Positions 1 to 64,000 of a stretch of DNA of 64,000 bases are shown piece after piece. Position 1 is the stretch's first letter. Each line of letters opens with the position of its first letter. Location of the stretch: the NCBI GenBank assembly GCA_963457665.1, contig OY735211.1, positions 41,326,382-41,390,381 on the forward strand. The letters run 5' to 3'. The notes below the pieces were generated by a model. That model saw nothing but the letters and a program-made list of their open reading frames with translations. It ran no database searches and was not told the DNA's origin. Position numbers and translations under genes: made by a program. The stretch comes from Thysanoteuthis rhombus. Its lineage: Eukaryota; Mollusca; Cephalopoda; Oegopsida; Thysanoteuthidae.

Positions 1-456
1 GTCAGTATGTAGAATGTATGTGGTATGATGTGCATGTGTGAAATATGTGTGGCCTATGTGTGTTTATGGAACATTACAATAAGAAAGGACTTCACAAATT
101 TTTTCCAAATTATGAAAAGAAATCTGTCAGTGTTCAGAATAGGTTACTATCAATTCATTCATTAAAAACGGAATGCACTTCTCCTTTTTCTTCTTATTGT
201 TTTTCTTCTCTTTCTTTTTTTTCTCCTTCTTCTTATAGCATATGAGTTAATAGAATTCGTTTCAATAGTGATTGTTGCTAACTTTTTTTCGTTATTTAAT
301 TTCGAGTTTCGATGGTTGTGTCTATGTATTCTCATTTTATATCTCAGCATATTTTGAATTTTTTCCCAATCACCTCAAACTTCGAAGACAGTGAAAAATT
401 TTATTCAGAGGTTTTTAAAAATAATTTCTTACTTTCCCTGAGAAAATATCTCGGGC

Positions 457-471
457 CTTCTTCCTTCCTTC

Positions 472-502
<31 letters not shown>

Positions 503-504
503 TC
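457..504 (+). repeat. (CTTT)n microsatellite
   Basis: Tandem CTTT/CTTC units, beginning as CTTC and becoming pure CTTT. It is the first of two CTTT arrays in the pyrimidine-rich tract. Confidence 0.95.
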
Positions 505-731
505 ATTTCATGTCGTTCGTTTTACGACAATACTATTGTTTCAGGTTTTTCGTTTTCTATCTCTCTTTTTTCAATCTTATTTTTCTTTCTCTTAATATCG
601 TTCGTTTTTTTTTTGTTTTCTATATTTTCCCATTATCACCACCTTTGTACTTCTTTCCCTTTTCCTTTATTTCTGTCTTTCTTTCTTTTACTTCACATGG
701 TTCGCGTTTCAACATTTGTTGCTGTTCGATG

Positions 732-762
<31 letters not shown>

Positions 763-764
763 TC
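732..764 (+). repeat. (CTTT)n microsatellite
   Basis: About eight CTTT units, the second array of the pyrimidine-rich tract. Confidence 0.95.
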
Positions 765-2575
765 GACCATAGATATCTCATTTTATGTCATTACGTTCAC
801 GTACACACGATGTCAATAAATTCATGGTGTATTTTACCAAAATTATGATCTTTGAGGATCATTGTAAAACGTAAGACTTTCTCCCCAATAATCTTATTAA
901 CCTTATCAGTGTTGTTTACTGTAAGCTCAAATAATGACACGCTGTTGTTGATCAGATCTTTTTTTTTTTCAAGTTGACTAACAAAATTCTGAATGACGTT
1001 GAAAAAGACATGTTTAACTACGAGACCAACCTTAACAGCCGTGGGGCCCAATTAGAAACATATTTTGCAGGTCCCCAGGTTCACAACCAAGGTCGGTAGA
1101 ATCTTAGAGATATAAATCCAGTCTATTGTAGACTTTATATCTCTATGTTAGAATAGAAAGCAATCAAATGTGCGCTGAGAATTTAAGAGAAATACGTATT
1201 CACGCTGGTCTTTAATTAATTGATTAACACATTATTTACTTCAAGTACAGTTTAAAAAGTATATAAACAGTATAAACGACACAACTGACTTTTTGAGAAT
1301 TCAAAAGAAATCTAAAAACCATTGCTGTTCCCTATGAAACCAGCAATATGGTGTTAGGTGTATATTACGATTTGTCGGTGAGTTTTTGACAAGACGAAAG
1401 TAGATTACCTTAGCACGGTGTCTCTTGGGCGTAGGACCTAATTGGGACTAACTGGTCCTATTGGCCTAAATCCGGTCCGGCTATTAATATCGTTTAAAAA
1501 GGGCATTTCAATTAATTACATCTATCTTCTGTAGACTGTATAAAATGAAACATTCAAAAGACGCTGAAAACAACATGAACATTCGCCGGTACTTTGTTAA
1601 AATTCCCCAACTTTTAGATTATTTTAAAATGATATAATTTGACCGGATTTCTGATTTTAAATGCAAAGGAACCTTATTGTGATTACCTGACACATGTTTT
1701 GAAAAAAATAATAATAATAACAGGCTAATAACATTAAACATAGGATATAAATTGGAACAATTCACATTCATTGTTACGAATTCATTGTTATGTAATGAAA
1801 TTCTTTGTTCTGAACAACTTTACTTCAGAAAAATTGATATGAAATTTATTTTTCAATTTTTAATTCATTTTGACTCTTGATTCATTTTAAACAATGTGTT
1901 TGGGACCGATTGATTTTGATAACAATAACTGCTAGATAACATTATATGATTCTATAATAAACAGCTCCATCTGTTCAAGGTTTCTGTTGTGTAGCAGAAT
2001 TTCCATTGCAACGGTCGTTAACTGATCAATTCATTTTTGTATTAAAAAAAAATGCAGACATGGATTTATCTATTTCACTCATTCATCCAAGATTTGATTT
2101 ATTTTTCACAATTCTGGAAAGAATTGATGCTATCGAAAGTTTTTAAAAAAATGTCCTCGTTCATTTCGAGTAGAAAGCTATTTAATTAAAGAACAAAAAC
2201 AATCTTTCGGCAAGGAACAGATCTATACTATATGATTTTACAATCGTCGGTTTAAAAAGCAAAACAAAACAAAACTTTTGACCTTATCCAGTGCTCAAAA
2301 CGGTTACAATAGGCCACAAGTTGACTTTGTGTACAAATAATTGACAAATGGTTTCCCTTTTTGCCAAGGAAGAAGATTATTGGGTCGGCGTTCACTCTCA
2401 CCCAGATAATAGTGATCTGATTTCTATGTATTTTTATATAATACTAAAGTCTGATTCGTCCAACCAAACTTGGTAAGCGTAGTCAAAGGACCTACAGGAA
2501 GTATTTTTATTTCATATTCACTGATATGATATCGGTCATGATTACACAGTAAAGTTTGTATATTTCTGAATCATT

Positions 2576-2578
<3 letters not shown>

Positions 2579-2643
<65 letters not shown>
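2579..2643. repeat. (TA)n microsatellite
   Basis: Pure alternating TA of about 65 bp, directly abutting the 3' side of a minus-strand SINE head. Confidence 0.97.
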
Positions 2644-2646
<3 letters not shown>

Positions 2647-2756
2647 TGCTGCAGGAATCGGACCAGCCACCAATAGAGTAGCCGCTTCAACGTAGCGATG
2701 CTCTTCCCATTGAGTTAAATAGCCGCCAGTAATGCAAAGGCCGAATAACTGCTTCC

Positions 2757-2757
<1 letters not shown>
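2644..2757 (-). mobile_element. tRNA-derived SINE (family A), head only
   Basis: Read on the minus strand this begins GGCGGCTATTTAACTCAATGG and ends at GCAGCAGCC. It carries a pol III A box (about 2707-2719) and a B box close to GGTCCGATTCC (2654-2664), spaced as in a tRNA. Related copies lie at about 29.4, 40.2, 49.3, 60.9 and 62.8 kb. tRNA-derived SINEs are established in octopus; the exact named family cannot be fixed by eye. The SINE body is missing and replaced by (TA)n. Confidence 0.85.
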
Positions 2758-2813
<56 letters not shown>

Positions 2814-2895
2814 CATGTGTTTGTGCATGCGTGTGTGTGTATAAATGTATACGATTTGTGTGTATATATGTATATACATTTATGTACAATATATA

Positions 2896-2956
<61 letters not shown>
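2758..2956. repeat. Compound (TA)n/(TG)n microsatellite
   Basis: TA at about 2758-2781, TG at 2782-2809, imperfect TG/TA to 2904, then TA to 2956. Overlapping open frames encoding Cys-Val and Tyr-Ile runs are artefacts of this repeat. Confidence 0.95.
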
Positions 2957-2961
<5 letters not shown>

Positions 2962-2963
<2 letters not shown>

Positions 2964-3120
2964 TTGTGTCATCTGCAGACAACTGTTTCGATGTATTACA
3001 TCTCTTCAGTATGGACTGGGTGGTCAGTAAGGCTGAATTTAAGCAATATATTCATTCTTACGCAGAAACTCCGCATCCACCAGAGTGCTCTATTCCTATG
3101 GAAGAGCATTGCATTATATA
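2962..3120 (-). mobile_element. Hammerhead-bearing SINE-like repeat (family E), deleted copy
   Basis: Reverse-oriented copy of the repeat found at 50482-51152 and 63150-63400. It keeps the ribozyme end (2973-3014) and the body segment containing the AAGCAATATATTCATT-like and GAAGAGCATTGCAT-like blocks, but the tRNA-like middle is deleted between about 3016 and 3021. Its outer ends meet (TA)n on both sides. Confidence 0.8.
2973..3014 (-). ncRNA. Hammerhead ribozyme motif
   Basis: On the minus strand: core CTGAAGA, stem II GATGT-AAT-ACATC (five perfect pairs), GAAA, then CAGTTGTC with the cleavage triplet GTC. Stem I is weak here (TGCAG against CCATA), so this copy may be inactive. The stem II pairs differ from the GTTGT/ACAAC version but stay complementary. 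Confidence 0.7.
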
Positions 3121-3139
3121 TACAATATATATATGTGTG

Positions 3140-4774
3140 TGTATTAAAAGTTGAAATGAAGAATATTTCTCAAAGGAAAGAGCAAGATAAAGGTGGGGGC
3201 CTGAATTGACAACGTTAACATAGACTTCTTATTCTTTTAGTGTTAATTGTTTACTAAAAATTAACACACGCACGAGAAGAAGAAGTACTTACTGAGCTAT
3301 TGTAAAGAAGGATTCTATTACTTGGGGTATGTTTATTCCCACAAACCGACGTACCAACACTTTTAAAAGACCCTATCCGTTGAACTGACCTCTTTGCTTC
3401 ATCATTGAAATAAGTAAATGAATGAATAAATGTATTTATTCTATTTATTCTCTCTCGAACGGAAAAAGTCATTGGGTGATTCTTTGAAAGCCTGTCACGT
3501 GTAGCTTATACGAAACCGAATACGTGTTTGAAATATTGAAAGATAGCGAACAATACACTTAAATCCGCTTTTCAAGCATTTCAGAATATAATTTGACATT
3601 TTTATAAGTAAAAAAAGTTTGAAACGAAAACACAACTTGGTCTGGAATAATGTTCAAAGTAGATTCGATGTGATCGAAAGTACTTTTGCCAATTTGTTAT
3701 TTGTACTGTGAAAATCATTTTTTTCTGAAGCCGATAAATTGTCAAAAATCTTTGCGTGTCACATTTCCTGGACCTTCATGATCTTTAAGACTCTCATCTC
3801 CTTAGCGAAACCCCTGGAACCATCAAATCCTTCAGTTGGGAACCGATCTTTGCTGAAATGCTTGGTTGGTGATCCGTTCAGTTTCAGGCAGATTTTGTCC
3901 ATGTTTGAACTCTTAAAGAAGAAAAATCGCACGAAAATCCTTCTTGTCCATTTTGTTCAACGCTTTCTAACTTCAATCTGAAAATTAGAAAATGACAACA
4001 ACTCTTGGATGAAAACCTATATAAAATGAAATGTAAACTCCTTCTTGTAGTTATCAGGACTGTTTCTTTGGGGCAAAAAATGTCAATTTGCTTTCTGAAT
4101 AACCTAATGTAATTAGTGCTCTTATCTCGAGTTTACTAAGGATATTGCTAGTTGAACATACAGTTTATATATGCTTATGCACATACACACTCACAAACAC
4201 AAAAACCTGTATTTATTTTTTGCTATAGATATGTTAATGCTCGTAGATATCTGATAAGTCTAACGTAATATGTCGCTGGATAATGATACGATCGAACTCA
4301 ATACATTAGTGTTGGTCTGCGAGATTAATTAACCGGCTATCGTTTTATGAAAAGCACCCTGTATTATTGTAAACTGCATTGTTCGTTTTGAGTATGAATA
4401 CTGGTATAAGAAAAAAAGTACGTCATCAGTTTCTGGACAACCTAATATATTCAGTCTTCAAAAAGTATTCTCTCATATCATGGTTACAATTGCAAAAGCA
4501 AAACAAGCAAACAAAAATCCCAACAAAACATCTGACTATTTTTCACAAGCTATTTTCTATCTACAAGTCAGAGAGGTTAATAGAAAAACCTGTCACTTAA
4601 ACAAACGAACGAGCTCTCAAGGAAAAAGGCAAACTTGTCAAATACAATTTTGAATGAAATCAATTTATCCTTAATAACAACGTCAGTGCCGACGTTTTCT
4701 TCGCTGACGTGTGTGGGCCAAGAATAGAACGACGGAGAACCCATTAAATAACATCGCTGGAAGGCGAGTATTAG
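3140..4774. other. Unassigned DNA
   Basis: No element recognised. A minus-strand frame of roughly 55 codons at about 3745-3960 is open but matches no family I know. AT-rich throughout, with no promoter or terminator that I can argue for. Confidence 0.5.
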
Positions 4775-5003
4775 TCACATTAGTGTTTATTCACAACGTT
4801 TCGGTCGTCTACTCTCCGGCCTGCGTCGGGTGTTCTATGTTCTAAAATATCGAATCACTCCCTAGAAAATATGCTCGAATTTTTTGACGTGTCTAATCCA
4901 ATACGAACACGCATTCTAAGATGTGCTTCCATATTCTAGAAGCAAGAACATTTGACGAAGGCCGGAAGGTACACGGCTGAGACGTTGTGAATAAATGAAC
5001 TTA
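4775..5003. repeat. Inverted pair of decayed ribozyme-like/PLE-like termini
   Basis: Left arm 4779-4830 and right arm 4952-5001 are imperfect reverse complements sharing GGCCGG...(GAAAC/GAGAC)GTTGTGAATAAA. Each reads outward as (C)TGACGA-AGGCCGG...GA(A/G)AC, which resembles a hammerhead core of the kind carried by Penelope-like element termini, but with core substitutions. The spacer is about 120 bp. Confidence 0.5.
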
Positions 5004-6779
5004 GACGAGGAAAATAGTCCAATTGTAAGTATTGTTTAATTCCCCTATTGCTACCAAGACTTTCTTTGTCACTATATATGTGATCATAAGAGTGAATGAA
5101 AGCGTCTTTCAAAATCGATGCAACCGTCTTTTAGACAACTTGTACTTAAGCTATTTTGAATATGAAAACTGTCTCCCAAGACACAAATTACGAAAAGATT
5201 ACAAAAAGGCGCGAATTACACTTGCTGCCTTCTTGTTATCTTTTCGTAATTCTTAATTACACATAACTTTACAATGGACGTTGTAAGTGATTTCCTCTCA
5301 ATCTGAATGCAGGTTCGTACCCGTTTCATCACATAAACGTTTCATCTCATTGGAAAACGATACAGCCGACACAATACAAAGGAATGGTTGCTCGAGTGAA
5401 TGCAACCATTTCAACTGCTAAATAATGTTGTCTCCGGGTACAGAATTGCCACGTGACTAATATTGTAGTATGAAATTCATGTGCGCGTGAATTCTACCCT
5501 CTTATTAATAGGGTTTCGTTCCTTATGAAACATGCTGTATTCTAAAGATAAATCTTACCTGCGGTATAACTTATTACACGAACAACTAGTTTATTATAAA
5601 ACAACTCCTTGAAGATTGTCTATAATAGCGCACTGTGGCAAAAATCAGATGCGCTCAATAAGAGAGAGAAAAATAATTTTCTCTGGTGTATCGGAGAGTT
5701 ATTGATGCTAACCTAGGAATCCAATGCCTTTTTGGAACCAATTTCCTGAAATTACCAAAAATAAAATTAATCGAAGATGGGGGGAAAAAACAACTGAGGT
5801 TAGAAAATTTAGAATCACGGTTTCGGCTTGATTCAACGCATAAAGAACATACAAACAGGCGGTAGGTATAGATGCTCTCATACGCACATACGAGTAAATG
5901 TGTTCTCTCTGATATACGGATCGATCGTTGAACAAGTCATGTTGTTATAAATATAACCGACTCAAATTTATACCTCTGAGCGGGCATGTAGGCCTTGGGC
6001 TAATTTTACATTTCTCATGCTCACATTATAATCAATATTTATACTGAGGTAAATACTATCACACACACACGCACACGCGTGAGTTATTTTGGCTCGGGGC
6101 ACACGCTGGCTTAATTGGTAACATCTCAGAAAATGGAATCGAATTCAGATTCTAAACACGACCACTGATATCATTTTCGTTTTTTTTTGTTGTTGTTTTT
6201 TTGTATACTTTTATATATTTCCACTTTTACAGACGCGAAGAAGTGGTTATTTCGTCTGTCCGTTTTTTAGTTCCCTTTATTCTGCTTGAACAATTTTTTT
6301 CAATTATCAATTCCTGGCTTCCTAAGCCCATCAAACCTTCATCATAGCTTCGTTAAAAACACATTTCGACAATTAAACGCAAACTCTTTGAGCTGGTTCG
6401 CCGATTTCATTTCCCGTACTGCTTACCGTTAGGCTACCTGCACCTCCAATGTTATTCCCCATCTTTCGGGAGACGCATCCGTTCAACTCCCTCTCAGTCC
6501 TGTGCCATTTCCAATTGTCTTGGTTATGGTCTTGTCAATGGTGCACCACGATGGTAAAGAAGGTGAAAATAAAGAATAATGTGCATATAGTCATCATAAA
6601 ACCACAAACTCTCCAGCCCGAGGGGCACATGCGGTAGACTACTAGTCAGTCGGATTAGTGCCGTGGGTCGTTCACTAGCGTAGTTAGTTCGATTGTCATT
6701 GGATGTTCTGCTATGTTGTTTCTGAGTTTGGTAAATATCTTCGCCCTCAAACCTCAGTTATGATGAAAAAGTGATATTT
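5004..6779. other. Unassigned DNA
   Basis: No recognisable gene or repeat apart from a short CA run near 6061-6080 and T-rich runs near 6180-6200. Open frames at 5032-5256, 5708-5935 and 6449-6637 are short and have no family features. Confidence 0.5.
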
Positions 6780-6780
6780 T

Positions 6781-7045
6781 GAACGCAGTAAGACCTCTTG
6801 GGCGTGGGCACCTCCTGCTACTTTTCGAGATGGGTGGCAAAGAGATATATTCGTAATAATTCTTAGCAGCAACTCTGTTACTAGCGAATTATACCATTTT
6901 TTTTTTTCACATGGTTACATCAAGTTCGGGCCATATAAAACAATCGTGTTGCACTATTATTCGTTATTGATTATAAGGTTCAAACTTTCAGACCCTCTCA
7001 TCTTTGGTGAGACGGCTTGATCCAAGGGGCATCAGATACCCCGAT
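6781..7045 (+). repeat. Dispersed repeat family G, copy 1
   Basis: Shares with 21595-21800, 27176-27270 and 39222-39345 (minus) a run of blocks: a TCAAGTT-rich block, ACATAAAGCAAT-like, TTGCACTAT, CCTTTATTGACTATAAGGTTC-like and GGCCTGATCCAA-like. It has no coding capacity or terminal structure I can see, so the class is unknown. Confidence 0.6.
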
Positions 7046-8062
7046 TACCTTACCACCAGCGGGTGTCCATGTTCCCGGCATATTGATGTATGACAAGAGT
7101 TTCTTTTTTTAATACGAACCACTCATTATGTTGATTGCATACTTATAACGAATAAAAAACATTGCGCCCAAATAGATTTCCAATGAAACTCTACGTACGA
7201 GGCAAAAAGGTAATCACTCCGATTCAGGTATTAGCATGCTTATTACATAAGCCATTAATGTTCATTCCCTGGTGATGTTTCCGCCAGTGTGACTTCGGAC
7301 AAAATCTGCGGCAGTCTAACGAATCCATTTCGTACATTCTAACACAATGTGATAGAAAATCTTTTTTTCTTTTAGCATATCACCTGACACTCCAATTGGA
7401 ACATTTACATACATGATGGGCAACCCAAAAGTTAGGGGAATTCGACTATAAAATCATTGCTCACTGTAATACCTATTTTCCATTGTTTCTCTCGAAATAT
7501 TACTTTGACGGTAGAAACTAGGTTGTTTGTGTCACAAAGAACAGTGGTAAAAACCCAAACTACATTCGGTTTGTGCGTTGCTCAAATTTACCGAAATTTA
7601 GAAATAGCACCTTGTATATAGATTGTAAAAAAAAAAAAAATAATAATAGTGATAATAATTTTTAAAAATTAAAACTTCTTTGTTTTTAAAAAAAATCGTT
7701 TTTATATATTTGTAAAAGAAATGTATTAAGGGGAGATACATTTTAATTTTGGGTGAAAAATGATATAACCTATTTGTCGAGCATTTTTGGTCGGGGCAGG
7801 GTTAAAAGTTTTAAATCTTTACGGTGCTTCGAGAAAGTTCCGAGGAATTTGAATAGATTGTTCATCAGGCATTGCAGAATGCTTCAGTTACGCACACGCA
7901 CTCATACGTGCACCCACATGCAAATACTCAGTGCGTGCACACGCGCGCGTACGAACACACATACACACGCACACATAAACACTTAAATCGAATGTGAAGG
8001 AGTGCAATTCCTTATTTCTCGTATATTAACCTTATTCGTGATTTTGTTAAGATTTTCAAAGG
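7046..8062. other. Unassigned DNA
   Basis: Contains an A-run (7627-7641), T/A-rich DNA to 7720 and a CA/CG-rich stretch at 7890-7982. TGGGCAACCCAAAAGTTAGG at 7418-7437 looks like a Tc1/mariner terminal repeat, but I found no partner. Confidence 0.45.
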
Positions 8063-8109
<47 letters not shown>

Positions 8110-8500
8110 CTTCAGTTTTTTAACGTCCGTCGTTGGACATAGACCTTTCCCAGGGTCCACCACATTTCTTTATCTATCTAGCGTCGCGAAGCCAGTATTT
8201 TCTGATTTTGTCTAGTTCATCTCTTCATTTTGTTTCTTGTCGGCCTCGGTTTCGCATGTGGTCTCTAGGGATCCATGTTGTGAGTCGTGATGTCCATCGG
8301 TTGTCTTTCATTCTCGCAATATGACCAGCCCATTGCCATTTAAGTTTTCTAATGAGTTCTATGATGTCTCGGGCCCCCGTTTTCTTTCTGATATATTGGG
8401 CTGTCTTGTGGTCTCTCCATGTGAAGTTGAGCATGATTCTATCATGCGCACGTTGCATGCTTCTCAGCTTGTGGGTTTGTCTCTTGGTTATTTTCTATGT
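8063..8500 (-). mobile_element. RTE-like LINE 3' fragment with (ATC)n tail
   Basis: The minus strand encodes the C-terminal end of a non-LTR retrotransposon ORF. Frame 8225-8458 reads RIMLNFTWRDHKTAQYIR, then WQWAGHIARM and DNRWTSRLTTWIPRDHMRNRG, followed after a frame change by a degenerate FRKYW...RD region. The 3' end is a 48-bp ATC array (GAT on the coding strand), typical of the short tandem tails of RTE-clade elements. The reverse transcriptase and endonuclease domains are absent (5' truncation). Seven related pieces occur in the window. Confidence 0.9.
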
Positions 8501-8984
8501 ATATTTATACAAATCTACGGAACAATAAGATGTGATTGGAAATGATTAATGCCCCTTTCTGGTTAGGAAGTTGAGAAATTAAGAATGAATAAAATAAAAG
8601 CTGGTGAGTAATGCGGTGAAAATTCGTTCAACCAAAAATAGGGAAAATAAAAAAAAATATTTTTCTCTTTTAGAATTACTTTTAATGAGTAAAAACGCTT
8701 CCTAACTACAAAACCCCATCGCAAAACAAACTCAGTGTCTCAAGTCCCTTCTCTTATAACACTCAATAACGAGGAGACCCTTTAGAATACCTCCATATAT
8801 AGATTTTTTCCATGTCGGTTGGAAAACAAGGAAAGTAAAACTAACGTTATTCATTGATTGTTGTACTTCAGGGATATTAAGAAAGTGTTCCGCGCACTGG
8901 TGTCGGTACATAGACCATAGGTTGCTAAAAGGGCCGGTCTGTCCAATCGGTGGACCTAAGCAGTTACCTAAAGCGCAAAAGTTC
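8501..8984. other. Unassigned DNA
   Basis: AT-rich with A-runs near 8650; nothing recognised. Confidence 0.5.
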
Positions 8985-9336
8985 TATCCATCATCATCAG
9001 TCTTTTATTGACCGTTGTTGGACAAAGACCTTCGCCAAGATTTGTCACGTCTCTCTTTCATGGGCGTCGCGGAGCCAATATATTCTGAACTTCTCCTGTT
9101 CGTCTCTCCATCTCGGTTCCGCATTTGATCTCTGGGGATCCATGTCGTGAATCGTGATATCTATTGGTTATGTGCCATTCTACCGCATGACCCGCCCATT
9201 GCTACCTGAGTTTCACAATGGTTTCTCTGTTGTATCGGACACCTGTTTTTCATCTAATATATTGTTCTGTCTTATGGTCTCTTCATGTGATGTTGAGCAT
9301 GATTCTCTCGTGTGCACTTTGCAAGCTTGCTCAGTT
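8985..9336 (-). mobile_element. RTE-like LINE 3' fragment, inverted against next piece
   Basis: Same C-terminal LINE region as at 8063-8500 with more decay: the minus strand gives TTWIPRDQMRNRD and QVAMGGSC for the WAGH block. It ends in a short ATC tail (8986-8999). Its 5' edge abuts a plus-strand reverse-transcriptase piece at 9337, giving a head-to-head junction. Confidence 0.85.
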
Positions 9337-9532
9337 TACATCGTCCTTTTTGTAGACTACCCCCAGGATCTCCAACTAATGCTTGATAAACTGAACAAAG
9401 AAATCAAGAAAGTTGGCCTTCATATGAACTTGAAAACAATATCAAAGGTCATGTACATCAAACATATATGGAATAAACGCACAATGATCAAAATCGAAAA
9501 CACAACGCTAGAGAAAAGTTCCATTGGCACAC
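9337..9532 (+). mobile_element. RTE-like LINE reverse-transcriptase segment
   Basis: Plus-strand frame reads IVLFVDYPQDLQLMLDKLNK followed by EIKKVGLHMNLK and IKIENTTLE. This corresponds to the RT region following the catalytic FADD box (here FVDY, so the second Asp is lost) of the same LINE. It is followed by an A-run (9541-9553). Confidence 0.85.
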
Positions 9533-9689
9533 TCCAAATCCAAAAAAAAAAAAAGTAATTAGAGTTCAACAGGGGCGCAAATTCCAAGTTTAGGTCAGGT
9601 ACTTGAGACTCTTGTGCCAGGCCTGATTGACGATACATGATTCGTTTTCATATCTTTAATGATGTTTAAAGTATAAGATCCCATTAATC

Positions 9690-10160
9690 CTAAAAAGAAG
9701 GGTGCATAACCAATGCATCTTCGCAATAGTCACTTATGGAGCTGAAACATGGAACCTAGCCAAGAAACAGACCCACAAATTGAGAACCATGTAACGTGCA
9801 CATGGAAGAATTATGCTGGGTCTCACATGGAGAGACCACAAGACAGCACAGTACATCCAAGAAAAGATAAGAGTCAGAGACATCATAGAATCCTTTAAAA
9901 ATCTCAAATGGCGGTGGGCTGGCCATGTTGCAAGAATGGTAGACAACCAATGGACATCATGACTCATGACATGGATCCCCCGAGATCACATGCGAAACCG
10001 ACGCCGGCAGAATATTAGATGGAGAGACGAGCTAGATAAATTCAGAAAGTACTGGCTCTGCGACGTCCATGATAGAGAAGTGTGGCGAATCCTGGGGAAG
10101 GTCAATGTCCAACGACGGACGTTAAGAGAATGATGATGATGATGATGATGATAATAGAAG
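9690..10160 (+). mobile_element. RTE-like LINE C-terminal fragment with (GAT)n tail
   Basis: Encodes, with in-frame stops, AIVTYGAETWNLAKKQTHKL, a WRDHKTAQYI block, WRWAGHVARMVDNQWTS, MTWIPRDHMRNRRR and FRKYWLCDVHDREVW, ending VNVQRRTLRE-stop and a GATGAT tail (10131-10155). It is the most complete C-terminal copy here. About 160 bp of unrelated DNA separates it from the RT segment at 9337-9532, so one interrupted copy or two insertions are both possible. Confidence 0.9.
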
Positions 10161-10690
10161 ACAATCTTGGACACGTTAAGGTATTATCATACAATCAAAG
10201 TAGTGCTTGTCATAAATGATGGGATTAGTTACGTATGTATCTATTATATAATTAAAACCAGATTTTGGCTTTTCAAATCAAAACATTCTTAAATGCTGAG
10301 AGAATTTTCAGTATCAAAAGGTAACTGCGAAATTCCAAGAGTAAACAACGTAATAAATCTCTGCAAAACCAGGTGTGGGCTATTCAAATTAAAAATATTC
10401 AAAAATTGATGAGAGAAACTTCGAACTCTTAAGCGTAAATGCATCATTTTTTAAAAAAAGAACTTGCATCCTCGAAGAAATCTAGAGAAATAAAATCCAC
10501 AACATAAGGTGTACACAAACAATTTCAATATTTCTTCTGACGATAGAATTAAATTTTACACGATTTTGATGTTTTTTTCTGAGGTGTCGATCGCCAAGAA
10601 AGAACGCGTGCGTAGAGCAACCGCCTACCATGCAGGTGGTCCAATAGGTCGGGGTTTGGGGGTTATGTCACTAAATTCTACGTACGTGTT
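10161..10690. other. Unassigned DNA
   Basis: AT-rich; nothing recognised. Confidence 0.5.
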
Positions 10691-10691
10691 C

Positions 10692-10845
10692 AGTGTTAGC
10701 GTAATGGTTATGGTACTGGACTGTCAACCGCTTCAGTGCAGATTTGAATCACGTCAGTTAATTTTATAAATCAGTTTGGTTCAGCGTGAATCTTTGAGCT
10801 AGCCTGACGGACAAACAAACAAATTTGGTGACACTGATCTTTATG
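10692..10845 (+). mobile_element. tRNA-derived SINE (family B), copy 1
   Basis: Pol III A box TAGCGTAATGG (10697-10707), B-box-like GATTTGAATC (10742-10751), then a body shared with 31733-31897: a TAAATCAGTTTGGTTC block, TCTTTGAGCT and ACAAACAAATTTGGTGACA. The anticodon-arm region recalls tRNA-Asp, but the parent tRNA is uncertain. Confidence 0.8.
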
Positions 10846-12693
10846 TACATTGATTGAAAAACTTTACGAAGCATCTATAACGCCGTGGCTTCATTACATT
10901 CATCTGCTAGACTTGAAAACATCCTTTAGATATCTGACTTATATTAATTTATATAATATCCTATGAAATATTTATCTGAAAAATAAAAAAAAGTAAAACA
11001 TCAGCTTTAGCTCTAAAATAGCGCCTTTCCATTTCTTAAATTGAATACTTTTTTTAGATACATCACAATGATATTAGAGACAGCCTTTTTTATCATATCA
11101 GGATCTCTTGCATGTTGGAACTTCGTTTTAGATAGAAGAGTATACTATGTTTCTATTAAAATGTTCTAAAACAATCTATCAAGAGAAAATAGCTTTACCT
11201 CAAAGTATAAAAATTCGAAAATTCTCACATCCCAATCGCTAATCCGTATAACATCTGTTTGATGTATCTTAAGGAGGTACTCTTTATGATAAACTTGATT
11301 ATTAATATATTCATTATATTTACCAGTAAAGATTAACGTTGCTGCGGGCGAATGTTCATTTAATATTTCACTGATTATGTACGAATAAAAATTTGACACA
11401 GATTTGCTACCGGTCCCTGACACATTGGAGAAGAAAAAAAAAACCCTTGCCGGTACGCGAGATCAGATAGTTTGAATAACGCTGGTATACACTATACTCA
11501 CAGATTCATCTGCCTTGAAAAGCCATCTGAGAGTGGTTGCCCACCCGAAATAATTACATTTTAACTGTCCAGATGAACCTACATACACTGTACTTACACT
11601 GAAAAAAAAAAAACTCACAAAAAAGAAAAAAACACATGGAAAAAATTATTCGTTTCAAGACTTGGCCTTTCATCCCTTTCATTGCTCCCCTCTCTCTTTG
11701 ACAGTCTTTTCCCTTTCTCTCCTTCTCTCCCTGACGCCGTTCCATTCGGATCTAAAAGTACACGTTACTTCAGGTCAGAAGGAAAATACACACGCAGTAA
11801 GGAATAAAGCGCTTTCTCTCATTCACCACTATTCAGAATGCGATGTACAATTAGCTCTGTCCGGACGAGTCTAAGATCTCCGCTCTGGTACGGATTTGTA
11901 TTTCAGCAGAGAAGGGATTAAAGGTTTTTTTTTTTCGTTTTTTAAAAATTCGTTTCATGTTTCCTATCTTTATTGTTTAATCCGAGGAAATTGAATCATG
12001 CACAGAGCAAGTTTATATCATTTCTCAATCCAATCCACCATCAAATCCATATGTGTACCGGAGGCATATAATTTCATTTTTTATATACAAACCAGTCAGT
12101 ACAGTTATTCTGACGTAATAGCACCTTCTAAAAATGTTCTCATGGTATGTGCCCCCCCCCCCACGCCCTGCTAAGAAGATTTTAAAATACAGTAGCAGTA
12201 GATTTCAGTAAAATCTTCGACAGATTTTTTCGAAACAAGACGATATTTTTTCATTTAAAGAATTTATTCACTGCGTGGGTTTTTTTTCTCCTCAAGGTCC
12301 AATCCAAAAAGCTAGCAATTATTTTGATTTTAACAAATTTTTCGTTTCAATATTTCCAATTATTCGGCTGAATTTAAATTTGACTTTTTTTTTTTTTAAC
12401 ATTTACTCCAGGGATGTAAGAACAATAGAACACACATTATAACCCCAAAAAGATGATTTTAAAAAAGATGAACCCTGCCCCCACCCAAGAAAAAACAAAC
12501 AAATAAGCAAAAAACAAAAACATTCTGGAGATATGAAATATGTAGAAAAAATTCCTGAACGTTCTTTACACACATTGGTCTATGTGATGGGCTGTAGTAG
12601 AATGAAGTGTACATCGCAGTTGAATCAAGTAGGAAGAAGCCAGAGAAACGAAAGTTAAAGTATGCCACGTTTTTCTTGTTGTTAACGCTTTTG
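10846..12693. other. Unassigned DNA
   Basis: Contains several homopolymer runs (for example C10 at 12152-12161 and T-runs near 11923 and 12388). No conserved frame; the 11166-11423 minus open frame is unrecognised. Confidence 0.5.
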
Positions 12694-12701
12694 CACACAC
12701 C

Positions 12702-12775
<74 letters not shown>

Positions 12776-12793
12776 CCTCACACACACACACTG

Positions 12794-12827
<34 letters not shown>

Positions 12828-12847
12828 TTAGATAGATAGATAGATAA
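12694..12847. repeat. Compound (AC)n and (GATA)n microsatellite
   Basis: AC from about 12702 to 12772, a short ACGTCCCT break, AC to 12790, then GATA from about 12794 to 12847. The Cys-Val and Tyr-Leu-Ser open frames across it are artefacts. Confidence 0.95.
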
Positions 12848-13380
12848 GAAATAACGATATTTATCAATTGGTATTACCCATATACATAGCTTAGCAAGAT
12901 ATAAAAGCAAAAATTACAACATATTGCATAGAAGTAGATCACACACTTATTACAGAATAGGTTGGTTGATAGATAGATAGATAGATGGATAGATAGATAG
13001 ATAGATAGACAGATAGATAGATGGATAGATAGATAGATAGATGGATAAGCAGATTGAGATAGATAGATAGATAAGAAATAGCAATATTTATCAATTGATA
13101 TTATCCATATACAAAGCAATAGCAAGATATAAAAGCAAAAATTACAACATATTGCATAGAAGTAGTTCACAAACATATTGCAGAATAGATTGATAGATAG
13201 ATAGATAGATAGATTGAGACAGATGAGTAGTAACATATTTTCTCTAGACACAGATAAACCATATCTATGAATGTCACTAACTAGCAGTAAAAATATATTT
13301 AAAAAAAAGTAGTTGCAAAATATATATTAATCGCATAGACATTACACATGCATACATGCAGACACGCGCGCGCACACACC

Positions 13381-13458
<78 letters not shown>

Positions 13459-13950
13459 GAGCAGTAACACTATTTGCAGCAGTGAATAGATAATTGGTAC
13501 GTGGTATTAGTATGCATAGCAGTAACAAGATACAAGTATTATAAATGCAACAACCACATAGACACAATAAACACATGCACATTTAGTTAAACAGACACAG
13601 ATATAAACAATATCAGTACTGTATATTCTGGCTAGTTCTTCGTGGTTTGCTAAACGGGAAATAGACTTGGAGGCAACAACCACCCGAAGTGGCGCCACTC
13701 ACTTTACCATATATTCTTTTTTAATACTATATTTATATTTTTTTGTATTACAGATGATGACGATATTATCTGTATGCATAGCGGTAACAAGGTATAATTG
13801 GTAGCGTCAAATAATTACAACTGTATAGACTTCACGAGCACATAAGCAGGGTACGAATATTTTATATCAGGAATTATGCAAAGCATTAACATGGTATAAC
13901 TTATAATATAAGTAGTAGTAACACACGCAGACACACGAACACACACAGAT
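12835..13950. repeat. Degenerate tandem block with ~228 bp period
   Basis: Two clear units start at about 12846 and 13074. Both contain GATAAGAAATA, ATATTTATCAATTG, AAGCAAAAATTACAACATAT and TTGCATAGAAGTAG, followed by GATA arrays (12968-13074, 13186-13216). Weaker versions of the TATGCATAGCAGTAACAAG part recur near 13515 and 13772. It looks like a decaying satellite or minisatellite. The (TA)n at 13384-13454 lies inside it. Confidence 0.75.
13384..13454. repeat. (TA)n microsatellite
   Basis: About 70 bp of pure TA. Confidence 0.97.
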
Positions 13951-14081
13951 ACACACAGACACACGCAAAAACACCACCACCAACAAAAAAAAAACAAACA
14001 AAAAACACACAGACTCTTAGGAATGTTAATCAAACGTTCTGCCACTATTTTTTTGGCTAATCTTCGGTATACGTCTATCAA

Positions 14082-14259
14082 ATACAGCAATGCCTTGATA
14101 GTGCGGTTTTGATTAGTGCAGGTTTTGATATAGTACGGTTTGAGGTATTGCTGTACAAATAGTTGTAACTAAGTATAAGCGCATTAAATTCAAGTACTTG
14201 AACAATGCGGTTTTGAAAAGGAAAACGATTTGAGCGCACTAATCAAGGTATACCTGTAT
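14082..14259. mobile_element. Short inverted-repeat element (MITE J1)
   Basis: Termini are TACAGCAATGCCTTGATAGT and, on the reverse strand, TACAGGTATACCTTGATTAG, continuing as GTGCG on both sides; arms are about 28 bp. The outermost TA on each side looks like a TA target duplication, with CAG...CTG ends. This fits a Tc1/mariner (pogo-like) non-autonomous element of about 175 bp. No transposase is encoded. Confidence 0.7.
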
Positions 14260-14264
14260 TCATA

Positions 14265-14784
14265 ACTGGTTAATCACCGTGAAAATTTCATGGATATATC
14301 TGAAATTCTATCAGATGAATTTAAAAAAAAAAAAAGCTACTGAACTCGTTTTAGAGGAAGAGTCAACTGTGGGCGGGGTGATTTTTTATCAGCAAAATTG
14401 TTATCTTCGAGTGGAAGAGTCCATTGTTATGGACAGAGAAACAGAAAAAATAGCACTGTTCATTATATGAATAGATGATATAGAATTATGTAAAAATGAA
14501 TAAATTCCCAATTAAATATATGATGACACGAAGTCCTGAAATGAGGAACAGCAGACGTTCTGGTCGTTAGGATTTCTAAGCGTTGTCATACCTGGGTAGA
14601 GATAGGGAGAGGGGTGTAAGTGCGAAAAGTACACTCTGTTACACTACAGTAGTCGGATCATTATTCAAGACCCGTCGAAGTCGATGAATGAGGACTGAGA
14701 AACTGAATCAAAATTAGCCGTGAGTTGAAGATGATGAATCGTACACACAAACACACGTACCCTAAAGTAACTGTACTGATAGAT
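14265..14784. other. Unassigned DNA
   Basis: No recognised element; a short open frame at 14279-14470 has no family features. Confidence 0.5.
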
Positions 14785-14787
14785 TGG

Positions 14788-14976
14788 TACACTGGCTTCC
14801 TCCGTTATAATGCGATTTGTTATAGCACGGCTCGCGCTATAATGCAAGAGGATGTTGGACCCCAATCTAGCTTAAAAAAATAGCTAGATCTAGCCCCAAA
14901 GTAGGTAGATTTATCAAGGATCGGTTATAACACGGTCGGCTTTCTTAGCACTCACGTTGTAACAGAAGCGCCTGTA
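14788..14976. mobile_element. Short inverted-repeat element (MITE J2)
   Basis: Left end TACACTGGCTTCCTCCGTTA and right end (reverse strand) TACAGGCGCTTCTGTTACAA are imperfect inverted repeats flanked by TA. Inside are repeated GTTATAA(T/C)(G/A)C(G/A) motifs. It is similar in architecture and size to 14082-14259, which supports a shared Tc1/mariner-type mechanism, although the TIRs differ. Confidence 0.6.
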
Positions 14977-15283
14977 TAACTTACTTGGTATTTGTAACCT
15001 GTGTCAATATACAGTCTAATAAACAACCAGTATTGGGACAAAGCTTACAGCTGTTATTTTGCACTGGGCAGTCGGTATTATGTACTTACCTACTAATTGC
15101 CTGGACTTCACTGTTCAGTGCTTACTAAGCTCTTTTTTTTGTTTGCTTTTAACAATTATTATCTTGTACGATGATGAGGTCTTGAAACTTTCCCGTGGTT
15201 CATAGCTTGTTATTGAGTTCTACAAATATAGATTAAAGTTGAGGAGATTAAAAAAAACGAAACAAAGAAACCATGTTTTCTAA

Positions 15284-15350
15284 TCATAACAAGGAGTAAA
15301 TGTTTCAATGTTCAGTACTCTGGCTCCATTGATGCGGCTTATACGTACGC
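15284..15350 (-). mobile_element. Fragment of ~450 bp TIR element (family H)
   Basis: Matches the interior of the family at 46558-46620 (CATAACAAGGAGTAAATGTT, then CATTGATGCGGCTTATACG). Both ends are missing. Confidence 0.6.
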
Positions 15351-16203
15351 CAAAAATATTTTTCTTTGCAACTACGACAAAAAGCCATTGGGGATTATCA
15401 TTCGCTATTGATGTCTGTCATTGTGGTCTTTGTTTCCTTTGCCTCAATCGGATGACATCGTTATTCCTCAAAACATTTCAATGACATTTTGTATGTAGAC
15501 ACGGGGGAGATTCTGGCCGATCGAATTGTTTGTTTACATCTTATAGGCGAAAAACGGGGGATCTTGGAATCAGACCTAATAATCAAATAATTGCAACACC
15601 CAACCCCACCTCTCTTCCAACCGTTTTCTGTCAGAGGCCTTTATGCTTTTTATATCTTTGTGAATATCTGCTTGTATAATCAACAGTGTTCTCTTTTGTT
15701 ACTCTTTCCGTAACAATGGACTCTTCAAGTTAGAGGTGACAATTCTGTTGGAAAGAATATCTCCTATCCCCTATTGAAAACAACGGACTCTTCGAGCTGA
15801 TAAGAGCAGTTACTTTTTAATAAAACTCAAATTGATCAGACGTAAACATTAAACGGGTAGATTTTTTTTTTTTTTGCCTGTGTCCGTTGTTTGGTCTGTC
15901 CCGTTGTCACCGAGAAGAGAAAGTATGTCATTTTGATTTAAATTTCTCGACTTTCTAATCCCTACCTTGCCCTATCTCCGACCAGCCACGACTGCATACC
16001 ATCCACTCCATGCAACCAGCACGACAACCCCCAACCCACTCAATGTGAGAGTTGGAAAGGGGAGAGGCAAGGTTGCTTAGAAGAAAGTAAAATTATTCAT
16101 GATCAGTCCTCTAATATCAATAAAACAGTAATCATTTTTGACGACTAGAATATATATTGGTCTCAATCGAAGAGCCTGCTGACAGGTGTTATCACTACCA
16201 ATC
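15351..16203. other. Unassigned DNA
   Basis: Mostly unrecognised. About 15690-15790 (AGGTGACAATTCTGTTGG, AATATCTCC) resembles 44790-44890, so a dispersed repeat may be present. Confidence 0.45.
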
Positions 16204-16223
16204 ACGTACTCACACACACACAC

Positions 16224-16265
<42 letters not shown>

Positions 16266-16266
16266 T

Positions 16267-16317
<51 letters not shown>
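16204..16317. repeat. Compound (AC)n/(TA)n microsatellite
   Basis: AC to 16225, TA 16226-16262, AC 16266-16290, TA to 16317. Confidence 0.95.
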
Positions 16318-16589
16318 GTTCTTAATATATATTTTCAATTTGTGTATATACAAACAGAGAACGCACGAAAATAGACACAATCGGTTGTTGATGTTTAATC
16401 ACAAAGCTCGATATTTAACGCAGTAAACAGAGCTATTAATATACAAAATAAGAATCAATCATTGGGTTTACGTCGTTGTAATTCTTATATTGTTGTAATT
16501 CTTATAACGATGTAATTCTTATATACATGTATAAATGAGCGTATGTGTGTGCGTGTGTGTGCGAGAGCGCTAGCCTGTGTGTACATGAA

Positions 16590-16800
16590 TAAATGGCTTG
16601 GCTTCGCGAACGAAAATTTTCGGAGGGTTCTTCACGACTGCAGGAGCTTTGACGGCAGGTCCTATCCACAGATAATCCCGCCGGCCTGCACGATGAAGTC
16701 CTAAGGTGAAGTGCCACGTGCACACGGCCAACCCGGCCTACAAACCAAGGGTTTTCATCCTATGGTCCATCAAAGTGGCATGGTGGGGAGTGAGGCCCCT
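16590..16800. repeat. Possible GC-rich dispersed repeat
   Basis: A CpG-rich island in AT-rich DNA with GGCTTGGCTTCGCGAACGAA (16599-16618), CGGAGGG and CTGCAGGAGC. It resembles a repeat I recall as widespread in octopus sequence, but the match is from memory and only approximate. Confidence 0.3.
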
Positions 16801-18604
16801 TGGATGACTAGTTGTGAATTAGACATTGAGACCAATTCAATTCATCTCAAACATTTGATATAAATTTCACGATCATAATGCTTCAATCGAAGTGCCCACT
16901 GACATGTACCAATCATTTGAAAGAGTGAACTGTCGCAGTGAAATTAATCCTTAGTAATTATGTAATTACAAATCACACATTAATTTCTTCGAATGCCGGT
17001 TTTAAATTGTTCTTCGAGTTGTTTGGACTGATATTCTCCTTCTTGTTTGCTTCATCGTGACGCTTCGGGTGTATAATTCAACCCATAAAAAGAGTTTCTA
17101 ACTATCGATTGAACTGTGCACCCAACGAAGGCCGAAGAATGCATGTGCAGAAACCTAGCGATAAAAAAGAATATTAATAGAATTTTTAGATAACAATAAC
17201 CGTTTGATGACGGTATTCCCGAATATAATAAGCAGCTTCTCTTTGCATTTAGCAAGGACGGAAAAAGCTAACGGAAGACGAATAGAGGATAAGCACAGTC
17301 TTGATCAATTGACTGGAATTTCAGTGAATGCAATTCTATAACTCAACTGCGAATGACGATAATTTCCATCAGTCACACAACGGACCTCTCCTCTAAGAAT
17401 GACGGGCCGCTCTATTTATTTGTTTCTATATTTCTCTGTCCGGAACTTAGAGTGAAAGGGTTCATTGTTTACAGAGAAAAAAGAACAGTTTATTTCTTGC
17501 TGCCTCGATTAATCGAAGTTACCACCGCATTTAGAACGCGGATATTATGCTGCATATACCGAAGTTGATGCGTTAATTTCTTGTATTTCCGATATTGTTT
17601 ACAGAAAAAGTTTGCGAAAGACTGTATCTTCAAAAGATTACAACGGGTATAAGAGGGAATGTTTTCTGCTAGATAATTAAGCCAGTCTCATACCTTCGTA
17701 AAGAAAAAAAAAAGCCTGTGAGCGTGTTTAACCTTGCTTTCTGTCATGCTATCAACTTGGAAAAAAAAAAAGAGACCTTCACGTGTATATATTTTAATAT
17801 CACGAGACAGCTACTTCCGTTTCATCTAAATAAAAATCAATACTCGTTTTTGTTTTGGAAAACTAATCCTGCTCTCTAAACAGAAGGGAAACTGCTGTCA
17901 ATTGAAGGGAAAAGAGATGAAAACAAGAAAGAGGACAGACTTTGTTCAAAACCTGCGACGTTGTACATGAAATTTTCGACAGCATTTGGCAAATTTGTTT
18001 CTCAAGTTGATCCCCGTTAAAACATCTGAAACAAAAATGAATAATCATTGAATCAAAAATAGGAGAATATCGTCTGAAATGCAATACAAAATATTGGCAA
18101 ACGAACAAAACATATAATGTAGTGAGAAGTGAAAAAATTCTCTTTCTGTCTCATATTATCCCCACCCCTCTTATCAAGACAATTGCTTCATTTGTCGCGA
18201 ACGATGTCTCTTTTAAAGCACTCTCTCTTTGGTTCACGTACAAACACCGTTAACCAATTCCAATCTGGTCTCAACACGAAATTTTCTCCGTTCTTAGAAC
18301 GGTCAACTTACATTGCAGTTAAAAATAAACCTTCTATAACTGGAAGATTAAATGACAGGAAGTATTTTCTCTTAGACCATAAAATAGAAAGAAATGTAAA
18401 GAAGGAGAAAAAATTAGAATTTTAAAAAAAAGAGAAGAAAAAAAGAAAAGAAAAGAAAGCTGTGACTGGAAGATCAGATTGTAATCTCTGACAATTGATA
18501 AACGTACATTGTCATTAGGGCGACCGCCGAAGCACAATGATGAAAAATGTAGTTTCTCACAAGCAATTTCTTGTGATTTAGATTCTCACCGGGTGTCTTA
18601 CTGA
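16801..18604. other. Unassigned DNA
   Basis: Open frames at 17052-17255 (-), 17353-17568 (+), 17863-18108 (-) and 18129-18425 (+) are short, lack recognisable domains and overlap A-runs, so none is called. No repeat family recognised. Confidence 0.5.
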
Positions 18605-18780
18605 CGAGGCACTGTGCCAAAACAAAGCTACCTACCGAAGAGCGATAGTTTGCCGATTAGTCTAAGAAGGCTATTGCTAGTAACTTGGCTTAAGCACAAG
18701 ACCACAGTAGTTTGGTGCACAGTAAGGATCAAACTCACTACACTAGCAAATTAGTCCACGGGACAAGCTTGACTATCGTG
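18605..18780 (-). mobile_element. tRNA-derived SINE (family C), copy 1
   Basis: Minus strand carries GACTAATTTGCTAG, a B-box-like GTGAGTTTGATCC (about 18731-18743) and a body with CTGTGGTCTTGTGCTTAAG, the mark of this family. It lies next to a second copy in the same orientation. The A box region is degraded. Confidence 0.6.
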
Positions 18781-18839
18781 TCAAGACAGATCCCCAAAGC
18801 TTTATTTTCTGTCTGATACAACACCATTGTAACGGGGTA

Positions 18840-19025
18840 CTCAATGAGAATGGAATTTTACTACATTAGCCAAATAGTCTCCAAGACGATCTTGATAATC
18901 ATTGTGCTCTGTTAGATTTTGCTCAATCTGGCGCAAGGTCTTAGCAGTGGAGCACTCAGTGCGTATTGAACTCACTGCCCTTGCAAATTGGTCCGAAATG
19001 TGGTTACTAACCACTGCGCTAAGGT
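18840..19025 (-). mobile_element. tRNA-derived SINE (family C), copy 2
   Basis: Minus strand has A box CTTAGCGCAGTGGTTAG (19007-19023) and B box TGAGTTCAATAC (18963-18974) at tRNA spacing, then a body to about 18841. The 82-codon open frame at 18841-19089 (-) is simply this SINE being read through. Confidence 0.75.
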
Positions 19026-19271
19026 GAGGACTCTTTAAGATTATTTCCCAACTTGGACTGGCCCAAGAACACTTCCACACGCTGGTCAATTCATTGGTCT
19101 ACAATAGGAGATTTCGGTACAAGTTACATTTTGTGGTCCCTTTGAAGATGTAAGGTCTCTCCGACGAATCTATTCATAGATATAATTAGAGTGTCAGCTG
19201 CTTTATTTTCTCATCTGATTGTCCCATGATTGTGGTTCCGAATATCTATGGAGTGAAAATGAATTTCGTAT

Positions 19272-19733
19272 CATCATCACCATCATCATAATCAGTTTCT
19301 TAACGTCCGTCGTTGAACATAGACCTTCCCCAGGATTCGCCACACTTCTCTATCGTGGGCGTCGCAGAGCCAGTACTTTCTGAATTTTTCTTGCTCGTCT
19401 CTCATTCTAATACTCTGCCTGTCTCGGTTGCACATGAGATCTCTGGGGATCCAGGTCGTGAGTCATGATGTCCATTGGTTGTCTACCATTCTTGCAACAT
19501 GGCCTGCCCATTGCTATTTGAGTTTTTAATGGATTTTATGATATTTCTGACTCCTGTTTTCTCTCGGATGTATTTTGCTGTCTTGTGGTCTCTCCGTATG
19601 AGGTTGAACATGATTCTTTCATGTGCACATTGCATGGTTCTCAATTCGCGGATCAGTCTCTTGGTTAGGTTCCATGTTTGAGCTCCATAAGTGACTATTG
19701 GGAGGATGCATTGGTTGTATACCTTTCTTTTTT
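19272..19733 (-). mobile_element. RTE-like LINE 3' fragment
   Basis: The minus strand starts KKGIQPMHPPNSHLWSSN-like, continues through the WRDHKTAKYI, WAGHVARMVDNQWTS and TTWIPRDLMCNRDRQ blocks, FRKYWLCDAHDREVWRI, and ends in an imperfect ATC tail (19272-19290). There are stops and frame breaks. Same family as 8063-8500. Confidence 0.9.
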
Positions 19734-21594
19734 ATCAAATTATTTTAAAACAATTCAAGTCGTTGTTGTGAACATGAATTCCAAACATATTGATTCATTT
19801 CATACAATTCAAGGTGTAAAATACCATTGAGAAATGTGCAACAATAATTTCAAAAAAACACACTGATTAGAGGCTGAGTTAAAGCCAGTTTTCGCATACA
19901 TTCATCGAAGTCACCTTGAGGTGCATGAGTAACTGGGTTCACAAAATGATAAACAGTTTCATGTATGTAATATGGTACAACGGGAAAGTTGGCCATGTTA
20001 TACATGTCACGTGTAAGTTGGTTATTTTCATGGGAGCATTAGATGATAGAATAAAGCAGCCGACACTCGAATAAGAAGCTATTCATTGCGCTGTAAGAAG
20101 GGGTGGCACTTCTTCTAAGTGACCAATGCAATTATACTGAGATTGTCAACCGTCGTGCTAGATTAGGCGTCCTAGTCTCTTGAGGAATGCATCTCTGCCT
20201 CCCAGACTAGCTCGATTTACGAATTCGACGCAATTTCAATGCCTGTGTTGGGTAAGTCTCTGAGATGAAGCTTCTTTTATCCCCCCAACCTACCCCTGAA
20301 ATGAATCTGGCAACCTTGGTAGTGAGCATGAAAAAAAAAAAAGTAGATATGAAAAACGGTTCTCATTATCTTTTGGCATAAAACTATATGTCTTTTCCTT
20401 GGAGATGAAAGTTTCTCCCATTCTAAACGAACCGACAACGAGATCACTTAACCTAACACCCCTTCCCCGATTGTACGCAGACACAGATGGTTTGAATTGG
20501 AACTGTCATTACCTGATTTTATGCAGATTTTCTGCCCTCATGAGAGGCCGTCAGCTTATTTTGTATTTAGTTTCTTCTTTTTGCCAAAGACTGTGAATGC
20601 AATCTGCCGGTTTTTTTTTAAATACAGTAGCCTCCCGTTATTACGGCATTCTGGAGAATGCTGTCATAGGCATGCGTGCCAGAAGGCAGGAGGGCACCCA
20701 TGATTCGGTCAAAGGAGTGTAAAATTTCAGGCAAATCAGTAATTCATACAAAACCATGTAAATCAAGCCTTCTGCCTCATTTACCAAAGAGTTCCCCCAT
20801 CTCTATGTGTGCCGTTATAACTAATTTACCGCTATAATGGGTTGATTGAAAACACGGCATGCTAATTTTAAAAAAATAAGGCAAACGAATTATTAACTTT
20901 TTAATTTGCTCGGAAAAAATGTATAATTACTGATGATATTTTTAGAGTGTATGAAAACAAGGTGCCGTTAAATAGAGCCTTTAGAACTAGAATTTGCTGT
21001 ACAGTATTTGTGATACATTACGTATATTTCTTATCTAAATCTTTTGACTGTGATTAATCCCAAAGTTAAAGAAAGCAAGTGCATAAACTCCTCGAAGAAG
21101 ACGGATTGTAGAACATTAGGTACTCAATGGTAGTGAAATGTATTTTGTGTTGCACCATATGAAGTAATAGTCTTTGTATTGAAGCCTTTAGATGAAGTAT
21201 TCTCATTTTTAATAGTTTTTGACAAGTATTCCTATCATCTATTTTGTTGCTTGCTTATATCTAGTAATGGTAGTAAATGCAATAGTCTAAAGTTGTCCGG
21301 ATTTCTCAGATGGAGCACAGATTTCCCCCCACTATTCAAAAGTACAGCGTTTCTATGAAACCTTCTCAGAGCTGAAATTGTGTAAAATAATCACCATTCG
21401 TTTATATGGGAGAATCTTTTGAGTGTTCCCAGACCCCCCAAATTAACTTATTCTAGGTCTGCTAGTTTGATGCTAAGCGTGAAACCCTTATAATCTCTCT
21501 TAGGCTTTTCTGATACCTTAGGACACGTCCTGTCAATAACGGATGTACAAAATGAAATCAAGATAAAACACAGGTGCTCATAGTTTAGAGCAAT
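19734..21594. other. Unassigned DNA, possible decayed TIR element
   Basis: Near 20624 the sequence TACAGTAGCCTCCCGTTATT, together with CCGTTATAAC/CCGCTATAATGG near 20814-20840, recalls the pogo-like termini of MITE J, but no clear right end was found. Otherwise nothing recognised. Confidence 0.35.
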
Positions 21595-21800
21595 GGGCGT
21601 TCGCTGTCACTTTTCTAGGGGTGGGAACCAAAAGATATATCCCCAGCGGGAGATGGGGGTGATGATAACATCTTTTATGTGAGTACTTCAAGTTAGGGTT
21701 ACATAAAGCAGTTGCACTGCACCATCATCCTTTATTGACTATAATGTTCCAACTTTTAAATCCCCCCTTGCTCTAGACGAAATGGCCTGATCCAAAGATG
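21595..21800 (+). repeat. Dispersed repeat family G, copy 2
   Basis: Contains GTTACATAAAGCAGTTGCAC, CATCATCCTTTATTGACTAT and GGCCTGATCCAAAG in the same order as copies at 6781, 27176 and (reverse) 39222. Confidence 0.65.
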
Positions 21801-21969
21801 TACTGCAACGCTCATCTCCCAAACTTGGACAGATTGAGGTTTCTTGCAAAAGCGAAGAGGCGTAAGGCGAACATTTGTAATCCTCTATTGTCGTTATGAT
21901 CAATTTTAGACAGGTATTTCTTTCCCTTCAATTCAGTTGCTAATTATCGGAAATCGTTGTTCTGGTGAA

Positions 21970-22040
21970 TAAACGGTAAGGTAGACTCCCAAGAAGGATA
22001 AGAAATTCGGGTTCAAATCTTGCCGGTGGCTCGCTCAACT
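21970..22040 (+). mobile_element. Possible tRNA-like SINE remnant
   Basis: A near-perfect B box GGGTTCAAATC (22009-22019) follows GGTAAGGTAGACTCCC at roughly tRNA spacing. No body or second copy was identified. Confidence 0.35.
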
Positions 22041-24235
22041 GTCGTAGAACGACGACCCGAGAGTTAAGATGAAGAGTAAAAGAAATGAGACGAAAGAAAT
22101 TTTTAGAGAAAAATTGTTAGCCTTTTATGGCTATTTTTGGTTATTAGAAATGGCTAAATTCGTCTAAAGTTGCTAGAAAATAGCTAAAGATTTTGCAAAA
22201 ATCGCTGAAAAATAGTTTTCACCCCTTCCGATGGTGTCACCCAGTGCCGGCCGCCCCACCCCTCGTCGGTATACCAGTGCCTTTACCAAAAATTTAATCA
22301 TTTCTTCTATAGTCAACTGTCCATCCTTTCACGAAATTCCATTGGAATTCATTGGGAACTTTCGGAGATATAGTATGGGCAGATATGAACTTTTTGCGAT
22401 ATTATGTCTTGTGGACATGTAACAACGACTTGGGAGTGGTGAATGTGCATGGATCCACCCGAAAATTCTATCACTTCTTTCGTAGCCTATTCTCCATCTA
22501 TCCACTCTACAAATTCCGGACGGAAAGACGCGACCGAATATATATATATATATAACTCCAACTTTGTTGGCAGAGATGAAAAATATACTCAACAGATCTT
22601 TGTTAAACAACGGGTAAAGCGTTTTTCTTTGATGCTTCAACAATAAATAAATAAATAAATATTCTTACAAATGTTTAACACATTAATATTCGTGAGCGAG
22701 ATTTCCGATTTCAAACGCAGGTTTCCCTCGCTCTCCAAAAGTAGAGCGTACCTCCAAGAACATTTCGTGAGCCCCAAAATGGCTTAGAGCAAAGGAGGCA
22801 ATTACTTCGGGATTTTTCTTTTCTTAAAGCGTTCTTAAAATGATGATGGTACGTTAGGATGAGTCGTCAGAGGTTCGGTCGGTGGGATGTACACGAGACT
22901 AGAGTGCATGAGGGAGAGTGGTTCTCCCTCGCTGAACGCAGTTTTCGCTTTTCGCCTTTTATCGTAAAAAATGAATGTGGGGCATACCCGAAGTTGGTTT
23001 TTTTATTTATCAAAATTGTCAATGATCTTGTTAGATATTTTACTCAAGAAATATCTACAGCATTCTACATTTTAAAAAAAGAATGAAGGGCAGCTGTTTT
23101 ATAGTTGCTTCTTTTTCCCAGGGTTCAGCAATGTGAGACTGGGTAAAAAAAAAAATGCGTAGCGAAGCAAGAAGGCGGAAGAGAAGAGAAAGAAGGAATA
23201 GAAATTACACAGATCTTGCCAACCGAGCTGAACAGTCAGTGCCTCCTCAGCAAATAACAGTGAAGAGACTGTAGATCCTAAAAGCGTCTAACTTGTTTTA
23301 GTGGGGCATTTCTACGCGAGCAGGAGGAGCGACCTTGAATTTGTAGTCACCATTGATTCTTTCAGTTCTGGTATTGAACGAGAAATAAAAGTGATAAGCT
23401 GGAAAAAAAAAGAAAAGAAAAAGCAAAAGAAAAAAGCCTATGACATAATTCCTGTCTTTCTCTTCCTCTTCTTTTTCCCTCTTTCATTTCTCTGCTGCTC
23501 GTTCCTCTTGCTGGCACTAAGTGTAGAGATGTCTGTCAGAACCCAACTTCGTTTCTATCGTACTCCGTAAAGACAACCTTCTCTCGTAGCGTAGAACTTG
23601 AGCACGCTCAAGTAACTTGCGCGTAGTTATTACCCATGGAAAAAATTCATCAAAATTTCCATTAGATAATCTTTTTATCCTTACCATTATAATTTTTATT
23701 CGTTTTTTTTTTCTGATATAGGAAAGAAACTAAACAGTAGGGCCGTAATGTGTTTTGTAAAAAATATCTTACCGTGTTTCTGTGGATTTCCAGCGATTCT
23801 TTCACATTCTCTCACTTACTTCAAGACTGGATGGTTCACTACTTTAAAGCTATTGATAGTTTGAAATATATTTGTGTTCCATCAATTTTTGGCCGAACCC
23901 ATTTAAAAAAGGGAGCCCATTGTTTCAAAGGCATTTTTGTCAACAAATTGATAACCTTTAAGCGGCCAGATAGACCAACCGCAAAGATCACATTGTTCGT
24001 TATATAGCTAGATCCACAAACTTCAAAAAATGAGCACTTGTTGTGTGGAAGAGATGATACTTTAGTTTGTACCCTTTAGAAGGACAGATGAACCCACCTT
24101 TCGATATTTCATTGCTTTAACACGACAAGAGGCCAAAAGAGTCAAGAAAGAGAGTAGAAAGATTGTCTTATGCAAATCCTCCTAGTGGGGAGGGTTTGCT
24201 TGCTTTTCTGTCCGTCTAGAAAATTCGAAACCCTA
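22041..24235. other. Unassigned DNA
   Basis: Repeated GGCTA/TAGCTA words at 22115-22190 look like a decayed minisatellite. Open frames (22329-22643 -, 22859-23086 +, 23301-23570 +, 23750-24007 +) show no domain I recognise. Confidence 0.45.
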
Positions 24236-24620
24236 TCAGGAAGCGTCATCCAGAACTTTCAACATAAGTTTCTTCAGTTTTTAAGTTGGACTGACTGGCT
24301 GGCTATCATGCGCCCAGGTCGCACCCAGTGGAGGTTAAAAATATTATTATTTTTTTCCTAAATGACCCCTACCTATGTTTCTAGTGGAGGGTTCAATTTA
24401 CCATGTAAGCATTTGTGAATTGGACCCTTAGTTGGTGCTCAGCAACATTCACGTTCGAAAATTCGGACTCTTTTTTTTTAGTGATCACTGCCCAACAAAA
24501 CACAAGAGAAGTAACTTAATCGTTGATCACTCCTTTTCCCAATTTCCTAATTGATCACCCCCCACCATGACATGCTGCCTAAAGACGAGATGGTTCTGAT
24601 TGAGTGACTAACCCGACCCG
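24236..24620 (+). mobile_element. TIR element family H, copy 1
   Basis: Starts AGGAAGCGTCATCCAGAA, then TTTCAACATAAGTTTCTTCA and AAGTTGGACTGACTGGCTGG. Its interior has the TGATCACTGCCCAACAAAA block and the ATTGATCACCCCCCACCATG block, and it ends GATGGTTCTGATTGAGTGAC. The ends are an imperfect inverted repeat (consensus TAGAAACC(A/G)TCA). Non-coding. Confidence 0.8.
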
Positions 24621-24741
24621 TTTTTTGTTGTTTTTTTTTTGCTTTTTCTTTTTTCTTCTGCGCTCGAAAATAGACCTCTGGGGACTAATTCACCTTTCTG
24701 GGATCCGAGGAAATGTATCATCCTTGAGTGAACAGCTATTT

Positions 24742-24924
<183 letters not shown>

Positions 24925-25183
24925 GTTAGATTGAGAAAGAAAGAAAGGAAGGCGATGATGATTTTGAATATGTTTCGTTACTGCCTGTCTTATTCTTACG
25001 ATACTTATTATGTTAGTATCCTGACCATAAACGTACAAGCGTACTATGAGAAATAATCAGACAAGCATGGTGTGTGTATTACCAATTATCAAGATAAAAT
25101 AAAATGTGAACGAGCGATCGCCTAAACAACCCTAGCAATCCAGTTTCCAAACTATCATGTTCTCATATTGTCTAACAATTTCA

Positions 25184-25185
<2 letters not shown>

Positions 25186-25271
<86 letters not shown>
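25186..25271. repeat. (TA)n microsatellite
   Basis: Pure TA, abutting a PLE terminus. Confidence 0.97.
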
Positions 25272-25275
<4 letters not shown>

Positions 25276-25501
25276 CATATGGTACAGATCAGATTAGCAA
25301 TATAGCATAATATAAAGCATTGTCTGATATGTGATGCATTTATTTCATAGAGTGCTTGATACATTCAACTTGATACTTCGAAAGTCAAGTTGTTTTAGAG
25401 AAGAGCTGGAAATATATATGATGGGGAGTTAATTCGTTACACAAACGAGTTTATGTTTCTGCCCTCTGTAGGCCTCATCAGGCGAATGGCCTGTTTGTGT
25501 A

Positions 25502-25502
<1 letters not shown>
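25272..25502 (-). mobile_element. Penelope-like element terminus (pLTR-like)
   Basis: Shares order and sequence with 26131-26340, 51176-51386 and 61485-61630: GATACAGATCAGATTAGCAA-like, TTATTTCATAGAGTGCT(T/C)GA, AAAGTCAAGTTG, AGAGCTGGAAA, and the ribozyme segment. The copy at 26131 is linked to a GIY-YIG endonuclease fragment, which identifies the family. Both edges abut (TA)n. Confidence 0.75.
25431..25488 (-). ncRNA. Hammerhead ribozyme motif of PLE
   Basis: On the minus strand: stem I arm ATTCGC, core CTGATGA, stem II GCCT...GGGC, GAAA, stem III ACATAAAC/GTTTGTGT (eight pairs, 2-nt loop), cleavage triplet GTA, then the stem I partner ACGAAT (one mismatch next to the core). Hammerheads in Penelope-like elements are established. 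The G·A step closing stem II is non-canonical. Confidence 0.75.

Positions 25503-25555
<53 letters not shown>
25503..25555. repeat. (TA)n microsatellite
   Basis: Pure TA on the far side of the PLE terminus. Confidence 0.97.
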
Positions 25556-25563
<8 letters not shown>

Positions 25564-26057
25564 ATGTATATTATTAGATATGACAGACAATGAGAATCTT
25601 TTTAATCTTTTCTTTTTTTCGTTCAAGTGAACGGATCTTTGGTTCCAATGAATATAAATATTGCCCAGAAGATAGAGCGCTTTCGGCAACACTATCTTCT
25701 ATCTACAATGTGAAGGTGGATTTGTAGTGTTTGATATTTTTACTATTGGTCATTTCAGATAGAGTTTTCCAGCAGATTATATCTAACACTTCTATAGATC
25801 TAGCAACTGGCAACGAAAGAATGCATTCATTTTGGAGCGATTCTATCTTCCAAAAATTTTAAACACTTTGGTTTTTGATAACTACTATGTCATGGGTCCC
25901 AAAGAGTGCATATACATTTTGAGTGTCAATATCTGTTGATGCCTCATGACCCCATTTACATTTTCACGTTCCCAGTACCACTTCGACACGCATTCATAAA
26001 AAGTATATACATTTTTGCACCACCTTGCATTATAGTACTTTTTTGTATCACCTTCTG

Positions 26058-26059
<2 letters not shown>
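25556..26059. other. Unassigned DNA
   Basis: Lies between two PLE-type termini and may be PLE-derived, but no recognisable coding or repeat match was found. Confidence 0.4.

Positions 26060-26130
<71 letters not shown>
26060..26130. repeat. (TA)n microsatellite
   Basis: Pure TA, 71 bp, at the 3' edge of the minus-strand PLE. Confidence 0.97.
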
Positions 26131-26132
<2 letters not shown>

Positions 26133-26278
26133 CAAATCAGGGATGCAATATAACATAGTATGATATGATATAATGCAATATCGATTATATAATGGGTTTA
26201 TTTCATAGAGTGCTCGATACATTCAGCTTTTAATGTCAAGTTGATTTAGAATAGAGCTGGAAACATAGTAGAGTGAGG

Positions 26279-26333
26279 ATTTGCTACACAGGCACGTTCA
26301 TGTTTCTGTCCTGTCTGTGCTTCTTCAGGCAAA
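26279..26333 (-). ncRNA. Decayed hammerhead motif of PLE
   Basis: Stem I arms ATTTGC and GCAAAT are perfect, the core reads CTGAAGA and GAAA is kept, but stem II (GCAC/GGAC) no longer pairs well. The compensated stem I (compare ATTCGC/GCGAAT elsewhere) supports the fold. Confidence 0.55.
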
Positions 26334-26737
26334 TGATTAGGTATATTTTAGATTCCTGTTTGGGAAATTTGGGGAATCGTTTGTGGGTGTTACTAGGTGG
26401 GATGAGTTTTCTCCTTTGTTTTTTGGTTTGTTAGATTTGTAGTTTTTGTGTTTTTGCTGGTGGTTATAAATTACATGCCAGAGGTATGGTATGAGTGTTG
26501 GGGTTATCAATAAGTGGTTGCTGGTTCTGTGTGTTCTTTACAGGAATGTTTCATTTTTACTTACACATCTTAGATTTATTTATAGAGAGGCCAGGATGAA
26601 AACGGTCTGTTGCCAGGAAATGTTTGTTCGGCTGTCGTTATCTTTCAGAATGGAGAAGTGGTGACTAGCATTTGATGGATATGGGTTGATATATATGGGG
26701 CGGGGTGAAAGCTGGATGGAAGAGGGATGAGTTGTTT

Positions 26738-27160
26738 TCAATCTTTTTGGCTGATGGTAGGTGAGACTTGGTTGATGGTGGTATGTGTGTGCTCATACTG
26801 TTTCTCGAATGGCCTATTGTGTGTTACCCGATTCCTTGTATACAAATGTACTGTTTTTATTTGATTCTGTTTCAAAATCAATCTATTTAAAGGTTTTGCA
26901 ATCTGGAAATGTCCATACCTCTGGGATATCGTATTGCACTGAGATATAAGAGCTGCCTCGATACATCTGCGTATCGAGGTATCATGTATATTTTTGATCA
27001 GATGGGCTTTGTAGAAGTTTAAATTGTGGTTGTGAGTGTTTCTATATTTGACAAGGGCGTTTATCTTTTCATCCAATTTTAAAGCTTTTTTGTGTTCATA
27101 TTTTCTTTTCTTGAGAGGTCTTGACGCCTCTCCTATGTAGATCTTGTCGCAGTCCAGCAA
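26738..27160 (-). pseudogene. PLE GIY-YIG endonuclease domain, 5'-truncated
   Basis: A 140-codon open stretch without internal stops. Its first residues LLDCDKIYIGEASRPLKKR give the YIG half of the GIY-YIG motif followed by the conserved Arg-rich helix (RPLKKRKYEH). The middle has HNHNLNFYKAHLI and the C-terminal part R-x-C-I-E-A-A-L-I, which holds the Glu expected for metal binding. In Penelope-like elements this module lies C-terminal to the reverse transcriptase and nicks the target DNA. Here the GIY strand and all of the RT are missing because of truncation at about 27178. The intact frame suggests a fairly young copy. No methionine start is expected for an internal fragment; the frame opens at TTG. 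Confidence 0.85.
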
Positions 27161-27175
27161 TAATAGTCTATTTAT

Positions 27176-27270
27176 ATGAGAACATTAAGCCTAGGTTACG
27201 TAAAACAATCATCCTTTATTGACTTTCAAAACCCCTGGCCCTCAGTGAGAAGGCCTGATCCGGAAGAAGG
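27176..27270 (+). repeat. Dispersed repeat family G, copy 3
   Basis: TTAAGCCTAGGTTACGTAAA, CAATCATCCTTTATTGACTT and GAAGGCCTGATCC in family order. It truncates the PLE on its left. Confidence 0.65.
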
Positions 27271-27469
27271 GGGCAAACGGGGCATTTGCACCCCAAATCA
27301 GATACCAGTGCCTGGTTTGAGATATCTATTCATCAAGCATAGCCGAAGAGATAGTTTTTAACGAAACTAAATCGAAGGAAAATTGCCGTGAAAGAAGAAT
27401 CATCTGCTGGAAAATAGTTTGATTGAGCCGAAAAAATATTATTATTATTTTTTTTTCCAAGAAAGGGCT

Positions 27470-27640
27470 TTTGGGTTCTTGGCCACTTATCCAGTATCCA
27501 CATTTATTAAGCTTAGTACGGCACACGACCACAGCCCTCGGGCACCCAGCGGGTATTGAACTCACTTCAGTCGCAGTGGCCTCACAAGATTGGCACAGCA
27601 CCACCTTCTTTACCTGGCATTTGACCACGTGCTAGACTAA
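27470..27640 (-). mobile_element. tRNA-derived SINE (family C), copy 3
   Basis: Minus strand has the B box GTGAGTTCAATACCC and the body CTGTGGTCGTGTGCCGTACTAAG, parallel to 18605-18780. The A box is degenerate. Confidence 0.6.
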
Positions 27641-28534
27641 TATTAGCAAATATGAAAAAAAAAAAAAACATACTAGTGATTTTTACTCCTTCAAATTTGA
27701 CCATACACGTTTTTATTTTTTATTTTCGTCTTCTAAAGCTTTGAAGATGAAGAATATTAGTCTTGTAAAGATTTTAAAGACTTTCACACAGAAAATAAAG
27801 ACACACATAAAACCGACTTCTCCATTTAACGATATTTCATTCCCATAATTTTTTTTCTAAAGAATATGCTGATAATAACGAGTTGATCTTATAATCGTCT
27901 GCTTCTTTCTGCACGGGAAAATTGAAAAGTATATGTTCACAGTTCAGTAACACTCTACACAGGCTATTGTAGCTCTATGTTATTCAAGTGTTTTACAGCC
28001 GAAACTTGGCGAATATTGTGTGCGTGTGCGTGTGTATGTGTATGTATTTCTGTGTACGTATGGGTGTTTTGTGTATGTTTGCTTGTGTAGCCGCATCCGT
28101 GCGTGCAGTTTGTTATGCAACGAACGTAGCATTGATTTTACAACAGCAGCAGTACTTTATGAATGAAGGAAAGGTTTTATTTTTATTTTTGTTGTGGGCG
28201 GCAAAAAGAGGAGAGTAAGTAGTTGCGTTTTGCACTTGTCTCCTTTCGACTCGACAAATCCAGCCTGTTGGCTTTTTCTATGATCTTTGCACTGATCAGA
28301 ACTGCATTCTGGTGCAAGAGAGGGAGAGAGAGAGAGAGGGAGAGGGAGAGAGGGAGAGAGTGAGAGGGGGGGCTGAGACTTAAGTCCCAGTGCCAGATCG
28401 GTGACTTTCCTTACAAAACATTCACTTCCAGAGAAAGAAGAATTGGTACAGTGAGATGAAAATTCAGACATTCCACTTGTATTACATTGGTAAGGTAAAA
28501 CTACACCTAAACTAGAGTCTATATGAATGTACGT
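27641..28534. other. Unassigned DNA with GA-rich tract
   Basis: Contains an A-run (27656-27668), a TG-rich stretch (28017-28090) and a GA-rich tract (28316-28372). No gene recognised. Confidence 0.5.
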
Positions 28535-28741
28535 AGTTACATCAATAAGTCCATAGCCTGGTGATGATGACAACGAATGTTCATTTTACCCAACAAATAT
28601 TTATTTTTCGACGTAATCCCCTTCGTTACTTATGTACTTAACCCAAAGCTTTTTCATTCATCACGTAGAGCGAACATTACACAGTGAAAATTTCCGATCA
28701 GAACTCAGCCAATGACCTGACCAGGCTATGGACCGACTCGT
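28535..28741 (-). mobile_element. TIR element family I, copy 1
   Basis: Reverse of 60309-60510: begins ACATCAATAAGTCCATAGCC, has a CAACAAATATTTATTTTTCG block and a GAAAATTTCCGATCAGAACT block, and ends CAGGCTATGGACCGACTCG. The ends are inverted repeats. About 205 bp, non-coding. Confidence 0.75.
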
Positions 28742-28899
28742 ACGTGCGTGTGCACGCGTGTGTGTGTATGTGTGTACCTATGTGTGTATGTTTTCATGCG
28801 TGCATTTGAGCACGTGTACGCGCGTGTGTTAGTACATCCGTCCGTGTGCCAGTAAAATCTGCAATAACCACATGATATAAAACATCTCCCTCAATTTTG

Positions 28900-28961
<62 letters not shown>
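28742..28961. repeat. TG-rich tract, then (CT)n and (TA)n
   Basis: TG/CG-rich 28742-28855, CT 28903-28931, TA 28932-28961. Confidence 0.9.
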
Positions 28962-28965
<4 letters not shown>

Positions 28966-29390
28966 AATTTCAGCCAGCGCCATTCACTTCTTATGGGTAG
29001 AAAAATTCTTGCAACGTATCATTCGAAGTACTATTTATGTAACCCTTGATATAATGGGTACGGTTGTTAGTTTTCAAGACATGATACTAACAGGATACGT
29101 TATTTAGAAAAAAAACAAGAAAACAACAGCATAAATATAATGTAAATACATTTATGATGATTTTATTTGAAAAAAAGCATTCCAATTATTTTTAGTATAG
29201 AAATAAGTAAAAAAAATCAGGAAGAAAGTGGTTGTCTGTAGTCGGGAATTAACACTAGTGTTACTGACAGAATAGTGTTATCAAATTCATTATGTTAATG
29301 TATTGCAAATAATGTTTTCATAAGAGGAGAGCACTGAAAATACATATTGCACTATATTATGAGGAAACTGATATATGATTCGACTGAATG
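28962..29390. other. Unassigned DNA
   Basis: AT-rich; nothing recognised. Confidence 0.5.
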
Positions 29391-29641
29391 ATTATGAATT
29401 GCGTTATATTATATTGAAACCCTTATTTGAAATGATCTCCTGTTATTACCCATGAATTTATCATTTGGCTTAGACAACGTAAATAGATTTAACAATTAAA
29501 GGTTCGATTCTTGCAGCAGTTCCATTTTCTTTAATTGTTTAATCTATTTACGTTATCTAGGCCAAATGATACGTTCACCGTGTAATAACGGGGGATCATT
29601 TCAAATAGAGTTTCAATGTAATACAACGCAATCTATAATCA
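29391..29641. mobile_element. SINE family A foldback
   Basis: Left half (29391-29503) is the SINE tail on the minus strand; right half (29503-29641) is the end of the head (GGTTCGATTCTTGCAGCAG) plus the same tail on the plus strand. The halves are near-complementary: AATGATCTCC...GACAACGTAAATAGA against TCTATTTACGTTATCTAGG...GGGGATCATT. Together they can form a long hairpin. Confidence 0.85.
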
Positions 29642-30749
29642 CATTGTACTATAGAAATGTATTCTAAATGATTTTACTATAAAAATGAATTCACAATAGA
29701 AATGTGTAGTAAATGTTTTTTTTCCTTTTGAAATGCAATCAATCAGGAAGAAAAAGATTGTCAGCGGTCAGGAATTAACCCATTAACTGCGGCAGGTGGC
29801 GAAGAGTAATATTTATCCATTGCAGACCCCGGTCCATTGCAAGTTATTCATTTCGAGATAAAAATCCATGTCTCACACAGATAATACTGAGTCACCATCA
29901 ATCAAAACGAAAATTTCATTAGAACGAGAATTTCCGTCATTTGCAGTCAATGGATCAATGCAAGCATCACTGACAGAATAAGCTTTTCATGCGTATAATC
30001 TGTATCTTCATTTATTTATTTGTAGACGCCGAGGCCGACATTTGCTTCTTTTGGGTTCAGTGGTTGGATCGTTCCGGGGCAACATGAAATATTATTGGAT
30101 TGCATAGGCCAGAACTGAAGCTTCATTTTTGTACTACCATTTAATAAATGAATAATAAAAATCTTACAGTAATTTGTTTGTTTGTTCAATATATCAAATA
30201 GCATGCGCCCGTTGACTTTAAATCCAGCCAGCACCGTATTTGATGACCTATAAGACACACAGACGTATATGACCCATCTCCAACCCAACGGGGAATATTA
30301 GGAAAAAATAGTGAATTCACGGGTAAGTATTTAATGTTATTGCAACATATAGTTACAGTATCGCAGGAAAAAACTTGTTCAAAACATACAAGTAAGACAG
30401 CAGGATTTTGAAAAATTATAATACTGCTGTAATTTACAAAGGACATCAACTTAGCCAAAACAGGATACGTCAACTTCGCCCATAAAATCCAGGAGGATAT
30501 TTTTGAGCTATTTTTTCTTCTCAAGTGGGTCTTATATTCCATCGAACACGGGATTTGTATTCTTTGCGGAGGAATGCCGTCAGTTCAATTTCATATTTGT
30601 TGCTGATACTGAATTTCATTTCCAAAGTTTGGCTATTTTATGTACATTGTTTAATACCTGTCTTGAGTGTTATCGGTTGTCATTATCTCCCGACTTATTG
30701 CCGTCCCCGAAAGGTTCATTCATTCATTCATTTCTTGTCGCTTGCAACC
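29642..30749. other. Unassigned DNA
   Basis: Open frames at 30016-30288 (-), 30186-30542 (-) and 30503-30883 (+) show no domain. The last runs into the 5S-derived sequence. Confidence 0.5.
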
Positions 30750-30858
30750 AGGTCAGTCAGGAGGTTCTGAGGGAACGGGTGGCTTTGACTCGCGTTATAG
30801 ATCGGCTGGCTTCCTCCTTAGTTGGTTTAACGGGATCGTCACTGGAGACTCTTTACAT
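30750..30858 (-). mobile_element. Possible body of a 5S-headed SINE
   Basis: GC-richer segment (GGCTTTGACTCGCGTTATAG, GGCTGGCTTCCTCC) immediately downstream, on the minus strand, of the 5S-like head. Calling it the SINE body is inference from position. Confidence 0.35.
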
Positions 30859-30957
30859 GATCCCTTCCCGGTCTCTCATCTAGGTACTGACCAAGCTCGA
30901 CATTGCTCAGCTTCGGTGATCGTACGGGAACCGGTGTGTCCATCACGATCTGGACGT
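30859..30957 (-). mobile_element. 5S rRNA-derived sequence (SINE3-like head)
   Basis: The minus strand closely follows the pol III internal control region of 5S rRNA: GAAGCTGAGCAATGTCGAGC (box A and intermediate element, canonical GAAGCTAAGCAGGGTCGGGC) and TGGTCAGTACCTAGATGAGA followed by GACC (box C). The first ~25 nt of 5S are poorly preserved and the 3' end diverges after GGGAAGGGAT, so it is not a functional 5S gene. 5S-headed SINEs (SINE3 class) are established in other animals. Confidence 0.7.
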
Positions 30958-30966
30958 TACTCCACC

Positions 30967-31732
30967 GAATTCGACCACTGGTGTTTAGCAGCAAAAAATT
31001 AAAAAAAACAAAAATAAAAATTGACCGTCGTCACTCACACTTTATTAAACAACAAGCATAATACCCGTCAAATATGACGGAATAATTTCTGTTAAATTTG
31101 GATAAATCATATAAATATATATTTTAGTGTAAGTGTATTTATTTATTTGTTTATTTATTAGGATGCAATTAACTTACGAACGCTTTTTTGTTGTTGTTAA
31201 CATTTGGAAAATACAAAATGGCTGCTAATGTATTTTTCGTTTATAAATTTATGAGTTTTAAGTCGATAAGATCTCCATCCAGGAGTTTTGACAGTTTTGA
31301 GAAAAATTATATTTTCATGATTTTAGTTAGGGTTCTTATTTACCTGTAACTATAATGCGAAGAAGCACATGCATTTAGCTATTTGGTATGTCCAATTCTT
31401 AATTGTTTCTGCTTGTGTTTTGCTTCGTCTATGTTTTGCATATCTATCTATGTATCTGTATATATAAAGTATAATTGGGCAACAATCCTCCATTTACACA
31501 AGTTTGATTGAACACGACGGGCAAGGAATATGGTTTCATTTTTTAGTAGTTCTTCTTGTTTTCTTATAAGAGAACAAATTTCAGGGTCAAATTGATGCAA
31601 GAATTGACCAAACGTTATTTCTGATCCTACAATCATTATCAAGTTAGTGAAAATGAGAAGGTAAGGATTTTTTACTTGAAGGTTTTATTGTGTGTTAAAG
31701 AAGATCAACTACAACAATAAAATTTGAGTGTG
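30967..31732. other. Unassigned DNA
   Basis: AT-rich with TTTATTTA repeats near 31135-31165; no gene recognised. Confidence 0.5.
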
Positions 31733-31897
31733 TTAGCTTGGCGTAATGGTTAACGTATTTGACTTTCGACTCACAGGTCCAAACCACGCTAGATCTCGTC
31801 AATTCTGTAAATCGGTTTGATTCTGCGTGATTCTTTGAGCTGAACAGAGAAACAAGCTAACAAACAAATTTGGTGACAGTAGTCTTTGTATGTACAG
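31733..31897 (+). mobile_element. tRNA-derived SINE (family B), copy 2
   Basis: A box GGCGTAATGG (31740-31749), B-box-like AGGTCCAAACC (31775-31785), then the body TCTTTGAGCT and ACAAACAAATTTGGTGACAG shared with 10692-10845. Confidence 0.8.
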
Positions 31898-31958
31898 ATA
31901 AGAAAAAGTAGTTCCTTGTCAATGTTCAACTCTTTTTCCATCTTTATCTACTAGTCAC

Positions 31959-32216
31959 TTATTAGAAACTCTCAACATAGGTTTCCTCTGTTCTGAAACT
32001 GGTCTGGCTAGCCATGTATGTATGTATCGCTGGGTAGCTAGTTATCTATCAAAATTTTGACAATTCAATGATCCCTGCCCAACAAAAGGCGAGAGAAGAA
32101 ATATATTCATTGATTACTGTTTTTTTTCAATTTTTCAGTTGATCACTTCCAACACTGCGTACTGTCAAAAGATGTTAATTACGCGATGGTTTCTATTGAG
32201 TGATTAACCAGTCCTG
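31959..32216 (+). mobile_element. TIR element family H, copy 2 (internally deleted)
   Basis: Starts TTATTAGAAACTCTCAACAT and ends GCGATGGTTTCTATTGAGTG, with the conserved CCCAACAAAAGGCGAGAGAA and TTGATCACTTCCAACACTGC blocks. At about 258 bp it is shorter than the ~450 bp copies because the left-centre is missing. Confidence 0.8.
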
Positions 32217-32222
32217 TTGTAT

Positions 32223-33342
32223 TTATTAATTGCTCACCTTGTGCTAACCAATCTCACTTCACACGTTATCACTGTTCGTGTTTAGACTTTTTGGATGAAA
32301 TCATGTCTGCTTATTTTTGTAAGAGAGATCTTGGATTAAGAAAAGGATTATCTTAATCTAAGAATCATCTTCAATAAGTGATAATTTCACTTTACAAGTG
32401 AGAAGATATTTTCTAAGAGATTCTATAAGATAATAGCGTCAAAAGCTTAGAATAGTGAAAAAAATTGCAATGTACGGCATAACCTTTTGAGGCTTTCCCG
32501 TCAGTCCTCACCAGACCCAATTGTTTTATGACCAGTGTTAATCGATGTATTAAGTTAATTTCGTTAATCCCCCAGGTTAGGGGTACGGTTAAGGATTAGA
32601 ACCATGGTTATGATTTTTGTAGTGGAGACTAACAAGAAAGACCCAGCATTGTTGGTCTATTTCGGTGAGAAAATGAAAATGCATTTCTACATATTTTTTC
32701 TTTTTCTGCTTCCGTAATTAAAGTCCTGGACATTAACCTTTGGCGAGTACTAATGAAAGAGACCCACAAATCTCGTTTTTTAAGACATAAAGATGCCATT
32801 TTGCTTGCAATAAAACCGACAGTCTGAAGATTATTTATCTATTTTTCTCACCCGCGTGACACAGAATTGAACACACGATCCTTTAAACGTGGGTTCTCCC
32901 AAAATTGCCTGCAGCTAAGTCAAATAAGTTTGAACTCAAAATCCATTTACATGGCTATAGGTCACGCATAAAGACGCCGTGTTTTCAGTCAGAGAAAATT
33001 CCGAGAAATGAATTTTGAGTATATCGGCTTTTGTCTATATCTGCGAATGATACGATACTCTATTTATAACGTGAAAGTCGATATCGAAATTTAATCATAA
33101 TTTCACAGATTTGAATCAGTTAGCTCCGAACAGTAATTACAGTGTACATTGTGATTATAATTGAAAAATCGATACACGTCTTCGTTTAATCGTAGGGCCG
33201 AGTTTTACGGTGAAATCACAAGAGCTTTTTGTTTCTTTCTTCAAGCGAAGAGAAGTTAGCTACAACGATGCACCTCACAGAGCTCTCTGCATTAATGAAT
33301 GGGATAAAAGGCAAGTGATAAGGAATGCATATTACAGCTACA
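32223..33342. other. Unassigned DNA
   Basis: No recognised element or gene. Confidence 0.5.
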
Positions 33343-33447
33343 TACACACACACACACACGTGCAGAGAAGGGAGGAGGAAAGAGAGAACGAGTGAGCGAG
33401 AGAGAGAGAGAGAGAGGGGGAGAGAGCGAGTGAGAGACAGAGAGAAA
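33343..33447. repeat. (AC)n and (GA)n microsatellites
   Basis: AC 33343-33358, purine-rich AGAGAG 33390-33447. The open frames here are Arg/Glu repeat artefacts. Confidence 0.9.
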
Positions 33448-33579
33448 GAGAAGAGACGTGTGCATGACCTCTTTATTTCTCACACATGTTTACTGTGCGC
33501 AACACAATATCACATATGGGCACATTCCATCTCACACATTACAACCTCATTCGGATATAGTTGACGGATATAAACACTT

Positions 33580-33618
33580 CCTTTCTCTCTCAGCCCTCTC
33601 CCTCTCTCTCATTCTCTC

Positions 33619-33674
<56 letters not shown>
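33580..33674. repeat. (CT)n microsatellite
   Basis: CTCTCT-rich from 33580, pure CT at about 33627-33673. Confidence 0.95.
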
Positions 33675-33678
<4 letters not shown>

Positions 33679-33821
33679 GGCATCTTCTGTCATCTTCACA
33701 TATATTTACTCTCTCACGCACTTGTACAATCTCTATCGTTCACCGTGACGCAAATATGTTATTTTTCTTCCCTTTCTATATCTGACTATACCACTTATAC
33801 ACAGCAACAACGCATCTAGAC

Positions 33822-33894
33822 CTTCAATTTCTCTCTCTCTCCATCTCTCTCTCTCTCTCTCTCGCACACACGCACACACACACACACACGCGCG
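33822..33894. repeat. (CT)n/(AC)n microsatellite
   Basis: CT to 33862, then CACACG/CACACA to 33894. Confidence 0.95.
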
Positions 33895-34217
33895 TATTCA
33901 TATACCCACTTTTTCCTGTTACGTTGGAACACGAACATTTCCAGTTTCTCCCGTGCGCGCTTCGTCTCTTACTCAACCACTTTCAACAGCTACATTCTTC
34001 CCTACTTTCTCTCCTCGTGTCTGCTCTCTCTTTACGTCATACGAACCTATATACGTTGCCATTCCTCTCCAAAACACTTCTATTTACTCTCTCTATGATA
34101 TTCACATACATTTTCCGTCTCGTTCCTTCATTCAAACATTTTCTTTTCCACTGCATTTTTTCCCATCTCAGCTCGCCTCTCTTTAGAATTTACCCCAGAT
34201 ACATACGAAAAAAAAAA
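33895..34217. other. Unassigned pyrimidine-rich DNA
   Basis: Continuation of the C/T-rich strand with no recognised element. Confidence 0.5.
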
Positions 34218-34372
34218 ATCCGATCTCTATAATCATTTACTGAGCTTACGTTAGTTTGGCACAAGGCCATAGAAATGGAGCAGACAGCGGGAATCGAAAT
34301 CGCTCCCACTGCGAGGCGAGCTAGCTGACCACCGTGCTACAATATGCACCCCGTCAAATTGGCATACGTATA
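34218..34372 (-). mobile_element. tRNA-derived SINE (family C), copy 4
   Basis: Minus strand: GTAGCACGGTGGTCAGCTAG (A box), CGATTTCGATTCCCG (B box), then a CTATGGCCTTGTGCC body and CTCAGTAAATGATTATAG. It is nearly identical to the plus-strand copy at 36572-36726 over about 150 bp, with only a handful of differences. Confidence 0.85.
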
Positions 34373-34417
34373 TGCTTTGCATTAGCGTTTAGATTATTTC
34401 ACTTTCTCTCACACGCA

Positions 34418-34492
34418 GGTCCCCTGCCGTAGAGCGATGGTTGGTGACCAATTCTCAGAGACCACTCGCTGAGTTCGATCCTCTATAGGTGA
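34418..34492 (+). mobile_element. tRNA-like SINE remnant (family D)
   Basis: GTAGAGCGATGGTTGGTGAC (A box region, 34430-34449) and GAGTTCGATCC (B box, 34472-34482) at tRNA-like spacing with CCTGCCG...CTCTATAGG pairing weakly. The parent tRNA is uncertain. Confidence 0.5.
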
Positions 34493-34587
34493 GCCACTCT
34501 TTCAGCTCTATTAAGATTAAGCTAAGTAAATATCTTAAATTGAGTCCATACGCAAATAATGGATACAAATATCGTTAAGGAAGAAAA

Positions 34588-34853
34588 CGGGAGTCCGAGG
34601 CATCATAGAATCAATTTTTAAAAAACTTGAATGGTAACGGGCAGGCCATGTTGCAAGAATGACAGACAACCGATGGACATCACGACTCACGACATGGATC
34701 CCCAGAGATCACATGCGAAACCGAGGTTGACAGAATAGAAGATGGAGAGACGAACGAGATTAATTGAGAAAATACTGGCTCCGCGACGCCTATGATAGAG
34801 AAATGTGGCGGATCCAGGGGAAGGTGTATGTCCAACGACAGATGTTAAAAGAC

Positions 34854-34891
<38 letters not shown>
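34588..34891 (+). mobile_element. RTE-like LINE 3' fragment with (GAT)n tail
   Basis: Encodes, with stops, GHVARMTDNRWTSRLTTWIP, RDHMRNRG, KYWLRDAYDREMW and VYVQRQMLKD-stop, then GAT repeats at 34855-34891. 5'-truncated. Confidence 0.9.
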
Positions 34892-34892
<1 letters not shown>

Positions 34893-34894
<2 letters not shown>

Positions 34895-34953
34895 CTTCTT
34901 CTTCTTCTTCTTCTTCTTCTTCTTCTTCTTCTTCTTCTTCTTCTTCTTCTTCT
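34893..34953 (+). repeat. (TTC)n microsatellite
   Basis: About 20 TTC units, switching directly from the (GAT)n tail of the LINE. Confidence 0.97.
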
Positions 34954-35934
34954 CCCTTCAACACGCTTACTACAGTGGTGCTAAATTCAGCGCGTTTCTT
35001 GCTTTGGCACTAAATGAGTGCGTGCGTACTTGAACATATTGGACATTTCTAACGTGTTTTTGATCAATTGTAGCAACCTTTGGGTATGTTTTGGCCACTA
35101 TAGGCCATTTTTGGATAGTTTTTTTTTTAATTGTGCTTCCTGGCAGTCAAACTAGCGCGAAAATATTTTCAAGTTGGCAACACTAAACAATACCATACGC
35201 ATGAATAGAGATGGATTTGTTGAGACTGGACTATCTGGATCGCTTCAAAATCCTTCCACCCCCTAGACTGGTTTAGGTGGGGTAGATGTTTAAGTGATCC
35301 CTTTCAGGAGGAAATTTCGTCAAAATGATCCCTCGAAACATTCAAGGCATCGAACTTTGACATAAAAACCGTTATTCATTCGGTAAATTTTCTGAACCTT
35401 TCGGATGGTGCACACACACTGACAACTGAGTGATATTGAAAGAAGCAGGTCTGAATATGAGGAGATGAGCAGTCGTAAGTTAGGAGATGAGCGGTCGTAA
35501 GTGCGATCATTCAAAAGAATACCTACAAGAACTTATTCGGTGTAATACATTTGGAGATAATGTATTCAGATTATCATATTCATATGAGTGAACTATATCT
35601 TCTTCAACTCTGTCAATAAAGTAAAGCATTAGAAAAATCAGTTCATTCACATGAACGAGAAAAAAAAAATTTCCAACTCAATCAATCGATAAAGGATTTT
35701 ACCAAATTAATGCATTCAAATGAGTGAACAATCTGTTTAACTCTATTAAAAAGATGAATTAATTCTGATATCCTTCCTAGTTTCCTTGACTCTCCTTCGA
35801 TGACAATAGTTTACAATTAAACATCCCCTCTTGGACTACTTCGGGAAGGAGGAATGTTCAATTGACAAAACTCGGGGAGGAAGATGATCTAATGGCCCTA
35901 AGGCGAAGTGGGGATATTAGTGATCCGGTAATCT
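34954..35934. other. Unassigned DNA with a small duplication
   Basis: A 22-bp unit AGGAGATGAGC(A/G)GTCGTAAG is duplicated at 35459-35502. The ATTCA(T/A)ATGAGTGAAC motif recurs at 35578 and 35711. Nothing else recognised. Confidence 0.5.
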
Positions 35935-36262
35935 TTTCTTGCTTTAATTACTACGCGGATAATTGTCCTTAATGCTACTATATCCGTGGTCCATCATTTT
36001 CAGTATGTTGGCTATCTCCCATGTCGCATAACGTTGATTATTATCAAGCAATGTATTGATTTGATCGTTATCAACCTCAACTGGTTTACCTGACCGTGGA
36101 ACATCGTTTAGCGAACGAAACATTTTAAAGCACTTTTACGTGTTTGATCATTCAATGTACTGCACAAATCTCGTTAAGCGTTTCTGTGGCACTTTTGCCT
36201 TTCTTGAAATTAAAAAAAAAAAACGAATCTTTAATTTTAAAATTAATAAACCCCCGAACGCC
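35935..36262 (-). pseudogene. Mariner transposase N-terminal fragment
   Basis: With one frame change, the minus strand reads GKSATETLNEICAVH (first helix-turn-helix), then NDQTRKSALKCFRSLNDVPR, SGKPVEVDNDQINTLLDNNQ and RYATWEIANILKM. These are typical of mariner DNA-binding domains (consensus RSGRPVEVDDDQIK...). The catalytic DDD domain is missing because the sequence diverges after about 35935. It belongs to the same general lineage as the copy at 42275-43060, which also reads GRPVE...DQ(I/M)(N/K)TL. Between them the two copies cover different halves of the protein. Confidence 0.8.
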
Positions 36263-36571
36263 ACAAAACGTACACGTTGCCATGACAGCTGTGACATTAA
36301 AATCAAAAGCGATCAATTTGAATTCAGTTAATTAAAACTAGAAGCTCTTAGATACAATGTAAGTGAAAGAACCGAACGAAATTTTTGAGAGAGCCTAGAA
36401 TATGACTTTTGAAATCTAGGTCTTCATGAAACCTGTGATATCATGGGTAGGATTTGTTAGACAAATACGTAAAAACCTTTATCCACCCTAACGATTATGT
36501 GATCACACACGCACGCACACACACACACACACACATGTATATACACGCAGTAAACTCGAGTATTTGGGGAA
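36263..36571. other. Unassigned DNA
   Basis: May include the mariner leader near 36263-36340; an AC run lies at 36507-36535. Confidence 0.45.
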
Positions 36572-36726
36572 TATATATACGTATGCTAATTTGACGGCGC
36601 GCATATTGTAGCACGGTGGTCAGCTAGCTCGCCTCGCAGTGAGAGCGATTTCGATTCCCGCTGCCTGCTCCATTTCTATGGCCTTGTGCCAAACTAACGT
36701 AAGCTCAGTAAATGATTATGGAGATC
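36572..36726 (+). mobile_element. tRNA-derived SINE (family C), copy 5
   Basis: Plus-strand partner of 34218-34372: A box TAGCACGGTGGTCAGC, B box CGATTTCGATTCCCG, body CTATGGCCTTGTGCC. It abuts an RTE fragment directly at 36727. Confidence 0.85.
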
Positions 36727-37329
36727 GAATTTGCCTTTGAACCCAGTATAAACAACGCAAAACAGGAGAAAGTAGACTGCGACATCTATATAGGACAACG
36801 AATCTCCATGGAATCAACAGAGGAAGAAAAAATCAAGCAAAGAATCACTCTCGGCTGGCAAGCTTTCGGCAGAGCAAGCTCAAGCTTCAAAAATAAGAAA
36901 ATCGCATTAGTTCTAAAAAGAAAGTGTATGCAACCAATGCATCTTCCCGACAGTCACCTACTAAAACATGAAATCTGACCAATAGACTGACCCACGGTCT
37001 GAGAAGCATGCAGCATTTACAGAAGAGAATCATGCTAAACATCACATGGAGAGATTACAAGACAGCACAATATATTAGAGAAAGAACAGGAGTCCAAGAC
37101 ACCATGGAATCCATGAGAAAACTCAAATGGTAATGGGCTGGTCATGCTGCAAGGATAGCAGACAACCGATGGACATCACAACTCACAACACGGATCCCCA
37201 GAAATCAAATTTGAACCGGAGCCAACAGTATAGGAGATACAAAATCAGGTTCAGAAAATATTGGCTCCATGACGCTCACGATAGAGAGATCTGGCGAATC
37301 CTATCCAATGATAATGATGATGATGATCC
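36727..37329 (+). mobile_element. RTE-like LINE fragment, longest 3' copy
   Basis: Runs further 5' than other copies. The open frame at 36712-36978 reads DIYIGQRISMES, EEEKIKQRITLGWQAFGRAS and FKNKKIALVLKRK. After frame changes come MLNITWRDYKTAQYIRERTG, QLTTRIPRNQI and KYWLHDAHDREIWRIL, then a short GATGAT tail (37312-37327). The segment is the region C-terminal to the RT domain. Confidence 0.9.
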
Positions 37330-39109
37330 GGCTTTTCTTATCAGCACCCATTGACTGTGGCCCTATCACTACATCGTCTCTCTGTACCAGCAAATTAGAT
37401 GTTCTGGAAGTAGAAAGAAGTTGATTTTTAAGCATCGAGCGTCAGAGCTTTTGACCTAAAATTTATTCTAGCAATTTTCGGCACCAAGTTTGTATGTTGT
37501 GCATTGGAAATCAGGATATAAGAATTGGCAGTGGTCAGGGATATAGGCAAGCATAACTGACAGAATAGAGCTATTATGTTTATTATACAAATCGCTTCGT
37601 GTTCAATCCCGAAATTGCAAATTAGATGCCTGTCGTAAAACGATTGTGTTTGTTTGCAAATACGATAAGAGTTTTACCGTGTGGTCAAAGACAAAAATTG
37701 CCCATTCTCGGTGGCCTGTGTCACAACAACGTCAGGTGAAGGAACCCTCAGGATGAGGCTGGCTTCATCTACGTCGTGTGTCGTCCGAAGACAAACATAA
37801 CTGAGCCAAGCCAAAAGGCGATTTATTTGCCCCACCCCCAAGAAATGAAAATGTGACTCAAGGTTGTTATAATGTGGAGCCCGACAGGAAGAGGGAATAC
37901 ATCTAATCCCATCTAAAAGGCCAAGTAACGATGATTAGCGATCTAGTATCGCAGGCTGTTGTCAGTGATTACAATCTGTATTGAGTGCCTTACCATTGCA
38001 GTTCTGCATCAGCTGAAGCAAGACTTGGTTAATCCCATTTCGAAACTGCAAAGATACACTTGAACATTTCCAAATAATGTTTTAGTCTTAAATAACTGAA
38101 AATAAATCGTTTTGTCTGTTTTTTCCCAACTAGTTTAAAATACAGTCAACCACCAAAAAGGCATATTATTCTCAATACTCTCCCACTATGTTGAACCAAT
38201 GATTACGAAACACCTCTCCTGTTACCGGAATTAACACATTTTAAGAAGCATGAAGAAAATGATTAAATTATCAATTTTATTTCAGTTAAATCTTGTCAGT
38301 TTTTATACCCAACGAATTTCAAGCACACTTTCAGAAAACGTTGCTAAAGAAATCTTTCAGTTAAAAAGGCGTGCAAGAAACAAGTAATGCTTTAAAAAAA
38401 AAATCCCTGAATGATGTCAACCCTAGACGGGGGCTCCGAGAGGAATTCTATCAGGAGGTACAACGTTTCTTCAGGGACCCCTTCCCTCGTCTCTTACTCA
38501 TTCTGTTTTTTTTTCCCACTTACATGCAAATATTTTTTTCTGAGATCCCAGGAAATTCTTGAGCTCCTTTTGGCTTCGGGGCCCCCTTTGGACCTCCGGG
38601 CCCGGGTACGACGTTCCTGCACCTCCCTCTCACAGGCCCCGACCTGTACATTCCCTTTCTCCTTAAGCCCTTATCCAAATACTTCAGCGGTCTGTTCTCA
38701 CAAATCAGCTATGTTCACAAACTCCCTGACATATTTACTAACCCAACCGTAAGATCTTAAATAAAAACACCAGTTGATCCCTCCAAACAACGGTTACAAA
38801 GACATCATTTATATCCGACCGTGAGATATATAAAAAAAAAAGAACTTCAACTGAGCAAAATAAAAGGTTTGGTATCCAGAAGCGTTTCACATTGAAATCC
38901 CTGGTTCTCACACCCTCAAAAATGTCTGAAAATACTTGTTTCTCTTGGGTTATTCTCAGTAACATCTGAATATTTGAGAATATGTTGTATGTTAATTATT
39001 AAAAAGCTTCAAAGGTAATAATGATACTGATCAATTCCTTCTGAAGGGAAACTAATGAACATGAAATAGCGTAAAAGGAAATGATTAATTTGATATTTTA
39101 CCATTATTT
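37330..39109. other. Unassigned DNA
   Basis: Includes a GC-rich patch near 38570-38640. Frames at 38371-38752 (+) and 38738-38965 (-) are not recognised. CpG frequency falls near the end of this stretch. Confidence 0.5.
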
Positions 39110-39220
39110 GGTCCAAGTTTGGCACAAAGTCATTTTTGTGGAGCACTTAGCAAAGATCAAAGTCATGTGAAATTAACTTATCTGATTTCACTACTTTGGT
39201 GATCGTATGGTGGTGAAGGG
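39110..39220 (-). mobile_element. tRNA-derived SINE (family C), decayed copy 6
   Basis: Minus strand retains GACTTTGATCTTTGC (B box region) and a GACTTTGTGCCAAACTTGG body; weak A box. Confidence 0.45.
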
Positions 39221-39221
39221 T

Positions 39222-39345
39222 ACACGGAACATTTTACACCCCCCCCCTTACCGGATCAGTAATTCTTATCTCAGGTGAGGAGGTTTAGAAGTTGAGAGCT
39301 TAAGGTCAATGAAGGATAATGGATAATGTTTTGTATTACCCCATA
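39222..39345 (-). repeat. Dispersed repeat family G, copy 4
   Basis: Reverse orientation: GGATCAG, TCTCAGGTGAGGAGG, GAGCTTAAGGTCAATGAAGG and ATGGATAATGTTTTGTATTA match the other copies in reverse. Confidence 0.6.
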
Positions 39346-39724
39346 CCCCATATGTAATATAATGTTCCTTCAACCTATATCCATACAAACGGAATAATGA
39401 CAAAAGGAGTTATTTTTACTTCGAAGTAAATTAAAATCATAGAGTAGTTACATTCATAGAGGTATTGATGAATATGACATGGAGTGCCATGGCAAAAAAA
39501 AAAAAAAACCTGTCCTGATTTGTAATATTCCCGAAACAGGGCTATGAACAGCTGACAAATTCCATAATAAAGAACAAAATTACAAATACAAATATAACTA
39601 AATGATTAGAAACAAGAACCTAAAAATACATGATAAACAGTTAAAAGACTATAAGGGACTATAAGTATAAATTGACAAAGAAAGTTGTTCTTTCTTAGCA
39701 TTACAATATGAAAAGTTTACATGA
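39346..39724. other. Unassigned DNA
   Basis: AT-rich with an A-run at 39495-39508. Confidence 0.5.
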
Positions 39725-39766
39725 CTATATATATATATATATATATGAATATATGTATATATATAT

Positions 39767-39833
<67 letters not shown>

Positions 39834-39961
39834 ATATATGTATATATATCTGCTCAGGCAGCCATCTGTTGATTTACTCTGAAGAGGCAGCTAGCCTCTG
39901 CGGCTAGCTCAGGCATCTGCATAGACAATGGTATCTCTCGGACATGTGCTCCAATATTTAC

Positions 39962-40057
<96 letters not shown>

Positions 40058-40200
40058 CATATATCTTCTACACAAGCAGTCATATTCTGGGGTTCTCCTC
40101 TAAATGCGCAGTAGGCCCCTGCAGTCAGTTCAGGTGTCTGCTTAAGCAGTGTATCCCTGGACATGTGCTTAAGTATATATTTATATATACAATATACGTA
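39725..40200. repeat. Tandem pair of ~120 bp units in (TA)n
   Basis: Unit 1 (39848-39967) and unit 2 (40069-40195) share CAGGCAGCCAT/CAAGCAGTCAT, GCAG(C/T)(T/A)(A/G)GCC...TGC(G/A)G, (A/T)CAGG(C/T)(A/G)TCTGC and CGGACATGTGCT/TGGACATGTGCT. Each is embedded in TA arrays (39725-39845, 39960-40052). Confidence 0.75.
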
Positions 40201-40203
40201 CAT

Positions 40204-40368
40204 GATTATAAATTGGGTTATATATTAAATCTTATTTGAAATGATCTCCTTTCATTACATGGTTAATGTATCACTTGGCCTAGACAATGGAAATTGAATT
40301 AACAAAATGGGGCTGCTACAGGAATTGAGCCTGTGACTGATCCGATCATATATCCATTTCTTAATGCA
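40204..40368 (-). mobile_element. tRNA-derived SINE (family A), 5'-truncated
   Basis: Minus-strand tail (AAATGATCTCC...CCTAGACAATGG) followed by the end of the head (GGGCTGCTACAGGAATTGAG). The A box half is replaced by ATATATCCATTTCTTAATGC, a module recurring beside other copies. Confidence 0.8.

Positions 40369-40369
<1 letters not shown>

Positions 40370-40459
<90 letters not shown>
40370..40459. repeat. (TA)n microsatellite
   Basis: 90 bp of TA with one GTA break. Confidence 0.97.
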
Positions 40460-40461
<2 letters not shown>

Positions 40462-41536
40462 CCTTGTTGCTTTGAGTACCACTGTCAATTGAAAGAGTCG
40501 GGTTTGGCTTTGTACAATGTCCCACTTGGCCATTAAACTCAATTAAGCTGACCTTTGGGCTATTCACATACAGGACCTGAAAATATGTGGAAAACCCTCC
40601 TGGATCTCCTTTTGCCAAGCCATGCTATCATATACATGCACATACACGTCTGAATCAATGAAGTAGTGTCTTGTTTACCCGATTCAGTTACAATTCTATT
40701 ACGTGTTAACTTGTTTATTCCAGTTTTCTCAACCTCTTATCCATTCTGATCTACTTGAAAAATGTTTTTCGAAGGGCTCCTAATCAAGATATGCATACAC
40801 CAGGTCAGGTAAAAGATATCATTAGAAAAAATAACAGATAAGGATTTTTAGTCTAAACAGATTAGAGCCGCAGTCAAAACTCTATCTTGGTAGATATAGA
40901 TATTAGAAAAAAGGTTTCCATTCTAAACACCTAAAACACTTCAATTCTTTTGTTTTATTTAGCTTCTTTTCCTTTTGTAAATTTCTGGGTGTTAGTTATG
41001 AATAGAAGGAACATCATCTGGTCCATGTATCCATGGTAGCTGTAGACAAATTTTATGCTTAACATACCCTTGAATTATAGCACTGGACATTGTTTTTGTC
41101 ATGTACAGCAATTGATCTCAAGAATTGACATCCTTCATTCCAGTAAGCACTTATTGGATCAGTGTATTTCCTGCATTTCTGACTGATCGTTTGTCTAAAT
41201 AAATTCATAGCATCATTATTCAGTCATCAAAGTATTTTCCTTAGCTTTCTATGCTTGTACATCAACTCTCAACTAAATTGTAAATTCTAACATTGAATGA
41301 TGATTTGAGTATTGATTTAATTAGTTATTCAAGGATTTCTTTTTTGAATCTTGTCTTTGTTAGGACTACAAAGCAGACAACTAGAGTTTCATAGAGTAAA
41401 ATGGTGATAGCTTGAGGGTGATGGGTCTGGAGAAGACGCCATATGCAGAAGAATTTCTTGTCACAATCCCACGATCCTTTGCTGCATAAGATTTGCAACT
41501 TGAGGACAGGCATCTCCTCCAATATTATATTTAAAT
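40460..41536. other. Unassigned DNA
   Basis: CpG-poor AT-rich DNA; the 41325-41576 minus frame is not recognised. Confidence 0.5.
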
Positions 41537-41938
41537 AGGTGTTGTTGGTCACTCGATAGAAACAGACACATGACAAACATCTTTTGGCAGCATGTCATGT
41601 ATGGGGTGATCAATTATGAAATCGGAAAAAAGGTTGGTCAATGAACAAGTGACTTCTCTCACCTTTTGTTGGGCATGTGATCACTTAGCAAGTCTTAATT
41701 TTCAAAAAAAAACAAGTGAAAATGCTGCTGGACACAAATTAAGAGATCAATTTAGCATTAACTTACTTTGCAAATTGACCTCCCCCCGCACTAAAAACTA
41801 GGGGGGAGGGTATGAAACAAAAAAAAAATGTTTGAAGTGGCCTGTATGCATGATACATACATACATACATTGCCAGCCAGCCAGAACTTCTTGAAAACTA
41901 AAGAAACCTATGTTGACTGTTTTGGATGGTTTCTAACG
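41537..41938 (-). mobile_element. TIR element family H, copy 3
   Basis: Minus-oriented copy with both ends: GGTCACTCGATAGAAACAGA at left and TTTGGATGGTTTCTAACGA at right. Blocks TTTTGGCAGCATGTCATG, CTTCTCTCACCTTTTGTTGG and ATTGCCAGCCAGCCAGAAC are kept. Confidence 0.85.
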
Positions 41939-42274
41939 AACTAATTGCTCACTGCAGCAGTTTTACCGCAATTCAGAAATTCATAATGAAGAAATCCCTT
42001 TGAATCCTATTAAACACAGAATGACATTTTCTCTCAAAAATTCAATTTAAGTTGAGTTGTTGAAGACTGTCTTGGATCAAGGCATAATTTGGTACTCGCT
42101 CAAAATGTTCATAAATTTCTGAGTTTTTTATTGTTAAATGTCTATCAATCCATTTAGAGAAAGAAAATTATTTCAATGTTAAGTATGGACAGGTTTCGCA
42201 TAAGAGTGAACCTCTACAACCTTTGTGATCCAGGCTACAGCCCAAGTTTGCCAAATAGACATGCTGGCTCAAAG
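41939..42274. other. Unassigned DNA
   Basis: Lies between a family H copy and a mariner; nothing recognised. Confidence 0.5.
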
Positions 42275-43060
42275 TACAGGTTGGCCAAAAAAATCATTCT
42301 TTGTTTTTTATCAAATGGCATCAAGAACATTCAGTTTCATTTATCTTCATTCAAAGTATCATTTTTGATTGTGTTGTATCAAAAGTGAAGATTTCTTGCT
42401 GAACGATGCTCAATGGTTTGGTAGACCAGTTGAGATTGCTAGAGATCAAATGAAGACATTAATTGAGAATAACCAACATTAAACAATACGGCACAGGGCC
42501 AACATCTACAAACTATGCAAATCAAAAATTATTTGCATTAACTTAATCATGTTAGTGGCTTTGATGTGTGGCTTCCACATAAGTTGAGAGAAAAAACCAA
42601 TAACATCATGGAAGACAAGAGATGTGGAGCAAGTGAAAAAAACCACTGTTATCCATACCAAAGGATAATCTTCATCCAAAGAAGGTGATGTTGTGTATAT
42701 TGTGAGATTGGGCGGGAGTTCTCCAGTATGAGATACTTCTGGAGAAGCAAACAAATGATTTACACAAATTTACACCTACTGAAGGCAACCAATTGATAAA
42801 AAGTATTCGGAATTAGTTAGGAGACCAGATGTTTCTTTGATGGCTAGCCAATAACTGTTAAAGTTTGCTTGGGATGTTTTCAATCATTCGCTGTATCCAC
42901 CAGATATTGAAACTTGAGATAACCTTTTATTCTGGTCTTTAAAGAATTCTCTTTATGAAAAAAAAAAAAAATTTCAATCACCTGAAAGACTGCAAAAGGT
43001 ACCGAGAGCTTAGATATGGTGGAACAGAATAGTAAATATGTAATTCAATGGGATTAATAT
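42275..43060 (+). pseudogene. Mariner transposase remnant, central and C-terminal
   Basis: Starts with a mariner-type terminal repeat (TACAGGTTGGCCAAAAAAAT). In three frames the plus strand reads WFGRPVEIARDQMKTLIENN, then ANIYKLCKSKI, HVSGFDVWLPHKLRE (family: YVSRFDVWVPHELSE), EGDVVYIVRLGG, RPDVSLMASQ-stop-LLKFAWDVFN, SLYPPDIET (second catalytic Asp region, YSPDIAP) and DNLLFWSLKNSL (third Asp region, DYHLFRSLQNSL). The N-terminal helix-turn-helix is deleted, many frameshifts and stops are present, and the right terminal repeat is not evident. A 13-A run near 42959 sits inside the C-terminal part. Confidence 0.85.
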
Positions 43061-44264
43061 TTAAAAAGAATTGAAAAATTGAATAAAAAAATATCTCCTC
43101 CCTGCTATTATGGTGGATCGAAGATAAAAAAAGATGTTGAACAAGACTGGCTGCTGCAGGGTTAAACTTCTCATCAGCTTCTTTTCTGACTAGAGGTGAT
43201 AACTGCAACTTTTGTACTGTATATATGACAAATAAATAATTATAGAAATGTATGTTTTTTGAACAAACATACTTATTCATTAGAATGAAATAAGCTCACA
43301 TGTATCTGTATGATAGATTTTCATTTATATCTAAAACTTGTCGATTAAGCTCAGTCAATAAGACAGCTTCCTGGCAATCAGTTGATCATTTCTCCAAATC
43401 ACGGTGGGGGAATATGGATTTTTATAAAGTTTACACCCTTCATTTTGGTGTGTTGTTCTGGCTCTTTTTACAGCAAGAAAACAAAGTCAACTCCAGACTT
43501 TGTATAGAAGTTCAACTATTAATTTCTGCATTCAATTTCAAATAGGAGAAATGCATCTGCTATGTGATACCATGTCAGATTTTGGATTTAGCGTTCCTGC
43601 TTCAAATCAACAACTAGAGTCATTCAAGGCTAAACCTCTAGTGGAAGGTATGTACTTCAAAATTCTCTTCCAATACAAATGATTCAACATTATTTAAACG
43701 TGTCAGATTAAAAAAAATTTATTCTGAAAGCAGAAGTGTAAATGAATATCATTGTCTGTTACATTTTGCCAGTCATTTTGATCCTCTTTGCTATGAGCTG
43801 TAAAAAAAAAAAGAAAAATATGGGAAGACCAACAATAGACAGTTCAGTCTCACTATAATTATAATCCTGGCAACTTCAACTCAAGCTACCTAATCTGGTT
43901 TCAGTTGAAACCAGATGAGAGTCATGATACAAATTTGGGATTAATGTAAATTGATCAAATAAATTTACAGGCTTAAAACTTTCTAAGGAATCTCAAAGCA
44001 CAGGTTTATCTTTCTATGCATTTCTTTGTTTATTTTCAACCAGAATGAACCCAGAATTTTTAAGCATTTGCAAGAAAAAAATCTTCAAGGGAGACTATTC
44101 TGTAATAAGCATCTAATAGCTATCTCCCTTGACAAATGTTACAATCAGAAAATATGACCAATCACATGAAAAATTATATAAGTATATTTATCAGCTTCTC
44201 AAAGGAAAATCCTTCTACCCCCGGTAAAGAGAAGAATCTTTTTTGTTTTAAACCAGGTCACAAT
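43061..44264. other. Unassigned DNA
   Basis: Frames 43300-43545 and 43500-43682 (+) are short and unrecognised. CpG-poor. Confidence 0.5.
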
Positions 44265-44724
44265 AATTAGACACTGCCAACTAACTGTCAACATAGGTTT
44301 CTTCAGTTTTCAAGTTGGTGTGGCTGTCTGTCTCCCTGGTTGTCTGGCTGATTGGCTATGTATATATGTATTGTGAGTACAGGCCGTACTAATGGAACTA
44401 GGGGGCTGAAACGTTCTCCTCATTATGATAAGAAAAAATTTTTTTTTTGTTTTTTGAAAATGATCTTCCCCAAATAAATTTTTAGAGAGGGGGTTCAATT
44501 TACAATGTAAGTATATGGTAAATTGATCCCTCAGTTTGTGTCTGTTGGTTTTTTGAAAATTTTGACTTTTTAGTGCTCACTGCCCAAACAAAAGGCGAGA
44601 GAAGTAACTCAGTCACTGATCACCCCTTTTACCAATCGTTTGATTGATCATCCCCAACAAGGCATGCTGCCAAAAGTTATTGGCCACGTGATGGTTTTTT
44701 TTATTGAGTGACTCACCAGACCTG
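44265..44724 (+). mobile_element. TIR element family H, copy 4
   Basis: Full-length copy: CTGTCAACATAGGTTTCTTC, TTTTCAAGTTGGTGTGGCTG, CCAAACAAAAGGCGAGAGAA, TGATTGATCATCCCCAACAA and the right end ACGTGATGG...TATTGAGTGACTCACC. Confidence 0.85.
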
Positions 44725-46098
44725 TATTTATAGAATCTATGACCTACTTATGTTTTGGATTTTTCAGTTTCTCTGTCCATTACAGGTAACAATTATGCTG
44801 GTATATATATATATCCTCCTCATCACTTAAAGGCAACAATTATGTTGATAAAAATATCTCCAACCTACCATTTGAAACAATAGAGTATTCCATTTGTTTT
44901 AACTGATATCTTGTATGAGATTGCATAGACGTAATCATTTATTTACACTATTAACAGCTTTGAAGTAGGGCACTACTAAGTCTAAAAGTAAGTAAAGCAA
45001 TGCGGAGAAAAATGCTTGAACTACTCAGAAATACAAGGTAGATATTTTATCGTATGCATTTCGGCCTCCAGTATGTATGAATAGTTTATCCTCTGAGAGA
45101 AAAATCATCTAATAGAAATTCTAATATATGCATGAATTTTTTCATGGAGACTAACAAGTCTCTAATACCCAGATGGGAGAGTGTGTGATATAGTTCTTGA
45201 AATAGTGGAATTGGTAAGGATGGTATGGTGAAAGGAAGACTGGACTTGCAGAATTCACAGTGTGGGCAGAAAATAGATTGAATAAACACAGATTGTTTCC
45301 TGTTGAAAGTTTTCTTGATTAGATAGATAAATTCATTGTGCATCAGATGAAGCTTCCATCACAGAGACAGGGCTGGATTCAGTTAGGGCGGGGACTGTAG
45401 CATATGTTATAAAGGGAACTTGAATTAAGAAAATACACACTAATTTCAAAGCGTACGCATTTTCCTCTTGTATAGTAAATAAAATTATTTCTTTCATTCT
45501 ATATGCATCCAGTTATAACGTCTGACATTTCAATGATGATATTCTTTGTTTTTGGTTTGATTTTTAGTCAGTGGCTATGACTTCATTTTCAAATACATTC
45601 ATATTCATGTGTTGTGTATGTATTACATAGATACTAAGTAACCGTGTTAAAATCATAACCCCAATCAAGTGGAATGACTAATTAAAATCGCTAACCTTAA
45701 ACAGTCAGTCATAAAAGTTGAAAACAGTATAGTAATTTATTAATAAAACAAGTGTCAAATCACTGGATCAGAATTGATAGATTGCAAGACTTTAGCGTGG
45801 GATCCCTAAAATTGCATGAGTCACTTTTACCATATAATTAATCTGGCACTGGACAGAGAGAAGCTCAGCATGAAAAACATTGCCAGAATAGAGTTCAGAT
45901 GAGATTTTCTCACATCTTGTGGATGCGTAGCTTGGTAATAGACACAAAGTCTGCAAAGAATGATTCTCCCATTAGTATTGTTACTGCTTGTTATATACAC
46001 TCATCCAACAAGAAAAAATGTTATTTTAAACCAAGGCATTATTTCTAACAAACTTTCAAAATCTGACTAATCAACTTGGTTAAAAGTAAGTTTACAAT
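44725..46098. other. Unassigned DNA
   Basis: About 44790-44890 resembles 15690-15790. A minus open frame of 85 codons at 45086-45343 has no recognisable domain. Confidence 0.45.
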
Positions 46099-46275
46099 GG
46101 TAAATCAATAAGTCCATAGCCTGACACAGTTATTAGCTGAAGTTTAGACTGAAATTTCCACATAGTTCGATCTATGTGATTTATAGAGAAGCGTTGGGTT
46201 AAGTTCATTGACAAAAAGAAATTTTATGTTGGAAATTGAATATTTGTTCTATAAAATAAAAACTCATTTCATAAT
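46099..46275 (+). mobile_element. TIR element family I, copy 2
   Basis: Left terminus GGTAAATCAATAAGTCCATA, interior ATTAGCTGAAGTTTAGACTG and TATTTGTTCTATAAAATAAA; the right terminus is lost. Confidence 0.75.
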
Positions 46276-46282
46276 TTAAAAA

Positions 46283-46692
46283 AGGTTTGGTTAGCCACTC
46301 TATAGTAACCGTAATGTGACCAATCTCTTTTGGCAGCTTTGGGGTGCTTGGGATGATTGATTAAAACTTTGGAAAAAAGAGGTGATCAAAGAATAAGTTA
46401 CTTCTCTCAATTTTTGTCGGGTACTGACCACTAAAAAAGCCTGAATTTCTAGAAAAACAAAGGGATCAATTTAGCATGAAGTTACATGGCAAATTCAGCC
46501 CCTCCACTAGAACATTAAAAAATAACCCAAAAAACGTTTTTTGTAGACATAATAAGGAGTAAATGTTGAAATTATCAGCCCTGAAGATTCATTGGTAAGG
46601 CCTGTACATATGATACGTACATATATTGCCAGCTGGGCCAACTTGAAAACTGTAGAAATCTAGGTTGACAGTTCCAGCTGATGGTTGCTAAT
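46283..46692 (-). mobile_element. TIR element family H, copy 5
   Basis: Both ends visible: GGTTTGGTTAGCCACTCTAT...AGTAACCGTAATGTGACCAA at left, GTTCCAGCTGATGGTTGCTA at right, with the GACATAATAAGGAGTAAATG interior. Confidence 0.85.
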
Positions 46693-47250
46693 ATGGCTGA
46701 TTGTGTGTTTGTGGGAGTGAGAGAGAGAGGAGAGTATGGAATAGAGTTGTGTATGTGTAAGTGTGTCTGTTTGAACATATCTATCAATTTATCTATCTAC
46801 CTATCTACCTATCTATCTGTCTATATATGTGTATATATATAATGTACACTGGAAAGAGTGAGACAGACTCGGGAGTAAAGTGTTTCGAGGTAAGGTTTAT
46901 CAATCCTTAAATGTGAATGGTCCAGATATGTTTCGGGATTTTTCCCATCTCCAGTGGTGTGTGCTGTGTGAGTATATATATATATATATATATATATATG
47001 AACACATGGTTATATGATATGTGTAAGAATTGTATAAGTGCATGTGTGAATGTAATTTCAGATGTGTATGTGTGTATGAGCATGGGTGTGTGAGCATGGG
47101 TTCGTGTGTGTGAGAGAGAGTGTCAGAGAGCATGGGAGTGTGTTGATGTTTTGTGTGTGGTAGAGTGTTTGTGTGTGAATGTGTGAAAGCGTGTGCATGT
47201 GTGTGTGTGCATGTGTGTGTGTGTGTGTGTGCATGCATGTGTGAAATAGG
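46693..47250. repeat. Simple-repeat-rich stretch
   Basis: ATCT repeats 46783-46822, (TA)n 46976-46999, TG-rich 47050-47240. The minus frames with Thr-His runs are artefacts. Confidence 0.85.
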
Positions 47251-47271
47251 AAGAGGGAATGAGAAATATTA

Positions 47272-47560
47272 AAAAAAACTAGTAGAGGAGATCGAGAAAC
47301 AAGACAAGGAATGAAAGAGGAGAAATAGCTGACTTCAATGACTTGAAGAAAATTGGAAAGAAAAGAAAGAAAGAAAGAAGAATGTTGCAATAAAGAAAGA
47401 GAGAGAAAACAAAGAAAGGAGAGAAAGGAGGAGGGAGAGACGATTGAAGGAAGGAGACTAAGAGGAAAAAAAAATGGAGAAAAAGAGTGGGAGTAGAAAA
47501 AAGAGCTAATGAGGAAGAGGAAAGAAAAGGAGGAGAAAAAATATTAAAAAACAACGGAAT
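47272..47560 (+). repeat. Polypurine tract
   Basis: About 290 bp that are almost entirely A and G on the plus strand (GAAAGAAAGAAAG, GGAGGGAGAG, GAGGAAGAGG). Strand asymmetry is also strong at 47880-48000 and 48385-48480. Confidence 0.8.
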
Positions 47561-47606
47561 TCTAATGATGAGTCTATGTACCAATAGGTGAGGTTGGGGG
47601 TTGATC

Positions 47607-47702
47607 ACTGAGAAAGAAACTGCGCATAAGGGTGGGGCAATCTCTGGGAGACAAACCGCGGATAAGGGGGACCACTGAAAGAGAAACCACAGATAAGGGG
47701 TA
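47607..47702 (+). repeat. Three-copy minisatellite
   Basis: Three units of about 30-36 bp, each with (A/G)A(A/G)AGAAAC or GAGACAAAC, then C(G/A)C(G/A)(C/G)ATAAGG, GGG and (C/A)(A/C)(A/C)(T/C). Confidence 0.7.
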
Positions 47703-48003
47703 AACTATAAATTATGTAAATTATTTCTAAAAAGCCGGATTTTAATCTATGATCCCATGCTTGTGAACTCTGATGACATAATTTCACTTGTACCAAGAGA
47801 ATCGATTGGCAAAAAGAGAATGAATGATAGTTCATTGATGACGTCAATTAACTGGGGACGGACAATCCTTCTTATAGAGAGTGAAAACATCGAAAAACAA
47901 TTGGAGAAGAAAAGGTGTATGAGAAAGAGAAAGAGAGCTGAAGAAAATTAAGAAAGGGAAAAAGAATGAAAAAGAAGAAAAGCAAAGGGAGATAACCTAG
48001 AAG
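47703..48003. other. Unassigned DNA
   Basis: Single-copy-looking DNA turning purine-rich; the frame at 47757-47951 is Lys/Arg/Glu-rich at its end because of that. Confidence 0.5.
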
Positions 48004-48017
48004 AAGAAGAAGATGAT

Positions 48018-48089
<72 letters not shown>

Positions 48090-48090
48090 A
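48004..48090 (+). repeat. (GAT)n/(GAC)n microsatellite
   Basis: GAAGAT, GACGAT and pure GAT units. No LINE coding sequence adjoins it, unlike other GAT arrays here. Confidence 0.95.
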
Positions 48091-48820
48091 TAATGAAATT
48101 GAATGCAGACATGGTCATTCCCTGAAAGCAGGTGGGTGTCGAATGCCTCGTTTGTTCCCTCCTGGATCAGGCCTCCTCAATGAAGGGCAAGGGTTTCTAA
48201 AGTTGGAACCTCGTAGAGGCCGGGGATCAAAGGGGTCGTTTTTAATATAACAGTGACAGCGTAGGACGGGGTGCAGCTCAGTTAGTTACACCATAGTCAC
48301 CTTACCTGAAAACCAAAATATGGATATTGCTTCCTCCCTCCCCCACATGCATACACACACCTGAATATTTCCTTGGTGGCATCAGTCGTCCATGAATACA
48401 GATGAAAAAGACGGAAGAGGTGACAAGAGGAAAAAGATGAAAAGAAGAAAGAAGAGGAAGAAGAGGGAAAAGATAACAATGTGTGAAGAAAGTGATTCTT
48501 CCGAGTGTTGTTGTAACATGAATAGCATGTCTTGTATTGATTTTTCCAGTGATACCTGTGTCATTCCCACAGTGACTTTATTATCTGCTCTGTTGAACCA
48601 CGGTTTTTATCCATAACAGATATAAACATGTTGAACACAAGTAACACAATATTATTATTGCAGCCCTCTCGCCACTACTCAAGATTCAGAAGACACATTA
48701 AATGCATTTGATTTCAATTGATTTAATGATCAATAATAAGGCTACGTAGGTTAAAACAGGTTCCTACATTGTCTTTATTCTTTATTAGCTATTTTTATCT
48801 GATCCATATTCAGAGGAGCA

Positions 48821-48825
<5 letters not shown>
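48091..48825. other. Unassigned DNA
   Basis: Contains CTCCTGGATCAGGCCTCCTC near 48160 (distantly like family G) and a purine-rich patch 48410-48480. Confidence 0.45.

Positions 48826-48891
<66 letters not shown>
48826..48891 (+). repeat. (GA)n microsatellite
   Basis: About 65 bp of GA. Confidence 0.97.
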
Positions 48892-48893
<2 letters not shown>

Positions 48894-49049
48894 TGGAGAA
48901 TGAAATTAGGATTTTAACTTGGGAGGGTTCGTTATCATAAAAGTGCATTTTTCATGTTCTCTGCCCTTAACATCAAAGTTCATTGTTCTCTGCTTTTTTT
49001 CATTTTTTAAATTCGTTCTATTGTAAAATTTATTTGAACTATGCATACA

Positions 49050-49230
49050 GATTCTGTCTGTTAAGCTTGTGTTAATATCCGACCAATAAAAATCCCTTAT
49101 TTCCTGATTTTAAATGCATTTATATTGTAAGATTATCTTCAATCGTTTTCAATTTTGCTCAAAATAAGTCCTCTCTGACTATGAAGCTTGAGTTAATTTC
49201 TGACCAATAAAATCCCCAATTTCTGGATTT
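49050..49230 (+). repeat. Two-unit tandem duplication
   Basis: AAGCTTGTGTTAATATCCGA at 49063 and AAGCTTGAGTTAATTTCTGA at 49183 are each followed by CCAATAAAA...TTTC(C/T)(T/G)GATTTT; the offset is about 120 bp. Confidence 0.7.
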
Positions 49231-49241
49231 TTCACATAACA

Positions 49242-49271
49242 TAGATATATATATATATATATATATATATG
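49242..49271. repeat. (TA)n microsatellite
   Basis: Short TA array at the 3' edge of a minus-strand SINE. Confidence 0.95.
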
Positions 49272-49500
49272 ATTATAAATTGCATTATATTATATAGAAA
49301 CATGTTTGAGATGATCTCCCATGATTACATTTTATGTATCACTTGCCCCAGACAACGTAAATAGAATAAACAATTAAAGAAAATTGGGCTGCTGCAGGAA
49401 TCGAAGCTGCGACCGATATGATAACCACTTTAACATAGTGATTGTCTTACAATTGGGTTAAAAAGTTGCTGGTAATGCAAAGTCCCAAATAACCACATTC
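49272..49500 (-). mobile_element. tRNA-derived SINE (family A), near full length
   Basis: On the minus strand: head starting about 49470 with degenerate A box, B box CAGCTTCGATTCC region (49397-49410), GCAGCAGCCC, then the tail TTCTTTAATTGTTTATTCTA...TGGGGCAAGTGATACATAAA...GGGAGATCATCTC. A 16-bp piece of the 5' flank (AATGCAAAGTCCCAAA) recurs inverted at 49606-49621. Confidence 0.8.
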
Positions 49501-49699
49501 ATACCAATTTGTATGTATCCATTTCTTAATACATAACTGTCATGTTGAAAGAGATGAACAGATTGAGAATGAACAAGATGAGAATTTGGTGTGAAAGCAG
49601 TTCTTTGGGACTTTGCATTACTGGTGTGAGGAAAGTATCCAACTATTTTAGATATCACGAGAACTCGATGTGAGGCCTTGATACAACTTGCAATCAATC

Positions 49700-50060
49700 A
49701 GAGGATATCTCCCTGCACATGCACAAACAGACACTCTCCTGTAGGGTTACTCAGTTGATACTTGTGCAAGCTTGTGTACTGCATAACCATTGGAATCAAA
49801 ATGACCATGCCTGTCCATTCTTCATATCTTATGCAAAGGTTCTCAATAAAATACCACATTAACCAGGTCTGCCAGCCCCCATTACAGTCCAGATATAGCT
49901 CCCTGAAACATCTGTTTTTTACCGAAGGGATCCAGGATTGCAGACAAGAATAAGGAGAATGTGTCTGGGCAGCTGATGGAGATCCTGCAAAAGGATTTTT
50001 TTTCATTAGTACTAAATGCTTGGATACTTTTTGGACAGACATCATGTATGTATCCTAACA
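49700..50060 (+). pseudogene. Probable mariner-type transposase remnant
   Basis: The plus strand from about 49870 reads PHYSPDIAP-stop-NICFLPKG, close to the PPYSPDLAPCDFFLFPKL signature around the last two catalytic residues of Transposase_1-type mariners. It continues NKENVSGQLMEILQKDFFSL, similar to the helical C-terminal region of that group. Upstream coding is too decayed to align. This is a different lineage from the copies at 42.3 and 58.1 kb. Confidence 0.5.
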
Positions 50061-50436
50061 TCCTGACGTAAGTCATCAGTAATAATCCCCGGAATCCTCA
50101 TCATTGCAGATGAACTTAGTATCAATTTCTTAGACAAGATGTTGTTACTATTATACAAAGATTTTTTTCTGATCAGTTTCTCTAGCTTTGTCCTTTTCAA
50201 TAAAGTGTTCTGACTGTTGTACCTTGTGACTTTGCCTGAAAACATCATCATTGCTGACAAGGCCAGAGGGTGGAAAGACGAAAATGTTGTGACAAAGACA
50301 ACTAAGACAATGAAATTGGCTCAAAAGAATCAATATATAATCATTATTGTTGCTTCTGGCTAATTAAAAAGTTTGTTCATGAATAAGTATCTACTCAGTA
50401 TTGTACTTTGATCTATGTGGAAAAGTAGGATTCTTC

Positions 50437-50440
<4 letters not shown>
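50061..50440. other. Unassigned DNA
   Basis: May be further decayed transposon sequence; nothing definite. Confidence 0.45.

Positions 50441-50479
<39 letters not shown>
50441..50479. repeat. (TA)n microsatellite
   Basis: TA array at the left edge of the hammerhead-bearing repeat. Confidence 0.95.
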
Positions 50480-50481
<2 letters not shown>

Positions 50482-50483
<2 letters not shown>

Positions 50484-50779
50484 GCTCCTCTATTCAGGGT
50501 TGAGCACTCTTTAAGTGAGATAACTCATCCATTGTAAGCTTATGCAATGCTCTTCCATAGGAATAGAGCACTCTGTTGGGTGAGGAGTTTCTGCGTAAAT
50601 GAATATATTGCTTAAATTCAGCCTTACTGACCACCCAGTTCCGTAGTTCAGAGGTAGGATATCGGCCTCTGGGTTCGATTTAAGGGTTTCAATTCTGCCT
50701 CGCGGTACTGGATGGGTTAAAAGTCTATAGCCACACTGAAGAGATGTAATACATCGAAACAACTGTCTGTGGATGACAC

Positions 50780-50784
<5 letters not shown>
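50482..50784 (+). mobile_element. Hammerhead-bearing SINE-like repeat (family E), copy 2
   Basis: Order on the plus strand: GCTCCTCTATTCAGGGTTGA, GCTTATGCAATGCTCTTCCA, GAATATATTGCTTAAATTCA, CAGTTCCGTAGTTCAGAGGT (pol III A box-like), a GGTTTCAATTCTGCC B-box-like segment, TACTGGATGGG, and the ribozyme at 50731-50772. Ends in TA. The tRNA-like middle suggests internal pol III transcription (inference). Confidence 0.8.
50731..50772 (+). ncRNA. Hammerhead ribozyme motif
   Basis: Stem I CCACA/TGTGG, core CTGAAGA, stem II GATGT-AAT-ACATC, GAAA, minimal stem III (ACAACTGT) and cleavage triplet GTC (after 50767). All universally conserved core positions I can check are present. Confidence 0.85.

Positions 50785-50812
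<28 letters not shown>
50785..50812. repeat. (TA)n microsatellite
   Basis: Short TA array between two family E copies. Confidence 0.95.
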
Positions 50813-50818
<6 letters not shown>

Positions 50819-50819
50819 A

Positions 50820-50861
50820 CCACACTGAAGAGTTGTAATACAACAAAACAGCTGTCTGTGG
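50820..50861 (+). ncRNA. Hammerhead ribozyme motif, G12 lost
   Basis: CCACA/TGTGG, CTGAAGA, GTTGT-AAT-ACAAC, then AAAA in place of GAAA, ACAGCTGT and GTC. The G-to-A change at the invariant G12 should abolish cleavage. Confidence 0.75.
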
Positions 50862-51099
50862 ATGACACAATAATCAAAGATCCCCTATTCAGGGCTGAGT
50901 GAGGTAACTCGTTCATTGTAAGCTTATGCAATGCTCTTCCATGGATGGGGAATATATATGCTAAATAAATATATCACCTATATTCAGCCTTACTGACCAT
51001 TCAGTTCTGTGGCGCAGATGTAGTATACCGGCCTCCTGGTCTGAAGCCAAGGTTTCAACCTTCCTCGTGGTACTGGATGGGATAATTGATAGTCTACAG

Positions 51100-51141
51100 C
51101 CACACTGAAGAGTTGTAATACAACGAAACAGCTTTCTGTGG
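51100..51141 (+). ncRNA. Hammerhead ribozyme motif
   Basis: CCACA/TGTGG, CTGAAGA, GTTGT-AAT-ACAAC, GAAA, then CAGCTTTC, so the triplet is TTC rather than GTC and the stem III C-G pair is lost. Probably weak or inactive. Confidence 0.75.
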
Positions 51142-51150
51142 ATGACATAA

Positions 51151-51172
51151 TGATATATATATATATATGTAT
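51151..51172. repeat. (TA)n microsatellite
   Basis: Short TA array separating family E from a PLE terminus. Confidence 0.95.
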
Positions 51173-51330
51173 ATATATTACATATGGTACAGATCAGGTT
51201 AGCAATATAGTGTAATATAAAGCAATGTCTAATATATGATGGATTTATTTCAGACTGCTCGATACATTTAATTTCATACTTTGAAAGTCAAGTTGCTTTA
51301 GAGTAGAGCTGAAACTATATGATAGGAAGT

Positions 51331-51385
51331 GGAATCGCTACACAAACAAGTTTATGGTTCTGCCCTCTCTGGGCCTCATCAGGTG
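51331..51385 (-). ncRNA. PLE hammerhead motif, left arm
   Basis: Minus strand: CTGATGA, stem II GCCC-AGAGA-GGGC (perfect), GAAC instead of GAAA, CATAAAC/GTTTGTG stem III, triplet GTA, GCGAT. A15.1 is changed, so activity is doubtful. Confidence 0.65.
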
Positions 51386-51390
51386 AAAAT

Positions 51391-51445
51391 CACCTGATGA
51401 GGCCCAGAGAGGGCAGAACCATAAACATTTTTGTGTAGCGAATCC
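51391..51445 (+). ncRNA. PLE hammerhead motif, right arm
   Basis: Plus-strand mirror of the left arm with the same private GAAC change and stem II GCCC/GGGC. Ends GTGTAGCGAATCC. Confidence 0.65.
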
Positions 51446-51460
51446 ACTTCCTATCATTTA

Positions 51461-51463
<3 letters not shown>

Positions 51464-51491
<28 letters not shown>

Positions 51492-51492
51492 C
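51464..51492. repeat. (TA)n microsatellite
   Basis: TA array directly after the foldback. Confidence 0.95.
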
Positions 51493-52249
51493 AGAACCAG
51501 TCCAGAGTGGGACTGTAATAATATATTTTTTCACAATACAATATGTAATGCCATATGTGACCCATAATACAATATTTATAACAATATAAAATTTATTTCA
51601 GAAATGCCACAGAAATGTGTTTCCACGGTTTTAAAGTGTTTGCTTCCAAAAGATATCAAATAAAATGAGTATTTTATTGTTTTATTGGTGATTATAAAAA
51701 TGACTTGTTGCCAATGACTATCAGTATTTTGACAGAACATAATGACTAGAATTCATATCAATAGCACAATTAACCTCAGGGCAGACAAAATACTGTCCCT
51801 GATTTCAAATACATAATCTCAGTCTGACTTGATCTGATTAGAAGTACATTAATGCCCATTGGCTTCATGCATTATTCTCCAATGTTTTAAAAAAATGAGT
51901 GTCCATATTTTTGATAATACTGAATAAGGATGTCTTCATACAAAGAATACAACCTGTTCAAATGATTCACAGTTTAGTTTATAATGAGGAAAATAGTACT
52001 TGTTATAAACTTGTTCATGGTTTTATTTCGCTGAACTTGGAAATGATACACTGGAAATAATTACTGAAAATTCGGTGAGTGTGCATTTAATATTAAAAGA
52101 GATGTAGCAATTTATCTGCTGCCTCTTTGTTATTATTTCTCCAGTAACGGCTGATGCCAAATGTGCTTAGGGCATACTGTAGAGAAATCAGTCAGGAAAG
52201 TAAACAAATATGGCTGCCAGGAAGAAAAGAGTTAAATGGTCATTTTTTT
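51493..52249. other. Unassigned DNA
   Basis: Very CpG-poor, AT-rich; may include the 3' end of the hAT element on the right. Confidence 0.5.
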
Positions 52250-53060
52250 TTTCTCAAGAGAAATAAGTTTAGTAACATTGTCACTATCTAGTGCTGCTTT
52301 TTGTGCAGACAATATCATCAGCTTGGGAAAATAACTCTCTCACTTGGTTCTGATGTTACAGGAATTGCCAAACACGTTTTGGCTACCTTTGCCACCTGTG
52401 GGTGCATGTTGATTGTCTTGACACCGTACTGATTATGGGAATAGGTGATTCATTTGTGTATCTTGCAATTTCTTCCTCAAATTGCACGTGCATTGATTTG
52501 CCAGGTTCAATTTTTACGAAAAAAAAACAAAAAACAAAAACAAAACAAGATTCCCGGAGAAACCATTGTTGATTTTGAACATTATTGTTCATCATCATTC
52601 TGTAATGGAATAACCAGGTTTTTTTTTGTTGTTATGATGGGTAGGTCTTGTAGCATTATCTCAACATCACTATCAATTGTGTTAGGAGCCTCTGCATTTG
52701 ATTTGGTTTCAACTTGTTCAGTCTAGGAAGACAGTTCACATTTTGATACAACTGATACAACTTAATATCCGTTCGTGTGTTAACATCTAACTGGGGTAAC
52801 TATTTTAATCTTGCTGAGCTCTGGAGGAGGAAATTCTCCTCATGATCTTCACCATGCCTCTTCTTGAGGTCTTTCTACATACTTTCCTCCATCTGCCTCA
52901 GTACATCTGAAACCTCTTCATGAAGCCTCATTTTCTGCGGTATCATATCTCTCAGCATGATGATTGATGAGATTGTTGGGTACTTTTCTGAACGCAGAAT
53001 GATGGTCAATGTTTTCATGACCTTGAGAACACTGATAGAAATACATTTTTTTCAAGTCAA
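52250..53060 (-). pseudogene. hAT-family (ZBED-like) transposase remnant
   Basis: On the minus strand the 5' part reads VLKVMKTLTIILRSEKYPTI then SSIIMLRDMI, VSDVLRQMEESM-stop-KDLKKRHG and EENFLLQSSARLK. This corresponds to the hAT region LKPFEEAT...SGEKYPTLS...LDPRFK. The 3' part reads AKTCLAIPVTSEPSERVIF and, after a one-base shift, FSQADDIVCTKSS and ALDSDNVTKLISLE. This is the hAT C-terminal dimerisation block (family: IPATSVPSERVFS.AGDIV..KRSSL). Stops, frameshifts and a poly-A patch near 52520 show decay. The BED finger and first catalytic Asp are not found. hAT transposases excise and insert DNA with 8-bp duplications; no termini were identified. Confidence 0.85.
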
Positions 53061-53371
53061 AGTGCCTGACCTTTTCAAATCTCAATAAAATATGTTGTCA
53101 GAGCAAAATGTGTTCATGTTTCAGAAATCCCTGAAAAAATTTTAATCAATTTGATTCGTTTTCTAGAATTAACCTGACAGGGGCTAATTAATATGCTGAT
53201 TGGAAAAACTAGAAACTACAATTTACTCTGAAATGCTGCATTGTTTAGTTATCGTTTCATTTGATATGTTTAGAATGTATCTTATATAGTGGTATGTAAA
53301 GCAAGAAAAGATCTTACAGGAATTTTTTTTGAGCGAATTTAATTGATTTCTGAGAACCACACAATGTTGAC
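53061..53371. other. Unassigned DNA
   Basis: Probably the flank or decayed 5' part of the hAT element; nothing definite. Confidence 0.45.
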
Positions 53372-53716
53372 TGAATGAACCATACTGAACCTCACATGGA
53401 GAGATCACAAGACAGCACAATATACAAGGGAAAAGATGGGAGTCCAGGATATCATAGAATCCATTAGAAAAGTCAAATGGCAATGGGCTGGTCATGTTGA
53501 AAGAATGGTAGACGACCGATGGACATCACGACTCACAACATGGATTCCCAGACATTACATGCAAAATTAAGGCCAGCAGAATACAAGATGGAGAGATGAA
53601 CTAAAAACTCGGAAAGTTTTGCCTCGGCGCCCTTGATAGAGAGGTCTGGTGAATCCTGGGGAAGATCAATGTCCAATGACAGATAAAAGAATGATTATGA
53701 TGATCATGATGATGAA
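53372..53716 (+). mobile_element. RTE-like LINE 3' fragment
   Basis: NLTWRDHKTAQYTREKMGVQ, IRKVKWQWAGHVERMVDDRW, SRLTTWIPRHYM and LDREVW-like blocks with frame breaks, then an imperfect GAT tail (53694-53716). Confidence 0.9.
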
Positions 53717-54685
53717 TTGATTTAGAACATTCTTTTTTGATATTGGGGGGAATTGTAGATTGTGAAATGCTTTTATATAGTAAGGATTTTATTAAAACTT
53801 GGAAAAACATGGCTTAATAAAAACTGAAAACTTACTGTATTTTTTTCTGTTTATTAATTATTTTAAGTATAGTCAAATGTACAAATGCCTGAAAGCAACA
53901 GACGTCAGTCTATAGAATGCATAATTGTCCACATTACACACTTTCATCTTCACCCGTCTGTGCTGGGAGATGATTATTATTGATTGCTATAAATTTTTTA
54001 AAATGTCAACACGAGCATCACCTTCCCCAAATGGTATCCTCTTTGGAGGGGTGAGGAGAGAGAGTGTTTCCAAGTTCATTTGTGATAAAATAGTAAATAA
54101 GACTTTAAAACAGTCAGTGCCATGTTGTTATTCATGAAAATTTGTTTTTTGTCTTTTTCCTTTCGAGCCAAAAAAATGCAAAAATCCAGAACAGCATTTT
54201 TGATTATCTTTATCAAAATAAGCTGAAAAAGTAGTTTGTATCGCCACAAAATATTACGTATCGCCAAACTAAAAAAATAACGATATATCGATATGCCAAT
54301 GAATCGTTGCACCTCGAGTACAGGGGAGAAAAGACAGTGCCATAAACTGGGTGTTTCTTCCAATTACTAGTCCTTTCCCTGAATTTGTCTGTCCTGTGTT
54401 GTCCTCACAGGCCTTTAGTGATCCTGTGCCAGGCGTAGAGTCATCTTCAAAATCTTAGTCTGCGAGGCCAAGCCATTATGAAGACCATGTCATGTATAAA
54501 TGTGATCTCTTTATTTAATTTGATGTTTTCACCAGATCATACTGGCTTCTTCAATATGAACAGGCAAAACATTGGAATAGGGTGAAGAAATCTTATTCAT
54601 CCGCGAATGTGGTCTTCTTAATTGTCTTTTTCACTCTAATATTGTTGGATGAAATATAATCCACATTGATACATAATATAGTACA
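53717..54685. other. Unassigned DNA
   Basis: Nothing recognised; frames 53925-54137 (+) and 54076-54363 (-) are short and without features. Confidence 0.5.
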
Positions 54686-54919
54686 TTGGATCAATAAGTT
54701 ATCATCTGGATACATGATATACTATGTTGGATTAAGATGTTATTAGCGGAATTTTGATCTGAAATGTTCACTGTATTGATATCCAATCTATGTGATCTAT
54801 TTACAAGCATTGGATTAAGTGCATGAACAAAAATAAGAGACTATATTGAAAAATAGATATTTTTCATGTAGAACAGATGCTTATTTAATCATTACTATGG
54901 CATTATTGATGAACCCACG
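54686..54919 (+). mobile_element. TIR element family I, copy 3
   Basis: GGATCAATAAGTTATCATCT at left, TTTTGATCTGAAATGTTCAC and GCATTGGATTAAGTGCATGA inside, TACTATGGCATTATTGATGA at right. Diverged but with both ends. Confidence 0.65.
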
Positions 54920-55160
54920 CTTGAGAAAGACATTGTATTCATATTTTTCTCTTTCAGATACTTCAAATTAGGACCATATTGGAATTCTTGGAATACATGG
55001 ATTTTTTTCTTTATTCTCGTTAGATTCGTTATTAAAATCATGAATTATTCTGCATCTGTGATAGATATTCGCTCTTTTTACAAGTCGATTTCACACCAGT
55101 TCCAAATCTAAGGTTTCTGATAAAGTTTGGTAAATGAAAAAAACTCGAACTGAACCAACA

Positions 55161-55546
55161 TTAGATACCATCAACCAAAACTGTCAACATAGTTTTTTTT
55201 CAGTTTTCAAGTTGGTCTGGCTGGCTGGCTGTGTATGTATATAGTATGTATATATGTATTGCTCCTTATTTAGTGAAAAATATTTTTTTTGTTCTTGAAA
55301 ATCTCATCCCCCCAGCCAAAATAGGTTTCTATGGGGAGGCTCAATTTTCAATGTAAATTTATGCTGAATTGGTCTCTTAGTCTGGAAGAATTCACTCCTA
55401 TTTCTTGAACAGAAGAAAAGCCGAGAGAAGTAACTTATTCCTGGATCATCCTTTTTTCCAATTTTTAATTGATCACCTCCAGCAGGGCATGCTGCCAAAA
55501 GACATTGGTGTGATGACAGTGTCTCTCCAGTGACTAACCAGACCTG
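55161..55546 (+). mobile_element. TIR element family H, copy 6
   Basis: TTAGATACCATCAACCAAAA, CTGTCAACATAG, TTTTCAAGTTGGTCTGGCTG, GCCGAGAGAAGTAACTTATT, TTGATCACCTCCAGCAGGGC and the right end near GTGACTAACCAGACCTG. Confidence 0.85.
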
Positions 55547-56742
55547 AATTTCCTCTTTCTGCGTTGATTGCAGGAGACATATTTTTAATTTAGTGGAATG
55601 AAATCTGACACGATTTTTCAGTTGCTGAATCTTTCATTATCAGAATACAATCGAGTATTTCCAGATAGAGAGAGCAAAGAAGTGAACAATGCTGAATGAC
55701 CTGCTGCAGGTCGGATTTATAATCGGGCCAAAGGGGCAATCCCCCCCCCTTTAGCCCCAAGTCTCCCTCTTTATGAAAATATCAAATTACTTTCTTTAAT
55801 CATAAATAAATTAATAATTACTGTTTGGAATTCATTTTGGTATTCGTTTTATTATAACACCTTCGATTGTTTTAAATGAATTGATGGAAATAATGTTTGT
55901 GATTTGGGTTTACGTAACGTAAAAGGAGTAGGGTTACAAAAATAATCATGTATGTAAAACTTGTCGGTTGCAGTTACTACATTCAATAAATGGCTTTTAT
56001 TGTGTAGATTTTGTGATTTGCCGTGTATCTTAATATCTGTGTATGAGGGGCCTACTGAACCCTAAGTGCAACCCACAGTAGCCCATTTTGCAATGCAGAG
56101 TTTACCACAAATCAAAAATAACCAGTCAAATGGAAAGTGATCGCAGAGCACTGATTTTAGGGCCAGGGGGTAGCATGCCCACCTTGGGGGTAATGAGTAA
56201 TTTTCAAGAGGGGGCAAAAGCCCACAGGGGGGAAAAAAGTAAGAATTTCTCTGATTGTTCTGAGAATTCTCTTCACAAGTCTTTGCATGATATCACGATG
56301 AATATAATTACTTTGAAAAATTCTTTTTTCATATATCGGTAGTATCCATTATTAACTTATCATTTGGTTGAAGGTTTGAGGGAGGGGCATGGAGGCAAAG
56401 GGAGGAATGGTTGAAGAAAGGTTAAGAATCATTGCAGCAGGGTTGCTTTCATCTCTCAGACAAAACACGCACAAATTCTGACAGCCCGTGACAAACAACA
56501 GAAAAGATTGACAATCAAACAAAAACGATATGAGTTTTGGTTCTTAAATATATGATGGAGATTATTGCTTTGATTTGAAATGACAATCATGCTTTAATTA
56601 CTTCTGTATTCATCGAACACAAATAATCATATTTTTGCGGTTAGCGATGCGATGGAAATGAATATTTGTTCAGCTTTGGTCATATCAAATTATTTTGGAA
56701 AAAAAAGGAGAAAAAAGATTTTTCTAATAGTATTGAGTTGTC
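55547..56742. other. Unassigned DNA
   Basis: C-run at 55741-55749 and a GGGGGCAAAAG patch near 56210. No gene recognised. Confidence 0.5.
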
Positions 56743-56982
56743 TGGAAACTCAAATGGCAATGGGTAGGCCATGTAGTGAGAATGTACAACAACCGCTGGA
56801 CAACATGACTCATAACATGAACCTTCTGAGATCATATGTGAAACTGGTGTTGGCAAAAAAAAAAAAGAAGATAGCATGATGATTTGGACAGGTTCAGAAT
56901 ATGATTCTCAGGGATGAGAAAACTGGTGGATCCTGGGAAAGGCCTTAATTGAAGGGCAAACTTTAAAAGACTGATGATGATT
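56743..56982 (+). mobile_element. RTE-like LINE 3' fragment, most decayed
   Basis: KLKWQWVGHVVRMYNNRWTT-like reading, DHM/EIICE region and a GACTGATGATGATTCATG tail. An A-run (56856-56867) interrupts it. Confidence 0.8.
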
Positions 56983-57004
56983 CATGTTTAATTTAAATCA
57001 TTAA

Positions 57005-57125
57005 AATTCACCACTGGATTAAGTGCATTATCAAGGAAGGACATAGCATTGGAAAATAATTATTCTTTGTACAAAATAAATGCTTTTTCCATCGTTAGGC
57101 TGTGGATGTATTGATATACCTATGT
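57005..57125 (+). mobile_element. TIR element family I, copy 4 (right part)
   Basis: CACTGGATTAAGTGCATTAT, TTGGAAAATAATTATTCTTT, AAATAAATGC and right end TTAGGCTGTGGATGTATTGA. Confidence 0.65.
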
Positions 57126-57316
57126 AAGTTCATGATCTTCCTCTGATTAGAAAAGCATACAAACATTGTTTCTATAGATCAGGTCATATACTGGGATCAT
57201 TAACTTCATCTTTCAACATCCTATTTACAATTCATCTTGTTTATTCGAACTAATGCCACTACAGAGACATCAGTTACTTTCTAACTTCATTTTTTTTTCA
57301 TTAAGATTATCACATG

Positions 57317-57390
57317 ATTATATTTGAAGTATATATATATGTATATATATATCTATATATATATATATATATATAATGATTATATTTGAA

Positions 57391-57431
<41 letters not shown>

Positions 57432-57516
57432 TGTGTGTATATATATATATGTGTATGTGAGTGTATATACATATATATATATATATATACATACATATAT
57501 ATATATATATATATCT
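57317..57516. repeat. (TA)n block with duplicated flank
   Basis: ATGATTATATTTGAAG occurs at 57315-57330 and again at 57376-57391, each followed by TA; the block ends in TA/TG mixtures. Tyr-Ile frames on both strands are artefacts. Confidence 0.9.
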
Positions 57517-57844
57517 ATGTGTGTATGCAAATGTAATAAGATTTATGAATTACTCTCTAGAGATGCTGTGTTGTAAACTTTTGTTAATTTATTTCTAATT
57601 ACTTAGTTTGTAGAATTGCTGACGAAATAAAAATGTTTATCAAAAAAGCTGCAATTTTTTTAATCATGTTTTATATTCTCAATGTAAGTCTTCGAAACAA
57701 TTTCCATCAAATTGTTAACGTGCGAATTTTGATAAAAAAGTTTCAAGTCTAGCTTCAATAACTGCCAAAAGCTAATTATTCACTTTGAATATCATGACGT
57801 CCACAGAATAACATGAGATTGTGGTGATTCTTTTCATTTTCTAA
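57517..57844. other. Unassigned DNA
   Basis: AT-rich; nothing recognised. Confidence 0.5.
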
Positions 57845-57845
57845 C

Positions 57846-57879
57846 ACCACCACCACCACCACCACCACTAGTACTACCA

Positions 57880-57939
<60 letters not shown>

Positions 57940-57940
57940 T
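57846..57940. repeat. (CCA)n then (ATC)n microsatellites
   Basis: CAC/CCA units 57846-57869, ATC units about 57879-57940. Imperfect ATC continues to about 57990. No LINE coding adjoins it. Confidence 0.95.
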
Positions 57941-58052
57941 GTCTTCAAAATCATCATCAATATCATCATTACTAAAACCATCATTATCAAATTATAATCA
58001 TCTTTGAAATCATATCATTATCAACAGAATCACTCAAGTGAAGTGTAAATAT

Positions 58053-58919
58053 TTGGTTGGTGCAAAAATAATTGCATTTTTTGTTATTTTGAACTTTTAT
58101 GTTTGTTTTCGGAATAAAGTATTATTTAAGTATTTTCAAGTGATTTACCATTTTGAAGCATAAATTTCACTCTATTTATCTAGGCTGAATGTCTTCTTTC
58201 CACTATTTATTCTGTTTCAGTTGAGGCTTGATAGAAAGAAAAGCTAATACAAGCAATTTTGTTGCATGAGTTAAAAGGGACATGAAGCAGCGGAAACTGC
58301 AGACGACATCAGCCAAGTATTTGATCAGGGGACTGTCAACAAACATACTGGACAACATAGATTCCAAAATTTCATAACGCAGACGAGAGCCTTGAAGATG
58401 TGGATGTTCTTGACAACATCTAATAGAGGGCTATTATTGAGGCGGACCCTTGCAAAACTACTTTTGAGGTTGTAGGGGATAAGCATTGACCATTCAACAG
58501 TTGTTCGACATTTGCACCAAATTGTAAAAGCAAAAAAGCATGTCCTGTTGATGACCTTGAATAAAAAGCAAAAAATCTTGCATATTGTGCGGGTGACCCT
58601 GCAGAACTAAAATGAACTAGGCTAGGAAACTTTACTTCATCCAGTCCACTTTCTGACCGACAAGCAATTTTTTTAAGCAGTTCAGCCACTTCCTGCAGAG
58701 GAAGGTCTTCAACAACCAGGAAGCAGCTCGAAACGCCTTTGAAGAATTCATTAGTTCTAGGACAACAGAATTCTGCGCTTCTGGAATAAATGGACTTGTT
58801 TCTAATTGGCAAAATGTGCAGATTCTGAAGGTTCATATTTCAATGAATAGTTCTAATTCTTAACTGAGATATACTGCTCAAAAGTTGACGGTGAAAAACT
58901 AAAATTATTTTTGCACCAA
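58053..58919 (+). mobile_element. Mariner element (cecropia/Hsmar1-like), deleted
   Basis: Left terminus TTGGTTGGTGCAAAAATAAT (58053) and right terminus AAAATTATTTTTGCACCAA (58901-58919) match the hallmark termini of this mariner group. The plus strand reads, across frames, HELKGT-stop-SSGNCRR/AAETADDISQVFDQGTVNK, DESLEDVDVLDNI-like, IEADPCKTTFEV, IDHSTVVRHLHQIVKAKKH, then jumps to FFKQFSHFLQRKVFNNQEAA and NAFEEFISSRTTEFCASG. At 867 bp against roughly 1.3 kb for intact elements, the catalytic core is missing. The 138-codon minus frame 58420-58836 is antisense to it and is not a gene. Confidence 0.9.
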
Positions 58920-59313
58920 GGCGATATAATGTACAATCATCCATTTTTATCTATGGTTATTCCTTTTAATCAATTCTCCAACATATGCTCTAGTTTTTTT
59001 TTCATTCAGTTCCATTATAGAGAGGAATAATGGTTTATTATAGATAAATATACATTGGTTCTATTTTGGTGATTGTAATTTGTTACAAAGAGGCTGTATA
59101 AGACATAATAAAAATCATCATTTGATCAGATTAGTTAGGCACCATCATTTGTGACTCTTACGGAACATGCAAGGATTATTTTTAGTCCACTTTTAAAAAA
59201 ATATAATTTTTCTTTACTCTTACATCATGTTTCCTATCCTCTTTCTTATAGAATATTTTCCTTTTTGGGTAGATGAATTGAATGTCACCGATGTACGACC
59301 CAGCAACTAAAAA
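58920..59313. other. Unassigned DNA
   Basis: Nothing recognised. Confidence 0.5.
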
Positions 59314-59748
59314 TCACCCAATAGAAACCATCATGTAACCAACATCTTTTTCATGTCGAGGGTGATCAATTAAAAAACTGGAAAAAAAAAAGGGTGGTCA
59401 TTGAATTATTTACTTCTTTGACTTTCGGTTTGGCAGTGAACACTATTAATGCCTGAATTTTCAAGAAATAAGTGTGGGAACTAAGGAATCGATTTAGAAT
59501 AAATTTATATGACAAATCGCACCCCCATTAAAAACCTAAGGGTGGGTTTGGGGTTGGTTACAAAAACTAAAAAAAAAGAATGTTTTCCTAGACATAATAA
59601 GGAGAAAATTCTTTATTTTAAAAAAAATCCCTATCTCCATTGGAGCAGCCTGTATGAGTGAGACATACACAGCCAGCCAGACAAGCTTTGAAAATGAAAA
59701 ACCTATGTTGGCACATTTGTTGACAGTTTTGATTGATGGTTTCTAATT
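59314..59748 (-). mobile_element. TIR element family H, copy 7
   Basis: AATAGAAACCATCATGTAAC at left, TTGATTGATGGTTTCTAATT at right; terminal inverted repeats are best preserved here. Confidence 0.85.
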
Positions 59749-60308
59749 TAGGGAAAACATTTCTCGATTTATTTGAAATTGGACAAGGCTTATTTAATAA
59801 GAGAAATATATATAACTTTCTTTGACAAAACTTGCTTTTTATATTTGTTCCCCAAATTTTAGACTTTTGAAAGATATTGTTTTGGAAATATTTTATCTCC
59901 AGTGTTTGCTGCCTTGATTAAAGAAAAGAAGGAAATTGAGAAGAAACATGAGTCACTCATAGGAATGATTCATGAAGGATATTTTTAAATAACTCACCAT
60001 TTTTTATGAAATAAATATTCATATATATATATGTGGCTCTGTGTATATTCATATATAAACAGGCACAGACATCTGTGTGCATTTATAAAAGCCATTAACT
60101 ATTATGTCCATTTCAATATCATAAAGGAAGATTATGATTATATCTTTTTGGGCATATGTGTGTGCATGTGTATAAATTCACTCCTGGAAAGAACATATGT
60201 GCACATGTAAATAATATATATCATTGTGTACATTTCCCTACTTATATGCCCTTACAAAAATAAGCTTATATACATATGAGTATATCTGTGCAAGTGTATA
60301 CATTCTAG
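59749..60308. other. Unassigned DNA
   Basis: AT-rich; nothing recognised. Confidence 0.5.
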
Positions 60309-60510
60309 GGTAGTTGAATAAATCCAGAACCTGACACGTAGATATGAGCTGAATTTTGAACTGAAATTTTCTCTGTATGACGTTTGCTCTGTGGGATTAA
60401 TATTCAACAGTGAATTGACAAAGAAAGGAGGATAAGTTGTAAAATGAATATTTGCTGAGTGAAATGAATACCTCTCCCATTATTAGGCCATAGATTTATT
60501 GATTTACCTT
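60309..60510 (+). mobile_element. TIR element family I, copy 5 (complete)
   Basis: Both ends: GGTAGTTGAATAAATCCAGA at left and CATAGATTTATTGATTTACC at right, giving an inverted repeat with consensus AGGTAAATCAATAAGTCC. 202 bp, non-coding. Confidence 0.8.
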
Positions 60511-60536
60511 AATATAAACAGGTATTCATACATACC

Positions 60537-60561
60537 TATATATATATATATATATATATAT

Positions 60562-60591
<30 letters not shown>
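60537..60591. repeat. (TA)n then (GATA)n
   Basis: TA to 60564, GATA to 60591. Confidence 0.95.
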
Positions 60592-60592
<1 letters not shown>

Positions 60593-60596
60593 TGAA

Positions 60597-60659
60597 TAAA
60601 TTTATGTATTTATGAAATGAACATATTTGGTCCATATAGTATGTATAAATATATATATG

Positions 60660-60702
<43 letters not shown>

Positions 60703-60746
60703 GTTTGAAAAATATATATTTAGTGTTCAAAACTGTAAAACTTTCT

Positions 60747-60815
<69 letters not shown>

Positions 60816-60819
60816 ATAC

Positions 60820-60855
<36 letters not shown>

Positions 60856-61022
60856 ATATATTTAATTAAATTAATGTATTCAAGAAATGAACATATTTGG
60901 TCCAACTTTTTTCTTTAATTGTTTATTCTTTTTATGTTGTCTAAATTGAATCAAACCTGCAACCAATAGGTAGCTGCTTTAACGTAGCGTCGATCTTCCC
61001 ATTGAGGTAAACAGCTTTATTT
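60597..61022. mobile_element. Scrambled SINE family A pieces in (TA)n
   Basis: TTTATGAAATGAACATATTT + GGTCCA occurs at 60611 and, as TTCAAGAAATGAACATATTT + GGTCCA, at 60878. A plus-strand tail piece (CTTTAATTGTTTATTC, 60912-60927) is followed by a minus-strand head (ACCAATAGGTAGCTGCTTTA, TAACGTAGCGTCGATCTTCC, about 60940-61017), so the head is inverted relative to its tail. TA arrays 60646-60702 and 60752-60860 are interspersed. Confidence 0.7.
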
Positions 61023-61180
61023 CTAATATATACACAAACATGTACATGTATGTATGTAATATCTTACTCAATCATACCCAGTCTTTATGGCCTACCCACC
61101 AGCTTAACATCCGGAACAATAGCAAAAATCATAACTCCACTACTCGGTGCAATTGGCTCCACATACACGCACACACATAC

Positions 61181-61202
61181 ACATATATATATATATATAT
61201 AT
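61181..61202. repeat. (TA)n microsatellite
   Basis: Short TA array after a CA-rich stretch (61164-61180). Confidence 0.9.
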
Positions 61203-61308
61203 GTATGATGAGAGAGAGAAACATTAAAAATCAAAAACTGACAGATGTATACATATTTAGACAGCTTTTCAATTTCTTAAGTTGGTTAGGTATATATGTC
61301 TTTGTCCC

Positions 61309-61473
<165 letters not shown>

Positions 61474-61484
61474 ACACAACAAAA

Positions 61485-61690
61485 TCAGGAATACAGTATA
61501 TCATAATACAATATGATATAATATGATACAATATCTGATGTGTGATGGGTTTATTTCATAAAGTGCTCGATACATTCAACATTAAATATTAAGTTGATTT
61601 AGAGTAAATCTTAAAATATTATGAAGTGAGGATTCGTTAAGCTGAAACAAGGCAGACACATAAATGTATTTGTGTAGCAAATCCTTAATA
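61485..61690. mobile_element. PLE terminus, partial foldback
   Basis: GGGTTTATTTCATAAAGTGC, TCGATACATTCAACATTAAA and GAGGATTCGTT in the same orientation as other termini, then a plus-oriented ribozyme remnant (GGCAGACACATAAATGTATT, TTGTGTAGCAAATCC). Confidence 0.65.
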
Positions 61691-61784
61691 TATATATATA
61701 TGTGTACGTGTATATGTATGATATATTTATACATTTATAAATAGATATATCTTTGATATATATACATATGGAATATAGATTGAA

Positions 61785-61874
61785 ATTTACACGATTAAAT
61801 ATATAATTGAAACTGTTTTACATTTCTGCCTCTTGAGTTATGCAAAACATATCGATTGACATTTCATAAAAACA
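61785..61874 (+). repeat. ~88 bp repeat, partner inverted at 63757
   Basis: AACTGTTTTACATTTCTGCC, TCTTGAGTTATGCAAAACAT and GATTGACATTTCATAAAAAC are mirrored at 63757-63842 with few differences. Confidence 0.75.
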
Positions 61875-61904
61875 CTGAAATCATTTGATATGTTTGTACA
61901 AAAA

Positions 61905-62348
61905 CAGGTTTGGTTTGTCACTCAATAGAAACCGTCATGTGACCAAATCATCATCTGGCATACGATGTTGGGAGTGATCAATTAAAAGATTAGAAAAAGG
62001 GGCGATCGATAAATAAGTTCTCTTGCCTTTTGTGGGATCTCCAAAAAGTCAGAATTCTCCAAAAAAGAAGTGTGAACGCGGCTGGACAGAAAGTAGAGGA
62101 TCAATTTAGCATAGGCTCACATTGTATACTGAACCCCACACAAAAAAGTATTGGATGGGGGGTGGATTTTGAAATAAACAAAAAAAATGTTTGTTTCAGA
62201 TATGATAAGGAGTGAATATTTAGATTTGTTGCCCTTCAGCATTAGTGCAGCCTGAACGTGTGACACATAAACAGGCGGCCAGCCAGCCAGACCCATTTGA
62301 GAACTGAAGAAACCTTTGGTGACAGTTTCGGTTGTCAGTTTCTGATAT
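61905..62348 (-). mobile_element. TIR element family H, copy 8
   Basis: Full copy from CAGGTTTGGTTTGTCACTCA + ATAGAAACCGTCATGTGACC to TTTCGGTTGTCAGTTTCTGA. Confidence 0.85.
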
Positions 62349-62553
62349 CAGACGTTCAAGTCTATGAATCATTCTAGTTGAACTTAAGTGCTGTTATGGC
62401 AAGTGCAATTAGTGAGTGAATTTTTCAACCACCTGGATTTTTAAATCATGTCCTTTGACCTTTCCAATCTCTTTTCAGTTGTTTAGTGTTGAATAACTGA
62501 GGTTTCCCATTTGACAAAGTGGTTTGCCTTGTATTATATTGCAAGCATACATG

Positions 62554-62584
<31 letters not shown>

Positions 62585-62782
62585 ACATGCGCGCAATACA
62601 CAAACTCACACGAACACACATGCATAACCTCAAATCTATGCATATACACAAATGCATACATAGACGCACAAACACACATAGACATACACATATTCATATA
62701 TCCATGTCTCAGCATTTGCAGCAACAGACAAGTAAATATACAGATGCACATACAAATATACATATATATCTATAGCATTGCT
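62349..62782. other. Unassigned DNA with CA-rich tract
   Basis: CA-rich from 62551 to 62700 (pure at 62556-62579). Thr-His and Cys-Val frames are artefacts. Confidence 0.7.
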
Positions 62783-63021
62783 GGCGGCTGTTTAGCTCAA
62801 TGGTGAGAGCAACACCATGATGAAGAGGCTACCCTATTGGTCTCAGGTTCAGTTCCTGCAGCAGACCCATTTTCTTTAATTGTTTATTTTATTTATGTTG
62901 TATAGGCCAAGCGATACATTAACCATGTGATAATGGGAGATCATTTCAAATAAGGGTTTCAATATAATATCATACAATTTATAATCATTCCGTCAGATCA
63001 TATGTCCATTTCTCAATAACA
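62783..63021 (+). mobile_element. tRNA-derived SINE (family A), best full copy
   Basis: Head GGCGGCTGTTTAGCTCAATGG with A box TTTAGCTCAATGG (62791-62803) and B box GGTTCAGTTCC (62846-62856), GCAGCAGACCC, then a TTTCTTTAATTGTTTATTTT tail, AGGCCAAGCGATACATTAAC, GATAATGGGAGATCATTTCA, TATAATCATTCC and the ATGTCCATTTCTCAATAACA module. It serves as the reference copy for the family. A lone tRNA gene is excluded because the head is diverged and carries the SINE body. Confidence 0.9.
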
Positions 63022-63149
63022 TATATATATCTATATATACATTTACAGAGACATCTAACCACGCCCACATATAGATAGATACATACACATGCACATACAT
63101 GCACACATGCACACACACACACACACATATATATATGTATATATATAGA
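63022..63149. repeat. CA- and TA-rich simple repeat
   Basis: CACATGCA and CA repeats 63085-63126, TA to 63148. Confidence 0.85.
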
Positions 63150-63400
63150 TTAATAATTGTGTCATCCACAGACTGCTGTTTCGTTGTATCACAACTCTTC
63201 AGTGTGGCTATGGACTATCCAATATCCCCTCCAGTACCACAAGGTAGGGTTAAAACCTTCGCTTTAGACCTAGAGGCTGGCATTTTACCCCTGCTCTACG
63301 CAGAACTGGATGGTCAGTCGAACCAAATTTAAGCAATATATTTATTTACGCACAATTCCCCATCCATCTGGATGATCCATTCAAGAATTGAAAGAGTATT
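63150..63400 (-). mobile_element. Hammerhead-bearing SINE-like repeat (family E), copy 4
   Basis: Minus orientation. From right to left: ATTGCTTAAATT-like block, CCATCCAGTTCTGCGTAGAG (A box-like), GAAGGTTTTAACCC (B box-like), TACTGG, the CCATAGCCACA lead-in and the ribozyme. It retains the tRNA-like middle that copy 1 lacks. Confidence 0.8.
63166..63207 (-). ncRNA. Hammerhead ribozyme motif
   Basis: Minus strand: CCACA/TGTGG stem I, CTGAAGA, stem II GTTGT-GAT-ACAAC, GAAA, CAGCAGTC with triplet GTC. All core positions are intact. Confidence 0.85.
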
Positions 63401-63514
63401 GCTATACATACATATATATATATATGTATATTCATTTGGAGGAACAAATTGATACAAAAAGAATGAAATTATGATGAGATCTGTGATAAGCTAACTCAAA
63501 ACCAAGAAAATATG

Positions 63515-63755
63515 TTGTGGTCAAAAAAAGGGTGATTATAAGTCAATACAGTTTCATTATGTATGCAGTGGTGAAGTGCCAAGAAAAAAAAAAGGGAGGG
63601 CTCTCTGCTCTTCACAAGTGTTAATATAGCAGGACACAAACTATTCAGCATTTGCTCACATTGTATATTGAACCCCACTCAATTGAATTATTCGGGGGAT
63701 TTTGAAAAAACAAAAAAGATGTCTTTTCTGGGTATAATAAGAAGTAAATTTTTGT
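63515..63755 (-). mobile_element. TIR element family H, copy 9 (fragment)
   Basis: GGACACAAACTATTCAGCAT, GCTCACATTGTATATTGAAC and GGGTATAATAAGAAGTAAAT match the interior of copy 8. Left end uncertain. Confidence 0.7.
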
Positions 63756-63756
63756 T

Positions 63757-63842
63757 TCCATGAAATGTCAATTGATATGTTTTGCATTACTCAAGAGGCG
63801 GAAATGTAAAACAGTTTTAGTTATATATTCAATCATGTGAAT
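63757..63842 (-). repeat. ~88 bp repeat, inverted partner of 61785
   Basis: Reverse complement of 61785-61874; directly follows the family H fragment. Confidence 0.75.
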
Positions 63843-64000
63843 ATCTACCAAATATCATGTTAGTTCCTGATCTCTGTGAAAAATTTGAAAATTAAACCAA
63901 TTCCTGAGATGTTTTGATACTTTTTTCATCAGTGCAATCTTTAAATATAGAATTTTAGTAGTGAATAAATAGTGAAGGAACATTATTCCCTCTTCTCCAA

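Follow-up and report, generated by a model that had tools for sequence, protein, structure and literature searches.

A hammerhead-type motif at the 3' end of a very abundant SINE-like repeat in the squid Thysanoteuthis rhombus

Five sites in a 64,000-nucleotide stretch of the Thysanoteuthis rhombus genome (contig OY735211.1 of assembly GCA_963457665.1, positions 41,326,382 to 41,390,381 of the forward strand; this whole stretch is hereafter the window) share an arrangement reminiscent of a hammerhead ribozyme, which raises the question of whether these sites belong to a true hammerhead family, what kind of element carries them and what they might do there. A first, sequence-only reading had interpreted them as conserved hammerheads inside a dispersed SINE-like repeat. 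We read the five sites directly and tabulated their features. The CTGAAGA string and a 5-bp stem II with a 3-nt loop, claimed for all five, are present in all five, and GAAA, the GTC triplet and a perfect CCACA/TGTGG stem I are each found in four of the five, as had been claimed. The hammerhead at 50731-50772 (+) combines CTGAAGA, GAAA and GTC with stems I and II of 5 bp each and a stem III of 2 bp, and its predicted cut site lies 3' of C50767. Among the remaining sites, the hammerhead at 2973-3014 (-) has an imperfect stem I (CCATA/TGCAG), the one at 50820-50861 (+) has AAAA in place of GAAA, the one at 51100-51141 (+) has TTC in place of GTC, and the one at 63166-63207 (-) carries a stem II variant, GTTGT/ACAAC. 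A degenerate 45-mer built from the copies themselves, with up to 3 mismatches allowed, recovered four of the five window sites, and a variable-gap hammerhead pattern recovered two; neither pattern matched anything in 100 dinucleotide shuffles. A strict descriptor written for this analysis passes three sites (50731, 51100 and 63166).

All five sites lie in one ~300-bp non-coding repeat whose core has thousands of copies in the genome, which bears out the dispersed SINE-like carrier that had been proposed. The motif had been placed "inside" this repeat; it is indeed within it, at the 3' end and not in the body. The window contains one near-complete copy at 50482..50784 (+), corresponding to model positions 1-300, which served as the query unit for the genome search. 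It is followed by a copy at 50811..50871 (+; model 240-300) that is 5'-truncated to barely more than hammerhead 50820-50861, and by an older unit at 50879..51151 (+; model 3-300), which stands head-to-tail after hammerhead 50820 and ends in hammerhead 51100-51141. Hammerhead 63166-63207 belongs to an older 5'-truncated copy at 63156..63402 (-), delimited by model alignment, and hammerhead 2973-3014 to a rearranged copy at 2963..3116 (-), in which model positions 59-160 are joined to 249-300.

Covariance models had been put forward as a check on this interpretation. At Rfam gathering thresholds no hammerhead was found in the whole 64-kb window; the sole match there is 5S rRNA-like (30845-30961, -; 46.3 bits, E 1.9e-6) and could be a gene, a pseudogene or a 5S-derived SINE. 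No match reached the Hammerhead_1 gathering score of 34, and Hammerhead_1 was matched below it, at 22.3-23.4 bits. When 851 bases round the site were searched by E-value, 31 matches were returned, mostly on AT repeats; one of the 31 was Hammerhead_1 at 51098-51143, with 22.3 bits and an E-value of 0.011 against the cut-off of 34 bits. A copy elsewhere in the genome (L063) gave 22.3 bits with an E-value of 0.0025, and in a joint search of 17 loci at an E cut of 1 only L041 gave Hammerhead_1 (23.4 bits, E 0.16). A Hammerhead_3 match at 50760..50854 (+; 32.2 bits, cut-off 48.5, E 7.5e-5) spans two adjoining copies, taking one strand from the hammerhead at 50731 and the other from that at 50820. 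The weak Rfam lists for the window and its pieces were filled by AT repeats, apart from which only the sub-threshold hammerheads and a tRNA-like hit flanking the copy in locus L038 are relevant. Since all Hammerhead_1 matches are sub-threshold, the covariance models recognize the motif solely below the Rfam gathering score. The original interpretation holds as a hammerhead-type motif kept across the family in a dispersed SINE-like repeat, one that does not attain that score.

In order to describe the family, we searched the source genome of the window (2,731,506,558 bases). The typical 37-nt core occurs exactly in 2,131 copies in this 2.73-Gb genome (1,094 + 1,037), with none for the reversed control. 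The 303-bp unit yielded 5,078 candidates, and 40 of these were scored. All 40 are near full length and they lie on 25 contigs; they comprise the window copy and 39 others at 92-94% identity, the latter examined with their flanks, and 10 further partial matches stand alongside. With 287-303 bp matched and a mean GC of 0.443, these 40 copies fit the short non-coding repeats with a type I hammerhead that make up animal non-LTR retrozymes (about 150-450 bp, under 50% GC). A random sample of 20 stretches of 10 kb, drawn from 25 large contigs, contained 7 matches to the element model, which very roughly corresponds to ~95,000 element copies per genome, on the order of 10^5, with a Poisson range of about 38,000-200,000 from these 7 events. 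The strict descriptor passes one of the 6 family hammerheads in the random sample, and many old copies therefore look decayed. In one element copy (L061 3447-3605, -) the hammerhead is missing and the following ATGACACAAT is kept, an internal deletion. A random 10-kb stretch (L053) also holds, at 3253-3495 and 3820-4035 (+), fragments that we take to resemble LINE reverse transcriptase.

We collected 59 hammerheads of the family. The core (CUGANGA ... GAAA ... UH, with three stems) is near-consensus in most of them, as is GUC. The pairing analysis uses 52, having left out hammerheads near-identical to kept ones (L012 937-1002, L017, L027 and L032) as well as damaged ones (L033 632-697, L040 1004-1069 and L053 5524-5589), which would lower the share of paired cells. 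Standard pairs occupy 94.2% of pair cells in these 52; shuffling gives 93.3%, and sliding lowers the share to 56% or less. In 5 of the 52 one stem II pair is U-A instead of A-U, a compensatory change on both sides, and the covariation score exceeds that of all 500 shuffles, but the single pair that varies on both sides is no more than the shuffles show. Because the relatedness of copies may raise covariation scores, we treat covariation as support and not as proof. The substitution load is low in the core (9 of 520) but also in positions 1-25 (11 of 947), and selection on the core is therefore not proven by it. Stem III has 2 bp, and its strand ACAGCTGT is complementary to itself, like that of ribozymes working in pairs. 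For a single copy of L010 the hammerhead fold has -6.2 kcal/mol versus -15.6 kcal/mol for the minimum-energy fold, and for two copies the values are -28.3 for the hammerhead fold versus -39.6 for the best two-strand fold. The two-copy fold thus beats two single hammerhead folds but not the best alternative, so that we do not use energy as proof.

The most informative trait of the family is where its 3' end lies, immediately beyond the hammerhead. Past the predicted cut, the 40 full copies continue with TGTGGATGACACAATAAT and then an AT-rich tail, mostly (AT)n. The element ends at this fixed point, about 15-20 nt beyond the predicted cut, and gives way to the AT-rich tail in 39 of the 40 (L046 being judged by eye, and L026, the exception, continuing into a second unit). 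For 31 copies a script put the transition to the tail at 15-20 nt from the cut, and it stopped at 9-12 nt in 7 others, owing to substitutions or a small deletion. The 5' ends of these copies are biased, since the search favours full length. In half of them (20) the match reaches 0-7 nt upstream of the body, frequently beside TA repeats; these include L026, with its downstream unit, and L041, which adjoins an older unit. Another 4 extend 15-18 nt upstream of the body and so start 2-5 nt beyond the predicted cut, no copy starts 8-14 nt ahead of the body, 8 are joined head-to-tail to an upstream unit and 8 start at query positions 2-15. In this tally L012 and L034 were placed by eye. Altogether 30 of the 40 are single, and the rest show the tandem units known from animal non-LTR retrozymes; 3 tandem pairs spaced 289-314 bp were found among the first 100 listed exact cores. 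From the same 100 cores we took 17 loci, all on one contig, as a sample of 5' ends free of the full-length bias. A gap of N affects 2 of them, leaving 15 readable, and 10 of these are 5'-truncated at model positions 37-235; the other 5 extend to model position 1 or 2, and two of them are rearranged internally. A fixed 3' end combined with ragged 5' ends is typical of target-primed reverse transcription, in this case primed at the hammerhead end. In 30 copies no clear target-site duplications were seen. The mean longest shared word was 6.4, versus 5.8 for shuffled pairs (maximum 6.4), at most a weak excess, which TA repeats obscure; the shuffled mean is also slightly too low (self-pairs were skipped but kept in the divisor).

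We also examined the region 5' of the hammerhead for features of SINEs. Most copies contain there a box-A-like TAGTCCAGAGG and a weak box-B-like GGTTTCAATTC, 41 nt apart. Within the near-complete window copy, a motif match places the Pol III box-A-like TAGTTCAGAGG at 50644..50654 (+), and the weak box-B-like string lies at the family position, 50685..50695 (+), where it differs from the consensus at 3 positions; slightly better agreement is shown by a string lying 13 nt further upstream. Box A without mismatches together with box B with at most 3 was found in 24 of 40 copies versus 14 of 2,000 shuffles and none of 40 on the reverse strand, and allowing one box A mismatch raised this to 38 of 40 versus 204 of 2,000, both counts being made against consensus strings, with a weak box B. 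As the copies are related, this co-occurrence represents one event and not 24. Rfam found no tRNA in the element in L014 (E up to 5; this piece began at 725, cutting into the hammerhead, and covers the tRNA-like part only) or in L063 (E up to 10). In the 17 loci of the joint hammerhead search, at E up to 1, the sole Rfam tRNA match lies outside the element, in the flank of the copy in L038 (1070-1146, -; 26.2 bits, below the cut-off of 29), and ARAGORN reported 0 tRNA in the window. We therefore call the element SINE-like and not tRNA-derived. The octopus SINEs OR1 and OR2 are reported to derive from tRNA-Arg.

Taken as a whole, the family is probably a ~300-bp non-coding, non-autonomous retroposon whose 3' end carries a type I-like hammerhead, that is, an animal non-LTR retrozyme of SINE build. 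Its anatomy, together with that of published relatives, suggests that its RNA may be cleaved and form circles. Transcription, perhaps by Pol III, would start from the box A/B region just 5' of the hammerhead, as the motifs there suggest. Two hammerheads in tandem or paired transcripts could then have the self-complementary strand ACAGCUGU of stem III in common and be cleaved 3' of GUC, releasing units that, by analogy with published relatives and from their anatomy, may be circularised. RNA retaining the last hammerhead would be reverse transcribed from AAUAAU, which lies ~15-18 nt beyond the cut; insertion would often be into TA repeats and would mostly yield 5'-truncated copies. Of this, the termini are those observed, and the enzyme is presumed. 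A LINE or a Penelope-like element could supply it, the latter being a literature-based guess. In inserted copies the last hammerhead stays uncut, so cleavage would not be needed at that end.

Another explanation carries an appreciable, if lesser, probability, namely that the hammerhead fold owes its conservation chiefly to recognition or priming by reverse transcriptase at the 3' end, with self-cleavage weak, protein-assisted or incidental and circles minor. It is consistent with the constant 3' end right behind an uncut hammerhead (39 of 40 copies), with the ragged 5' ends and with the weak single-copy hammerhead fold, and an Anolis Penelope-like element is reported, in the available part of PMC11167929, to use mainly unprocessed RNA as template and to insert even when its hammerhead is mutated. 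However, a core and GUC that stay near-consensus in most of 59 hammerheads speak against it, and so do the 4 of 40 copies that start 2-5 nt past the cut and the 8 of 40 that follow a tandem unit, as expected for cut or circular RNA. A bolder proposal, which we consider rather unlikely, would make the hammerhead the 3'-end recognition and priming module of the whole SINE family, a function shared with Penelope-like elements, such that one fold marks the start of reverse transcription and, when two copies pair, cuts concatemers into units. It is very improbable that this is an ordinary SINE family holding a hammerhead-like string with no RNA function: such a string would account for Rfam scores under the gathering cut-off, for a strict descriptor passing only one of six random copies and for a predicted single-copy fold that differs from the hammerhead, but the core letters, the three stems, GUC and the compensatory stem II change all fit a hammerhead and the layout is absent from shuffles, on which grounds we rejected the chance motif. 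Least probable is a satellite spread by unequal exchange, its repeat unit merely marked by the hammerhead, which would explain the tandem units and which we rejected, as the 40 scored copies are dispersed over 25 contigs, most of them solitary and sharing a 3' end followed by an AT-rich tail, and 10 of 15 other loci are 5'-truncated.

A second hammerhead-like motif was also observed. With up to 6 substitutions allowed, it occurs in the window at 26328 (-), 25481 (-), 51382 (-) and 51394 (+), and elsewhere in the genome at L053 5127 (-) and 4736 (-) and L051 5513 (+). Its best copies have a 6-bp stem I (ATTCGC/GCGAAT type) round CTGATGA-GGCCCAGAGAGGGCA-GAAAC and a stem III of 7-8 bp; position 10.1/11.1 would be G-A, and the two copies near 51.4 kb have GAAC. 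These two form a head-to-head pair joined at a short palindrome (window 51340-51420), just 3' of the SINE with hammerhead 51100. The best Rfam score for this motif was 13.3 bits (L053), with nothing at the 26.3 kb site. Upstream of the 26328 motif lies an ORF at 26741-27184 (-), in which we take one stretch to look like GIY-YIG, perhaps the end of a Penelope-like element. Pfam found no GIY-YIG in this ORF and a protein search no homologue, so that the helper element stays a guess.

We conclude that the repeat is a real, very abundant new family of an already known kind, of which Sm-alpha and animal non-LTR retrozymes are published members. The sequence-only reading knew of no description of the family, and we likewise found none in the open-licence literature. 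A very large natural hammerhead family is added in this way, one that annotation at the Rfam gathering threshold missed in the window, and its 3' terminus just past an uncut hammerhead, together with ragged 5' ends, offers a testable picture of how elements of this sort may be copied. It would also place retrozymes in cephalopods, where, in the literature found, hammerheads have so far only been counted (PMC6962438, available part). That count concerns the giant squid genome, where 235 hammerhead 1 loci at the Rfam gathering threshold are filed under cis-regulatory elements. It is likewise a cephalopod assembly, the available part of the article describes no element, and the present family falls below that threshold in the window.

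The closest likeness is with the animal non-LTR retrozymes of Cervera and de la Pena 2020 (PMC7229834), which, in the portion of the article available, are likewise ~300-bp non-coding repeats with a GC content below 45% (44.3% here) and share a type I hammerhead, a 2-bp helix III with a tetraloop, tandem units and a very high copy number, reaching 126,247 motifs in the axolotl. The dimeric hammerheads of newt and axolotl described there similarly have a short helix III with a self-complementary loop, and a two-copy ribozyme is possible in the squid, as a prediction from sequence. Unlike the retrozymes in that portion of the article, the squid family evidently has a 3' end that is fixed just beyond the hammerhead and followed by an AT-rich tail; its copies are mainly single and often 5'-truncated, and they contain a box A/B-like region. 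The main text of PMC7229834, as available, mentions neither octopus nor any cephalopod, and its authors have already proposed Penelope-like elements as retrozyme helpers; according to the accessible part of a review (PMC7761336), retrozyme repeats show no motif that reveals which element mobilises them. Sm-alpha of schistosomes, likened here by its description in the available part of PMC8490949, is likewise a SINE-like retroposon with a type I hammerhead, in a different host group, and an extremely short stem III is reported in the same source for the hammerheads of the schistosome W element. Penelope-like elements with hammerheads (PMC11167929, in the part available) share with the squid family AT-rich insertion sites, an internal start of reverse transcription that leaves a tail past the hammerhead, and tandem or partial-tandem copies; in the Anolis element, reverse transcription begins within the RNA, past the hammerhead, at AT-rich targets. 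These elements encode a reverse transcriptase and a GIY-YIG nuclease, whereas the ~300-bp squid repeat is too short to do so.
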